From a virus, in the IMG/VR virus record IMGVR_UViG_3300031331_000002, positions 1 to 46,720 of that record: 46,720 nucleotides of DNA, one strand, 5' to 3'. Under the pieces are notes generated by a model. The model was not told the DNA's origin. It was given only the letters and a program-made list of their open reading frames with translations, and ran no database searches. The position numbers were made by a program, and so were the translations under genes. Shown here piece after piece: positions 1-46,720 of this stretch. The first letter of the stretch is position 1, and every line of letters starts with the position of its first letter.

Positions 1-127
1 TGTTTTTCCAGCTTTTGCCCAGAAGTTAGCCGCGCCACCGACGACCGCAGCCGTGTGCTCGGTTTCACGTGCCGCCTCGCGCATCTCCTTGCGAAAATCC
101 TTGAAGCCCTTACGACCTGGCAGCATG
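1..127. repeat. Left copy of 127-bp terminal direct repeat
   Basis: These 127 bases are identical to the last 127 bases of the window. An exact 127-base end overlap is what a k=127 assembly of a circular or circularly permuted molecule leaves behind, so it is more likely an assembly overlap than a biological terminal repeat. The tape-measure reading frame continues exactly across the join, which supports circular closure. Confidence 0.95.
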
Positions 128-537
128 CTCTTATCTAGCTTTGAGAACTTTGCCGCCGCCTTTGTGGTCAGCATATCGAATTCGAAAAAGTCGCGGCCTA
201 TCGATCTAATACCGGCAGCGGCTCCAATGAACAAAACAATTTTTGAGATCAATCCCGATAGAGATGCCGATGAGCTACGAGCCGCTGTACCTATCCCCCG
301 GACTCTACGCGATGCGCGCTCGGCCCCCCTACCTAGTTTATCGACGGCCTTTTTTCCTTTTCGCCCAAACGTATCTATCGCGCGAGATGATTTCGCGGCG
401 CTCTTTTTTGTCGCTTCTCCTAATGCCTGATGGATCTTCTTTTCGAACTTGCCGAGTTGAGATAGCAGTCCCTTGACTGACTTAGATGCCCTGCTGGCAT
501 CGAAACCTACTCGATATACTTTTTCAAAATCAGCCAT
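1..537 (-). CDS. Tail tape measure protein, N-terminal part (continues at window end)
   Basis: The first 179 codons of the tape measure gene; the rest lies at 44569..46720 after circular closure, giving about 853 residues in all. The protein sets tail length and is threaded inside the tail tube. The start is the ATG at 537, which overlaps the stop of the frameshifted tail chaperone reading (530..532). That coupling is typical of tail operons. The N-terminus starts MADFEKVYRVGFDASRASKS and is Lys/Arg/Ser-rich, with a hydrophobic stretch (about residues 94-110) before the region shared with the other end. Frame continuity across the 127-bp overlap was checked: the ATG at 126 is codon 138. Confidence 0.85.
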   Translation of the reverse strand, partial: MADFEKVYRVGFDASRASKSVKGLLSQLGKFEKKIHQALGEATKKSAAKSSRAIDTFGRKGKKAVDKLGRGAERASRRVRGIGTAARSSSASLSGLISKIVLFIGAAAGIRSIGRDFFEFDMLTTKAAAKFSKLDKSMLPGRKGFKDFRKEMREAARETEHTAAVVGGAANFWAKAGKT

Positions 538-1251
538 CAGTTTTTGACATTTCTATTTGAACGAACATGTATTCTTGGCGGTCGTAGAACTCCGGACCGC
601 TCCAATCGTCAATCACACTGGGATCTATCCCATAATGCTGCGCCACGTTTAGGATCTGAATAGTGGCGAGGTCCAGAGAATGCTCTAAGCTACTTCGTCG
701 CTTTCGTCGTTTTCTGTTTCCTTCTCCGCTTCCGAATTTTGGCTCAAATCTTCGCCCTCGTCCCCCGTGAGGGCCTCCAAAAAAGGGTCAAGCTGTCTCG
801 GGTAATTTGCGACGACAGCCCAGAACAGGGCCGCATAAAGCTCGGTTGGATTAGAGCCGAAGAGATCGCACATTCCGGTATCGTCCGCAGTGTGCTTAGC
901 TTCTCCGATAGTAATCTCTACATTCGGAAGCATTGTTCCGGCGAGCTTCTGAAGTCTTTGAAACGGAAGGAGTTGAGGTATAAGTTTTGCGATACCACAT
1001 ATTACCCCATCACCAGTCATGGCGCTGGCGCCGATCATTTTGATAGCTTCCCCAGTGCTCTCGGAGGATTCTGTTATTTCGGATATTTGTTCTAGTATAT
1101 CTGAAATAGCTGGAATAGATGTTAATCCAAGAGAAGCATATTCGTGAAATACACCGAGACTCTCCCAGGGGTTCATGAGATTGAAAACATAAACCCTCTT
1201 CTTTCCTGAAATGTTGAAACCTGTGATCTTCGATGTCTTTTTCTTTCCCAT
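530..1251 (-). CDS. Tail assembly chaperone, -1 frameshift fusion (G-T type)
   Basis: Inferred 240-residue product made when ribosomes slip back one base on the T TTT TTG heptamer at 784..778. The first 158 residues come from the zero frame. The next 82 come from the -1 frame, which is open down to a TGA at 530..532 overlapping the tape measure start. The new tail has an Arg-rich linker (NRKRRKRRSS) and then a conserved-looking domain ending near DDWSGPEFYDRQEYMF. A short and a frameshifted long chaperone just upstream of the tape measure gene is the arrangement of lambda G/GT and many other tailed phages. The slippery site and the open -1 frame are seen directly; use of the site is inferred. 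Confidence 0.8.
685..1251 (-). CDS. Tail assembly chaperone, short (unshifted) product
   Basis: 188-residue zero-frame product of the chaperone gene. It is expected to bind the tape measure protein during tail assembly. The first part is a mixed helical domain. The last 30 residues are very acidic (GEDLSQNSEAEKETENDESD), whereas the alternative -1 tail is very basic. It sits between the second tail-tube-like protein and the tape measure gene. No enzymatic motif is visible. The call rests on position, size and the frameshift signal rather than on close sequence recognition. Confidence 0.75.
   Translation of the reverse strand: MGKKKTSKITGFNISGKKRVYVFNLMNPWESLGVFHEYASLGLTSIPAISDILEQISEITESSESTGEAIKMIGASAMTGDGVICGIAKLIPQLLPFQRLQKLAGTMLPNVEITIGEAKHTADDTGMCDLFGSNPTELYAALFWAVVANYPRQLDPFLEALTGDEGEDLSQNSEAEKETENDESDEVA
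778..784 (-). promoter_or_regulatory. Programmed -1 ribosomal frameshift site (TTTTTTG)
   Basis: On the minus strand the zero-frame codons are CCT TTT TTG GAG, giving the canonical X XXY YYZ heptamer T TTT TTG. It is the only perfect slippery heptamer I found in the overlap of the two frames. Slippage joins the 0 frame to a -1 frame open for 83 codons. Confidence 0.8.
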
Positions 1252-1264
1252 TCTTTACCCCATT

Positions 1265-1747
1265 TTATATTGCCACAAATGGCAAGTGTATACCATGACT
1301 GATTAACAGCCTCGGTGTTTCGAAAACATACGTGTATATGCCTGGGATTGCTTGTCGCGTCCATGCCGGTTTATCCGTCTGTCTGCATGCAGATGCGATT
1401 ACCGTCGATGTACCGCCGCTTGCCAGGTCCTCAAGGATAATAGGAAACGGTATCCCAGTCAGATCGCCAACCTGAAACGCTCCGTTGCCAATGGCCCATT
1501 GAGCAATACCTATTTCTATGATACCGCTTTGGTTAACGTTGCTCGCAAAAGTCCCCCCACCAGTCAAGCATTTAAAAAGCTTTGCCTGTGGGGCATTGTA
1601 TCGAGCGGTGATAAAGTCTAGGCCGTCAATCGGAAAAGGTGGAGCGCCGACGATCACCTTCGTGTCGTTGAAGCTCCATCTTGTATAGGGGATCTCAGGC
1701 CCGGACAGTATACCGTCTAGGACTTTTGCGAGCTTCGCTATTGACAT
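1265..1747 (-). CDS. Tail-tube-like structural protein (second copy position)
   Basis: 160-residue protein with no transmembrane segment, rich in beta-prone Gly/Ile/Val/Thr stretches. It lies between the presumed tail tube protein and the tail chaperone and starts 3 bases after the preceding stop. Some contractile tails have two tube or tube-initiator genes in this position. I see no diagnostic motif. The assignment is positional and could equally be a tail completion protein. Confidence 0.5.
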   Translation of the reverse strand: MSIAKLAKVLDGILSGPEIPYTRWSFNDTKVIVGAPPFPIDGLDFITARYNAPQAKLFKCLTGGGTFASNVNQSGIIEIGIAQWAIGNGAFQVGDLTGIPFPIILEDLASGGTSTVIASACRQTDKPAWTRQAIPGIYTYVFETPRLLISHGIHLPFVAI

Positions 1748-1749
1748 TT

Positions 1750-2211
1750 TTACGCGGTTTCAAACAGCGCGAAACTTCCGGCTTTGCATTTCATGTAGTC
1801 ATTTGTAATGACCCATTCAGGCATAGGGACCTCGTTGGTTCGCTCCACACGCGGCGCTTTAACGATGTACCCAAGCGGAGATGAGCAATCGAGGTTAGGG
1901 GCATTTTCATCCGAGAATGCGAAGGACAAGGGCCCGTTGATCTCATTGATTGCGACAACCCAATCAGTAGTTGGCGATCCCTCCATCATGGAGAAAAACA
2001 ATTTCCCACTTTTCGACGGATTGAAAACCTGAATAGAGGTACCAGATGCGACTTTCGTTGGCTCAAATTTGTCCTCATCCGGTTCGGCCGCGATCATGTT
2101 GAGCGCCTGCACCGTGTGAGATTCATTTCCTACGAGGTCGATTAGTGTCAGTGTCGCATTATTGAACGAGTATGGCTTGAAGACTAAGTCTTCTGATAGA
2201 TAGAGTCCCAT
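1750..2211 (-). CDS. Probable tail tube protein
   Basis: 153-residue protein directly after the sheath gene, where the inner tube protein is encoded in contractile tails. The size fits tube proteins (about 140-180 residues) and the sequence is beta-rich. A minus-strand AAGGAGAGTAAAT precedes the ATG at 2211. It is probably related to the DUF3277 tube family, though that is from general resemblance and position only. Confidence 0.6.
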   Translation of the reverse strand: MGLYLSEDLVFKPYSFNNATLTLIDLVGNESHTVQALNMIAAEPDEDKFEPTKVASGTSIQVFNPSKSGKLFFSMMEGSPTTDWVVAINEINGPLSFAFSDENAPNLDCSSPLGYIVKAPRVERTNEVPMPEWVITNDYMKCKAGSFALFETA

Positions 2212-2222
2212 ATTTACTCTCC

Positions 2223-3671
2223 TTATACCGTCGCCGTCATTGCGGCGGCAACGTCATTGATTGCCCATTGTGCGGTTAGATTTGCCAGGTCTGAAAGCGT
2301 CAACGTATGTGTCGCCTTAGTTACGGCGGTGATGTCGGCTGCGCTCGGGAGGTTGAGCACATAATCCGGCTCGATTACTTTGCGTTTTACCAAAATATCG
2401 AGATGGTATTTTATCGGTGCCGCTAAACTCGTAATGTCCTCATCGGAGAATACCGCCGGCTTGTTAGCGCCTGCCATCGCCAAAAGCGTTGCATAGCCCA
2501 TCTCTTGCGACCGAGCTTCTGCCCAGTACAGGGCTATACGGTGCCGTACTTCAACGCCCCCAGGGGTTAGCCCGTGTTTGAGATGAACCACCCCGGCCGG
2601 GTTACCAAGCCAGTCACAGCCTTTCCCCTCAAGCGCTGCCTCTTCGGTAGCTGTCATCTCAATGACGGTCGTCCCGTCCAGATCGAGACCAGAGGCATAA
2701 ACCGAAGATAGTCCGATCCTGGCAATGTTCGCCTGACCCTCGGGCCTGACGTGGCACTCACCACAGATCGCCGCATCTGGATTCTGAGTTGTGTGCTCGG
2801 TGTAGGTGATATGAGCATTGTTATTGGACAGTTCTTTAAGCTGATAGGCAACGTCGGTTGTCTCGACGGCGTCCTTAGAGTTTTCGTCAGTGTCCATGCA
2901 CTCAAACATTTTTTTGTACACCGCGCAGGCCGTAGCCAGATCAACTTTTTGGGCGATAGAACCACTGCGTTGATTGACAATAAACGGCGTGTTGTCAAGC
3001 GCCAATATTGCGGCAAGTGCATCATCAGGATCCTCAGCGTCTAGGCCAGCAACAGAGAACGCACCAGAAGCAATATTGAGATACCCTGCGGCACTGATGT
3101 CGGTACCCGCCCCACCCGTTGCTGCTGTGATTGTGACCGCTTCAGAGTCTGCCCCTGTGGTGCTGTTAGACAGCACAAACCTATTGAGGGCATCTATCTC
3201 TACGGTACAAGTGGCCCAGTCCCCGGCCAATGCCTGAATGGCTGTCTGCATTAGGGCAGCTACATCGGCGAGGCTCGTTACATCCGCCATGGTGGCCGTT
3301 GTGACGAGTACAGTGGGCACCCCACCGATGGTCAAGCCAAAATCACCGGCGACCACTGCCGCATATGTAGCCATTATGGTACCAGGCGATCCACACACAA
3401 ATTGAGCGGGCGTGTCGGCACTGACCCACCGCCCAATATATGCTTGGTCCGGACCTCCCATTGATTGGGCCCAAAGAGTCGTACACCATTCATCGGCATC
3501 TGAATCAGCCGTCAAGTCCGTAGCGTACGACGATTTGTCAGTGATGATGTATCGCCGGTCAACGGGCACATCATCAGTGTCCACGAGAAGCAACGGCACG
3601 CTGAAACCAGCCTGCGCAGCTGTCACGACGGACAACCCAATATTTAACGAATAAATATCACTTAGTTGCAT
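2223..3671 (-). CDS. Contractile tail sheath protein (DUF3383-like)
   Basis: 482-residue protein of sheath size in sheath position, between the neck gene and the tube gene. It looks like the DUF3383 family: an N-terminal domain with DRRYIITDKSS, a Gly/Ala/Thr-rich inserted beta domain (about residues 100-215), then a conserved helical core with FIVNQRSGS and VYKKMFECMD. The C-terminal part (HRIALYWAEARSQEMGYATL) leads into a domain ending in a hydrophobic tail. The sheath contracts around the tube to drive it through the envelope. This gene is the main reason for calling the phage myovirus-type. Confidence 0.8.
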   Translation of the reverse strand: MQLSDIYSLNIGLSVVTAAQAGFSVPLLLVDTDDVPVDRRYIITDKSSYATDLTADSDADEWCTTLWAQSMGGPDQAYIGRWVSADTPAQFVCGSPGTIMATYAAVVAGDFGLTIGGVPTVLVTTATMADVTSLADVAALMQTAIQALAGDWATCTVEIDALNRFVLSNSTTGADSEAVTITAATGGAGTDISAAGYLNIASGAFSVAGLDAEDPDDALAAILALDNTPFIVNQRSGSIAQKVDLATACAVYKKMFECMDTDENSKDAVETTDVAYQLKELSNNNAHITYTEHTTQNPDAAICGECHVRPEGQANIARIGLSSVYASGLDLDGTTVIEMTATEEAALEGKGCDWLGNPAGVVHLKHGLTPGGVEVRHRIALYWAEARSQEMGYATLLAMAGANKPAVFSDEDITSLAAPIKYHLDILVKRKVIEPDYVLNLPSAADITAVTKATHTLTLSDLANLTAQWAINDVAAAMTATV

Positions 3672-3679
3672 GTCATCTC

Positions 3680-4240
3680 CTACATTGTTAGAGCGCCGTC
3701 AATTTCAACTGCGGCTATTCGCTCATTTGTTTTCTTGTGTCTGTATATGGCCTGAAAAACCATTTCACAGGTCATATAATGATGAAAAATAATCTCATCA
3801 TCGTCATATTTTGTGTCGTCGATGATCGTCAAATCAGACTTGTACTCTGCATTGTTCGCTGCAAGATTAGCCGTGATGTCCGGATCTTTTTGAGCAGCGA
3901 TAGAACACGCCGACAATACATCATCGCCAAAAGGATGATTGTACAAATCGATTCTTACCGTGGCAACCCGCAGCTGTTGAGCGCGTAGAATAACATCATA
4001 GGTCCCGTCGTCAGGATCTAATAGATTGGCGTTCGTTATTCCCGGATTCCCTTGGGGTTTAGAGCCAACTCGCCTGTAGGTAAAATACGGTACACGTATG
4101 CGTCCGCCATCTTGTGCGTCCGGCCATCTGTAATGGTATGCGTGAGCAACCCCTATTTTTCCGAGGTTCTTCCCGCATGCAATGAGCCATGGTCTTACAG
4201 CCTCATTGACCCACAGTTCTCTATCGGTGTTGTCTGTCAT
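3680..4240 (-). CDS. Neck / tail terminator protein (LIC_12616-like)
   Basis: 186-residue protein that overlaps the preceding gene by 4 bases (ATGA). It contains RVPYFTYRRVGSKPQGNPG and DVILRAQQLRVATVRIDLYN, then a run leading to YMTCEMVFQAIYRHK. This pattern resembles the phage neck terminator (gp12/LIC_12616-like) family, which caps the tail and joins it to the head. Position just upstream of the sheath gene agrees. Confidence 0.65.
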   Translation of the reverse strand: MTDNTDRELWVNEAVRPWLIACGKNLGKIGVAHAYHYRWPDAQDGGRIRVPYFTYRRVGSKPQGNPGITNANLLDPDDGTYDVILRAQQLRVATVRIDLYNHPFGDDVLSACSIAAQKDPDITANLAANNAEYKSDLTIIDDTKYDDDEIIFHHYMTCEMVFQAIYRHKKTNERIAAVEIDGALTM

Positions 4241-4614
4241 TTTTTCTTGATGATCGGAATCATTGAGCGTTTGAGTCTACCGGTTTTTATTCGGTCGCAA
4301 ACTCTGTTGATGTCCCAAGCGATCTTAATTCCAAGATTTTCCAGAACACCAAAATTGCCGTCAATTGTATCTATAATGGCGGCCTTGATGTCCTCGTTCC
4401 AGTCTCCGGCTCGGGCCTCAGCTCGCTCGACAAAATAAGACGGAGAAATACCTCTGGACGTTCCATCGTTTTGCCACTTTGCGACGTGCTGGACCTTGGT
4501 ACCTTTTTTTGATTCGGGATATATCCCGCGTGCCGCGATGTCAATCTCAGTCATACCAAGCGATTCTGCTTGTCCGACCATTTCTAAGATGTCACTTTGA
4601 ATCGATTTTGACAT
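4237..4614 (-). CDS. Head-tail joining / neck protein (gp10-like)
   Basis: 125 residues from the ATG at 4614 (MSKSIQSDILEM); an in-frame ATG 18 bases upstream is less likely. The segment VAKWQNDGTSRGISPSYFVE resembles the His/Gln-Asn-(D/E)-Gly-Thr ... P-x-R/Y-F signature of HK97 gp10-type tail completion proteins. The gene overlaps both neighbours. It is one of three consecutive genes expected to build the neck. Confidence 0.55.
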   Translation of the reverse strand: MSKSIQSDILEMVGQAESLGMTEIDIAARGIYPESKKGTKVQHVAKWQNDGTSRGISPSYFVERAEARAGDWNEDIKAAIIDTIDGNFGVLENLGIKIAWDINRVCDRIKTGRLKRSMIPIIKKK

Positions 4615-4960
4615 CTTTCTTTTTTGTCTCAACCACCTTTGAGTGCTTGGCAGGTTTTGGATTTTTCACCTTCTTTTTAGGCTTGAGATCCTGGCGCTGA
4701 TTCTTCGGGCTGTTAGCAGTCAACAAAGCGGCCTTTTTGTCGTCAGCTGTCGCCCCCTTTGGAAGCTTTGCCAGTACCTCGACATCGGATTCAAGCAGCT
4801 CGTTGAAAGCCACGCCACGATGTTTCCTCAGTACTCGCAGCTGTGCTGATACAGCTGGATCCTTGTAGTCAATTGGGTAATCGTAGCTGCCGACTTTGAT
4901 CCGCACCAACCCATTAGGTGTTTTGACATACAGATCGCTTCTTACGGATGTTATGATCAT
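4592..4960 (-). CDS. Small structural-region protein with Lys-rich tail
   Basis: 122 residues from the ATG at 4960, which is preceded by AGGAG at good spacing. A longer frame opening at 5032 has no such site. The N-terminal half looks like a small folded domain (VKTPNGLVRIKVGSYDYP). The C-terminal 40 residues are very Lys-rich and low complexity (KPKKKVKNPKPAKHSK), perhaps binding DNA or an acidic partner in the head-tail interface. Function unknown; position suggests a connector accessory. Confidence 0.6.
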   Translation of the reverse strand: MIITSVRSDLYVKTPNGLVRIKVGSYDYPIDYKDPAVSAQLRVLRKHRGVAFNELLESDVEVLAKLPKGATADDKKAALLTANSPKNQRQDLKPKKKVKNPKPAKHSKVVETKKKDVKIDSK

Positions 4961-4976
4961 TTTCAATTCTCCTATC

Positions 4977-5870
4977 CTACCAACCGGGTAGGAATATATG
5001 AGGGTGTGACGTTGTTTCTTCGTCGTCCTCAATTAAGTCCTCGTCCGAGTCGGCCCAAATCGGGAGACTCGCGAGGACGCGCTTCTCGGCTTCATATTCG
5101 TTCTGGTATGCCTTGCGCTCGTCCGCAAGACCATCGTCTCCGTTGAGTGTCCAATTGAACGCACAGAGAGCCATGAGGGCAGGCCCGAGCACACTACTAT
5201 CCCTTATGGTGTTGATGTTGAAACGACCGCTTTGTAGCAGCATATCCTTGCGTAGCTTCTCACGAACGCTATTGAGTACCGCCTCAAACCTATTTGCCGG
5301 TGATGTCAGCGCAGAATACGCGCGCGGGTAAAGGGCCTCCATGTCCCGGCTGAATCCCTCTGTATCAAGCTGTTGGTAGGCGAGCAGGGTTGCTCGTTCG
5401 GTAAAAGGCGCGCCGGTACCTACAGGGATCACTTCGATTGTCAGTACCGCACCCTGTTCGAAAACATCCGTGTCACTGAGGTCAAGATCTGCGGTGGCGT
5501 GTAGAGCATATACTGAATCTCCATCGTCATACTGATTATCGACAGTGGTTTCCAGTGTAACGATTCGGTTCGTTGAATCGTACCCTTTGACGGTGCGAAT
5601 TTCAGAAACACCCGTCCCCACTATCATAATCCTATCGCCTGGCGCCAGGTCTCCCGCCTCTGAATCCAGAGTCAAGCTGTCCTCATATCGTGAGACAGCT
5701 CCGTCCAGTGTGGTCGCGGTATAGAGGGTAAAGGCACTATCTTCTAACAATGCCTCACCGGCAGAGTCGTAAATATTGAGAGACATTTCTGTAAGATCTT
5801 CGGCAGACCATCCAGACGGAAAATTCACGCGATATATTTCCGAATCAGAACTATATTTCATGTATCTCAT
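4977..5870 (-). CDS. Putative head-tail connector / adaptor-region protein
   Basis: 297-residue protein. The N-terminal half is beta-rich (residues 1-150), with segments such as GDRIMIVGTGVSEIRTVKGY that look like a short beta barrel. The C-terminal half is helical (YQQLDTEGFSRDMEALYPRA onward), ending in an acidic DSDEDLIEDDEE stretch. No family was recognised with certainty. Position between fibre-like proteins and neck genes suggests a connector or adaptor role. Confidence 0.5.
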   Translation of the reverse strand: MRYMKYSSDSEIYRVNFPSGWSAEDLTEMSLNIYDSAGEALLEDSAFTLYTATTLDGAVSRYEDSLTLDSEAGDLAPGDRIMIVGTGVSEIRTVKGYDSTNRIVTLETTVDNQYDDGDSVYALHATADLDLSDTDVFEQGAVLTIEVIPVGTGAPFTERATLLAYQQLDTEGFSRDMEALYPRAYSALTSPANRFEAVLNSVREKLRKDMLLQSGRFNINTIRDSSVLGPALMALCAFNWTLNGDDGLADERKAYQNEYEAEKRVLASLPIWADSDEDLIEDDEETTSHPHIFLPGW

Positions 5871-5880
5871 TTAATCACCA

Positions 5881-6489
5881 TTATTCGGCGTATCCGTACA
5901 AAACAAACGCCATTGAAGCGTCTGCAACATCCCCATCGGTCACATAAGGACTTGCGGGGGAGAACGTAGAATACAGAACATCGTTTTTTCGGGTAAGCAG
6001 ATACCCGGCATTACCACCATATTTAAATACGTTAGCCACGTCACTAACACCGCCTATCCAATAATAGACCCCGGAAGTTATAGTAAATCTATCAATATCA
6101 AGAGTATTCCATCCGGCTGTGCACCCCTGCCCAATAATATTTTGCGACAACAAATTACTGGCAGCTGCTACATCTCCGGCGTAAACGGTTATTTTAGCGT
6201 TTCCTGTATCAGTCGAATACAGCTTAAAATTTAAAACAGTACCAGTTAGTGACGCCTGGCATCGAAATAGGTAATGTCTGTTTGGCTGAATTGAGTTTGT
6301 GTGCACTAATTCTAACCCACACATTGCGACCTTTACCGGCGCCTGCCCGTCGACCGAGGCGATGTTTTCGAGGGCGACGCCGTCGATTGACGCGGTATAG
6401 GCAAATGTAACGCCGTCAATCTTTTTGATCCCCGCTGCCTCAACCGAGGCAGAGAAAAACAGGATTGCTATTACAATTAGGTATTTCAT
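5881..6489 (-). CDS. Secreted, repeat-rich putative adhesin
   Basis: 202 residues from the ATG at 6489, whose ATGA overlaps the stop of the preceding gene. The N-terminus MKYLIVIAILFFSASVEAAG is a clear Sec signal peptide with likely cleavage after VEA. It is followed by spaced repeats of the type I-DGV / SIDGV / SVDGQ, as found in fibre and adhesin proteins. The rest is a beta-sandwich-like domain. A cleavable signal peptide is unusual for a gene inside a head-tail cluster. It may decorate the cell surface or be a captured host protein. No catalytic motif is visible. Confidence 0.6.
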   Translation of the reverse strand: MKYLIVIAILFFSASVEAAGIKKIDGVTFAYTASIDGVALENIASVDGQAPVKVAMCGLELVHTNSIQPNRHYLFRCQASLTGTVLNFKLYSTDTGNAKITVYAGDVAAASNLLSQNIIGQGCTAGWNTLDIDRFTITSGVYYWIGGVSDVANVFKYGGNAGYLLTRKNDVLYSTFSPASPYVTDGDVADASMAFVLYGYAE

Positions 6490-7454
6490 GGTATCCCGAT
6501 AACCGTTCCGGTAAAATCGACATAGACAATTTTCGATGAAATGACTTTTCCTATCCGTTTGATAAATTGGCCAGATCCAGACGGGGCGGTATCCGTTATC
6601 AGACCATCGGTAGGAGATACATACAGGTTCGCGCCGAGGGTCGTGAAATTCCAAGCGTCGTTCCTGATGAATCCCTTCAGTAGTAGGATTTTAGCACCCG
6701 TACCGGTTCCCACCACCAGCGCGAACGCTTCAACGGACGCGGCGGCATCCGCGTCACAATCGTCATAGTGACCGTCCGCCGCGTAGTAGACGCAATTGCC
6801 GGCACCTTGGGTATTAGAGTCGACAGTACCCGCTACCGTGTCTCCGGAGGTTGTCAGATCGGCGGTAAGGTTTGCCGTCAGGGGGCGGACGGTTGACCGC
6901 CTGCCGACCTCCCACCACCATTCACCATCGAAATACAGATAGAGCACGTCCTCAAAAACTGCGTTGTATGATACTCCGCCGTTCAGCTTCAGCCCGTAGA
7001 ACCCGCTTCCGGCGGATTGGTTCGCGGCAACCGTAAGGGCCGCGTCGAATTTCAAAACGGCCAAGCTTCCCGCCTCCCAACCGGCTGACGCGATTCTGTT
7101 TATCGTCGTCGTCCCCGTGATGTCGAAAGCGTTACCATCCGTGCCAAGAGTCAAATCATTTGCGCTGGCGACATCAATCCCTTTGTTCATAAGGGATCGC
7201 CCGCTAACCTTCAGATATCCGGCAACAATCGAGTTGTCTACGTCCGAATCTCCGGACAGAATCATATTCACCGCGCCGAGGTCTCCCGAAGCTACGACAT
7301 TTCCAGTTAACGTCACATCACCGTCAATATTGATGTCGTTTGCAAAATCTAAAATCTGTTTTCCGCCGCTGTATATTTCGGTACCTAACGACGTGAACGA
7401 AACGAGCAAAATAGTAAAAACTATTAGCGATAGCCCTATTATGATTTTTTTCAT
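6486..7454 (-). CDS. Signal-anchored fibre/spike-like protein
   Basis: 322 residues from the ATG at 7454 (MKKIIIGLSLIVFTILLVSF), giving an N-terminal signal or anchor helix. After it come repetitive, beta-helix-like stretches (GDVTLTGNVVASGDLGAV) and a tail-spike-like segment, GFYGLKLNGGVSYNAVF. An in-frame TTG at 7469 is less likely. The next gene is also secreted, so the pair probably acts together at the envelope. Function is inferred only from composition. Confidence 0.6.
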   Translation of the reverse strand: MKKIIIGLSLIVFTILLVSFTSLGTEIYSGGKQILDFANDINIDGDVTLTGNVVASGDLGAVNMILSGDSDVDNSIVAGYLKVSGRSLMNKGIDVASANDLTLGTDGNAFDITGTTTINRIASAGWEAGSLAVLKFDAALTVAANQSAGSGFYGLKLNGGVSYNAVFEDVLYLYFDGEWWWEVGRRSTVRPLTANLTADLTTSGDTVAGTVDSNTQGAGNCVYYAADGHYDDCDADAAASVEAFALVVGTGTGAKILLLKGFIRNDAWNFTTLGANLYVSPTDGLITDTAPSGSGQFIKRIGKVISSKIVYVDFTGTVIGIP

Positions 7455-7465
7455 TTTGTCGCCTA

Positions 7466-7795
7466 TCAATACGAAACGTTGGCTGTTCCGGAAATTGTTC
7501 TGCTGTCAGGGTTTGCGTACTCTACCAAGACCTTGTCCCCACTTACGAAACCCTTCAGGTTTTCGACAGCGTGATCCGTCTCGCCAACTGCGGTAAACTC
7601 ATGCATCACCGTGTCGTAAGCCGCTCCGGCCGCTGCGTCTTTGGTGATCGTTATATCCCCGGCTGACGTAGGTGCAACGTCCAAGTGGATGTCAATCCTA
7701 TCGACATCGAATCTGTCGGCGATATAAATAGTCCATGCAACCGCGCCGGTAGTCGGTGCCAGTTTTTGTTGTTCGCTGCATTCTTTAATTCCCAT
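7466..7795 (-). CDS. Small beta-rich structural protein
   Basis: 109-residue protein with a beta-sandwich-like pattern (FDVDRIDIHLDVAPTSAGDI). It overlaps the upstream gene by one base. There is no signal peptide, unlike the next two genes. It could be a fibre subunit or head decoration. Confidence is in the gene, not the role. Confidence 0.55.
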   Translation of the reverse strand: MGIKECSEQQKLAPTTGAVAWTIYIADRFDVDRIDIHLDVAPTSAGDITITKDAAAGAAYDTVMHEFTAVGETDHAVENLKGFVSGDKVLVEYANPDSRTISGTANVSY

Positions 7796-8079
7796 TACTC
7801 CACCGCCTTTACAGCTGGCTTTTTGTCAGATTCTTTATTGACAGCTCGCCTCAATGCCTCTAAGTCCGCCGTCAATTGCTGGATTCTAAGTTCATGATTT
7901 CGTCCAAGCAACAGTAGCTCTGTCAGATATTCGATAGCTGATATAACCATGTGCTCAGTATTTATAGTCCCTGCATTACCTCTAGTCCATGAAATCTTTT
8001 TTGCTAGATCCACGATAGCCTCTTTGATTTCATCCTTCGGACTTTTAGGCACTTTATTCACATTGTTCAAATCTTTCAT
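7795..8079 (-). CDS. Small coiled-coil protein
   Basis: 94 residues from the ATG at 8079, which overlaps the preceding stop as ATGA. A longer frame opens at 8136 but lacks the coupled start. The second half (LLLLGRNHELRIQQLTADLE) has heptad spacing and is probably a coiled coil, with a Lys-rich end. Function unknown; part of the head-region accessory group. Confidence 0.6.
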   Translation of the reverse strand: MKDLNNVNKVPKSPKDEIKEAIVDLAKKISWTRGNAGTINTEHMVISAIEYLTELLLLGRNHELRIQQLTADLEALRRAVNKESDKKPAVKAVE

Positions 8080-8282
8080 ATTTTCCCATTCCTTTTTTTG
8101 TATGATCCTGTCACTATTAGACAATGTCTTTTCCATTGTTTTGCGACTTCATCTCTCGTATCCCCTGGGTTTCCAACAACCCCGCAGTTGCCGCACTTTG
8201 GACGAAAAGGCCCCTCACCAACTATAGAGACAGTATCCTCTCCACCGCAGTGAGGACATCGCTTGTCGATATCCTCAGACAT
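8076..8282 (-). CDS. Lar-like zinc-ribbon protein
   Basis: 68-residue protein with CPHCGG near the start and CGNCG about 20 residues later, then a DEVAKQWKRH helix. This two-knuckle ribbon with a terminal A-x-x-W-(N/K)-R helix resembles the Lar (restriction alleviation) family. It could counter host restriction, but Lar-like ribbons are widespread in phages and often uncharacterised. It starts with ATG overlapping the previous stop by one base. Confidence 0.6.
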   Translation of the reverse strand: MSEDIDKRCPHCGGEDTVSIVGEGPFRPKCGNCGVVGNPGDTRDEVAKQWKRHCLIVTGSYKKRNGKI

Positions 8283-8923
8283 TAGCTACCCCTTTTTTTA
8301 CCGCTTACAGCTTCTACCACAGGCAGCTTCTCGTACATTTCCTTAGACTGTTCTGAATATCTCCAATACCAAATATGCAGCTTATCGCCGTTAGGCGCTT
8401 TGCACGGTTCGGTGCTCTGCTCCGGTTTTCCGTGTGGAAGGGCATAACCGGTTTTGCCATGTATTCCATGTGTGTTCAAAAAATTTACGGCGTCCTCAAG
8501 TGGGCAACGGATACACCCTTTTTTGTCTACTCTGTACACACGCTTACCTTCGTATTTGTCTGAAAATGAGCCATCCATCATCGCGACATTGGCATCCTCA
8601 GCCATCAAAGGCCGACCATCGCGGGTTGTTCTGTTTATTGGATATACCCATTCTACGGTATCTCCAGGTTGCGGAACGTTACCCCATTCATCCCTTAGCA
8701 CCTTGATGGTCCAAAGGATTTCGTTTGTTTTCGACATCCGATCCTCGGCCGCAATTTCGCTCAAAGCGATGAGGATGTCCCCTCCAACGTTTTTTTGCTT
8801 TGAGATAACATCAGACAGATAGATAGGATCATCCCTATCCATTAATCTGAGCTGAGCCTTGATGTAGTCTAACCTCTCATCCGGATCTTGTTTCAATGCT
8901 ATCTGATCATAATTCAAATTCAT
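8282..8923 (-). CDS. Unknown protein after the capsid genes
   Basis: 213-residue soluble protein whose start at 8923 is preceded by GAGGAGGC. The N-terminal third is helical. The middle contains a beta-rich segment (GDTVEWVYPINRTTRDGRPL), and two Cys (CIRCPLEDA) could bind metal or form a disulfide. It follows two hairpins that separate it from the capsid genes. No family recognised. Confidence 0.6.
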   Translation of the reverse strand: MNLNYDQIALKQDPDERLDYIKAQLRLMDRDDPIYLSDVISKQKNVGGDILIALSEIAAEDRMSKTNEILWTIKVLRDEWGNVPQPGDTVEWVYPINRTTRDGRPLMAEDANVAMMDGSFSDKYEGKRVYRVDKKGCIRCPLEDAVNFLNTHGIHGKTGYALPHGKPEQSTEPCKAPNGDKLHIWYWRYSEQSKEMYEKLPVVEAVSGKKRGS

Positions 8924-8981
8924 GTCTTTGTGCCTCCTCGCACCTGCATAGACGGTTGTTGTTTTGGCTACTCATTCAGGC

Positions 8982-9052
8982 CGTGACAGCCACGTCACGA
9001 CGACGGCGGGGAGAGGCGGAATGGGGATAGTGGGTACACCAATCCCCGCCGT
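8982..9052. terminator. Two hairpins after the capsid genes (attenuator-like)
   Basis: ACGGCGGGG (9003-9011) pairs with CCCCGCCGT (9044-9052), a perfect 9-bp stem. CGTGAC (8982-8987) pairs with GTCACG (8994-8999). They fill the 146-bp gap below the capsid genes. No clear U-tract follows on the minus strand, so an RNA-processing or partial-termination element is as likely as a true terminator. Confidence 0.45.
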
Positions 9053-9069
9053 TTCGTTTACCCCTGGAA

Positions 9070-9456
9070 TTAGGCCAGTGGCATACCAATAACCGTAATC
9101 TGAGTTGTCCCTATCGCCGCAACGTCAAGCGCATCGGCAGGGACTAACGGTTGCGCGGCGATGTCAACCGTGTCATCGATCTCTAGCAGGGGAATCCTGC
9201 CGAGTACCGCGAGGACGTTTGCTGCCGTTACAGCAGCCGTCGCATCGAATACGAATGACGGCACGTAGCCGGCCAGCCCGAGAGCTGAAACCCCCGACGG
9301 GATGATCGCCTGAATTGTCGAGAAATAGTTGACCAGCTCCGGGATGGGCTCACCCGTTACGAGACTGGAAGCATCCCACGTTATCGCACCGATTGCCATC
9401 AGTCCGAACCCGCCTAGTGGGCTCGGTCCGTTTGTTACTGCAAAAGCTATAGCCAT
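9070..9456 (-). CDS. Hydrophobic protein next to major capsid, possible decoration protein
   Basis: 128-residue Ala/Gly/Ile/Val-rich protein without charged clusters, starting 47 bases after the capsid gene with a good AAGGAGG site. Size and position fit a capsid decoration or stabilising protein, but its hydrophobic pattern (LGLAGYVPSFVFDATAAVTA) is not diagnostic. No signal peptide or clear single membrane helix. Confidence 0.5.
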   Translation of the reverse strand: MAIAFAVTNGPSPLGGFGLMAIGAITWDASSLVTGEPIPELVNYFSTIQAIIPSGVSALGLAGYVPSFVFDATAAVTAANVLAVLGRIPLLEIDDTVDIAAQPLVPADALDVAAIGTTQITVIGMPLA

Positions 9457-9502
9457 TTTTGGCCTCCTTATTTTTTATCGAATTGTTGGTTGGTTGTTTG
9501 AT

Positions 9503-10414
9503 TTACTGCTTGCCAGTCATCATACCGCACTTTGCGATTTGTCGCGTGTAACCCGTGAAGCCTGCCTCAAAAACGATTTTCACCGAGTCACGACCAGACT
9601 CTTTAACGACCGTTTCGAGAGGTCTGTGGTTTTGCCACAGAAATGAAGAGCGCGGCCCGTAAAACACATCGCCAGTAGTCATGCCCTGAGGAGCGACGAT
9701 AGGCGAATTGCTGAACGTGCCGACATGCGGGTGCCCACCGTCGTAGTCCTTGCCTGCCTTCGTTTCGGTGTTGAATACATGCATCAATGCGACTTGTGGC
9801 TCGAATTTGTGTTTCACCGCACTTTCCATGATTATCTGATATTCCGATTCAGGCTTTACAGCCTTGTTCAATCTCACCGTGTGAATATGATCCCGCATTA
9901 GCGCGGAGGTAATGGGGGTAACGGTCAGCTCGTTTGTCACCGCGAGAACGGGGTACGTTCCACGGTTAAGCGCCGAGCTTGAGCCGTACGTTCCAGCCGT
10001 GGTCAAGTCGAGTTTCCATTGCGCGTAAATGGCGTCATAGATGAACGCCCAAAGATTGGGCATCTCGTCCAGGACGGCTTTACGGAGCAGGTTTCTGACA
10101 TTCGGACCATCGCCGCCAGATTGGCTGATGTCGATACCATGCACCTCAATAGCGGTGTCCTGGTAGATCTTCGTCCATGCCGCTTTCGCGGTCGTGTACG
10201 ACCCGGCCACCGGGTCGACATCCGCCTTAGTATGCGCTCTGACCGGTGTGGTGCTGCTCGTATGGATATCATACGATATCAGTGAACCTTGTTTGATGGA
10301 CGCGTCTTCGGTCCCGATTGCCTGAAGTTGCTCAAGAGGCTTTGTCCAAACCGCCTCCTCAATCTCGGGCTCCTTCATGATCACTTCTCGGAGAAGTGTC
10401 GAATAATCATACAT
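9503..10414 (-). CDS. Major capsid protein (HK97-fold inferred)
   Basis: 303-residue protein of capsid size, directly after the scaffold gene. The start at 10414 has AGGAG at good spacing. Its helical N-terminus is followed by a domain with YQDTAIEVHGIDISQSGGDG, a long helix (DEMPNLWAFIYDAIYAQW) and a C-terminal beta domain with GMTTGDVFYGPRSSFLW. The pattern is consistent with the HK97 capsid fold. No separate prohead protease of the usual families is visible in the head cluster. Confidence 0.7.
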   Translation of the reverse strand: MYDYSTLLREVIMKEPEIEEAVWTKPLEQLQAIGTEDASIKQGSLISYDIHTSSTTPVRAHTKADVDPVAGSYTTAKAAWTKIYQDTAIEVHGIDISQSGGDGPNVRNLLRKAVLDEMPNLWAFIYDAIYAQWKLDLTTAGTYGSSSALNRGTYPVLAVTNELTVTPITSALMRDHIHTVRLNKAVKPESEYQIIMESAVKHKFEPQVALMHVFNTETKAGKDYDGGHPHVGTFSNSPIVAPQGMTTGDVFYGPRSSFLWQNHRPLETVVKESGRDSVKIVFEAGFTGYTRQIAKCGMMTGKQ

Positions 10415-10423
10415 TGTTTACTC

Positions 10424-11107
10424 CTATCTAGATGGAGGCATTTCTCCATGTTTGTCCCAATAATCCTGTTTGTACTTGCGTGCGATTTCTCGTCTGTCTT
10501 TGTCAGATGATTTTGACCATTCTTCTAGCTTGGCAGGGGTGAAACTTGTGACGGAATTGTTCCCGCGAGGCGTGGTGCCGATCTTTTTCTCAACACCATC
10601 ACCAGTGTCTTCACCACCAGGCAAAAAATTCGCACTTTCAGGATCGTCAAAAACCGACTGTGCGAATTTCTCGACCGACTGTGCATCCGGATCGAAATCC
10701 AATAGAGCGCCGTTGATGAATCGCTTGTTCTGAAACCCAAGCCTTGCGAGCTCTGCCTTGGCCTCAACCTGTTTTAACTCTTTGGCGTGCTGTTCCTTTA
10801 GTTTCTCTTCGGCCTCTTTTACAGCGTTCTCTGCGCGCTTCTGTGCCGCCGCCTCGTAGTTCTTTTCATCCTCAAATTTCTTGGCCTCTGAATCTCGCTT
10901 GGCCTTCTCTGCTGCGCTCTCCTGCTCTAACTTGTACCGTCTTAACTCTGATACCTCGGATTTTAAATCCTGTACCCATTTTTGGGACTTTACGTCTTTG
11001 TTGTCTCCACTGTTGTCTTCGTTTGAGCCGGCATCACCGGACTCACCACCATTTTGTTTCTCTTCGCCCGCCTCATCACGAAGCACGCGACTTTTCCAAA
11101 TCGACAT
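10424..11107 (-). CDS. Capsid scaffold protein
   Basis: 227-residue, highly charged protein. After an acidic Gly/Asn-rich start, residues about 40-130 form a long coiled coil (AEKAKRDSEAKKFEDEKNYE and following). A short C-terminal domain with WSKSSDKDRREIARKYK is rich in basic residues. Scaffold proteins of HK97-like phages have this shape: helical rods with a small basic capsid-binding end, encoded just before the capsid gene. The start has a strong GGGAGGA site. Confidence 0.75.
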   Translation of the reverse strand: MSIWKSRVLRDEAGEEKQNGGESGDAGSNEDNSGDNKDVKSQKWVQDLKSEVSELRRYKLEQESAAEKAKRDSEAKKFEDEKNYEAAAQKRAENAVKEAEEKLKEQHAKELKQVEAKAELARLGFQNKRFINGALLDFDPDAQSVEKFAQSVFDDPESANFLPGGEDTGDGVEKKIGTTPRGNNSVTSFTPAKLEEWSKSSDKDRREIARKYKQDYWDKHGEMPPSR

Positions 11108-11172
11108 TCTATCCTCCCGCGTTTTTTAGTAGGTGCGCAACCTACGAGGTTGAATGATTTATGTGATGCGGC

Positions 11173-12057
11173 CTAAGCCGCAGTTAATCCACATTTACAA
11201 AGATCTCCACCCTTGCATACGTCCGCCCCTGGCAGACCGTCCCGTATCCATTCAGAATAACGCTGAATTACTCCAAATCTATCAAGGCAGAATTGGCACG
11301 TATTAGCGCCGCCCTCACCAATCCAAACCAGCAAAGGGTCCGCCTCACCGGTAGACTCGACTTCTCGAAGCGTATGGATTCTCTCGACAGAGCGGCGAGT
11401 CATGCCCTTCAATGCCCTACTGCTGTTACGGTCTACAAGTTTAGCGACCTCCTCCTTCCATTGAGGAGATCCAGGTCGGTAACTTGTCATGCGCGAAACG
11501 TAACCCATCGCGTTTTGCGTGAGCACGTCCGCCGATTGTAGCGCCTCGTACTCGCGAAGAGTCCGGTATAGCTCAGCGGGATCAAGCCTGGAGATAACCG
11601 ACAGGTCATCAAGATATCGGGCCTGTATCGCCTTGAACTCGGTTACATCAGCCGATAGAGCGCCAACAGTACCGCGACGACCAGCACTAACAAGCTCAGA
11701 AGGTGCCAGGGAAAATCCGTCAAGAAGTTGCTCTCGGTACGCGATTGGTTTGAAGATGAGATCATCCGCATTATCGACAGTAAATTGCACCAGAGCTGCC
11801 GCAGACATCGCCGCCAATCCAATGCCCCAATCAAGATCCCTATCGCTGTTTTCAACGTCCTCAAATTCATCGATAGTTAATTCCGGATCCGCGTTGTGGG
11901 CTTCCCAAATATCAGACTCTCTATTTTCGACATTGATAAATAGCTCGTCTATGTCCTCTAGTGCCTGTTGATAGATGCCATCAATTTGTGACGTCGTGTA
12001 GTCGTTGGCCTCATCTACAGCCCTAACGTAGGCGTCAACGCTGTTGCTGTCCGGCAT
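11173..12057 (-). CDS. MuF-like head morphogenesis protein
   Basis: 294-residue protein overlapping the portal gene by 23 bases. The last 60 residues carry CQFCLDRFG and later CKGGDLCKCG, the Cys pairs typical of the phage Mu F-like minor head domain. The N-terminal part is helical. These proteins associate with the portal and are usually injected or needed for head assembly. Portal-MuF-scaffold-capsid is the usual order. Confidence 0.75.
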   Translation of the reverse strand: MPDSNSVDAYVRAVDEANDYTTSQIDGIYQQALEDIDELFINVENRESDIWEAHNADPELTIDEFEDVENSDRDLDWGIGLAAMSAAALVQFTVDNADDLIFKPIAYREQLLDGFSLAPSELVSAGRRGTVGALSADVTEFKAIQARYLDDLSVISRLDPAELYRTLREYEALQSADVLTQNAMGYVSRMTSYRPGSPQWKEEVAKLVDRNSSRALKGMTRRSVERIHTLREVESTGEADPLLVWIGEGGANTCQFCLDRFGVIQRYSEWIRDGLPGADVCKGGDLCKCGLTAA

Positions 12058-13699
12058 TGCTCTTGCGCCTTGCTATCCCGACGGGCTTACCGAACGCCCC
12101 TGCGTTGTTCTGCTCTGGCTCCACCAACGGAGGGTACTTTGATTTTCGCGCCTTGATGCGCTCGTACTCTTCAATGGCCTCCTCGATGGTATCGTAGTCA
12201 TACCAGTCTTGAATGGCTGCTATCTCGTCGTGTATCCCGTCTTTTTTGAGTGCTATAATTCGCTCTGACTTCTCTTTTTTGTTCTCTGGAAGTGCCACAC
12301 TTCCGGTCTCCCATTCCTGGGAAATCGTTTGCAGCAAGGCTTTATCTGAGTCCTGCTCTTCTCCAAATAGACAGATAAACGCGGTCTCCAATTTGAACAT
12401 TTTCCGGATAGCCGGCTTGTTTAAGTCCGCGAGCTTTTGCCTCATCATACGAAGCGGCCGTGTTTTAACCGCGAGCGCCACACCGCTAGATGCGTCAAGG
12501 GTGTGGTCCTCTGAGGCAACCATATAATCAGGAACACCGCGTGCCGCTGCCGAATCCACCTGCTCGGATTTTAAAACATCATATGCTGCTGTGCCTGCCC
12601 CAGCGTCCCCCGCAATGCGCTCCATTGTCATCCCAGGCGGTAGGTCTACCGCACCGTACAGCGAGCGGGGAAGAGGCATGGCGCGCGCCTGATTGTCTCT
12701 GGTGATGGTGAGCGTTCCAGCTGCCGCATTTTGCGATGTCGAAAGCGTGTGGCTCGCCGCTACATCATAGTTTAGAGACTGCCGATAGAGCGAATCAGAC
12801 ACGGGCAACAGCGAGTCCTCACCTGATCCATTTTTCAAGATGCAAAGAGGATATTCAGGCCAGCTCTCATCGGGATGCTGGGCAGCCCACAGCGACATAG
12901 GGTTGACCACTTCGCCATCAATCAGATGATCATAGGCGTTGTCACTCCCGACGGCCGGAACTTTGCGCCCGTCAGATGAGTCTTGGTAAACGACATAGCG
13001 ACCGTTAGGATAGTCTATGCACCGTCCATAAATAGCAATGTAGCTCTTTATCCCCTGGTCTGTCTCACCCGTTTTTATTACTATTTTCGTTGCATCCTCA
13101 ATATCCATTTTATCGGTCGGGCGGTTCTCGCCGGCATCGACAATCGTAGAATTGAAACACGCCTGAATGCGTCCTGGGTCGAGCGACCGATAGAGTATGT
13201 GGTCATCTCTCCATTCGAGAAAAACCAAAGAGCTTGCACATTGCTGTGCTCTCTCATCTGATTTGACCAGTGCCGTTTTAGCGCCGCCCTGCCTACGATT
13301 GCGCTCTAGTATATCCTCTAGGCCCTTCAGGTCCTGATCTTCAGTCTCTTTTTTCAGCGTGAATCTCGATCCTTTTTCACTGAACAGCGTCGCGAGTGAC
13401 GAGACCACTTTGTCGCCGTATCCGATGGTGACAGCTTCCCACATTCCGGCGTCGACTAGAGCCGCAACCTCCTCGTGGGTGTATGTCTCGAAAGTGTTTC
13501 CGGCGTCGTCTTTATCCTGTCTAATGCCCGTCCCGTAACGTTGGACAATGGCAGTCTTTACCTGGGTTATATCCGTGATGTGATCGAAATACCCAACGAT
13601 GTCATTGACCATCGCCTCGTCGGCGGTGATCCATTCCTCGTCATTTACCCCTTTGTCATCGACGAGTATTCTTCTTATTCGCTCAAAAATACTTGGCAT
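12035..13699 (-). CDS. Portal protein
   Basis: 554-residue protein between large terminase and MuF-like protein. It has the acidic/helical composition of portal proteins, with SLYRQSLNYDVAASHTLSTS as the stem-like helix and a central long-helix region. The C-terminus is charged and Gln/Asn-rich. It would form the dodecameric DNA gate at the capsid vertex. Identification rests on size, position and overall resemblance. Confidence 0.8.
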   Translation of the reverse strand: MPSIFERIRRILVDDKGVNDEEWITADEAMVNDIVGYFDHITDITQVKTAIVQRYGTGIRQDKDDAGNTFETYTHEEVAALVDAGMWEAVTIGYGDKVVSSLATLFSEKGSRFTLKKETEDQDLKGLEDILERNRRQGGAKTALVKSDERAQQCASSLVFLEWRDDHILYRSLDPGRIQACFNSTIVDAGENRPTDKMDIEDATKIVIKTGETDQGIKSYIAIYGRCIDYPNGRYVVYQDSSDGRKVPAVGSDNAYDHLIDGEVVNPMSLWAAQHPDESWPEYPLCILKNGSGEDSLLPVSDSLYRQSLNYDVAASHTLSTSQNAAAGTLTITRDNQARAMPLPRSLYGAVDLPPGMTMERIAGDAGAGTAAYDVLKSEQVDSAAARGVPDYMVASEDHTLDASSGVALAVKTRPLRMMRQKLADLNKPAIRKMFKLETAFICLFGEEQDSDKALLQTISQEWETGSVALPENKKEKSERIIALKKDGIHDEIAAIQDWYDYDTIEEAIEEYERIKARKSKYPPLVEPEQNNAGAFGKPVGIARRKSNAGQQQR

Positions 13700-15121
13700 T
13701 TAGTTGGTCTTTTCTTTGAGCCATTCAGGGGGAGCCATGAGCAGCGCGCCCTTTAGTAGTGCATCTCTTATGTGGTTTACCCGGATGTTTGCCTGTTTAG
13801 GAAAATAGTCTTGCGGCCTACGCTCGTCCTCATTTAGCCAAACGTCCTGTTCTACCATTTCGCGCACGCCGCGTTTTGAGTCCGGGTCAAGCGAGATGAA
13901 ATCACGCGCTATTGTTAGGCGTCGTTTACCATCGGCGGTTTTCCACAATGCCCCAAGCGCATCGCCTTGCGTTCTCTCATCGGCGTCACTTTCGGAGTAC
14001 GGATATATAGGGATGTTTCCGAAAACTTTTGTCGCAAAATATGCCGGGGTTTTGCCGTCAGTATCCGCTCGTCTATTGATGTCCAGTCCAGACACTAACC
14101 CCGCCGGTTTATCCCCGAAATTCTTTTTAAGAATATTCATCGCCCTATGAATATCACCCTCTGATTTCGGACATAGATCGGCAAACAGAACCCACCGAGT
14201 ACCCTGAAAAACCTCACGGCCGCTAGCCATGGCAGCAGGCACAGGCTGAACGCAAGCGTACGCCCCCGTAGCGCTCCCCATATCGGAAAGAATATACCAA
14301 GGTCGACGACTATCAAATCGCGGATGATCGTCGTCTCTGTTACTGTGGGGCCACCCTCTACCCTCGGTCGGATGGTAAATTACGTCCTGCCAAATACGAC
14401 CCTCAAGGGCTACCAGCTCGCCGTCAAGTTCTCTACGCGCTTGCATCTCCGTCATGGTGGCCCGTAGCGATGCGTCAAACTCCTCTGGGCTAGGACGTAG
14501 AAACGGGTTATCGATTGTCCTACCACGAAATATCGTGTTCATTCCGTTTGACATCCAGTCTCCAAACGGCCCTACTTTTGGAGTAGTAGCGTCGAGCCAA
14601 AACAAATTAGGGGAATCTAGACGGAGTCGCCCCAACTGGTTGATGTTGTATTCCAGGTGAAAGCCGATAGCACTCTCATCATTGATGATCCCAGATAAGT
14701 TAGGGCCTCGGACTTTATCGGCCGCGATTGCTTTGCTCCCACGGACATCTCTATGATCGAAATACCCGATAGCACCGTTGTGCCAAAAGACCTGGCGCTT
14801 GCCCTCGTTTATCCTATAGAGATGATCTGGAGTATTTGAGACAAACCACTCAACAAAGAGCTTGTTCATACGGTTGACATCCGGTTCCAAGAACAGAACG
14901 CGCTCAGTAGGACCCTGCTCAAGTTTGGCCTGAAAAATAGCGTGACATAGCTGAGTTTTACCGAAACCGATACCGCTGCAAAGGATTGCCCTTTTGACCG
15001 CCCGCTCTGGCGTAAATAAGTAACTCAGTATCGGTACCTGTCCAGGGTGAGGACCACGAAACGGGCTTATTTTTCTGACTCTGATGGGTGGTATTCTGAT
15101 TTTGTTTGCTTCGGTTCCCAT
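13700..15121 (-). CDS. terL: Terminase large subunit
   Basis: 473-residue packaging ATPase-nuclease. A Walker A-type loop CSGIGFGKT lies at residues 48-56 and the Walker B IINDE at 145-149. The C-terminal RNase H-fold nuclease has the acidic residue in WYILSDMGSATGAY (about D280) and another in GLDINRRAD (about D347), with a late HIRDALLKGALL. The first glycine-rich loop is slightly deviant. It overlaps the preceding small gene and ends one base before the portal start. Confidence 0.88.
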   Translation of the reverse strand: MGTEANKIRIPPIRVRKISPFRGPHPGQVPILSYLFTPERAVKRAILCSGIGFGKTQLCHAIFQAKLEQGPTERVLFLEPDVNRMNKLFVEWFVSNTPDHLYRINEGKRQVFWHNGAIGYFDHRDVRGSKAIAADKVRGPNLSGIINDESAIGFHLEYNINQLGRLRLDSPNLFWLDATTPKVGPFGDWMSNGMNTIFRGRTIDNPFLRPSPEEFDASLRATMTEMQARRELDGELVALEGRIWQDVIYHPTEGRGWPHSNRDDDHPRFDSRRPWYILSDMGSATGAYACVQPVPAAMASGREVFQGTRWVLFADLCPKSEGDIHRAMNILKKNFGDKPAGLVSGLDINRRADTDGKTPAYFATKVFGNIPIYPYSESDADERTQGDALGALWKTADGKRRLTIARDFISLDPDSKRGVREMVEQDVWLNEDERRPQDYFPKQANIRVNHIRDALLKGALLMAPPEWLKEKTN

Positions 15122-15423
15122 TTCTCCACTGTCGTGTCAATTTTTACAGTTTCCTCTTTTTCATTATCGTCCGTTGTTCCAGAGTTGGTGTTGTGTTCAA
15201 TCACCATCGTATGAGCGCGTTTTGCGGCCTCAAGGTCACCAAGAAGTTTAGCATTCCCGTGTAGCCTTTTTTTTAAAGCGGCTGCCAATGATAAATCACG
15301 CAAAAGATATAGATATTCATTATATTCCTCAGTTGGGAATCTTTTGCCACTTCTTATCGAAGCCTCAAGTCGGTTAAGTAACGCGACCTGCTCTTCTGAT
15401 ATATCTATATCGTTCCTTGACAT
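15067..15423 (-). CDS. Possible terminase small subunit
   Basis: 118-residue protein immediately upstream of and overlapping the large terminase. Residues 5-80 are helical (SEEQVALLNRLEASIRSGK), followed by a polar, acidic tail. Small terminases are helical DNA-binding proteins of about this size in this position. No helix-turn-helix was clearly recognised, so the call is positional. It is the first gene after a 201-bp gene-free stretch and probably starts the late operon. Confidence 0.5.
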   Translation of the reverse strand: MSRNDIDISEEQVALLNRLEASIRSGKRFPTEEYNEYLYLLRDLSLAAALKKRLHGNAKLLGDLEAAKRAHTMVIEHNTNSGTTDDNEKEETVKIDTTVEKWEPKQTKSEYHPSESEK

Positions 15424-15624
15424 CCATATTCGTTTTTTTATTTGTAGACGTGCGCGTTTAAAACATGGGTTTTGTCACCCAACGAGACAAGGGATGGGAG
15501 TGCCTCTAATAAACCCAACACCACCGTCTCAATATTACCTGGAAACTATCCTGTAATCCCTAGAACAACACTAGACCGATAGACGTAGTACGTAGGGGGT
15601 ATAGATAGAACATCTAGAGTTACT
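15424..15624. other. Gene-free stretch before the late operon
   Basis: 201 bases separate the metacaspase block from the terminase genes. I found no credible ORF. The minus strand has AT-rich segments and weak hexamers but no convincing sigma70 promoter, so late transcription may need a phage activator or read through from upstream. A weak stem (GGGT/ACCC near 15467-15480) is the only structure noted. Confidence 0.4.
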
Positions 15625-15834
15625 TTATGTGACTAATTTTTTAGCCCACTGCTTGCGTATTTTTTTATTTTTCCATGAGCGACGGTTACGCACATCCCCA
15701 CGTGGTTTATCATCCCATGGGTCAGGCCAATAAGTAGGGCCAGTTTTTGCCCTCACAAATTGTTTGTGTTCGTAATAAATAGACCGTTCGGTCTTTCTCA
15801 TTCTAGGGCATCTGTACCATTTAGTGGTACTCAT
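15625..15834 (-). CDS. Small basic protein
   Basis: 69-residue, strongly basic protein rich in Arg, Lys and Trp (RRSWKNKKIRKQWAKK near the end), suggesting nucleic-acid binding. It overlaps the HExxH gene as ATGA, so it is translationally coupled to it. No family recognised. Confidence 0.6.
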   Translation of the reverse strand: MSTTKWYRCPRMRKTERSIYYEHKQFVRAKTGPTYWPDPWDDKPRGDVRNRRSWKNKKIRKQWAKKLVT

Positions 15835-16112
15835 TTCATTGTCTTAACAAATTGATGCATCAAAGTTCCAAACGATTGGACAAGATTTTCATTATCACTC
15901 AAATCAACACGACCAATGTCGTTCAAAATAGCGTGAACAACTTCGTGGTATAGTGCCTGCTCTTGACAATCCTCAGGTATTTCTTTTCCATCATAAATCT
16001 CTTGAACCTTAATCATCCCGAGGGCAGAATAACAAAGCCCAAGATTTGTTGTATCGTGTTTGGCTTTTACAACCTTGTATTTTTTTGCGCCGAGTTGAAA
16101 GCTTTTAATCAT
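15831..16112 (-). CDS. HExxH metallopeptidase-like small protein
   Basis: 93-residue protein with the zinc-protease motif HEVVH (H56, E57, H60) in the helix QEQALYHEVVHAIL, preceded by QEIYDGKEIPEDC and followed by a short helix. Small phage proteins of this type (ImmA/DUF955-like or minimal gluzincin-like) occur in many siphoviruses and myoviruses without known substrates. A third zinc ligand could be D/E downstream (DLSDNE). It is the second protease-like protein in this transcription unit, after the metacaspase. Confidence 0.7.
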   Translation of the reverse strand: MIKSFQLGAKKYKVVKAKHDTTNLGLCYSALGMIKVQEIYDGKEIPEDCQEQALYHEVVHAILNDIGRVDLSDNENLVQSFGTLMHQFVKTMK

Positions 16113-16132
16113 CAGTCAAACCTATGTTGGTA

Positions 16133-16327
16133 TCATGCTACTCCCCATATCCCTAGATTTATAATCTTACCGACTATTTCAAATTTTTTATTAACCAAAT
16201 GAATCTCGTCTTTTTGCATAGTTGGATTAATTTTTACAGGTATACCGTGAAATAATTCACAGTCAAGTTGACACCATGTAGTTGTTGAATCGCCTCTTCT
16301 TATTACATCCGTATATGAATAAATCAT
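16133..16327 (-). CDS. Small unknown protein coupled to the metacaspase
   Basis: 64 residues, predicted beta-rich, with no membrane segment. Its ATG lies inside the metacaspase stop (ATGA), so the two are translated together. The tight coupling makes it a candidate inhibitor, regulator or partner of the protease, but nothing in the sequence shows this. Confidence 0.55.
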   Translation of the reverse strand: MIYSYTDVIRRGDSTTTWCQLDCELFHGIPVKINPTMQKDEIHLVNKKFEIVGKIINLGIWGVA

Positions 16328-17088
16328 GGCCCCATCTCTAACTGCGGAATCTGCGAAAAACCGGCACCTTTCAAGCTGGCACGGACAGCCCGTAATTGGC
16401 TATCGCGACTACCCTTGGGGTTGCTTGTGATCTGTCGGACGAGGTGATGCGTGAACGCACCTTCAAATCTCATTGTGTCCGCAAACCAGGCATCCGCGCT
16501 GGTTTGATCATCCTGACAACCAGCCCAAACGAAATACGATCCCTGGGCCTCACGCGGCGCCCGTCTAATGCGGCGCTTGGTTGTTCTGTCGACTAAATCG
16601 GGGGCATCAATCCCCTTCGGTCTGATATTCGGCTGCATGCCTTTATCGATGGTCCCGCTATGACAGGCGTCAATCACACACTCCAGAACCGCGCCTGCGT
16701 TGACGCCCTTGAATATCTCACCGAGCTCATCATCAAGAAGCCAGGTACTCGGATCTTTTCGGCTGTAGTCGTACGGGCAAAGCACCTCGTCGCGTCCGTC
16801 CGCCTCATCCCCGCTGGTGTCCGGAACATAGGACCCGTGACCAGAATGGAAATACCAAAGTTGGTCGCCCCGAGCTGAGCCGGACACGAGTGTTTTCAGT
16901 TGATCAACGATGTTCTGTTTCGTTGCCATTTTATCCATTAGAAAAATCATATCGTGGAGGCGCAGCCCGAACCAATCGATGAGCATCCCCCTGAAATTGT
17001 ACACGTCATTCCAACACCCCCGCAATGGGGAGACATTTTTGAACTCGTTGAGGCCCACGAGGAGGGCTCTTTTCGCTCCGGTGCTCAT
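16324..17088 (-). CDS. Metacaspase-like cysteine protease (peptidase C14 family)
   Basis: 254-residue protein with a complete caspase-fold p20 region. The catalytic His is in YFHSGHG (H84) and the catalytic Cys in VIDACHSG (C142), with D140 in the position that gives metacaspases their Arg/Lys preference. The loop DEADGRDEVLCPYDY is typical of metacaspases and orthocaspases. A shorter p10-like part follows, with WAGCQDDQTSADAW and GAFTHHLVRQI. There is no signal peptide or prodomain, so it should act in the cytoplasm. The start at 17088 has GAGGGGG and overlaps the previous gene as ATGA. Seen: both catalytic residues intact. Inferred: it is active. The target (host protein, defence component or virion protein) is unknown. 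Confidence 0.9.
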   Translation of the reverse strand: MSTGAKRALLVGLNEFKNVSPLRGCWNDVYNFRGMLIDWFGLRLHDMIFLMDKMATKQNIVDQLKTLVSGSARGDQLWYFHSGHGSYVPDTSGDEADGRDEVLCPYDYSRKDPSTWLLDDELGEIFKGVNAGAVLECVIDACHSGTIDKGMQPNIRPKGIDAPDLVDRTTKRRIRRAPREAQGSYFVWAGCQDDQTSADAWFADTMRFEGAFTHHLVRQITSNPKGSRDSQLRAVRASLKGAGFSQIPQLEMGP

Positions 17089-17375
17089 TTCCCCCTCATT
17101 TTTTTCCTGAGACGCTTCATTTTGTTTCTCGAAACATTCCTTGGTTCGCGTCTAATAACATGTTTAGGCAATTCCATTTTCGCATGATCCAAACAATATT
17201 TTACCCTGTCTATGCATGAGTCGATATCGTTTGTCGGTCTAGTATCAGGGGGTGTTTTGCCGTCCCAAATGTATTTACGACAATCGACATTGCAGGTACC
17301 TGGTCCGCATTCATTGGGAACAGGACATTGTTTTTTCCCGCTACAATATATGCAGCTTCTTTCACCCCAGCTCAT
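17085..17375 (-). CDS. Small Cys-rich protein
   Basis: 96-residue protein with many cysteines (CIYCSGKKQCPVPNECGPG, then CNVDC and later CIDRVKYC) and a very basic end (KMKRLRKKMRGK). The Cys spacing suggests zinc binding, or disulfides if exported, but there is no signal peptide. It is joined by ATGA overlaps to the lipoprotein before it and the metacaspase after it. Confidence 0.6.
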   Translation of the reverse strand: MSWGERSCIYCSGKKQCPVPNECGPGTCNVDCRKYIWDGKTPPDTRPTNDIDSCIDRVKYCLDHAKMELPKHVIRREPRNVSRNKMKRLRKKMRGK

Positions 17376-17701
17376 GGATTATCAAGACACTCCCAAACTG
17401 CCGGGCAGTCCCTACACTCCGACAGACAAGCGGCATCGACATCTCTGTACGAGTCCGCTACAAACTCCTGGCACCGTTCATAGCACCCGCCCACGGTCTC
17501 TAGGATTTCTCCTATTGGGAGAGCTTTTTTTACCTCAGTATCGCACCGCGTCCAGTCAAAAGCGGCGCAGGCCGCCGTGCACGCCGCCTGAGCCTGCTCC
17601 TGGGTTATCGGTTGGCTGTTAGTGGTCTCTCCACTCTGAAATAGCGAACACCCCGCCCATGTCAGGCAGAACGCGATGAATAAAAATTCGTAGATTCTCA
17701 T
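17372..17701 (-). CDS. Cys-rich lipoprotein
   Basis: 109 residues from the ATG at 17701, preceded by AAAGGAAC. The N-terminus MRIYEFLFIAFCLTWAGC is a lipoprotein signal with lipobox WAGC, so the mature protein would be lipid-anchored in the envelope of a Gram-negative cell. The mature part is helical with about nine further Cys in pairs (CTAACAAFDWTRC, CYERCQEF, CLSECRDCPAVWEC), suggesting disulfides. Phage lipoproteins often block superinfection or act in lysis. It is encoded two genes before the metacaspase. Confidence 0.7.
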   Translation of the reverse strand: MRIYEFLFIAFCLTWAGCSLFQSGETTNSQPITQEQAQAACTAACAAFDWTRCDTEVKKALPIGEILETVGGCYERCQEFVADSYRDVDAACLSECRDCPAVWECLDNP

Positions 17702-17712
17702 TTTGTTCCTTT

Positions 17713-18096
17713 TCAAACGTTGCATTCTCTCAAAACCTCATCGGCATGAGGAGTCCCGACACCGAGGTTCCGACCCAAAAAATGGACGGTGTATGCCTCG
17801 CTGGGCTCTCGGGTGGATCTCAACTGGGCATCCCTAGCGGCCAGCTCTAGGGCCTCAAACCGGGCCTGTATACGACGGAGCGATGACATGAACCTCTCGG
17901 TAGACTCCCATTTCAAAGACGCAGAAAGCCTCACACCACGGTCCTCACCGCAGTCACGGGGCACATCGTCGCTCAGAACATGCTCCAACATGCGGCGGTC
18001 ATCAGAGTCGTCAAAATCTTTTTGGTTCCATTCCATTTTATTCGCGTTTCGTCCAGTTCTAGTCTCATAAATATCTTGGGGGTCCGGCCTTATCAT
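17713..18096 (-). CDS. Unknown charged protein, first gene of the metacaspase operon
   Basis: 127 residues from the ATG at 18096; a longer frame begins at a TTG at 18153 but lacks a ribosome site. The N-terminus is rich in Asp/Arg (FDDSDDRRMLEHVLSDD) and the middle is helical (FMSSLRRIQARFEALELAAR). No family recognised. It is the first gene after the consensus promoter at 18204-18232. Confidence 0.5.
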   Translation of the reverse strand: MIRPDPQDIYETRTGRNANKMEWNQKDFDDSDDRRMLEHVLSDDVPRDCGEDRGVRLSASLKWESTERFMSSLRRIQARFEALELAARDAQLRSTREPSEAYTVHFLGRNLGVGTPHADEVLRECNV

Positions 18097-18120
18097 TACA
18101 GTGCTTTCGTTTTTAAATAC

Positions 18121-18182
18121 CCCCGCCGGCGGGGAGGCACCGGCAGGGGACAAAGGAGAAAAAGGTGCTGCCTAGATTTTAG
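18121..18182 (+). other. GC palindrome with an orphan ribosome-binding site (possible relic leader)
   Basis: The palindrome CCCCGCCGGCGGGG (18121-18134) is followed on the plus strand by a strong AAAGGAG (18152-18158) and a GTG start (18165) that meets a stop after five codons. The arrangement hairpin, GGGGAGG, ACAAAGGAGAAA also occurs before the plus-strand gene at 35733. On the minus strand the palindrome lies in the leader of the metacaspase operon. It may be the remnant of a former plus-strand gene or a shared regulatory leader. Confidence 0.4.
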
Positions 18183-18203
18183 ATCTTTTACACCTATAGT
18201 TAA

Positions 18204-18232
18204 ATAATAGGTCTTTGGTGGTCTCATGTCAA
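18204..18232 (-). promoter_or_regulatory. Consensus sigma70 promoter for the metacaspase operon
   Basis: On the minus strand TTGACA (18232-18227), a 17-bp spacer and TATTAT (18209-18204): a perfect -35, ideal spacing and a 5/6 -10. Transcription would start near 18197 and run into 18096 and onward through the metacaspase. The leader contains the 14-bp palindrome at 18121-18134. Confidence 0.8.
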
Positions 18233-18238
18233 TATTTT

Positions 18239-18847
18239 TCACTTATCATGATTTTTCATTCTTTCTCTCGCACGTCTATTTCGGCAGGAAGAGCATATCC
18301 TATGATGACCGTCATATCGAGATGCATGGGGCGGCACCTTGTACCCTTGGCACACTATGTATCTCCCCATCCTGAGCCCGTCAGACGCATCCTGATAGCT
18401 CACACCGAATTTTTCAACCACCAGTGCGATGTCGGCGCTCACCACGGCTATACCGCGCGGCATATCCCTCGGGTTAACGTTTCGAATCTCTCGCGTAGGG
18501 ACTACCGCATTTTTTATTTCGCTGCGTTTTCCGCTCGTACGAATTCCAGAACGAGCTTCCTCTATCCATGCCGTAGTAGGCAATACCGGCGACACCCTAG
18601 AAAAACGGCACGCGTCCTCCCCCTCCTCTGTGAGCTCCCACCCGAGAAAGCGGCGCTTGATATACTCCGCACTGATCAAAATTCTCAAAAGGTGCTTGGT
18701 CCTGGCAATGTCGAGATCACGCCCATCTCCGTCTATCCATAGTGCCGCCGATGTCGCTATGGCCCGCACCGTCAAAGTCCGCTGTCTTGATGCCCTGGCG
18801 AATACCCGCAGGACTCGGAAGGCATCCATGGTGTCAGATTTTCTCAT
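18239..18847 (-). CDS. Putative winged-helix / zinc DNA-binding protein
   Basis: 202-residue basic protein. Residues about 1-65 look like a winged helix (VLRVFARASRQRTLTVRAIA and RTKHLLRILISAEYIKRRFL). The C-terminal end has a CSSCRNRRARER zinc-knuckle-like, Arg-rich segment after GHHRIC. It lies just upstream of the promoter at 18.2 kb and could regulate it. No exact family recognised. Confidence 0.55.
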   Translation of the reverse strand: MRKSDTMDAFRVLRVFARASRQRTLTVRAIATSAALWIDGDGRDLDIARTKHLLRILISAEYIKRRFLGWELTEEGEDACRFSRVSPVLPTTAWIEEARSGIRTSGKRSEIKNAVVPTREIRNVNPRDMPRGIAVVSADIALVVEKFGVSYQDASDGLRMGRYIVCQGYKVPPHASRYDGHHRICSSCRNRRARERMKNHDK

Positions 18848-18867
18848 TTTTAATCTTTCATTAATAT

Positions 18868-19113
18868 CTATCCCTCATTAATCAACGGCTGAACAGTCCT
18901 AGTCCATCCCTCCCGTGCTAACCCTCCTGGTCCAAAATCAGAACTACCGCTGCACCATTGCAAAGCACAAATATACTGGTCAAGAATTCTTGCAAATTCT
19001 TCTGCCAACCTTACATCCATTTCGATTGATGATGTTTCTGACTCGCACCATGCTAGGGCTGCTTTTCCCCTTGCCAAGCTTGACGGTTCTTTGTCATATT
19101 TTTTTGAATCCAT
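18868..19113 (-). CDS. Small unknown protein
   Basis: 81 residues from the ATG at 19113, preceded by GGAAAGG at good spacing. An in-frame ATG two codons earlier has poor spacing. The middle (MDVRLAEEFARILDQYICAL) is helical and resembles short helical phage proteins containing a Trp-Cys pair. Function unknown. Confidence 0.5.
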   Translation of the reverse strand: MDSKKYDKEPSSLARGKAALAWCESETSSIEMDVRLAEEFARILDQYICALQWCSGSSDFGPGGLAREGWTRTVQPLINEG

Positions 19114-19161
19114 TTTCATACCTTTCCGGAGTTATTTATTCTGCTGCGTTTTCCTCTATTC

Positions 19162-19419
19162 TCATTCCTCATCTTTCGTTTCAAAAAGATCCTCTTGGCC
19201 ACGTAGCGACGCAATCAAAGAACAAATCTTTACGAGCCTCCTATTCCATTCAGCACTAGATGTAGAATATAACGGGAAGCTCGTATTCATCCATCTGCTA
19301 AATGACATTTTTGCCCCACACGTCGGACATATGTTATTACCAGAATTGTCGAATTCTTTATCCCTGGCAATAAACTTAGTGGCATTTCTCAATAATTCTT
19401 CATCTGTTATTTTTTTCAT
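19162..19419 (-). CDS. Small zinc-finger protein
   Basis: 85 residues from the ATG at 19419, with GAGGG upstream. It contains CPTCGAKMSF, one CxxC knuckle, between two helical parts. A longer frame from 19533 overlaps the previous gene and is unlikely. Function unknown. Confidence 0.5.
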   Translation of the reverse strand: MKKITDEELLRNATKFIARDKEFDNSGNNICPTCGAKMSFSRWMNTSFPLYSTSSAEWNRRLVKICSLIASLRGQEDLFETKDEE

Positions 19420-19429
19420 TTTTAAACCC

Positions 19430-20353
19430 TCAATCCCATTCTGTCTGTCTACTTTTATATTTGTCTGATACGCGAGTTGAAGCGCATACTTCCGGAAAAT
19501 CACCGAACCACCCCGCACCTTTTTTGGGCTCAATGACAGGCGACGGATAGCTTGACCCAGACGGATATCTACGAACTGCCGGCTTCATCCACTCAGAATC
19601 AAATATGGGTTTATTTTCGTTGCCAGGTAAGCACTGGGGTGGCATCGGCTCTTGGAGTTTGTAACCATGTTTTTTCAAATGTGCTTCAAAACCATCTCGA
19701 TCTTCGTAATATGCAGTAAGAAATTCTGGACTTACTTTCATAATCTTGAAATTAGAACCCCACAGACCGCAGCACTCTCTTATGTCTTTTAAGGTGGGCC
19801 ATTGCGGTTTTACTTCACCCTTACATATTAGTTTTTCGTCCGTTTCTCCGGGTCCGGGATATGCCTCCATTAAGTTACCCCATTGTTTTTCCCAGACGTT
19901 TTTAAAACCTTGATCGCTATACTTGACTATATCCGACGCATACTCAACGGTAGGCGTTTTGCTTGGTTCACTTTCCGGTATCGGATCACACCCATACCGC
20001 TCAACAAATCGATTAGTGCTCATTTTACACGAGTCGCCAATAACGTAACAAGATCCCTCGCGGGTGATAGATACTATTTCTGAATCGAGCCAATAAGAAG
20101 AGCTCCCAACCAAATAAACCCCGTTACGGCCTGCCGAGTAGAATCGCATAGGCTGCAACAAAACAGCTTCATGACTCTTGATGTGGAGTTCGTTTTTTAT
20201 TGGGAGCACCCAATCGCCCTCTTTAAATTCTGGGTCCGGCGACGGGGCTAGACAAAACGCATCATAAGGCCCATTGGATAGAGCTGGTTCTACACGCCCA
20301 ATATTATGTTTACATATGCCAACAATTATATCCCCTCTTTTGATTTCTCTCAT
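19430..20353 (-). CDS. Unknown early protein with SH3-like N-terminus
   Basis: 307 residues from the ATG at 20353 with AAGGAG upstream; a GTG 9 bases earlier is too close to that site. Residues 1-65 look like a small beta barrel (REIKRGDIIVGICKHNIGRV and GDWVLPIKN). The remainder is mixed and Cys/Trp-rich (CCGLWGSNFKIM). No recognised family. The context is a block of early accessory genes. Confidence 0.55.
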   Translation of the reverse strand: MREIKRGDIIVGICKHNIGRVEPALSNGPYDAFCLAPSPDPEFKEGDWVLPIKNELHIKSHEAVLLQPMRFYSAGRNGVYLVGSSSYWLDSEIVSITREGSCYVIGDSCKMSTNRFVERYGCDPIPESEPSKTPTVEYASDIVKYSDQGFKNVWEKQWGNLMEAYPGPGETDEKLICKGEVKPQWPTLKDIRECCGLWGSNFKIMKVSPEFLTAYYEDRDGFEAHLKKHGYKLQEPMPPQCLPGNENKPIFDSEWMKPAVRRYPSGSSYPSPVIEPKKGAGWFGDFPEVCASTRVSDKYKSRQTEWD

Positions 20354-20379
20354 TCCGTTCACTCCTTACATACACTCTC

Positions 20380-20445
20380 CTAGATGGCATGCCCATCGCC
20401 GAGCGTCTCAAGACTCAGTTTTTCATACCCTGTTGCTTCGTTCAT
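20380..20445 (-). CDS. 21-residue peptide, possible truncated phage gene
   Basis: ATG at 20445 with AAGGAAT upstream; the peptide MNEATGYEKLSLETLGDGHA ends one residue later at a TAG. Its SLETLG-xG-xAI pattern resembles the start of a common small phage protein, so it may be the truncated remnant of a normal gene of about 80 residues. An even smaller 15-codon frame (20450..20497) overlaps the ParB-like stop as ATGA. Either could be a leader peptide. Confidence 0.3.
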   Translation of the reverse strand: MNEATGYEKLSLETLGDGHAI

Positions 20446-20493
20446 TTTTTTATTCCTTTCTTGCCTGGTGTTTATCTATTCCAGTTTTTCTTT

Positions 20494-21195
20494 TCATAGT
20501 TCATCCCTTTCCTTGAGCACCCATTCTAAGACGGCGATCTCTATTGGATCGGTGGCCGCTTCCTTGCGCTTTTTGATTTCCGAAGTTTTACGTAGAGCCC
20601 GCGCCTTATTTTGTTTGCGCGGTTTTTTGGCGATAGCCCTCGTTGCCGTCTGCTCGCCATCAGTGATTGCCTTGCGCTCCTCTGGCGGTAGTTCGAGGAG
20701 TTTTAGCCAGTTTGTGACGGTGGTTTTTGTAACTCCAAATGACTCGGCTATCTGTCCGATGTCAGCACCAAGATTGAGCATCTTATTTGCCTTCTCGGCT
20801 TTCTCAATCGAGCTGTCATCACGCCTGTGCTCGTTTGCAGACACCAAAACCGAATAAAGGTCTGTCTCGGTACCTGTGCGATAAACACATTGTAACAGGA
20901 TAGGGATACCACCTGCCTCTACACTCCTACGGTTAGCCTCTCGGCCGGCCTTTGTTCTCCTTCTCCCGTCGACTACAACGGGCTTGCCATCGATTTTGCA
21001 AACTACGATAGGCTCGATATTACCGTGCACCAAAATGCTACGGGTCAACGATTCATCGAAAGGTTCGTCGACTCGCTTGTCATAGAGAGGATCTGATTTA
21101 TCAGTAATCAGAACCAAATCATCCGGCGAAAATCTGAATAGGTCACCGGCCTTCATTGTCGGAAAATCTTGTTTGTTAAAAGCTCCTCTTGGCAT
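20494..21195 (-). CDS. ParB-like protein with helix-turn-helix
   Basis: 233 residues from the ATG at 21195, preceded by a strong AAAGGAG; the frame extends to 21243 without such a site. It has a ParB/sulfiredoxin-type domain with EPIVVCKIDGKPVVVDGRRR (DGRRR at 76-80) and NEHRRDD (about 121-127), then a helix-turn-helix (IGQIAESFGVTKTTVTNWLK, about 146-166) and a basic C-terminus. ParB-type proteins bind DNA and CTP. No ParA is encoded here, so partition is unlikely; transcription control or nuclease activity are alternatives. Confidence 0.8.
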   Translation of the reverse strand: MPRGAFNKQDFPTMKAGDLFRFSPDDLVLITDKSDPLYDKRVDEPFDESLTRSILVHGNIEPIVVCKIDGKPVVVDGRRRTKAGREANRRSVEAGGIPILLQCVYRTGTETDLYSVLVSANEHRRDDSSIEKAEKANKMLNLGADIGQIAESFGVTKTTVTNWLKLLELPPEERKAITDGEQTATRAIAKKPRKQNKARALRKTSEIKKRKEAATDPIEIAVLEWVLKERDEL

Positions 21196-21217
21196 CTTTT
21201 TTCTCCTTTGTTCGTGT

Positions 21218-21442
21218 TTATTTTTCGTGTCCCATACAACCACGAGCAGGATCGAAGTTGTCGCATGTCCCCATAGGAAACAATAGATGTCCGTCGTTTA
21301 GCCTATCGCAAAACATCTGCTTCCATTCATCCGCGGACAGCTTTTTACCTCCATATGTCACATATTTTTCAAAAAGCTTCCATTTGCGTTTGTTCGGCTT
21401 TGAAAGCATTCCACTTATACTAATATTACAGTGATATATCAT
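21218..21442 (-). CDS. Small unknown protein
   Basis: 74-residue protein ending with a Cys-containing segment (CDNFDPARGCMGHEK) that could bind metal. It precedes the ParB-like gene by 22 bases. No family recognised. Confidence 0.5.
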   Translation of the reverse strand: MIYHCNISISGMLSKPNKRKWKLFEKYVTYGGKKLSADEWKQMFCDRLNDGHLLFPMGTCDNFDPARGCMGHEK

Positions 21443-21448
21443 AGAATA

Positions 21449-21874
21449 TTACCCCTTGATACCATCTAGATACTCGCGCACCACATCGAACAACTGTTGA
21501 GCACTGCAAACCACTGCGGTCCGGTAGCCCTGCTCTTCAACCGACATCTGGTACTGCTGTTGTTCTTTGCTCAGTCCGTGGTTTTTCTTGGCGTACGCCT
21601 TTGGAGTCTTGACCTCTATTTTTAAGCCACTATAGACGATGGTACGCCAATCTCCTATTTTTGATTTTTCAGGTTCATAATTTTTTCTTCTTTGCACGTC
21701 AAGCGCCAGGTCAAACACACCGCGAAGCACACCCTCATCTTTGAGACGCCGCCCTGTTATGGCATTCCGTGCTCCACCATTCGGCACGGCGTAGAGAAGG
21801 CGCTGGCATATCTGAAATACCTGTCGGCACAGCGCTACCCCGGCTACCTGTATTTTGTGCTCTTCGTCTTTCAT
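21449..21874 (-). CDS. VRR-NUC family nuclease
   Basis: 141 residues. It has the VRR-NUC pattern: YAVPNGGARN (about 28-37), GVLRGVFDLALD with the catalytic Asp (D55), and LKIEVKT with the Glu-x-Lys pair (E87, K89). A Gln-containing helix (SKEQQQYQMSVEEQGY) closes the fold. This PD-(D/E)XK nuclease family includes phage enzymes that cut branched DNA or resolve junctions. It overlaps the previous gene as ATGA. Confidence 0.85.
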   Translation of the reverse strand: MKDEEHKIQVAGVALCRQVFQICQRLLYAVPNGGARNAITGRRLKDEGVLRGVFDLALDVQRRKNYEPEKSKIGDWRTIVYSGLKIEVKTPKAYAKKNHGLSKEQQQYQMSVEEQGYRTAVVCSAQQLFDVVREYLDGIKG

Positions 21875-22296
21875 GGTTTATCCTCTATCTGTCCAATCCC
21901 CGAATATTGAGAATCTGATCGGTCCACAAACTCTATTATTGTTCTCGCAATTTTCACAGATTTAAGAAAAGCCCATTCTTCTTTTTCGCTCAAGTTTGGG
22001 TAATTTAGTGATATCCACATCCCAAAATCACTACTGTTGAGGATACGTATCCTCTCGGCATCCCATTTTTTATATGCCTCTAGCATGGCTAGGTCCTCGT
22101 CTGTTTCGTCATGCCTAACAGACCTATTCTCTGCCTTATGTAATGGCCTTAGATGCCCATTCCAACCCCTGTGCGGGAAGCGCTCGGCCATCCATTCTGT
22201 CGCGGCCACAACACGAGTGTCTCTCTTGTGTTTTTTCCAATCCTCCCAGGCTCGGATGATGACCCTTTGTTCTCGTATGTCTGTCTCGAAACTCAT
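21871..22296 (-). CDS. Unknown helical protein
   Basis: 141 residues, charged and helical, rich in Trp and Arg (IIRAWEDWKKHKRDTRVVAA). The N-terminal part may be DNA-binding: ATEWMAERFPHRGW resembles the recognition region of a helix-turn-helix. It is coupled to the VRR-NUC gene. Function unknown. Confidence 0.5.
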   Translation of the reverse strand: MSFETDIREQRVIIRAWEDWKKHKRDTRVVAATEWMAERFPHRGWNGHLRPLHKAENRSVRHDETDEDLAMLEAYKKWDAERIRILNSSDFGMWISLNYPNLSEKEEWAFLKSVKIARTIIEFVDRSDSQYSGIGQIEDKP

Positions 22297-22300
22297 TTTA

Positions 22301-23056
22301 TCAATCCTTCACAGGTTCCAAACGATACCTAAAGACCCACGGATTCGATGACCACGGGTAACCGCGCTTGGCGTTTGTTGAGTCCCACAAATTTCTAAAC
22401 AGTTTCACTGACGTGTCGCATTCTTCGCAATCATCTTCTGTTATACCTAGATTGTTTCCAAGCGCTGGATAAAGACCTTCTCCCCTGCATCGACTGCACC
22501 ATTTTGGATCTATTGGTCTATTGGGACAGGTAGGATCATTCGCATCGAATGGTACCCCCTCCATCCGCGCATCCTCCTCGGTGATGTCCTGCAACCGCTC
22601 AGCCCTCACCGACACCACGCGGGCTCGTGGCATCTGGTCGCGTAGGAAACCAGGTAGAAACCTACCGGGACGAAGTCTTCCACGCGGTAAAGCACTTAAT
22701 GCGGTCTGTATGATGTCTGATTTTGGGGACTGGAAATAATTCCAAACACGCACATCATCAGGCAAATCTAATGGTCTCAAATAATCGTACTTACGATCCA
22801 CCGCCCAGGTCGTAAGTAATGTTACCACTTCCCCGACCTGGTAGCGTGGTTTTAAAGGTTTTCCGAATACAGCCGATGGGCAACTCGTTCTCATGCCCAT
22901 CTCATAGCCATGTAATTTATATTCGTTCTCATACTCACCCCACGTTATGGACTCGGCCCATTCAGGAGGATAGGGATTCATTACTCGCCGCGTCACGGGT
23001 TTTTCACCGCGCGCCCACGCCTGAGCCATGTCTGGCCTGAAGGGTAAATATTTCAT
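22301..23056 (-). CDS. ASCH-like phage protein with inserted zinc knuckles
   Basis: 251 residues from the ATG at 23056, which has AAAGGAAAC just upstream; the frame also opens at 23083. It shows the pattern of a common phage ASCH-like protein: FRPDMAQAWARGEKPVTRRV at the start, ARVVSVRAERLQDITEEDAR in the middle, and FRNLWDSTNAKRG followed by NPWVFRYRLE at the end. CSRCRGEGL and CEECD form a probable zinc site inserted between them. ASCH/PUA-like domains are thought to bind RNA or modified nucleotides. Its role in phages is not known. Confidence 0.7.
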   Translation of the reverse strand: MKYLPFRPDMAQAWARGEKPVTRRVMNPYPPEWAESITWGEYENEYKLHGYEMGMRTSCPSAVFGKPLKPRYQVGEVVTLLTTWAVDRKYDYLRPLDLPDDVRVWNYFQSPKSDIIQTALSALPRGRLRPGRFLPGFLRDQMPRARVVSVRAERLQDITEEDARMEGVPFDANDPTCPNRPIDPKWCSRCRGEGLYPALGNNLGITEDDCEECDTSVKLFRNLWDSTNAKRGYPWSSNPWVFRYRLEPVKD

Positions 23057-23084
23057 GGTTTCCTTTGATTCGTTTTTAGTCATC

Positions 23085-23366
23085 TCACATCTCCTCGCTC
23101 TTGGTTTCCTTCAACCTTTGCTGATACTGCCCAGAGTGGCAGCCAGTAAAACAGAATACACAGGCGTGAGGTCCGTAGTCATACCTACGCCTATCGAGCT
23201 GCTCCTGTGCCTCTTCTCGGGAAAAATAAGGGCCGGTTACCATTGACGCGAGGTCATATATTCCTTCTTTTGTCGCCCTAAAAAACTGGTGCGGGTCTAG
23301 GATGGCCCACCATGGACACCATGTCCCCTCATTTTTTTCTGATACCTCTATGACTATTTTTTTCAT
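23085..23366 (-). CDS. Small Cys-containing protein
   Basis: 93 residues, ending GAGGAGATGTGAG so that the stop is embedded in a ribosome-site-like element before the next gene. It contains CVFCFTGCHSG, a likely zinc knuckle, and a Trp-rich start. Overlaps its upstream neighbour by 4 bases. Confidence 0.5.
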   Translation of the reverse strand: MKKIVIEVSEKNEGTWCPWWAILDPHQFFRATKEGIYDLASMVTGPYFSREEAQEQLDRRRYDYGPHACVFCFTGCHSGQYQQRLKETKSEEM

Positions 23367-23599
23367 GGTTTGTCCCTTTTTATGTGAAAATCATAACCTC
23401 CAGGATCATCACATCCTGATTCTTCATACCCACAATGTTCTATGTCGCACGGGTTCCTATACCCCGGCAAACACTCCGACGGGTCGCTCTCGCAGGGGAT
23501 CAAATTCTCCAGTCCGCACGCGCATTCTAGACCAGTATTATAAAGCCCATCAAACCCTTCCGATATCAGCCACTGACTAATGATTTTTTTCACTTTCAT
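23363..23599 (-). CDS. Small Cys-rich acidic protein
   Basis: 78 residues with about nine Cys (LECACGLENLIPCESD, then CLPGYRNPCDIEHCGYEESG), probably binding zinc. Its start follows the hairpin/ribosome-site repeat at 23598-23642. Unknown function. Confidence 0.5.
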   Translation of the reverse strand: MKVKKIISQWLISEGFDGLYNTGLECACGLENLIPCESDPSECLPGYRNPCDIEHCGYEESGCDDPGGYDFHIKRDKP

Positions 23600-23642
23600 C
23601 TCGGCATCTCCTCGTGAAGCACCCGTTAAAGCGGGTGTTGCC
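23598..23642 (-). repeat. Intercistronic hairpin-plus-ribosome-site repeat, copy 1
   Basis: On the minus strand CACCCG/CGGGTG form a 6-bp stem followed by CACGAGGAGATG and the start codon. A related copy lies at 23862-23907. Probably a conserved translation or mRNA-stability leader. Confidence 0.55.
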
Positions 23643-23649
23643 TCTACAA

Positions 23650-23865
23650 TTATATTCCAAGCATATCTTTTATTTCTTCCGATTTGGCGGCTCTCCCCGC
23701 TAAATATGCAATCTCAAGGGCAACGTCTAACCTGCAAGTCAGTCCTGGTATTAAATTGTCAATAGCAATAAAACTATGAGTACCGTCTGACTCCCATTCC
23801 GATAAACCACGTACCCTGTCCTTGATTTGTATAGCTACTGCCTTATTTTTATATCTATATTTCAT
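23650..23865 (-). CDS. Small unknown protein
   Basis: 71 residues (start ATG at 23865, preceded by GAGGAGATGTGAG). Mixed alpha/beta, ending in a helix (EIAYLAGRAAKSEEIKDML). No family recognised. Its start is preceded by the second copy of the hairpin leader. Confidence 0.5.
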   Translation of the reverse strand: MKYRYKNKAVAIQIKDRVRGLSEWESDGTHSFIAIDNLIPGLTCRLDVALEIAYLAGRAAKSEEIKDMLGI

Positions 23866-23907
23866 CTCACATCTCCTCGTGCATCACCCCGTCAAGGGTG
23901 CGGTTGC
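23862..23907 (-). repeat. Intercistronic hairpin-plus-ribosome-site repeat, copy 2
   Basis: Minus-strand CACCC/GGGTG stem, then CACGAGGAGATGTGAGATG. It aligns over its whole length with the copy at 23598-23642, sharing the outer GGCAAC and CGAGGAGATG parts. Confidence 0.55.
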
Positions 23908-24137
23908 CGTCTTTCACTCCTCGTTTTCAAACTATCATATGGTTCGGCCCGTGCCTCCAAAAGAATATACTCCCCAGTGGGAATCTCCCAGCCATCATCA
24001 TCCAGTTTTGATAGTTGTATTGCCCATTTTTCACACTTGGGGCAAAATACATACCATCCACTCTGCAGATCTGGCCAATATTCTTTACCTTGGGTAGAGT
24101 GCCACGCGTGATAACATTCAATCTTTGTTTTTTTCAT
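23892..24137 (-). CDS. Small zinc-knuckle protein
   Basis: 81 residues from the ATG at 24137, preceded by GAGGACC. It contains CYHAWHS and FCPKCEKWAIQL, probably one zinc site (C-x-x-C). A longer frame from 24194 overlaps the neighbour and is less likely. Confidence 0.5.
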   Translation of the reverse strand: MKKTKIECYHAWHSTQGKEYWPDLQSGWYVFCPKCEKWAIQLSKLDDDGWEIPTGEYILLEARAEPYDSLKTRSERRQPHP

Positions 24138-24381
24138 TTCTCTGGTCCTCAAATTCGCACTGTTCGCAAATATACGACACCCGGCAAAGCTCAATTTCGA
24201 CGTCTATATGACTATCGTAATCATTCAGTTGAGGTTCCCGGAATAGCGCGCACCAGTCTCCGCAGTACCATCCGCCGTCGACTACGTTATCATATGGGCA
24301 ACAAACTTTTTTGAAATTCCCCGCTCTATTTATTTCGAGATTGCCCTCTTTGTTGATTTTCATCTTCTGTTCTTTATCCAT
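24118..24381 (-). CDS. Small Cys-rich protein
   Basis: 87 residues with CCPYDNVVDGGWYCGDWCALF and later CEQCEFEDQ, likely binding one or two zinc ions. GAGGGGAAA precedes the start at 24381. Belongs to a run of five small Cys-rich proteins after the primase-helicase gene. Confidence 0.5.
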   Translation of the reverse strand: MDKEQKMKINKEGNLEINRAGNFKKVCCPYDNVVDGGWYCGDWCALFREPQLNDYDSHIDVEIELCRVSYICEQCEFEDQRNEKNKD

Positions 24382-24637
24382 TATTTCCCCTCGTCTTCTC
24401 CAGAGCCATCAGCGCGTTTTCCCGCGTCGCGGCTTGGCATTCCGAAGATATGCAGACCTCGTATCCTGCGTTACTCATCCTTTGGTGAAAGCACCGATAT
24501 GGATCCTTCTCTCTGTTTTTAATCTGAAAATCACATATGTATCCTCTGTTGCTCTGGCAACAATAGACATACCCATGATCCTTGTCAGGCTCCCATGGCG
24601 CCACTATCAGCGCACAGGCTGTCCATTTGGTTTTCAT
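24374..24637 (-). CDS. Small Cys-rich protein
   Basis: 87 residues with scattered Cys (CCQSNRGYICDF and CFHQRMSNAGYEVCISSEC). The start ATG is overlapped by the stop of a 13-codon frame (24634..24675). Function unknown. Confidence 0.5.
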   Translation of the reverse strand: MKTKWTACALIVAPWEPDKDHGYVYCCQSNRGYICDFQIKNREKDPYRCFHQRMSNAGYEVCISSECQAATRENALMALEKTRGNNG

Positions 24638-24675
24638 TCCGTCACCTCATACCCCTTGAGATTGGTGTTTTGCAT
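24634..24675 (-). CDS. 13-codon minigene between helicase and Cys-rich gene
   Basis: MQNTNLKGYEVTE starts right after the primase-helicase stop and overlaps the next start as ATGA. It may simply carry translation across the gap, with AAGGGG inside it serving the downstream start. Confidence 0.25.
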   Translation of the reverse strand: MQNTNLKGYEVTE

Positions 24676-26307
24676 TTAATAATCCCCTCTTCTCTCCTGA
24701 TGAGTCCAATATTCAGCGTTGATATCGCCTATTTTGAAAAGCTCCGGCTGATAATTGACATCAACAGAAAACACGGCACCAGACCTATTTTTACGTGCAA
24801 ATATTCTGGTTGAAACTACATCATAGAATCCCTTGTTGTTCGGCTCTTTTGAGCGCTTTACCTCCATTATCAACGATGCGTGAGCTCTATGCTCTAGATC
24901 TTTCGTCTCTCGAAATGAATAGTCAAGTACACCCCCCTCGCCGCGCCCTACATTAACCTGACTGGCGACTAACACTGGGACCTTGAATTCTTTCCCTAAA
25001 ATGATCGCCGCCTTACCCACCTCACCGACTGCTAGATAACGAGCTGTTGCTGCCCTATCTGCTATCTCCTGTGCGTAGTCCACGATGATAAGACTCAGGG
25101 TTTTCATGTCCTTGGCTATCTCGCGAATATCCATCATTGTGATGTCAGTCTCTTCGACTACATGAATAGGCAGTGATTCATCTCTAATTTTTTCCGATGC
25201 CAACTCCATTTTTCCCAGTGCCTCAATTCGCGATACTGGATTTTGCCATGGCCCAATGTTTCCTATTTGCTCACCAGACATTTTGATAATTTCTCTCTCG
25301 GCCAACTCGGCACCACTCATCTCAGGTGAGCAAAACAAGACGGGCCCTCTCTCCCTCGCACAGTGAAAACCTATACTCTGCAATAGGGTTGTCTTTCCGT
25401 GCCCTGACGGGGCGCCCAGTAGATATAGGGCCCCAGGTAGCATCCCGCCGCGCATCGCAGAATCACATTTTTTTATCCCCCATGGTATTCTATCCGAGTT
25501 GTCACCGCTTGAATATCTGCCAAGAGCGGCTAGAGCGGCGCCTGTGTTTTCTGCGATTGTGGATGTCTTGAAAAAGCGCTTACCAGACGCCTTTAGAATT
25601 ATTGTTTCCAGACTTTTGATGTCACCATTATAGTCTGCGGCATCATCCTTGTCTTCACCGGTTGAAAACACAACCACAGTCTTGGCAATGCCTGCCAGGG
25701 CGGCTTTCACCTTAGCCATATGTTTATGGCCCGGTTCGTCATTGTCAGCCCACAAGAGCACTTCTTGACATTTACACACGGTAGATAGCGCCGCTTTGCC
25801 AGGACAAGACGCAGCTCCCGACATCGTGCCGTAGGCTTTCAGCCCTATTCTGGCCGCTGCTATGGCTGCCTTTTCTCCCTCGCAAATTGTTATACGGTAA
25901 TCTTTCCCCTGAATCACCGGGCGGTAAAGCGGAAGGTCGGCTACCTTCATTCCGTTTAGGCCAGATTGTCCATCGCGGCGCCAAGTGAATTTTTTACCGT
26001 TCGGAGTTTCAATCCTGACGTGCTCAACATATCCGCCACCTGGCAAATTGACACGGTAGACCGTATCATTGCTACTGTCCTTCCAGTTGTCACTCTCAGG
26101 CATGAGATCCGATAGACTCAACCCCATGGCAGCCACAACCGCCGCTGTCTCACACCCGGCAAAACATTTCAAAACCACACCACCGTTCTCACCTTGTGAC
26201 ACCGCTAGACTATTGTGCTTGTCTTCATGAGTAGGGCACCGTGCCGTGTAACCATTTGTTGATGGCTTCACGTTATCGAGTCGCGCTAATATGGATTCAA
26301 CCTTCAT
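24676..26307 (-). CDS. Bifunctional DNA primase-helicase
   Basis: 543-residue T7 gp4-like protein. An N-terminal zinc-binding primase domain has CPTH (C24, H27) and CFAGC (C48, C52). A Toprim domain has ICEGEKAA (E143) and LLWADNDEPG (D188, D190). A DnaB-type helicase domain has Walker A GAPSGHGKT (298-306), Walker B LIIVDYAQE (D410) and a later VPVLVASQVNVGRG. It unwinds the fork and makes primers. No DNA polymerase gene is present, so the host replisome is probably used. Confidence 0.92.
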   Translation of the reverse strand: MKVESILARLDNVKPSTNGYTARCPTHEDKHNSLAVSQGENGGVVLKCFAGCETAAVVAAMGLSLSDLMPESDNWKDSSNDTVYRVNLPGGGYVEHVRIETPNGKKFTWRRDGQSGLNGMKVADLPLYRPVIQGKDYRITICEGEKAAIAAARIGLKAYGTMSGAASCPGKAALSTVCKCQEVLLWADNDEPGHKHMAKVKAALAGIAKTVVVFSTGEDKDDAADYNGDIKSLETIILKASGKRFFKTSTIAENTGAALAALGRYSSGDNSDRIPWGIKKCDSAMRGGMLPGALYLLGAPSGHGKTTLLQSIGFHCARERGPVLFCSPEMSGAELAEREIIKMSGEQIGNIGPWQNPVSRIEALGKMELASEKIRDESLPIHVVEETDITMMDIREIAKDMKTLSLIIVDYAQEIADRAATARYLAVGEVGKAAIILGKEFKVPVLVASQVNVGRGEGGVLDYSFRETKDLEHRAHASLIMEVKRSKEPNNKGFYDVVSTRIFARKNRSGAVFSVDVNYQPELFKIGDINAEYWTHQERRGDY

Positions 26308-26791
26308 ATTTTATAAATCCGTATCCTTGGGCATGAATCACATTTTCAAATCTATCATCAGGACAAACCACAAAAAGGAAACCGTCTATTTTATCCCTAT
26401 AGGTGCTGAGCTGCCTGAAGAGCTCACCGACAGATTTTATTTCGGTCTTCACTTCGAAATATAGCGAAGTTGAGATCTCTTTGTAGTATGCAGCGAAGTC
26501 AATAAATCCTATGCAGAAACGTTTCGTACTATCGGAATATATGGGGACTTCCCATTTTTTTACGGACACGCAGTCAGTGCTTATTTCTTCAAGTTTTTTT
26601 ATGTAATCATCTTGTGTATTGCAGTCATCCCAAATATCGTCATAGTATACATGCACCAGGCACTCTCGGAACAACATATCGACGCAGTCATTCAGCCACA
26701 TAACTATCTCATCATGTAGCGGCGTGGACAGCTCTGGATCTTGAAATCCGTGCCTCTCTAAAATCGTTATATTCTTTCTAGGTGCGGCCAT
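26297..26791 (-). CDS. PD-(D/E)XK nuclease-like protein
   Basis: 164 residues. FCIGFIDFAAYY (D98) followed by LYFEVKTEIKS (E113, K115) and a helix with Gln (GELFRQLSTYRD) match the PD-(D/E)XK core with its D-(E)xK pair and the later Gln helix. The N-terminal 90 residues are acidic. It lies between the replication organiser and primase-helicase genes and overlaps the latter by 11 bases, so a role in replication or recombination is likely. Confidence 0.6.
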   Translation of the reverse strand: MAAPRKNITILERHGFQDPELSTPLHDEIVMWLNDCVDMLFRECLVHVYYDDIWDDCNTQDDYIKKLEEISTDCVSVKKWEVPIYSDSTKRFCIGFIDFAAYYKEISTSLYFEVKTEIKSVGELFRQLSTYRDKIDGFLFVVCPDDRFENVIHAQGYGFIKYEG

Positions 26792-27583
26792 TTAAAACCC
26801 CTCCCATTCTTCTATTCGTCGGTTGTACTCGATATCCTCCGGTGTCGGTTCTGGTCTCGGAGGTGGTTGATTTGGCATAGTGATATCATCTTCCCAATTT
26901 GCACCGTTAAGCCATGTGGAAGGGTTGCGCCATTCTGGAATCCAAATAGACGCCTCGGTCATCTTTTTGCGCCATTCAATTTGTCCGTTCACCGCCGTTA
27001 TTAGCGTGTCAATATCGGGAAGTAGCTTGCTCTTTCGTAATTTATCCCAAGTTTTAGATGCCTGTCCCTTTCCTTTTTTATTCGGGAATACATCCCAAAA
27101 GCGATCAAAAGCGAGTGTGCTCGCGTTCTTTTTTTTCTTCTCTGCTTCTGCTTCTGCTTCTGCTTCTTTTACAGATGCAGAGGGTGACACCTGTGACGCG
27201 GTGTGACACGGTGTGACGCTTGTGACATTTTGTGACGTCACATTTCGCCTCTCTCTCCATCTCTTGGTGCGCTCTGCCGAGGTAGGTGCCCGATATTTTT
27301 CATAGTTGAATATCAACCACCCGCCGTCAATCTCGCCTATTCTCCTCCCCTCGAAGTCCTTAGTCCTAGAGTATTCATCAAGTGACCCGAGGCGATTCAA
27401 GGCGCTCTCACATTCCTCGACGGTTATTTTAGCGGAGTCGGCGAGACCGGGGATAGAACCCTCAACCACACCGGTTTTATCTGCTAGGGTGAGCATAGTT
27501 ATCCATAAAATTCTGACGTGGTTTGGCTCTAACCAAACAGTGCTCTGGAGTATTGAGGATTGAAGTTTTACGAAGCCAGCCAT
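26792..27583 (-). CDS. Replisome organiser / replication initiation protein
   Basis: 263 residues. The N-terminal part looks like a winged helix (ILQSTVWLEPNHVRILWITM and later VEGSIPGLADSAKITVEECE). A low-complexity linker (EAEAEAEAEKKKK) follows, then a domain with FDRFWDVFPNKKGKGQASKT of the type found in phage replication proteins. The final 40 residues are Pro/Glu-rich. The six GTGAC iterons at 27184-27236 are inside its coding sequence, in the linker, as in lambda O where the origin lies within the initiator gene. It is followed by the primase-helicase. Confidence 0.75.
   Translation of the reverse strand: MAGFVKLQSSILQSTVWLEPNHVRILWITMLTLADKTGVVEGSIPGLADSAKITVEECESALNRLGSLDEYSRTKDFEGRRIGEIDGGWLIFNYEKYRAPTSAERTKRWRERRNVTSQNVTSVTPCHTASQVSPSASVKEAEAEAEAEKKKKNASTLAFDRFWDVFPNKKGKGQASKTWDKLRKSKLLPDIDTLITAVNGQIEWRKKMTEASIWIPEWRNPSTWLNGANWEDDITMPNQPPPRPEPTPEDIEYNRRIEEWEGF
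27126..27241. other. Candidate replication origin: six phased GTGAC iterons beside a polypyrimidine tract
   Basis: GTGAC occurs at 27184, 27193, 27203, 27213, 27222 and 27232, a spacing of 9-10 bp (one helical turn), and an inverted GTCAC follows at 27237. Immediately before them is a T/C-rich tract (27126-27171) with four tandem GCTTCT units. Iterons plus an easily melted tract inside the initiator gene is the layout of lambdoid origins. Direct sequence fact; origin function is inferred. Confidence 0.6.
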
Positions 27584-27589
27584 GTTGTT

Positions 27590-27702
27590 TTCCCCGGCAC
27601 CAGATAAAATCGGTACAGCCCACCATGGCTGTGAGTAGCAACTTCTAGGGGAAGGCTACCATGACGGACTGAACGGATTTTATCTGGTGTCATGCTACTC
27701 AC
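27590..27702 (-). other. Structured leader with interleaved inverted repeats (pseudoknot topology)
   Basis: In the 131-bp gap before the replication gene, CACCAGATAAAATC (27598-27611) is the exact reverse complement of 27676-27689. GTGAGTAGCA (27631-27640) is the exact reverse complement of 27693-27702. The pairs interleave (A-B-A'-B'), so the RNA would fold as a pseudoknot. A third match, TTCCCC (27590-27595) with GGGGAA (27648-27653), involves the ribosome-binding region of the gene at 27583. Could be a translational control element, protein-binding site or part of an origin. Confidence 0.65.
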
Positions 27703-27714
27703 GTCCCCACTATC

Positions 27715-28743
27715 TCACTTTTCGCCAGAGGTGTCAATTTTGTGTTGGTTGAAATTGAATTCCTCTTGACGTTCAGTTTTCTCCAAATTATCGAAACACC
27801 CCGGCGAAAACCAAACGGTCTCGCGGGACGCATTCTCACGTCCCCTCCCGTTGCCCTGTGACCCATAGCCGCCGTTGGCCTTCCACGGCAACCCGACCCA
27901 CCCTGGCATCACGTGCTCAGTGTCGTATCCGCACAAGGCGATCCTCATTTTAGGATCATCCCCATGTTCGAGCGCCCAACTACGAACGTCCGCCGCCACT
28001 GTCCCGCTGTCAAGGGCGTATAAGTTACTACTCCGTTCGTTGTCGGAATATGGGGGGTCTAAGACGATACCGGTCACCCCGAGCTTGGTTGTCGGGCTCG
28101 GCCCCAACACGCGCTTCCAATCGCCGCAACACACACGCGCCATTCTTAGTCGCTCGGACAGCGCGGTGAACCATTCTAGCAAGGAGGTGTTTTTGTGCAC
28201 GCCTTTATCTCTAAGATCTGGGAGTTGCCGGTTGACGCCCCTGCCCGCGTCCCCGAGATGTGGGAGTTGCCGGTTGACACCCCGCCCCTTTTTAACCATC
28301 TCGCCATCCACTACTGACCACGGGCCATTTCCAGAACACCACCCGCTACCGATCCAACAGCAAATCCCCCACACCCACCAGCCCGCTATTTTGGGATCGC
28401 AGTAATCCGGGTCACCTTCTAGTTTGCGTGACAACGCCTCCCGCCTCGGAACCAACCAGGAATGCCGGGCATGCAGATCATTTTCGTTGACCGGCCAATC
28501 GGCCCAGTGGACAGTCTCCTCGGGTTTATGCACCACCGCGCGCCAGAAATTGGCGACGAATCCGTCAAGGTCGTTGACCGTTTCGATGTTCGCGACTTTA
28601 GGGGCACCGAGGAGCACGGCGAGCGATCCCGCGAACGGCTCGACGTAGTTTTGAACATCCCCGAGCCCGGACCAGATAAGATCGGAAGCTCTGGATTTTC
28701 CGCCAAACCATGGAAACGGAGCTTGAAGGTGATTATTTTTCAT
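27715..28743 (-). CDS. DNA adenine N6-methyltransferase (D12 class)
   Basis: 342 residues. FPWFGGKSRA (FGGK 13-16) and VEPFAGS (36-41) form the SAM-binding motifs, and LDPPYSDN (DPPY 229-232) is the catalytic motif IV. The target-recognition region between them contains a tandem 14-residue repeat (GRGVNRQLPHL and GRGVNRQLPDL, from 153 and 167), an unusual insertion. The C-terminus is polar. The enzyme would modify phage DNA to escape restriction or regulate genes. No matching restriction endonuclease gene was seen nearby. Confidence 0.88.
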   Translation of the reverse strand: MKNNHLQAPFPWFGGKSRASDLIWSGLGDVQNYVEPFAGSLAVLLGAPKVANIETVNDLDGFVANFWRAVVHKPEETVHWADWPVNENDLHARHSWLVPRREALSRKLEGDPDYCDPKIAGWWVWGICCWIGSGWCSGNGPWSVVDGEMVKKGRGVNRQLPHLGDAGRGVNRQLPDLRDKGVHKNTSLLEWFTALSERLRMARVCCGDWKRVLGPSPTTKLGVTGIVLDPPYSDNERSSNLYALDSGTVAADVRSWALEHGDDPKMRIALCGYDTEHVMPGWVGLPWKANGGYGSQGNGRGRENASRETVWFSPGCFDNLEKTERQEEFNFNQHKIDTSGEK

Positions 28744-28745
28744 GT

Positions 28746-29009
28746 TTACCCGATCACCCGTAAAAGGGCATCAGTGAGTTGTTTTTGGCTGACCCCAAAC
28801 ACCCCCCGGGCAATCTTACCCAGCTTGACTACATTGCATATGTCCTCTGCGGATAGTTTCCCGAGCCGCATGAGCTCCTTAACCGCTTCGTCGGCCCGTT
28901 TCTGTTCGGCGAACCGTCCAGATTGGTCAACGAGTTTAGGTCGGACCCCACTTCGTGGCCCTCTAGGTTTTGGTTTGTGTGTTTTGTTTTTTATTTTTCG
29001 GCTACTCAT
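28746..29009 (-). CDS. Small basic protein
   Basis: 87 residues with a very basic N-terminus (KIKNKTHKPKPRGPRSGVRP) and a helical C-terminal part. Ends three bases before the methylase start. The start region TCACAAATGAGTAGC is shared with the gene at 29540. Function unknown. Confidence 0.5.
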   Translation of the reverse strand: MSSRKIKNKTHKPKPRGPRSGVRPKLVDQSGRFAEQKRADEAVKELMRLGKLSAEDICNVVKLGKIARGVFGVSQKQLTDALLRVIG

Positions 29010-29077
29010 TTGTGACGCCTTTCAAAATTTTCCATGCGAGCGCAGCCACTGCCGGAACTTGCATGTTGCCAGCGGCT

Positions 29078-29308
29078 TTAACCAAGTGGGTCTTTTATTT
29101 TCCGGTAAACTTTTTCAATATGTCCTTTGGTAACGCAAAATGGAATAACGCCAGCGTTAGGATCACCGGTTTCCCTGCACGTCAAAAATTGATATTCCGT
29201 GTCTTGCCCCATTTTGCCCTCTACTATCCTAATAACCTCGGCCTCGGGATTGCCGTCAAATTTGACCAACCACAAGCCGGCACTGTCTATTTTTTTAGTT
29301 TTTTTCAT
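29078..29308 (-). CDS. Small unknown protein
   Basis: 76 residues from the ATG at 29308, preceded by GAGG; the longer frame from 29365 lies mostly within the neighbour. Beta-rich (SAGLWLVKFDGNPEAEVIRI and FCVTKGHIEKV). No family recognised. Confidence 0.5.
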   Translation of the reverse strand: MKKTKKIDSAGLWLVKFDGNPEAEVIRIVEGKMGQDTEYQFLTCRETGDPNAGVIPFCVTKGHIEKVYRKIKDPLG

Positions 29309-29540
29309 TTTTTTCCTCGATGCTTTTTTGTTGGAGGTTGAAACCGCAACATGCACAAGACTCATAATGAACTGCTTCAGGAGGTTCAGTAAAAGACGTT
29401 GAAACCTTGTGCCCCATTAAAAACCACCCACAATCAGGGCAGACCATGACGCGCATAAAGCCATTTTTGTTTTTCTCGTTTTCTTTTTTTACGAATAAAA
29501 CGATATCTCTTTTCTCTTTTTCCGTTGGCAAGCTACTCAT
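29295..29540 (-). CDS. Small zinc-ribbon protein
   Basis: 81 residues from the ATG at 29540; the in-frame ATG at 29633 would add a Pro/Ser-rich segment encoded by a strong hairpin. It contains CPDCGWFLMGHK and CACCGFNL, a four-Cys zinc ribbon. Function unknown. Confidence 0.5.
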   Translation of the reverse strand: MSSLPTEKEKRDIVLFVKKENEKNKNGFMRVMVCPDCGWFLMGHKVSTSFTEPPEAVHYESCACCGFNLQQKSIEEKNEKN

Positions 29541-29566
29541 TTGTGATTCATCCTTAGTTGAGGAAG

Positions 29567-29612
29567 AGCCCGCCCCATTCCCAGAAAGGAGGAAAGGGAA
29601 ACGGGGCGGGCT
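29567..29612. terminator. Perfect 10-bp hairpin between small early genes
   Basis: AGCCCGCCCC (29567-29576) pairs with GGGGCGGGCT (29603-29612), with a further TTCCC/GGGAA pair inside. No long U-tract follows on the minus strand, so it may be an mRNA-processing or attenuation element. It is similar in sequence to the stem at 34452-34488. Confidence 0.45.
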
Positions 29613-29629
29613 TGGTGGTGGATACAGGA

Positions 29630-29794
29630 TCATTTTATTTGGTCCTGTTCGGGTCCTGTTTTGGTTTTTTTACAGACCGTGCACCGCCATTCCTGCTGTC
29701 GTCCACGATCTTTTTTCAAAGGGTTGTGGACCCGTTTGTATATCCCGTGGTACTGGTCCTGAATCTTATGCTCGCAACTACATCTTAAAATCAT
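29630..29794 (-). CDS. 54-residue Cys/His protein
   Basis: MILRCSCEHKIQDQYHGIYK begins the protein and WRCTVCKKTK ends its core: a CxC-H-QD-x2-HG ... RVHN ... WRCTVC arrangement that recurs in small phage proteins and probably binds one zinc. The start overlaps the previous stop (ATGA). The frame is too short to stand out in size-limited ORF searches. Confidence 0.65.
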   Translation of the reverse strand: MILRCSCEHKIQDQYHGIYKRVHNPLKKDRGRQQEWRCTVCKKTKTGPEQDQIK

Positions 29795-30189
29795 TTTGTC
29801 TCCTTATTTCTCAGTTCCAGCTCGTCTAGCAACCAGGAGAGTTGAAGATTAGTCATTGTTTCTAACTCTAGATCTTTTTCCTGGGATGATATGCGCCATG
29901 GGTTGAGGATCCGTTCAACCAGTGCAGTGTCGTTATTCGCCGCCGCCAGACACTTAGCTCTTAGATCTTCATTGACCTGTTTTGACGTTTTTATTCTATT
30001 TTCTATCAAAACAGGACACTTGGCAAAATGCATTTTGGTTTTATCGCCGAAATTAATTCCCAGGTTGTCTTTACCGCAATATTTACACCGATACCTAACT
30101 CCATAAGCGCTATCTCTGGTGTAAAAACAAGAGCCTTTATTCTCTTTTTCGTTAGACCCCCTCAAATATTTTTTTTCTAGAGTTTTCAT
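29791..30189 (-). CDS. Zinc-finger protein after the annealing protein
   Basis: 132 residues with RCKYCGKDN and HFAKCPV, a C-x2-C...H-x3-C finger of the BED/C2HC kind. The rest is helical (NEDLRAKCLAAANNDTALVE). It is coupled to the ERF gene at its start and may bind DNA. No family recognised. Confidence 0.55.
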   Translation of the reverse strand: MKTLEKKYLRGSNEKENKGSCFYTRDSAYGVRYRCKYCGKDNLGINFGDKTKMHFAKCPVLIENRIKTSKQVNEDLRAKCLAAANNDTALVERILNPWRISSQEKDLELETMTNLQLSWLLDELELRNKETK

Positions 30190-31133
30190 CCCAACGCCTC
30201 TTTATCAATGATTGCCGTAGCCGATCTGCACTGCTCATCGGTGGCCTGCCCAAACGACGTTCCAGCACTGGACAGTATCCGATTGATGCCAGATATTGCG
30301 TCATCCTCACCGTAGAAGCCCCTGGCGGCCTCCAGGAGCTTTGCCTTGTCCCTGGATAGGTCAGCGGTCGGTTGTGGTTTTGTGCGCTCTGGTGGCTTCT
30401 CCCGCCGTTTATCAACCCATGCCCGCAGTGTGTCTAGGTCCGCCGATGTCCACTCATTTACGCCGCGCCTTACGTGAGCCACCGCCTGTTCGACGCTGAT
30501 CCCTTGGCGCTGCATCCAAGCCACGGCTAGAAGGTTTTTGTCAGCGTTTATCGTTTCTGTTGGTGGTTCACGGTGGTCTCTCTCTTTCATATCCGCCGTA
30601 GCAATACCAATAAGAGCAAGAAATGCATATCTCTCTAGTCTGGTGATTGTTGACGAAATACCTTGAGAGTGTGATTTCCCACCGCTTAAGTCTGGTGGGG
30701 AACTGAGTGAACATTCCTCACTATGCCCGCCTGAATGAGTCAATCTACAAGTCACATATACCATTTTATCGTCATTTCTCGGTATCCAAGAATGAGAAAA
30801 ATCGTACTGCGTCAAATGCGGGACTATTGACGTTACTGCCCTTGCAAGAGACGTATGAGTATAAATAACTCGACCACCTGTTTTTTGAGGGTAGTCAACC
30901 AATTTATCGTGCTCGATAAATGATGGCAAATCCCTTTTGAGGGAAATCATTGCCGCGTTGTATTCTTTTTTGGCCTCGTTCTTTTCCCAGCGCTCTTGCA
31001 GGTCCATCATGTCTTTCATTAGCTGGACATCTATTTTACCCTCGCCGGCCTGAAGCATCGTAGCAACAAGAGGGTTCATTTTTTTCTTTTCGATAGCCAT
31101 TTCTGGCTTCATTATTTTATGAGTATCACTCAT
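30186..31133 (-). CDS. ERF-family single-strand annealing protein
   Basis: 315 residues from the ATG at 31133, preceded by GAGGAGA. It shows the ERF pattern: FIEHDKLVDYPQKTGGRVIY, TSLARAVTSIVPHLTQYDFS, and QGISSTITRLERYAFLALIG, before a helical and variable C-terminus. ERF proteins anneal complementary DNA in phage recombination and repair. It follows the RecE-like exonuclease, so the two form a recombination module. The C-terminal 110 residues are polar and probably flexible. Confidence 0.85.
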   Translation of the reverse strand: MSDTHKIMKPEMAIEKKKMNPLVATMLQAGEGKIDVQLMKDMMDLQERWEKNEAKKEYNAAMISLKRDLPSFIEHDKLVDYPQKTGGRVIYTHTSLARAVTSIVPHLTQYDFSHSWIPRNDDKMVYVTCRLTHSGGHSEECSLSSPPDLSGGKSHSQGISSTITRLERYAFLALIGIATADMKERDHREPPTETINADKNLLAVAWMQRQGISVEQAVAHVRRGVNEWTSADLDTLRAWVDKRREKPPERTKPQPTADLSRDKAKLLEAARGFYGEDDAISGINRILSSAGTSFGQATDEQCRSATAIIDKEALG

Positions 31134-31134
31134 A

Positions 31135-31929
31135 TCAATTCTCCTCATCTGCTATTAATTTCCACTGCGGAAGATCCCACATCACCGGATTCGGTGCCAT
31201 GCCCGGCCACCAATTGGCCGAGTGACAAGCCGTATATTTTTCCAAAAGATTTTGATATTTCGCCCTGCCATATTCAAAAGTCCTGCTGACTTGACCCATA
31301 TCCAGTATTGCTATATCAACATATTCACTTTTTTTCGTGGCATGAATAAAGATTACTGCCGGCAACACCTCGCCTGTGATGAGCCCTGCTTTAACCGCTC
31401 CGTCATGGTACCACGCAAGTTGCGCATGGTAGTTATATTCAGCCGCAGAGTTTTCTATTTTACGGATAGTGTTGTGACGAGTCGTTTTCAAATCTACGAC
31501 ACGATCTGTAACCGAATCAAGGCGACCTTTACACTTAATTCCATCTGTTGTCCATGTCACAATTTGTTCATATTTACCGCCACTAATATATTGCTGTGCA
31601 TTTTTATTGTCAGAAATAGCATCAGTGCAACGTATGGCCATGTCATAGACATCTTGTTTTATTGCCTCAACGCCGGCAGGCAATTCCGAAAGGTATTCTT
31701 TTTTCGCAGCCACAGATCCTGTCCCTTTGAATGTCGGCATTATCTCATATCTGGAATCAAATTCATCAGGCTCAAGAATCGCGCAATGGATCGCCCGACC
31801 TGCGATATAAGCATCTTTGTCCTCCTGTTCTTCTGGATGATCGTAGAGGTTTTTTGCGTACTTCGGATTCACGTCAATGTGTTTCAACGTGCTCCAATTC
31901 AGCGCTTCTATTTCGTCGTATGAAGTCAT
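31135..31929 (-). CDS. RecE-like / DUF3799 PD-(D/E)XK exonuclease
   Basis: 264 residues from the ATG at 31929 with TTAGGAC upstream; a longer frame from 31971 is less likely. It has AYIAGRAIHCAILEPDEF (H48), then KCKGRLDSVTDRVVDLKTTR with D138, D146 and K148 as the PD-(D/E)XK core, and YNYHAQLAWYHDG with the helix Gln (Q170). These proteins chew one strand of duplex DNA for the annealing protein encoded next. Confidence 0.85.
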   Translation of the reverse strand: MTSYDEIEALNWSTLKHIDVNPKYAKNLYDHPEEQEDKDAYIAGRAIHCAILEPDEFDSRYEIMPTFKGTGSVAAKKEYLSELPAGVEAIKQDVYDMAIRCTDAISDNKNAQQYISGGKYEQIVTWTTDGIKCKGRLDSVTDRVVDLKTTRHNTIRKIENSAAEYNYHAQLAWYHDGAVKAGLITGEVLPAVIFIHATKKSEYVDIAILDMGQVSRTFEYGRAKYQNLLEKYTACHSANWWPGMAPNPVMWDLPQWKLIADEEN

Positions 31930-33146
31930 TGTCCTAACCTTTCTATATTTTTTGAAATAGAAGAAATGCAATCTTCTACATATTTCAATATTTTCAATGC
32001 TTCATTACTATTTACCTCTGGCGCAGAAATAAAACTTAGTTTTTCAACATAGTTCTCAAGCTTTTCTTTATCGCCTGCCTGTTCAAGCCTAATGCGCTCG
32101 GCCTCTTGTCGTTCCTGTTCTTCGCGCTCAGCTAACTCCTCGGCCATGGCCTTCATCTCGGCACGCTCACTTTCCTCTCTCAGTTTGCGTATCTCCTCGT
32201 CCTTACGCGCTCTCTCTGCCTGCTCCAATGCCTCGCGCTTCTCGCGCTCTTTACGTGCCACCTCCTCGGCGGCTTTGCGCTCGGCCTCCACCTTAGCCAT
32301 CTCCTCAGCCATTTGTCGCTCGCGCTTCTCGCGCTCTCTGCGTGCCACCTCCTCGGCGGCTTTGCGCTCGGCCTCCACCTTAGCCATCTCCTCAGCCATT
32401 TGTCGCTCGCGCTCCTCGCGCTCTCTGCGTGCCACCTCCTCGGCGGCTTTGCGCTCGGCCTCCACCTTAGCCATCTCCTCAGCCATTTGTCGCTCGCGCT
32501 CCTCGCGCTCTCTGCGTAGACGCTCATTCTCAGCGGCCATCTTAGCGCGCTCCTCGGCCTCGGCCTTTTCCCTAGCTACCCGTTCTGCCTCAGCGGCCCG
32601 CTCGCGCTCAAGTTGCATCTCGTAAGCCTGACGGTGCATATCAACCATACCGTCAAACTCATCGTCTGGAATGCCTTCCAGGTCCATGAACTTTGTGTCA
32701 ACACCAAACGGTGCGAGTATTCCCTCTCGTTCTTTTCTGAGCTGAGCCTTGCGCTCCTCTTCATCTTTGCGTATCTGTTCAAGGCGCGCCTCTTCTTTGC
32801 GCTTGGCGAAAGTTTCTTTTTTGAGGAGATCCTCCTCTACTGGTTTGGTCGTGTCTGCAACGAGGCGATAGGTCTCATCGATAAACTTTCCCTCTTTGAT
32901 GATTGGCTCTTTGAGAGCTTTTTTTGTCTTCTCTGCGTTGACCCGAATGGACTTCAACTCCAAGCGGGTTTTACGCGCCAGTTTCATCTCATCCACTTGG
33001 GATATGTCGGTAATCTCAAGCCCTTCTACCTTTTCCGCGCAGGCGTTTACCGCCTCGAAGAGAGGCTCAAACTCAACCCAAATTTCTTTCGCTCTATGGA
33101 TTTCAATCCCAGTCTTTTTAACAACATTCTCTATTGCATTTTTCAT
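31926..33146 (-). CDS. Long coiled-coil protein with three 29-residue repeats
   Basis: 406 residues. The N-terminal part (about 1-165) is a folded region of the kind found upstream of phage recombination genes. Residues about 170-360 are almost entirely Arg/Glu/Ala coiled coil, including three near-identical 29-residue units (213-299). A short C-terminal domain follows. The 29-residue period is one more than a multiple of seven, so the coil must contain a phase shift. It precedes the exonuclease and ends inside its start region; it may organise the recombination complex. Function unknown. Confidence 0.7.
   Translation of the reverse strand: MKNAIENVVKKTGIEIHRAKEIWVEFEPLFEAVNACAEKVEGLEITDISQVDEMKLARKTRLELKSIRVNAEKTKKALKEPIIKEGKFIDETYRLVADTTKPVEEDLLKKETFAKRKEEARLEQIRKDEEERKAQLRKEREGILAPFGVDTKFMDLEGIPDDEFDGMVDMHRQAYEMQLERERAAEAERVAREKAEAEERAKMAAENERLRREREERERQMAEEMAKVEAERKAAEEVARREREERERQMAEEMAKVEAERKAAEEVARREREKRERQMAEEMAKVEAERKAAEEVARKEREKREALEQAERARKDEEIRKLREESERAEMKAMAEELAEREEQERQEAERIRLEQAGDKEKLENYVEKLSFISAPEVNSNEALKILKYVEDCISSISKNIERLGQ
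32250..32510. repeat. Three tandem 87-bp repeats within the coiled-coil gene
   Basis: Each unit encodes 29 residues (for example MAEEMAKVEAERKAAEEVAR). The DNA is nearly identical between units, with the same block recurring at 32286, 32373 and 32460, so expansion or gene conversion was recent. Copy number may vary between isolates or be collapsed by assembly. Confidence 0.85.
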
Positions 33147-33340
33147 TTTTTCTCCTTTGTTGTCCCTTCCAACAACTTTTCAAGCTCTCGGTTGGCCTCC
33201 TCAGCGGAAGCCAAGACCTTGTCTATTTCTGCGTTGATATCTCTTAGACGATTTTCCACCGCAGATCTTTGGGCCTCAAGTTGGTAGAACCTTTCCCGGT
33301 TTTTTTTCAGCACCTCAGACCACCAGTTTTCTTTATCCAT
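33143..33340 (-). CDS. Small coiled-coil protein
   Basis: 65 residues from the ATG at 33340 with GGGAGTG upstream. Almost wholly helical with heptad character (FYQLEAQRSAVENRLRDINA). A longer frame from 33400 lies in the neighbour. Likely a small partner of the next coiled-coil protein. Confidence 0.55.
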   Translation of the reverse strand: MDKENWWSEVLKKNRERFYQLEAQRSAVENRLRDINAEIDKVLASAEEANRELEKLLEGTTKEKK

Positions 33341-33524
33341 CGCTTTCACTCCCAGGGATATACGGCTCGACTTCCCATCCCCCATTTGGGAAGGATTCAA
33401 TACCGAACATATTGGCCGCCGTCATCGTGTCGTGGAGCTCGTCACAAATATGATTGACCACCATCACCATCATAGCTTGTGGTAATTTTCTCCAGTCAGT
33501 GATCCTTAACCTGTATTTTGTCAT
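33333..33524 (-). CDS. Small unknown protein
   Basis: 63 residues; its start overlaps the preceding stop as ATGA. Contains LPQAMMVMVVNHICDEL, an amphipathic helix. Function unknown. Confidence 0.45.
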   Translation of the reverse strand: MTKYRLRITDWRKLPQAMMVMVVNHICDELHDTMTAANMFGIESFPNGGWEVEPYIPGSESDG

Positions 33525-33730
33525 TTTACACCTTTTGCAGGTATTTCAAAACCTGTGATTTGAGACAAGTGAAAAACTTGCTCTTCAGTCAAAACATTAT
33601 CAAATGGAAAATTTAAACACGTGCACTTTTTGTGCGACAGGTGAACCCACATGCAGGTATGGCTGAATTTTCCGTTGAACTTCACGTCATGAATATGCTC
33701 GAATTCTATGTACGGATACGGATTTTGCAT
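33521..33730 (-). CDS. Small unknown protein
   Basis: 69 residues from the ATG at 33730, preceded by GGGGA at good spacing; an ATG 24 bases upstream lacks this. Two Cys and several His (HTCMWVHLSHKKCTCLNF) could bind metal. Function unknown. Confidence 0.45.
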   Translation of the reverse strand: MQNPYPYIEFEHIHDVKFNGKFSHTCMWVHLSHKKCTCLNFPFDNVLTEEQVFHLSQITGFEIPAKGVK

Positions 33731-33778
33731 TTCTATTTCCCCTTTTATTTTCATTTCTAACTTTTCATCAAAACATCC

Positions 33779-33794
33779 ACGAACTTAAGTTCGT
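33779..33794. repeat. 16-bp perfect palindrome after the first early gene
   Basis: ACGAACTTAAGTTCGT is its own reverse complement and lies immediately below the DUF262-like stop. It could be an operator or a short mRNA hairpin controlling the rest of the early operon. Confidence 0.5.
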
Positions 33795-33796
33795 CG

Positions 33797-34321
33797 TTAT
33801 TCTCTCTCTTTGTCCAGGAGCGCCCTTACCCTCTTCAACTCCCCTTCAGTGTGGACAACCCCACCTGAATTCAATTCCAAATACCATACCAACACCTCTT
33901 CTCTTGTCTTCAGGTCATTGATATGGAAATTGAATGCCGGTCTCATCCAATTCATTTTATCTGCAAAATCGCCGAGATAATTCCTTCCAAAAACAGCAAG
34001 CCTGTTACCCATAAATTCCCTCACTGCTGTGAGGCGTTGCAAACCGTCAACCAAGACAAATGGTCCGCCAAAATCACGCATCCAGCCAGCGCAATTAAAG
34101 CACACATCCATCCCTGACATGCCACCCCTTAACCCGTATTCGACATATGCAACCTGCTGCCCCTTTGTCCAGACATGACCGCGTTGAAAATCCGGATTTA
34201 GCTTCAGAGATGCCCCACAACCATATTTGTAATGATCGATTTGACTCTCGATATTGGACCACCCGGCATTGACATGATATTCCCCTCTCCCGGTGAATTT
34301 CTTTATTTCTGAAAATTTCAT
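33797..34321 (-). CDS. DUF262/ParB-like protein, first early gene
   Basis: 174 residues from the ATG at 34321; the frame could begin at 34381 but that start has no ribosome site. It carries the DUF262 marks LNPDFQRGHVW (QRG, about 46-48) and VDGLQRLTAVREF (DGLQR, about 92-96). DUF262 is the ParB-like nucleotidase domain found in GmrSD-type restriction and related defence proteins. Here it stands alone as the first gene below the control region, suggesting an immediate-early role, perhaps anti-defence or host takeover. The target is unknown. Confidence 0.7.
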   Translation of the reverse strand: MKFSEIKKFTGRGEYHVNAGWSNIESQIDHYKYGCGASLKLNPDFQRGHVWTKGQQVAYVEYGLRGGMSGMDVCFNCAGWMRDFGGPFVLVDGLQRLTAVREFMGNRLAVFGRNYLGDFADKMNWMRPAFNFHINDLKTREEVLVWYLELNSGGVVHTEGELKRVRALLDKERE

Positions 34322-34351
34322 CTTAGTTTTTAACTTCCTTTTAAAAATATC

Positions 34352-34370
34352 CTCCGACCGCCCCGGAGGA
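34352..34370 (-). terminator. Hairpin with U-tract in the early leader (attenuator candidate)
   Basis: CCTCCG (34352-34357) pairs with CGGAGG (34365-34370); on the minus strand it is followed by ATATTTTTAAAAGG. Placed just upstream of the first early gene, it could attenuate or control early transcription. Confidence 0.45.
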
Positions 34371-34451
34371 GTGGGCAACATTTACCAGCATGCTCAGAGA
34401 CCACATGATGGACCACCCTTCCAGGCGGCACGGGGGATACACCCTCTAGCC

Positions 34452-34488
34452 CCGCCCAAGCCTTTGACAGCCGGGGCGGGCGGGTTTT
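34452..34488 (+). terminator. Terminator-like GC stem with T-tract
   Basis: CCCGCCC pairs with GGGCGGG (two registers on the right side) and the plus strand continues CGGGTTTT. No plus-strand gene ends here, so it may be an element of the structured control region rather than a gene-end terminator. Confidence 0.4.
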
Positions 34489-34729
34489 GATGCCTCAGTA
34501 AGTGGACCCGAAACCATTGCAGTCTGCTATCCACAGATAGAGCGCGCGCAAACAGACCAGCGCCGCTTGTGTTGCCCCCCCGTCACGTTTGACCGAAACG
34601 GGGAGATCGGGTCATCTTTTAGGCCACCCCGCATATGGCCCGAGACCTCGCGCAGTCTCGATACTGGAGAATGTGACGATGCTCCAGCTCACCGTCGAGG
34701 CGGTATTTTTGTACGGGGTATCCCCCATG

Positions 34730-34928
34730 GGAGCGCTGCCTACCACGCTCCTGCCCCCCACCGGATTTGAACTCGGAAGGGGGCGGGCACTGTGAGCCGT
34801 GCCGTGCCCGAGCACCACGCGTCCGGCTCATGGGGGTACTGCTCGCATTGAGGCACCCGTGGACGCGCGGACCGCTGTATAGTCCCAGCGGTAGGACCGG
34901 ACCACCCCGCGAGAGTTGATCTCGCGGG
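34730..34928. ncRNA. Chain of GC-rich hairpins, possible structured RNA
   Basis: Successive stems: GGAGCG/CGCTCC (34730-34751), CCCCC-CCG/CGG-GGGGG (34755-34783), CGGGCAC/GTGCCC G (34784-34810), CGCGTCC/GGACGCG (34818-34867), CCGCTG/CAGCGG (34872-34891), and CCCGCGAGA/TCTCGCGGG with a 5-base loop (34906-34928). No ORF here looks coding. A minus-strand transcript from the TATAAT near 35042 would carry it as a long early leader. Which strand is expressed cannot be told from sequence. Confidence 0.5.
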
Positions 34929-35041
34929 ATGGACGGCAGTGGTTGAACAGTTTTGTTTTTTTTGCCACTCGGTCGGTTGCTGCCAATTCCCGACCGCAAT
35001 TGGGATACCATGCAAAGCCCGTGCCATTGTGACCCTTGTCT

Positions 35042-35047
35042 ATTATA
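35042..35047 (-). promoter_or_regulatory. Possible early promoter -10 (minus strand TATAAT)
   Basis: Perfect TATAAT on the minus strand in the divergent control region. The hexamer 17 bp upstream does not resemble TTGACA, so activity may need an activator. It would start transcription towards the structured leader and the early operon. Confidence 0.45.
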
Positions 35048-35098
35048 GTGATATCATTAACTAGTGCCGCACATAACCCGCAGTTTAGCAAATTCAGC

Positions 35099-35112
35099 TT
35101 GCAGATCTGCAA
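35099..35112. promoter_or_regulatory. 14-bp perfect palindrome, operator candidate
   Basis: TTGCAGATCTGCAA, about 50 bp upstream of the minus-strand -10 element, between the two divergent operons. Confidence 0.45.
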
Positions 35113-35117
35113 CATTA

Positions 35118-35183
35118 AAAAACATAATGATTTTGCACACATAGCTCCGTAAAATTTCACGCAAATCCTAAAAACATAATGAT
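35118..35183. repeat. Two identical 14-bp direct repeats
   Basis: AAAAACATAATGAT occurs exactly at 35118-35131 and 35170-35183, 52 bp (five helical turns) apart. Likely binding sites for one regulator. Confidence 0.5.
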
Positions 35184-35243
35184 AACAAATACATACGTTT
35201 TTTCACTTATGAAATATCGATTTCACCCACACTGTACAGGTAT

Positions 35244-35281
35244 TTACACATGTTAGTGTTTTCAACCACTTACGCATGTTT
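35244..35281. repeat. Direct repeats TTACRCATGTT before the plus operon
   Basis: TTACACATGTT at 35244 and TTACGCATGTT at 35270, 26 bp apart. The second copy overlaps the place of a -35 element for a weak TATGCA -10-like hexamer near 35298. Probably activator sites for the plus operon. Confidence 0.45.
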
Positions 35282-35346
35282 GCATTTTGGCACGGTGTAT
35301 GCAATGCTCTAGGGCATGGACGGCAACACAACAAAAGGAGCGTGAA

Positions 35347-35664
35347 ATGACAAACGAAATGAAGGTTTTATCGAACAATAACGGAAGCTTTCTATTGGAG
35401 AATCAGTCCGCAGAGGACGAGGCCATCGCGTACTACGAGAAGCAGGGATGGACATTCGAGGACGATGGCACACGACGCCTGAACTGCGGTGATGACTGCC
35501 TATATACCGATGTTCGCGAGATCGGATATGATGAGGCAGAGGATATCCAGATGTTACAGGTGTCATACCTGCTCCAAGTAGGAGGCGGTCGATATGAAAA
35601 AATCGAGCAGGTAGGACGATTCCAGGGAGGTGAGCTTATAGGACGGTTCGAAGACGTAGAGTAG
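35347..35664 (+). CDS. Acidic unknown protein, first gene of plus operon
   Basis: 105 residues from the ATG at 35347, preceded by AAAGGAG. Highly acidic with two Cys (LNCGDDCLYTDV). The fold looks beta-rich. No family recognised. As the first plus-strand gene beside the early control region it could be a regulatory or anti-host protein. Confidence 0.6.
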   Translation: MTNEMKVLSNNNGSFLLENQSAEDEAIAYYEKQGWTFEDDGTRRLNCGDDCLYTDVREIGYDEAEDIQMLQVSYLLQVGGGRYEKIEQVGRFQGGELIGRFEDVE

Positions 35665-35684
35665 AGAGCTCGCGCCCCCTCGCT

Positions 35685-35701
35685 GCCCGCCACAGGCGGG
35701 C
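35685..35701 (+). repeat. 7-bp hairpin before the second plus gene
   Basis: GCCCGCC-ACA-GGCGGGC, followed by GGGGAGG and the strong AAAGGAG of the gene at 35733. Resembles the orphan leader at 18121-18182. Confidence 0.5.
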
Positions 35702-35732
35702 GGGGAGGTGACACGAACAAAGGAGAAAGACG

Positions 35733-36020
35733 ATGAAATCAAAGTTTTGTTATTTTTATACGGCGAACAGATCGCCGTCCAATTGGGTTGATAGGGCGGA
35801 CTACCACGGCGAGGAGTATGGGGGGTTTGTCCGGCGGCTGTCTGTGGAGGAGCTCCCGAACTGGGCCGAGGAGCTTTGGGTATCCTACGCCGGAGACAAA
35901 TTGATATGTCGGGACGACGAGATTGGGTTCGCGGCATATATCGGCGAAAATGCCAAAGCCGTTGTCGCGAAAATCAGGCGGACACATCAAGAAGTCGCTG
36001 ACTGCCTGTGGGCGCTATAG
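35733..36020 (+). CDS. Unknown protein of plus operon
   Basis: 95 residues, with AAAGGAG before the start. Trp/Tyr-rich N-terminus (FCYFYTANRSPSNWVDRADY) and a helical end (AKAVVAKIRRTHQEVADCLW). Function unknown. Confidence 0.6.
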   Translation: MKSKFCYFYTANRSPSNWVDRADYHGEEYGGFVRRLSVEELPNWAEELWVSYAGDKLICRDDEIGFAAYIGENAKAVVAKIRRTHQEVADCLWAL

Positions 36021-36045
36021 GCGGCGAGCACAGAGGAGTAAGAAG

Positions 36046-36219
36046 ATGGACGAAACAGCCTTAGCGGCAATTACAAATTTCCTCCCCGGTGTTAGCACCG
36101 GTATTGTAATTAGCAGCCTTTTCGGTATCGGTATGGGCCCAGCACTTTGTGTTAGTTTTGGGCTTTTGGTAATCGCTGTTGTCGGTATTTTCATTGCCGA
36201 CAAAGAGAGAAAAGATTGA
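36046..36219 (+). CDS. Two-helix membrane protein, holin candidate
   Basis: 57 residues from the ATG at 36046, preceded by AGAGGAG; a longer frame from 35923 is in the neighbour. Two hydrophobic segments (about 8-28 and 31-51) separated by a short Gly-Met turn, with a charged end KERKD. Size and topology fit a small class II holin. The transglycosylase at the end of the same operon supports a lysis role. The membrane protein at 38348..38665 is the rival holin candidate. Confidence 0.55.
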   Translation: MDETALAAITNFLPGVSTGIVISSLFGIGMGPALCVSFGLLVIAVVGIFIADKERKD

Positions 36220-36251
36220 TAAAATGTATTCAGTATATGTGAGGAGAAAAA

Positions 36252-36797
36252 ATGAAAATGAAAACTCTAATCCTGATATCCCTCATACTGGCAGGGTGCG
36301 TGCCCGTCCTGCCGAGAGTATGCGACGGGAATGTCTGCGGTGTCAGCGGGCCGGTCTCGTATGATGGGGAGACCACCATGTTGATCACCGCCGCCCATGT
36401 GGTCAATAAATCCGATGGTCTCGTGGTCGTAAAAATGCCCCCCTACCACTACCTCGGCCGCCATAGCGTGAGCGGCCACGTTGTGGCCCTGGACCGCTGG
36501 GATGACGTGGCCATGGTGATAGTCCCCGGCCGGGTTGGGCGTCCATACCAGCCGTGTAAATCCCCTCCAGAGGTGGGGGATGAAGTCATGATCTACACCG
36601 GCCGTTCTGTAGGTTTTACCCGTTCCAGGCATGAGCGCCGGCGCGGGATAGTGACGGCCGTCGACGGGACCAAGGTCATGACCAACATCCACCTCTACCC
36701 AGGGGATAGCGGCTCACCCCTCTACCGTGGTCGGTGCCTGGTCGGCATCGGACTACGGTTTGACGGTTCAAATTCGGTTTTCAGGAGGATTAGATGA
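36252..36797 (+). CDS. Trypsin-like serine protease lipoprotein
   Basis: 181 residues with the signal MKMKTLILISLILAGC and lipobox LAGC (Cys16), so it should be anchored to the envelope. The trypsin-fold triad is complete: ITAAHVV (H49), LDRWDDVAMV (D85) and YPGDSGSPLY (S153, with the oxyanion glycine). At 165 mature residues it is a compact form. Phage-encoded trypsin-like lipoproteins are unusual. It may degrade surface or periplasmic host proteins, or act in exclusion or lysis. GAGGAG precedes the start and its stop overlaps the DnaJ-like start. Confidence 0.85.
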   Translation: MKMKTLILISLILAGCVPVLPRVCDGNVCGVSGPVSYDGETTMLITAAHVVNKSDGLVVVKMPPYHYLGRHSVSGHVVALDRWDDVAMVIVPGRVGRPYQPCKSPPEVGDEVMIYTGRSVGFTRSRHERRRGIVTAVDGTKVMTNIHLYPGDSGSPLYRGRCLVGIGLRFDGSNSVFRRIR

Positions 36798-37456
36798 ATA
36801 TCCATGAATATTTCTGTCTAGGAGATGGTTTTACGAGGGTAGATCTTCTAAAAGCATATCGGAGGTTGGCGTTCGAAAAACATCCAGATACTGGTGGCAG
36901 TGAGGACGAGTTCGATGAATTGCAAAAACGATATGAGGAGGCGATGAATTTTGCCAATGTAGGTAATGTAGATATCGACAGAACAACATCTGATGGTACT
37001 AAATTATCGACGCTGGGGAAAGGTCTTCCTTTAACGATATCTGCAAAGACGTGTGATGTCTGCGGGGGGAATGGGTATGTGGAGTATAGGGATATAAGAA
37101 AAACACGTTCAGAACATTGTAAGCCATGCGATGGTTCTGGTTTGTTATTTTATCCGTGCAAAAAATGCGATGGTTCTGGTAAATATGGATATGGAGAGTG
37201 TTTTCTATGCGGAGGAAGTGGAAGGTTTTATCCAAAAAGCAAGCGCCCTCCTGTGATATTTCAACGTCTAAATTATATTCCTGGCACGAAAGTTTTAGGC
37301 ATAAATTGTAGGGTTTGCGGTGGTTATGGAACGCATGATGTGGCGAGCGAATATACATATACCTATGGTGTGTGCAAAAATTGTGAGGGGAAAGGTGAAG
37401 TAAGAATTTACAATCCTGTCATTCCTAGAGGATTTTTGGCTAATACTTTAAGATAA
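36794..37456 (+). CDS. DnaJ-like co-chaperone with six zinc motifs
   Basis: 220 residues. Residues 1-55 form a J domain with the HPD motif (EKHPDTGG, 30-32), which stimulates Hsp70. After a linker come six CxxCxGxG motifs at 87, 109, 122, 136, 172 and 194; bacterial DnaJ has four. The substrate-binding C-terminal domains of true DnaJ are absent. It would recruit host DnaK to phage proteins or remodel host proteins. Overlaps the protease gene as ATGA, so the two are made together. Confidence 0.85.
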   Translation: MNIHEYFCLGDGFTRVDLLKAYRRLAFEKHPDTGGSEDEFDELQKRYEEAMNFANVGNVDIDRTTSDGTKLSTLGKGLPLTISAKTCDVCGGNGYVEYRDIRKTRSEHCKPCDGSGLLFYPCKKCDGSGKYGYGECFLCGGSGRFYPKSKRPPVIFQRLNYIPGTKVLGINCRVCGGYGTHDVASEYTYTYGVCKNCEGKGEVRIYNPVIPRGFLANTLR

Positions 37457-37473
37457 GAAAAGATGAGGATTAA

Positions 37474-37674
37474 ATGAAAACTAAAGAAAGGGTTTTGACA
37501 GCCCTAAAACAATATCAAAAAGATAATCTCGGTCAGGCCCCGAGCTGCCAGAATATCGCCGATGTCATCGGCATAAACCGTGTTACTGTTTGGCAACATC
37601 TTACAAATATGTACAACGCTGGTATACTCAAACGGGTTAGGGATAAGTTCGTTTGGGTGGAGAATCAAAAATGA
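37474..37674 (+). CDS. Small winged-helix DNA-binding protein
   Basis: 66 residues. GQAPSCQNIADVIGINRVTV resembles the DNA-binding helices of LexA-type winged helix domains, followed by the wing AGILKRV. No protease domain is present, so it is a stand-alone regulator, perhaps acting on the nearby repeats. GAGGATT precedes the start. Confidence 0.7.
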   Translation: MKTKERVLTALKQYQKDNLGQAPSCQNIADVIGINRVTVWQHLTNMYNAGILKRVRDKFVWVENQK

Positions 37675-37880
37675 CTAAAAAATATCCGACCCCGACGGTT
37701 CCGGGATGGTACTGGATGAGGACCCATAAGAAAACCATTGTGATGGTAGATTACCCAGAGGGGGAAAGCTCTCATGAATTATACATGTGGGGCATCGAGG
37801 TGGGTGGCGGTAAGGTCTCAAGCCTCAGAGGCATATGGGGACCGCGAATCAAGGAATGGAAACCGGAGGAGAATGAATGA
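37671..37880 (+). CDS. Small PGWY-type protein
   Basis: 69 residues from the ATG at 37671, overlapping the previous stop as ATGA. TPTVPGWYWMRT resembles the P-G-W-Y start of small phage proteins of the DUF551 kind. Function unknown. Confidence 0.55.
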   Translation: MTKKYPTPTVPGWYWMRTHKKTIVMVDYPEGESSHELYMWGIEVGGGKVSSLRGIWGPRIKEWKPEENE

Positions 37881-38344
37881 CCAATCTATCAGCATTCATT
37901 TTGTCATTGATCGTGCTGGCACCAAACCACGAGCTTGTACGCCATCCTGAGCTACGCGCTGAGGTTGCCGGATACTTCATGTTGGCCGGGGAAAAATACA
38001 ATCTAGAGCCGTCTCTGTTAGCCTATTGGGCATGGCGTGAAAGTTGGTTTCAGGTAGACGCAGTAGGAACACGAGGAGAGATAGGGTATGCTCAGGCCCA
38101 TGGCAAGGCTCTGAAAACATGCATAGCCGCTGGTCTGGACATCAAGACTCGTGAGGGTGGCGCGCATTGTATCGGCCTGTTACTCGACATGGGGATGAGA
38201 ATGTGCGGTGGTCTCGAACGCGGTGCCCGCTGGTACGCCTCGGGAAGTTGCCGTGGGTCGGTTAGGACAAAAAAGAAAATAAAAGATCGCCTGCATAGCT
38301 GGCGTAGAAAGTGGAATATATTGGTAAGAAGGAGAAATGATTGA
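37877..38344 (+). CDS. Lytic transglycosylase (endolysin candidate)
   Basis: 155 residues. A hydrophobic start (MTNLSAFILSLIVLAP) could be a signal or signal-arrest sequence. The SLT-type core has SLLAYWAWRESWFQVDAVGT with the catalytic Glu (in RES) and then GEIGYAQAHG, followed by a Cys-containing helical part. The C-terminus is strongly basic. It would cleave peptidoglycan during lysis. It is the last gene of the operon and meets the late genes tail to tail. Confidence 0.8.
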   Translation: MTNLSAFILSLIVLAPNHELVRHPELRAEVAGYFMLAGEKYNLEPSLLAYWAWRESWFQVDAVGTRGEIGYAQAHGKALKTCIAAGLDIKTREGGAHCIGLLLDMGMRMCGGLERGARWYASGSCRGSVRTKKKIKDRLHSWRRKWNILVRRRND

Positions 38345-38347
38345 GAT

Positions 38348-38665
38348 CTACCAACTGACAGTAATACCCGCAGCGCTAAGAGCGGCAAGTACTATAGGTA
38401 TGAGTATACGAAGCCATGTAGGCGAGTTTGCTATGGCCGCAGGCATGCGTGAGACTCTATTTACTTTTTCATTTTCTCTGTCATCTTCCCTAGTAACCGC
38501 AGCCACGCCTTTTGCCAGTGCTTTTTGATACAAAAGGCAAGCCTGTACGTGCCCGTCCAACCCGTTTTTGACGGCAAGCTCCACATCTGATTTCGTTGGT
38601 AATTTTGAAACCCTTGCAGATAACCTATCGATAGAACCCATAATTAATTGTGTACTGTCGTCCAT
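38348..38665 (-). CDS. Small C-terminally anchored membrane protein (XhlA-like)
   Basis: 105 residues. A helical N-terminal two thirds (DSTQLIMGSIDRLSARVSKL) is followed by one membrane helix near the end (LRILIPIVLAALSAAGITV). This XhlA-like shape is common in holin-associated proteins. It is the last gene of the late operon and faces the endolysin. Confidence 0.6.
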   Translation of the reverse strand: MDDSTQLIMGSIDRLSARVSKLPTKSDVELAVKNGLDGHVQACLLYQKALAKGVAAVTREDDRENEKVNRVSRMPAAIANSPTWLRILIPIVLAALSAAGITVSW

Positions 38666-38666
38666 T

Positions 38667-39518
38667 TTACATGTCCTGTCTTAGTTTAAACCAATCTAGA
38701 TATGCTGATTTTGTTGCGGTAGTTCTTGTTTGTAGGTAGATTCTTCTGAATGATCCAGTTGCCGGGATATTGGTGGTATGAGTGGCTTTTAGCACGCTGT
38801 CAATATAAAATAGTACTTGTGCTGATGTAATTCTTATTTCGAATTCATGCCAATCCGTATCAGCTGCTACTGCTCCTGTGTCTCCTGTGTCTGTCGATGG
38901 GGTTCCGCTTGCATTGGTTATGGTGTGCCAATTGGCATCGACATCGGTGTCGTAATCAAAATGAATAAAATTGTTAGCGTCCTCATAAAGACCGAACGAG
39001 AAATGACACAAGGTCGTTTGTATGAGCTTGAAGTACAGCTTTAGTACTGGATTTTTTGCCGCTATGTTTTCGGCAATTCCTCCAGTGAGGAGGAATTCAT
39101 CATCATCATCAGAATCAGTTTTTAGATCACATATGGATCCAGTAGTATTAACCCTAGCGCAAGAGCCTCTACTATTTCCACTAGTATGCCAATAAGGGTT
39201 GTAATTTTCAACCCCATTTATGTTCGCAAAATGATCTTGAATTATAAACGGATCTGGAAACGGTGAGATATCGGCAATAGTAGTGAAAGCATTTGAGTCG
39301 GATGGACTGGTTGCCGCGTCAAGCGCGTCCTTTTGATCCTCTGTTGGTAGCTGCGCTATTATCGCATTTATTTTCGTCTCCTCGCGATCAAACAACGCAT
39401 TGAAGAGTTGAAAATCCACCTCTTGAGCAACCGCGCCGGCGGTAACTTCTCCGGCGCCAAAAGCTCGTGTCTCCCCAGTAGTCGCCCAAACGGGATCGAA
39501 TATTGTAACGTCTGCCAT
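38667..39518 (-). CDS. Tail fibre-like protein with lectin-like domain
   Basis: 283 residues from the ATG at 39518, preceded by AGAGG. Residues about 90-280 look like a laminin-G/concanavalin-like jelly roll (FGLYEDANNFIHFDYDTDVD and DWHEFEIRITSAQVLFYIDS), a fold often used for glycan binding. It lies after the I-like baseplate gene where fibres are usual. Confidence 0.7.
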   Translation of the reverse strand: MADVTIFDPVWATTGETRAFGAGEVTAGAVAQEVDFQLFNALFDREETKINAIIAQLPTEDQKDALDAATSPSDSNAFTTIADISPFPDPFIIQDHFANINGVENYNPYWHTSGNSRGSCARVNTTGSICDLKTDSDDDDEFLLTGGIAENIAAKNPVLKLYFKLIQTTLCHFSFGLYEDANNFIHFDYDTDVDANWHTITNASGTPSTDTGDTGAVAADTDWHEFEIRITSAQVLFYIDSVLKATHTTNIPATGSFRRIYLQTRTTATKSAYLDWFKLRQDM

Positions 39519-39520
39519 TT

Positions 39521-40150
39521 TTATGCCTCTTCGTACAACCACGAGATTGATATCCCGTGGGGCTTAAAACCATAGTGTATCGCGTAGTATTTTACCCAGG
39601 CCCGAACGCTCCCTGGAACTTTCGGCGCATAGGTGATCTCTTTGTTTGCCGGGCTACCGATAACGCAATCTGCCCCTAGATCCATGAGAGACAAATAGAT
39701 ATTTTCTCGCGTGGCTTTTTCTCTAAATGTTCGTACCTTGCTCGCTATAAGCAGCCGATATTCAGCGTCCGACATCATCGAGTCAGGGTCCGATGCAGAC
39801 GATAAAGGGTGTTCGCTGTCAACCAAATACCCACCCGTAGATTCAGGATCGTCATAGTCTCTAAGACCGTGAATAGATGGTGTACCAGGTAGATCAGCAT
39901 AGTCAATAAGCCGAAAATAATTAGCCTCTGGAGCTTTAGGGCGGTAGCATCCTATAATATTCCCAAGTATATCGAGGTGGACCCCTTCGGCTGTTGTGTA
40001 ATCATCCTGCGTCTCTAGATAGTCGATAGCATCCATAGTGTCCTGAAAAACCTCAGCGGCCATCTCAAGTATAGCCAGTATATTTGGGCAGTTCCGATAC
40101 TGCGCCAGAAGGTTATCTATTGTAAGTTTTTCTACATCTATAGCAGCCAT
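39521..40150 (-). CDS. Baseplate protein (P2 I-like / DUF2612)
   Basis: 209 residues following the J-like gene. The N-terminal helices contain DAIDYLETQDDYTTAEGVHL and GNIIGCYRP, as in DUF2612/I-like proteins, which connect the baseplate to fibres. It overlaps the J-like gene by one base. Confidence 0.7.
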   Translation of the reverse strand: MAAIDVEKLTIDNLLAQYRNCPNILAILEMAAEVFQDTMDAIDYLETQDDYTTAEGVHLDILGNIIGCYRPKAPEANYFRLIDYADLPGTPSIHGLRDYDDPESTGGYLVDSEHPLSSASDPDSMMSDAEYRLLIASKVRTFREKATRENIYLSLMDLGADCVIGSPANKEITYAPKVPGSVRAWVKYYAIHYGFKPHGISISWLYEEA

Positions 40151-41271
40151 CAGGTCACCGTTATATCGATGTCATCGTCATCGATTGTTGAGTATTCGTC
40201 ATCATCTATTGTTAGATCTGATGTGCCTGTAGGTGGATCTACAATATCCAATTTTAGCAGGGTAACCGCGACAACTCCGGCTACGGAATAGATTGGAGCG
40301 TACAATGCATTGTACACGGCATCCCTCTTTATTTTATCCCAGTTTGACAGAGCGGAAATTGCATCTTTGATCTGCTGCTCCCCATCTGTTGGAAAAAGAG
40401 AATTGGTTTCAACCGTAAATTTTATATAGCAAGGTACCTCGCTAGCTCTATCGAAATTTATGGTTGCATACTGGTCCATTGTCGCGTTGTACACTGAAAC
40501 ATTTTCATCCCCTAGGGTCGTCATTCCCCATGTGATATTCTCGTCGATTGCAGCGGCAACCGCCTCGTCAGTCCCTCCGACTACGACTATATGGACAGTG
40601 TCCGGATCTACGTAGACAGCTATCACCCCAGTCACGGCACCGACAGCCTCGTAAATACTTGCCGCGTCGTTTTTCCCAGTGCTGGACACTGCCAACGTGT
40701 GACGCTCTTTATAGTCCCCGTCTGATTCTCTCGTTGCCCCAGGCGTCGCCGCAGCAACGTTCGTCACTTCAGACCACCCATACACTGATGATACGATTGT
40801 TGTTAACTCTGCGGCACCAACATTGAAATTTCCATATTCAGTACACGTTGCTGAAACTGTATCGTTGCCCGCCCCAACAAAAACAAGATCTTCATCAGTG
40901 GCAAATACTACATTGGCCGCAGTTTTTACAGTCGACCCCGCCGGGATGGTTGTAGCGACCGTTGCGGTACATGTCAACGTCACTGTCGAATATGCGGCGT
41001 CCTGCCTGCCATCTGGAAAAATTAATGACAGAAGATGATCGAGTTTTGTCCCTGTAGCATTGGCTTTTGAGTGCCCATCGTATACGGCTTGCAACGCCTC
41101 GTTTGCCGTTCCCGCTAGATAGGCGATCTGTCTCAACAGGTGGCCGAGTAGCTCATCCTCAGCGGTGCAAATAGACTCCCCCCATCGTGTCTCAGCACTT
41201 GCTATTTGGTCCTCAAGTATATCGGCAGTCCGATCCATCATCACGCCGGTTTCATCGTATGTACTTGTCAT
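40150..41271 (-). CDS. Baseplate J-like protein
   Basis: 373 residues. It has the J-like pattern: a helical start, a beta region with TIPAGSTVKTAANVVFATDE, an ATPGATRESDGDYKERHTLA segment and a C-terminal INFDRASEVPCYIKFTVET domain. Such proteins form the baseplate wedges that trigger sheath contraction. Confidence 0.85.
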   Translation of the reverse strand: MTSTYDETGVMMDRTADILEDQIASAETRWGESICTAEDELLGHLLRQIAYLAGTANEALQAVYDGHSKANATGTKLDHLLSLIFPDGRQDAAYSTVTLTCTATVATTIPAGSTVKTAANVVFATDEDLVFVGAGNDTVSATCTEYGNFNVGAAELTTIVSSVYGWSEVTNVAAATPGATRESDGDYKERHTLAVSSTGKNDAASIYEAVGAVTGVIAVYVDPDTVHIVVVGGTDEAVAAAIDENITWGMTTLGDENVSVYNATMDQYATINFDRASEVPCYIKFTVETNSLFPTDGEQQIKDAISALSNWDKIKRDAVYNALYAPIYSVAGVVAVTLLKLDIVDPPTGTSDLTIDDDEYSTIDDDDIDITVT

Positions 41272-41280
41272 GGTATTCCC

Positions 41281-41670
41281 TTACAGTGGATCGATTGTTG
41301 CGGTGATTGTTTCGGCACCCCAATCGGTTTGGACAACCGCTACGATATTCGCTGTTCTCGCTGTCTGTGTCCACTGCCATTTGATTATAGATTTTATTCC
41401 TGGCGTTTCCAGAATAGCGGTTTTGATTTCTAATTCCTTCCTAGCCTGTGAAGTCTCGGCCGAAAAAACTATGTCGTAATAATCGACACCTGCGTTTGGA
41501 TTTTTTGCCGTGTCTACCAGTGGATTTATTAGGCACTCGGAACGAAACAGCCGAACCCGCGTCAGAACGTTGCAGGCAGCGGCGGTACCGTCCTCAGCCA
41601 TTTCTAAAGATCCATTTGTGAGCAATAGATCGTATACTCCACCCTGTAAAGATACCCGTGGCGTTATCAT
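41281..41670 (-). CDS. Baseplate wedge protein (gp25/W-like)
   Basis: 129 residues between spike genes and J, the normal place of gp25-like proteins. The core NPNAGVDYYDIVFSAETSQA leads to a helix with ARKELEIKTAILETPGIKSI and a final beta hairpin. The size fits gp25. Confidence 0.75.
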   Translation of the reverse strand: MITPRVSLQGGVYDLLLTNGSLEMAEDGTAAACNVLTRVRLFRSECLINPLVDTAKNPNAGVDYYDIVFSAETSQARKELEIKTAILETPGIKSIIKWQWTQTARTANIVAVVQTDWGAETITATIDPL

Positions 41671-42050
41671 TGTGCCTTTACCTTTGTCTGCCCTGCGTTG
41701 GTGACTTCTACAGGCCCGACTACTGGGCCAGTGCCACCGGTAGGTGGGGGAATGGTTCCCGTCGCGTTCATGGTAGCTGAGTCCCCAACCCTCATGACTA
41801 GTGAGCCACTGACTTTTGTTTTTGTGGCGGTAGCCGGTATTGTTCCGCCGCCGACCACAGATCCGTCGACAAAGCCCGGAGCGCTACCTCCTGAGAATTT
41901 GTAGACCAGAGGGTCGACATATATACCGACACCGACAGCTTTAGATTTTAGATCCGGAACAGACGAGATAGTAAAAACCCCGCCGGTGATAGTCGACCCA
42001 GCGCCATGACCCAATATTCCAGATCCATTCATCACTAACTCTAGCGTCAT
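41667..42050 (-). CDS. Gly-rich spike-tip-like protein
   Basis: 127 residues, rich in Gly/Val/Thr and short beta strands (SKAVGVGIYVDPLVYKFSGG). This looks like a PAAR-like or spike-associated protein, and it sits between spike and gp25-like genes. No His/Cys metal site was identified, so the PAAR call is not firm. Confidence 0.55.
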   Translation of the reverse strand: MTLELVMNGSGILGHGAGSTITGGVFTISSVPDLKSKAVGVGIYVDPLVYKFSGGSAPGFVDGSVVGGGTIPATATKTKVSGSLVMRVGDSATMNATGTIPPPTGGTGPVVGPVEVTNAGQTKVKAQ

Positions 42051-42634
42051 GGATCAACCGTTAGATTCCCGTTGACCGATACCTGCCCGGCTATTGAGAT
42101 GGTAATAGTTCCTGATGCATTATTGATATTTATCGTCTCGTCATCTAAAACAGATATTTCTGTTATTCCGCTTCTCGTCCTTAGAGAAATCCTATCCGTA
42201 GCCACCGGCACAACCAGCGCGCCATTATCTCCGTCCGGCGTGAGATTCAGAAGCCCAGGGTCAAAAAATGCATCCGATAAATCAAAGCGCCTTGAGCTGC
42301 CAGGGGACACGACACCGCCCTTTAGAGCCCACTGCTCTAGACACCTATCCGATATATGCACAATGCCGTACGAGCCGACAGCTGGCGCCACAGTGGACCA
42401 CAGCTTGCCGCTGCCTTGGTGTTTGACAAACACGTCCTCTAGAACAGTCAGATTGATAGTCTTGGTGTTATCCGCATCCTCTACCCGTATCGCCTGAATG
42501 CAGGGCCTAATTTTTGCCGTGTTTGTGGCCGCAGTGTAGCTCTCAACCTGTCCTGGAAAACATGTCCGCCAGTGAGCGGTCTCAACCCGTATCATCCTAC
42601 GGATGAGATTTTTGATTTGTCTAAGCCAGATCAT
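42047..42634 (-). CDS. Baseplate spike protein (gpV/Gp138-like)
   Basis: 195 residues. An OB-fold-like N-terminal domain (FPGQVESYTAATNTAKIRPC) is followed by a turn-rich beta region ending SGTITISIAGQVSVNGNLTV, as in trimeric spike proteins. It would pierce the outer membrane. Overlaps both neighbours as ATGA. Confidence 0.8.
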   Translation of the reverse strand: MIWLRQIKNLIRRMIRVETAHWRTCFPGQVESYTAATNTAKIRPCIQAIRVEDADNTKTINLTVLEDVFVKHQGSGKLWSTVAPAVGSYGIVHISDRCLEQWALKGGVVSPGSSRRFDLSDAFFDPGLLNLTPDGDNGALVVPVATDRISLRTRSGITEISVLDDETININNASGTITISIAGQVSVNGNLTVDP

Positions 42635-43707
42635 CGGAATCCTGGTACTGTCATTTGTTCACTCATGGCATCGGATAAAATCCAGTCATCGGCCTCTATC
42701 GATGTGGTGATTTCGCTGTCGCTCCCGAGTTGGCTTACCCATCCGGAGTGTGTCACTGTTGTAGTCCTGTATTGATTGCCGTCATCAAACAAAACAATCG
42801 TGTCAGGCTGCATAGTAGGAAGCGCCAATAGGTCCCTCTCTATCCCAGGTATGGTGGAATCGATAGCCTCAACCTCGACATGGATGTCATCTACTAAAGA
42901 GATCAAACCCTTGGGTTTTCCTACGACCTTTTTAGTGTATTTTTTTCTTGATCTCTTGCTTAGCTTTTGGAGCGGATCGAGTCCGGTTGTTTCTGTGACA
43001 ACCCGCATCTCAGCATCTACCGCGTCATATCGTTCGGTCGGTGTCGCCACCGTCAAAGCAATCGTGTCAGGTATTTTGATAGCGGTCGGCATTGGCGTCG
43101 TATACGCGCTGGTGATCATCAGCTCGCCGTCGCGAATATATGCCGTTCTTCCATAGTCGAAAAGAAATCGTCTCAGAACTGTAAACGCTGGACCAGTAAG
43201 TGACGTAGCCAAAAGGATAGGATGTACCAAAGGCGGAATCTGCACCACTGGCAAGTTGATAATGCCTATAAGCTCGTCAATTATCTGCTGCGCCGGAGTG
43301 CCCATAGAATATGTTTTCTCGACATACAGCGCTCTGTGCTGCCATTTCTGAGATGAGCAGCTTAAAACAGTAGAGTACCCAGGACGAAGAGGAGTGTTGC
43401 GAACCGAGTCCACCTCACCGGTAAAAGCCGAAATCAAATCCTTGCTACCGAACGGATTGAAATACAGTTCGATAGGTACGTTTTTTGACGACGGGTCAAT
43501 AATATTCGATCTGGTATTTTCGCTCAAATTGTAGATAGTGATTGTCGCCTCATTGGGCTCTTCCTCAAGGTCTTTGACTATCTCAAAATCAATATCTAGT
43601 TTATCAATTAAAATGTCCTCAGTTCCAAAAAAACGAACCGCGCACCGAGGGTTTATGAGTTTTAGCGGTTCATCTCCGAATCCAGGCGGCGAAGGTATCC
43701 CAGGCAT
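42631..43707 (-). CDS. Baseplate hub protein
   Basis: 358 residues in hub position between plug and spike genes. LEEEPNEATITIYNLSENTR followed by a GEVDSVRNTPLRPGYSTVLS-type beta barrel resembles phage hub (gp27/D-like) domains. It would anchor the spike and the tube end. Confidence 0.75.
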   Translation of the reverse strand: MPGIPSPPGFGDEPLKLINPRCAVRFFGTEDILIDKLDIDFEIVKDLEEEPNEATITIYNLSENTRSNIIDPSSKNVPIELYFNPFGSKDLISAFTGEVDSVRNTPLRPGYSTVLSCSSQKWQHRALYVEKTYSMGTPAQQIIDELIGIINLPVVQIPPLVHPILLATSLTGPAFTVLRRFLFDYGRTAYIRDGELMITSAYTTPMPTAIKIPDTIALTVATPTERYDAVDAEMRVVTETTGLDPLQKLSKRSRKKYTKKVVGKPKGLISLVDDIHVEVEAIDSTIPGIERDLLALPTMQPDTIVLFDDGNQYRTTTVTHSGWVSQLGSDSEITTSIEADDWILSDAMSEQMTVPGFR

Positions 43708-44024
43708 TATTCACCCACCGGTGTATATTCAAGTTTCCATCTCGAACCCATCCCATAATAATCAGGGTTTTCGTTGAGTCCCTGTCCGTCCACAACCCAC
43801 AGCTCGCCTAATATATCGGCATATCCATGCGGACTGAACAGATCCATCCCTGGCAACAAAGGGATCCCTCTTATCGTCACTGAGTTATTCAATCCCGTTA
43901 GTGACATGTACCGAATTTCAGTCTTTGTATTCCAGTGAATTCGCAGCTTATATGTATTACCATCTAAAGTCTTTGTACCTTCATAGTATGGCTTGGCGTG
44001 TAGCTCTATATTGAAAGCCGCCAT
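43707..44024 (-). CDS. Baseplate plug protein (Gp18-like)
   Basis: 105 residues. KTLDGNTYKLRIHWNTKTEI and later RGIPLLPGMDLFSPHGYADI follow the short beta pattern of the small baseplate plug family. Its position between Dit-like and hub genes fits. Overlaps each neighbour by one base. Confidence 0.7.
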   Translation of the reverse strand: MAAFNIELHAKPYYEGTKTLDGNTYKLRIHWNTKTEIRYMSLTGLNNSVTIRGIPLLPGMDLFSPHGYADILGELWVVDGQGLNENPDYYGMGSRWKLEYTPVGE

Positions 44025-44566
44025 TACATGCCACCCACGCTTTTGAGTCCTGCGGTCATAGCACCGAGTAGACTATCAGCGGATTCCAGCTGCCTGATGT
44101 CTATTTGTTCCATCGTGACATTTGCAACAAACGCTTCCCAGTTTTCTTCTATGTCATACCATGGGGAGATTTTTTGAATCATCATGTTCTTGATGTGCTC
44201 TTCATGCGTCGTTAGATTGACGATCTCAAGACCATTTTTTATCTCGTAAAGACGATCTCTTTTGTCTCTCCATGTCTCGGTAAATTGAGTCACACTGCCG
44301 TTTAGAGCTGCTTTCACACCCGACTCGACAGAAAAATCTGGGTTGCCCAAAACTATACCTAAAACTCTTGTCTTAGGGACATGAACCGCTGCCTCGATAA
44401 TATTGAATCCCTCTTCAACGGGACGCTCCGTTATTATAACCTCGTCATCTCCTGATAGCTCCTGAAGGGCGGATACAACAAGGTCCCCTATCGATATCTC
44501 TGTAAAACCAAGCTTTCTATCTTTTATCGACGCGGCTGCATCAACTACGTTTGTAGGTAATCCCAT
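44024..44566 (-). CDS. Dit-like baseplate protein
   Basis: 180 residues immediately after the tape measure gene, where distal-tail (Dit-like) proteins are encoded. Pattern VVDAAASIKDRKLGFTEISI, then RDKRDRLYEIKNGLEIVNLT and HEEHIKNMMIQKISPWYDIE. The last segment matches the helix of Dit-type N-terminal domains. Confidence 0.65.
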   Translation of the reverse strand: MGLPTNVVDAAASIKDRKLGFTEISIGDLVVSALQELSGDDEVIITERPVEEGFNIIEAAVHVPKTRVLGIVLGNPDFSVESGVKAALNGSVTQFTETWRDKRDRLYEIKNGLEIVNLTTHEEHIKNMMIQKISPWYDIEENWEAFVANVTMEQIDIRQLESADSLLGAMTAGLKSVGGM

Positions 44567-44568
44567 TT

Positions 44569-46720
44569 TTAAAACTCCGCCGGTGCGGCCTCGCGCCCGG
44601 CTTGTCTTAGCGCCGCCGTTTGCTCTCTCTCATGGGCTTTCAATTGACGCTCAACCATCCTGGCTATCTCTTTAGGATCTCCGCCTTGAGCGTTCACCGT
44701 TACCGTGGCCCCAGCCACTGCAAAATTTTGTGTTATCTCCCCAGTCTTTGACGCTTTCGTTTGCGCTTCTATCATCTGCTGATGATAGGCTTGCTGCTCC
44801 AGAGCCATCTGTTTTTGGTGCCGCAGCATGTCTTTTGTGAATCCGAGTTCAGACTCCCAACTCCTTGCCGATTCGGGTATAGAACTACGTCCTAGATACT
44901 CTTCAGAATGTTTGAAATCTCCCTCTACAGGTATCGACATTTGATTGCCGAAGTCTTCTATAGACTGGGGGTCAGGAACGACTTTAATTTCTATCGGATG
45001 GCTTGCGGTAGCCATCGCCCAATCATCCTCAAATTCAGTATACAATTCAGGAACACGGCTTGTAGTCTGAGTTTCATCACTTCTGGCTACCGGCCCGCCG
45101 TACTTGTTTACATTGCCGGCAGTTTTCTTGATGGCAATTGAGTTATCTATGTCTCGCTTCTTTGCCCGTAAGCTCTCAATCTGTTGTTGTATGATTTTGC
45201 CTTCGGAACTTTTTTCGGTTCCTCTACTTTTCAAGGCTTCTAATTTTGATGTCTTCTCAGCTATTTGTTTATCGTAGTCTTTCGAAGCTTTTTCTAGCAC
45301 GCCCTTGGTAAAATTTTCAGGCCCGACATCCTCTATTGATTTAAGATGATTCTCTAGTTTTTTAGCTTCAAATAATGCTTTTTGTAGTGGTTCAATAACC
45401 TGGTTGTAAAAAATAGTCCCAATTGTCCAGGCAGCGAAAGCTACCTGTAGTAAACCAGCTGATTTGCTTAAGACCCCCAACATTTTTGTGCCTGTACCAG
45501 CGGCCATGCCCATACCAGATAGGCCAGTAGTAGCACCGCCAATGCCCATTGTGAGCCTACCTATGGCCCCTAGGACACGAGACGATATCATAAGTGCACC
45601 GAGGGTGCCAAGTACCTTTGCGAGCCCTCCACCCTCTTCAGATAGCCATCCGAACATAGACGACAGGACATTGATGATCGGCATGAAGATTGCTTTGAGC
45701 ATCGATGCCATCTCTTTAAATGCAGGCCAGAGGGTATTCTTAATTACATCGCCTGCCCACACCAAAGCAGGGACCAAATCCTTAATCACAAAATCAGCGG
45801 CGGCAACCCAGTCGATACCCTCTATCGCCTTACCAAGACGGTCAAAGAGTTTCGTTTGCTCTATTACCGTAAATCCAAGATCGGTAATTTTCCCCCAGAA
45901 CTTTTGCATCTGGGCAGTGGCGCTCGTCCGGGTTATTTCTGCGAGACGTTTCGTCTCGCCAGATGCACCGCGCAAACTATCTGCCATTTTGTCAAGTTCA
46001 ACTTGGCCCTTGACGAGGAGGTTGATAAACGGCGCGGTGCCACGGCGCCCGATGATTTGAGATAGAACCTCGAAACGGTCACCTGTACCGAGCTTCTCGG
46101 TGCTCTTTACCAGCTCGCCGACGACAGTGGACAGACCGCGGAAGTTCCCCTCGGCATCCTTGACGCCGTTGGTATATTTGGCCAGTAGATCCGCCTGCCG
46201 TGCCGTCGGTGCATTGAGAGCAGTGATGGCAATTTTTAACGCCGTACCAGCTCGCGCCCCCTTGACGCCTGCATTGGCCATGGCTGCGAGGTATGCCGAT
46301 GTACCCTCGATGTCGCCACCGACAGCGCTCAATACTGGGCCGGCCTCCTTGTATGATTCAAAAAGCTCCTCGGCCGAGAAGTTCGCGCTGTTCGCCGCCG
46401 CGCTCATAACATCCGCTACGCGCGCGGTATTTGCCATCATGACAGTCGGGTCACTACTGTCTAGCCTGAACTGTCCGAGTGCATCCGATAGGATGTCACC
46501 AGCTCGTGCCGCGTCCAGGGCTGACCCAGCCGCGTCCTCGTTGGCGCTGGCGAAGTCCAGAGTTATTGGTATGACAGCTTTTGTTTGTTGTGTTGTTTTT
46601 CCAGCTTTTGCCCAGAAGTTAGCCGCGCCACCGACGACCGCAGCCGTGTGCTCGGTTTCACGTGCCGCCTCGCGCATCTCCTTGCGAAAATCCTTGAAGC
46701 CCTTACGACCTGGCAGCATG
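44569..46720 (-). CDS. Tail tape measure protein, main C-terminal part
   Basis: About 717 codons of the tape measure protein; its true start is at 537 across the circular join. The region after the join resembles the TP901-family tape measure core, with the segment YLAAMANAGVKGARAGTALK followed by TALNAP. Hydrophobic segments (around IINVLSSMFGWLSEEGGG and LLQVAFAAWTIGTIF) are followed by a long charged, coiled-coil-like region. The C-terminus is Gln/Ala/Glu-rich. Its position between tail chaperone and baseplate genes is the standard one. The methionine at 46719 is internal and is not the start. Confidence 0.9.
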   Translation of the reverse strand, partial: MLPGRKGFKDFRKEMREAARETEHTAAVVGGAANFWAKAGKTTQQTKAVIPITLDFASANEDAAGSALDAARAGDILSDALGQFRLDSSDPTVMMANTARVADVMSAAANSANFSAEELFESYKEAGPVLSAVGGDIEGTSAYLAAMANAGVKGARAGTALKIAITALNAPTARQADLLAKYTNGVKDAEGNFRGLSTVVGELVKSTEKLGTGDRFEVLSQIIGRRGTAPFINLLVKGQVELDKMADSLRGASGETKRLAEITRTSATAQMQKFWGKITDLGFTVIEQTKLFDRLGKAIEGIDWVAAADFVIKDLVPALVWAGDVIKNTLWPAFKEMASMLKAIFMPIINVLSSMFGWLSEEGGGLAKVLGTLGALMISSRVLGAIGRLTMGIGGATTGLSGMGMAAGTGTKMLGVLSKSAGLLQVAFAAWTIGTIFYNQVIEPLQKALFEAKKLENHLKSIEDVGPENFTKGVLEKASKDYDKQIAEKTSKLEALKSRGTEKSSEGKIIQQQIESLRAKKRDIDNSIAIKKTAGNVNKYGGPVARSDETQTTSRVPELYTEFEDDWAMATASHPIEIKVVPDPQSIEDFGNQMSIPVEGDFKHSEEYLGRSSIPESARSWESELGFTKDMLRHQKQMALEQQAYHQQMIEAQTKASKTGEITQNFAVAGATVTVNAQGGDPKEIARMVERQLKAHEREQTAALRQAGREAAPAEF
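46594..46720. repeat. Right copy of 127-bp terminal direct repeat
   Basis: Exact second copy of the first 127 bases. Removing one copy gives a 46,593-bp circle. Confidence 0.95.

Follow-up and report, generated by a model that had tools for sequence, protein, structure and literature searches.

The metacaspase gene and its phage

The metacaspase is encoded on the minus strand of a 46,720-nt viral sequence (the window; IMG/VR record IMGVR_UViG_3300031331_000002, positions 1–46,720), within a run of seven minus-strand genes extending from 18153 down to 15625 (Table 1). The plus strand of the same interval is interrupted by stops. ATGA overlaps chain the lipoprotein, Cys-rich, metacaspase and 64-aa genes, those at 17085–17088 and 16324–16327 flanking the metacaspase gene, and the HExxH gene is joined to the last gene of the run likewise. 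The sigma70-like promoter is the genome's single 11-of-12 match; since a shuffled genome would hold 0.6 on average, the match itself is unremarkable and its weight comes from its position upstream of the run. The hairpin downstream is weak evidence for a terminator, since the region contains 13 such hairpins against 6.6 expected.

Table 1. Genes and signals of the seven-gene run (window coordinates).
Feature	Coordinates	Strand	Remarks
Sigma70-like promoter	18204–18232	−	TTGACA-17-TATTAT; within the 85-bp gap that precedes the run
First gene of the run	17713–18153	−	Up to 146 aa; true start possibly at an inner ATG near 18096
Cys-rich predicted lipoprotein	17372–17725	−	117 aa; lipobox-like LTWAGC
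Cys-rich protein	17085–17375	−	96 aa; ATGA-coupled to the lipoprotein and metacaspase genes
Metacaspase	16324–17088	−	254 aa; p20, linker and p10-like part
64-aa protein	16133–16327	−	ATGA-coupled; downstream of the metacaspase gene
HExxH protein	15831–16112	−	93 aa; HEVVH; phrog_1233; two genes downstream of the metacaspase gene
Basic protein	15625–15834	−	69 aa; last gene of the run
Terminator-like hairpin, weak	15466–15481	−	5 pairs; in the gap that follows the run

The family search returned no match for the first-gene, 96-aa and 64-aa proteins, the last of which could conceivably be an inhibitor or a cofactor. The 69-aa protein matches a portion of one encoded on another metacaspase contig, L039 (E = 2.9e-10). 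From its motif, the 93-aa protein is likely a small metallopeptidase. Further away, a predicted lipoprotein encoded at 36252–36797 (+) contains a Trypsin_2 serine-protease domain (E = 3.9e-10). Judged by sequence, the phage likely encodes at least two proteases of different clans, the metacaspase and the Trypsin_2 protein, or three if the HExxH protein is counted.

The window is a complete 46.6-kb genome of a contractile-tailed phage. It carries identical 127-bp direct repeats, one at each end, and the tape-measure ORF continues through the join of the two ends; bacterial contamination was rejected on these grounds. Because the genome is complete and its end repeats are identical, the metacaspase is phage-borne. 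Tail sheath, baseplate wedge and tape measure were all matched, as were genes of DnaB/primase, Erf-like and ExoVIII-like type and, weakly, an SPP1-like portal. Neither 50,697 phage records nor 2.9 million viral contigs, the latter scanned by pattern, yielded a close phage relative, and none was found with the terminase, portal, capsid-candidate and primase/helicase proteins as queries; the sheath gave one weak match (27%, Escherichia phage BUCT618). An 87-bp tandem direct repeat occupies 32232–32518 within a 406-aa coiled-coil ORF (31926–33146). The protein encoded at 33797–34381 (−) matches the defence models NsnA (1.1e-9) and PD-T4-2_A (2.4e-6), probably through a DUF262-like domain.

The first-pass annotation had described an intact metacaspase gene in a tailed phage, tightly coupled to both neighbours and without a toxin-antitoxin-like partner. 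All of this is borne out: the tail and portal matches and the genome ends establish the phage, the ATGA overlaps are present, and no recognised toxin-antitoxin or defence match was found among the neighbours (PADLOC, none at E ≤ 0.1). The reading frame is real, with the strand to be added, as it is open on the minus strand only. That annotation contained neither the operon with its promoter-like site, nor the lipoprotein shared with the relative L035, nor the recurrence of such genes beside lysis and membrane genes, all of which are described here.

Fold, active site and predicted activity

Pfam Peptidase_C14 matches residues 6–251 of the protein (E = 1e-23; 84.7 bits against a cut-off of 21.4). 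The p20 part (residues ~4–148) contains every catalytic-site residue cited for it, namely H84 in HSGHG, C142 in DACHSG and D140, together with the DGRDE loop (97–101). The p10-like part (183–254) lies C-terminal to p20 and carries the motifs QTSADA and QIPQLE. An AlphaFold2 model, calculated from an alignment of 13 viral homologues, has a pLDDT of 81.3 and a pTM of 0.81, with the p20-p10 linker (152–180) being of low confidence. In Foldseek comparisons with the PDB every one of the best matches is a metacaspase (E = 3e-18 downward, TMq 0.68–0.77), giving a predicted caspase p20 fold, as the first-pass annotation had anticipated. Among predicted viral structures the good matches are giant-virus caspases, and the sole named tailed-phage match is weak (E = 5e-4, TM 0.4). 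Residues 165–251 align with the p10 of 7qp0 and 4f6o, both calcium-dependent type I enzymes, along its length, and the long linker of type II style is absent. At the level of sequence and fold it is close to certain that the phage protein is a type I-like metacaspase with a p10. The label orthocaspase was rejected, since the p10 part is present.

Type I metacaspases (MEROPS C14B; yeast Mca1/Yca1, 4f6o; Candida glabrata, 7qp0/7qp1; Trypanosoma brucei MCA2, 4afr) have the same p20-p10 layout and share with the phage protein the His-Cys dyad, the acidic pocket residues and the QTSADA and QxPQL motifs. The phage protein matches metacaspase-1 (7qp0) at E = 1e-31 by sequence and the best metacaspases at 3e-18 to 1e-17 by fold. 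Unlike these enzymes, it has only 254 residues, a short linker and no N-terminal prodomain, and is encoded in a lipoprotein operon. Single-domain metacaspases of Thermodesulfobacteriota and Pseudomonadota (L020, L023, L075) also have this layout, with up to 42% identity (L075). Unlike the phage copy, they are chromosomal and uncoupled from the lipoprotein, and none of 26 single-domain ones bears a membrane anchor. Metacaspases have been reported in giant viruses (PMC7136201). Those of medusavirus, Clandestinovirus and Fadolivirus are virus-encoded and of metacaspase fold like that of the phage, but they belong to viruses of eukaryotes, have 259–410 residues, and their hosts have metacaspases of their own.

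H84, C142, D140, S82, D28 and C25 are invariant in 14 of 14 viral homologues in the first alignment. In the second, with 23 viral homologues, it is the same case for all of them except S82, which is conserved at ≥90%; the loss of active residues, which would have spoken against a working protease, is not seen, the dyad being kept in both. D28, S82 and D140, which we take to be the equivalents of the TbMCA2 S1 pocket, are the acidic S1 pocket residues and are present and conserved in the phage metacaspases. D100, D119, D120 and D148 are candidate acidic Ca2+ ligands; all four are present in the phage protein, and D120 and D148 vary among phage copies in the 14-homologue alignment. In known metacaspases the p10 bears a low-affinity Ca2+ site, and enzymes with a p10 are generally Ca2+-dependent, with cleavage after Arg or Lys (PMC5756287). 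Since both properties generally go with a p10, a Ca2+ requirement and Arg/Lys specificity are predicted, by analogy, for the phage metacaspase. The cyanobacterial orthocaspase MaOC1, for which a basic P1 preference is reported (PMC6426788), has the p20 fold in common with the phage protein, which adds the p10; orthocaspases are without p10 and Ca2+-independent (PMC5756287).

Relatives in phages and bacteria

Searching phages with profiles, as the first-pass annotation had suggested, revealed metacaspase relatives with a conserved His-Cys dyad on about 40 of 2.9 million IMG/VR viral contigs, belonging to several lineages and ranging up to 485 kb. The first profile consisted of the window protein and the LR745208 phage protein; wider alignments brought the count to about 40 distinct loci, after which it saturated. 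Among 50,697 phage records only one has a metacaspase, an unannotated 485-kb metagenomic phage, and no metacaspase annotation occurs among the phage records listed. We found no report of a tailed-phage metacaspase in the literature searched, which covers subscription journals and bioRxiv thinly and so leaves absence unproven. One viral copy (L016:4801–6795, +) is likely split by an intein directly after the catalytic SGHG.

The family is sparse in bacteria, occurring at E ≤ 1e-40 in 5/399 Pseudomonadota-centred genomes and in 15/297 genomes of the phylum of L020. A maximum-likelihood tree of 74 rows requires 11 changes of the phage label (8–11 in bootstraps), of which the starred branches alone force no more than one. 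The tree holds several phage-only groups, and the window phage groups weakly (81/80) with L035, L003 and L004, near Thermodesulfobacteriota sequences. In two bacterial loci (L019:9947–12868 and L022:9839–13390) the metacaspase gene stands directly upstream of tail-sheath-like and tube-like genes, an arrangement that resembles extracellular contractile injection systems; the literature searched contained no paper that connects metacaspases with such systems.

The nearest viral relative is L035 (41%), whose contig also carries terminase-like and portal-like genes (read by eye). Its gene order is Cys-rich lipoprotein, metacaspase and Amidase_3 endolysin, with an ATGA overlap at the endolysin. The lipoprotein just upstream of the L035 metacaspase has a homologue in the window, encoded two genes upstream of the metacaspase there: their alignment has a local score of 65, a value reached by none of 2000 shuffles (mean 29, sd 5), and pairs eight Cys. 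This homology emerged only by direct comparison, as single-sequence synteny comparison with the metacaspase loci gave no shared module, and a search with the lipoprotein alignment found no further loci. L035 also encodes a predicted lipoprotein with an HExxH motif (HELIH) at 1894–2385 (+).

The GC content of the metacaspase gene (54.5% against 48.5% genome-wide), together with the lack of a close phage relative in the searches above, is what would be expected of a bacterial gene acquired recently by chance and without function in the phage. Such a passenger is improbable, given the open frame with all active-site residues in an ATGA-coupled run, the lipoprotein partner common to L035 and the persistence of phage-only clades.

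Possible roles of the metacaspase in infection

Could the enzyme be the prohead or tail-protein protease of the phage? The first-pass annotation had remarked on the lack of a conventional prohead protease, and an S78 search of the genome was indeed negative. The terminase-like gene is only ~1.2 kb away, with the metacaspase gene upstream. However, the metacaspase gene lies outside the portal-to-capsid block, and the head module combines the SPP1-type portal with a separate scaffold-like gene, a head type that needs no protease. Copies in other phages occur in unrelated modules, and L035 has an XkdF-like protease candidate of its own in the head module (by eye). Virion maturation is thus the least probable of the explanations considered, and identity with a prohead protease was rejected on position, head type and the L035 candidate. 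Of the three roles left by the first-pass annotation, virion processing is therefore disfavoured, while triggering host death or disarming host defence stand. A host-directed accessory role, with the metacaspase outside the virion, fits best.

Several phage copies are found beside lysis genes. Besides the L035 endolysin, an Amidase_2 gene is near the metacaspase in L014 and an M15_4 gene in L015, and reading by eye adds an M15-like neighbour in L038 and a holin-like one in L013. Three of the nine contigs with a detected peptidoglycan hydrolase have it within ~700 bp of the metacaspase (0.40 expected, P ~0.005, post hoc); in the other six the distance is 10–120 kb. Small TM- or signal-bearing proteins make up 22/117 of the neighbours within two genes, against 20/285 (P = 0.001, post hoc). 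An N- or C-terminal TM or amphipathic helix is present in 11/40 phage copies and in 0/26 single-domain bacterial relatives (P = 0.002, post hoc), L055, L057 and L059 (514 aa, with signal peptides) being excluded as probably bacterial. All three enrichments come from the same data that prompted them and from crude gene calls, with related phages not being independent. There is no single obligatory partner, because no neighbour family exceeds 2/115 neighbours. Endolysin adjacency and membrane anchors point to the envelope or to lysis.

We propose, with a probability of about 35%, that the phage metacaspase is an Arg/Lys protease directed at the host and probably gated by Ca2+, which acts around membrane breach at the lysis stage. 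It would be synthesised inert during infection from its own operon, along with the lipoprotein. Holin action or late membrane damage would let Ca2+ flow in and switch it on, and the active enzyme would cut host cytoplasmic or envelope proteins, so that lysis and release are completed or speeded. We infer its specificity and gating, and likewise the timing, site of action and substrate. Against this reading, the window copy is >20 kb from the lysis-like genes (37877–38665, including an SLT-like gene at 37877–38344), has none of the gene adjacency seen in L035, L014 and L015, and is without a membrane anchor. With a strong sigma70-like promoter, early expression is at least as plausible as late expression.

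Early expression would suit a protease directed at a defence or regulatory protein of the host, or one that clears host proteins by cutting after Arg/Lys. Its own promoter, the best of its kind in the genome, the small accessory operon of genes without an assigned role, and the sparse, patchy occurrence with several gains are all in keeping with such counter-defence or takeover, and the raised GC content of the gene is consistent with acquisition. In two large phages with related copies (L006:8805–12021 and L044:8893–12018), the metacaspase gene lies between gp32-like ssDNA-binding and RecA/UvsX-like genes, and this placement in the replication module suggests a non-lysis role there. On the other hand, no known anti-defence family is found among the neighbours, the protease has no known target, and this reading leaves unexplained why many copies are associated with lysis and membranes. 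We regard counter-defence as possible, and rank it close behind lysis-stage, Ca2+-gated proteolysis.

The PADLOC 'caspase' model matches the phage protein (1.2e-18), which has the clan CD caspase fold of such defence effectors, including Craspase TPR-CHAT. Phage lipoproteins are known exclusion factors, and the promoter-run-terminator layout is moron-like. These features would agree with a metacaspase and lipoprotein that kill or block the cell when another phage arrives. Unlike those effectors, the protein has no sensor domain and no CRISPR or gasdermin partner beside it. Its neighbours are without a defence match, and the genome, with no integrase found and no repressor seen, gives no sign of a lysogen to protect. 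Superinfection exclusion is therefore unlikely.

Metacaspases, which are related to the proteases behind animal and plant cell death, are under study in bacteria, plants and fungi for a possible part in killing the cell; phages may use this class against their hosts. If lysis-stage proteolysis or counter-defence is true, either the lysis stage is linked to regulated proteolysis or a new class of anti-defence protease exists. It is a more doubtful generalisation that tailed phages took up metacaspases repeatedly for execution at the lysis stage, as membrane-linked proteases gated by Ca2+; this would be a viral version of programmed-death proteolysis, started by the breach of the membrane. The recurrent tailed-phage family offers a small, tractable enzyme for studying the role of metacaspases in the dying bacterial cell. 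An N-terminal amphipathic helix of WIKSLF/FFKSLF type recurs on the metacaspases of L005, L040, L041, L061, L062 and L063.
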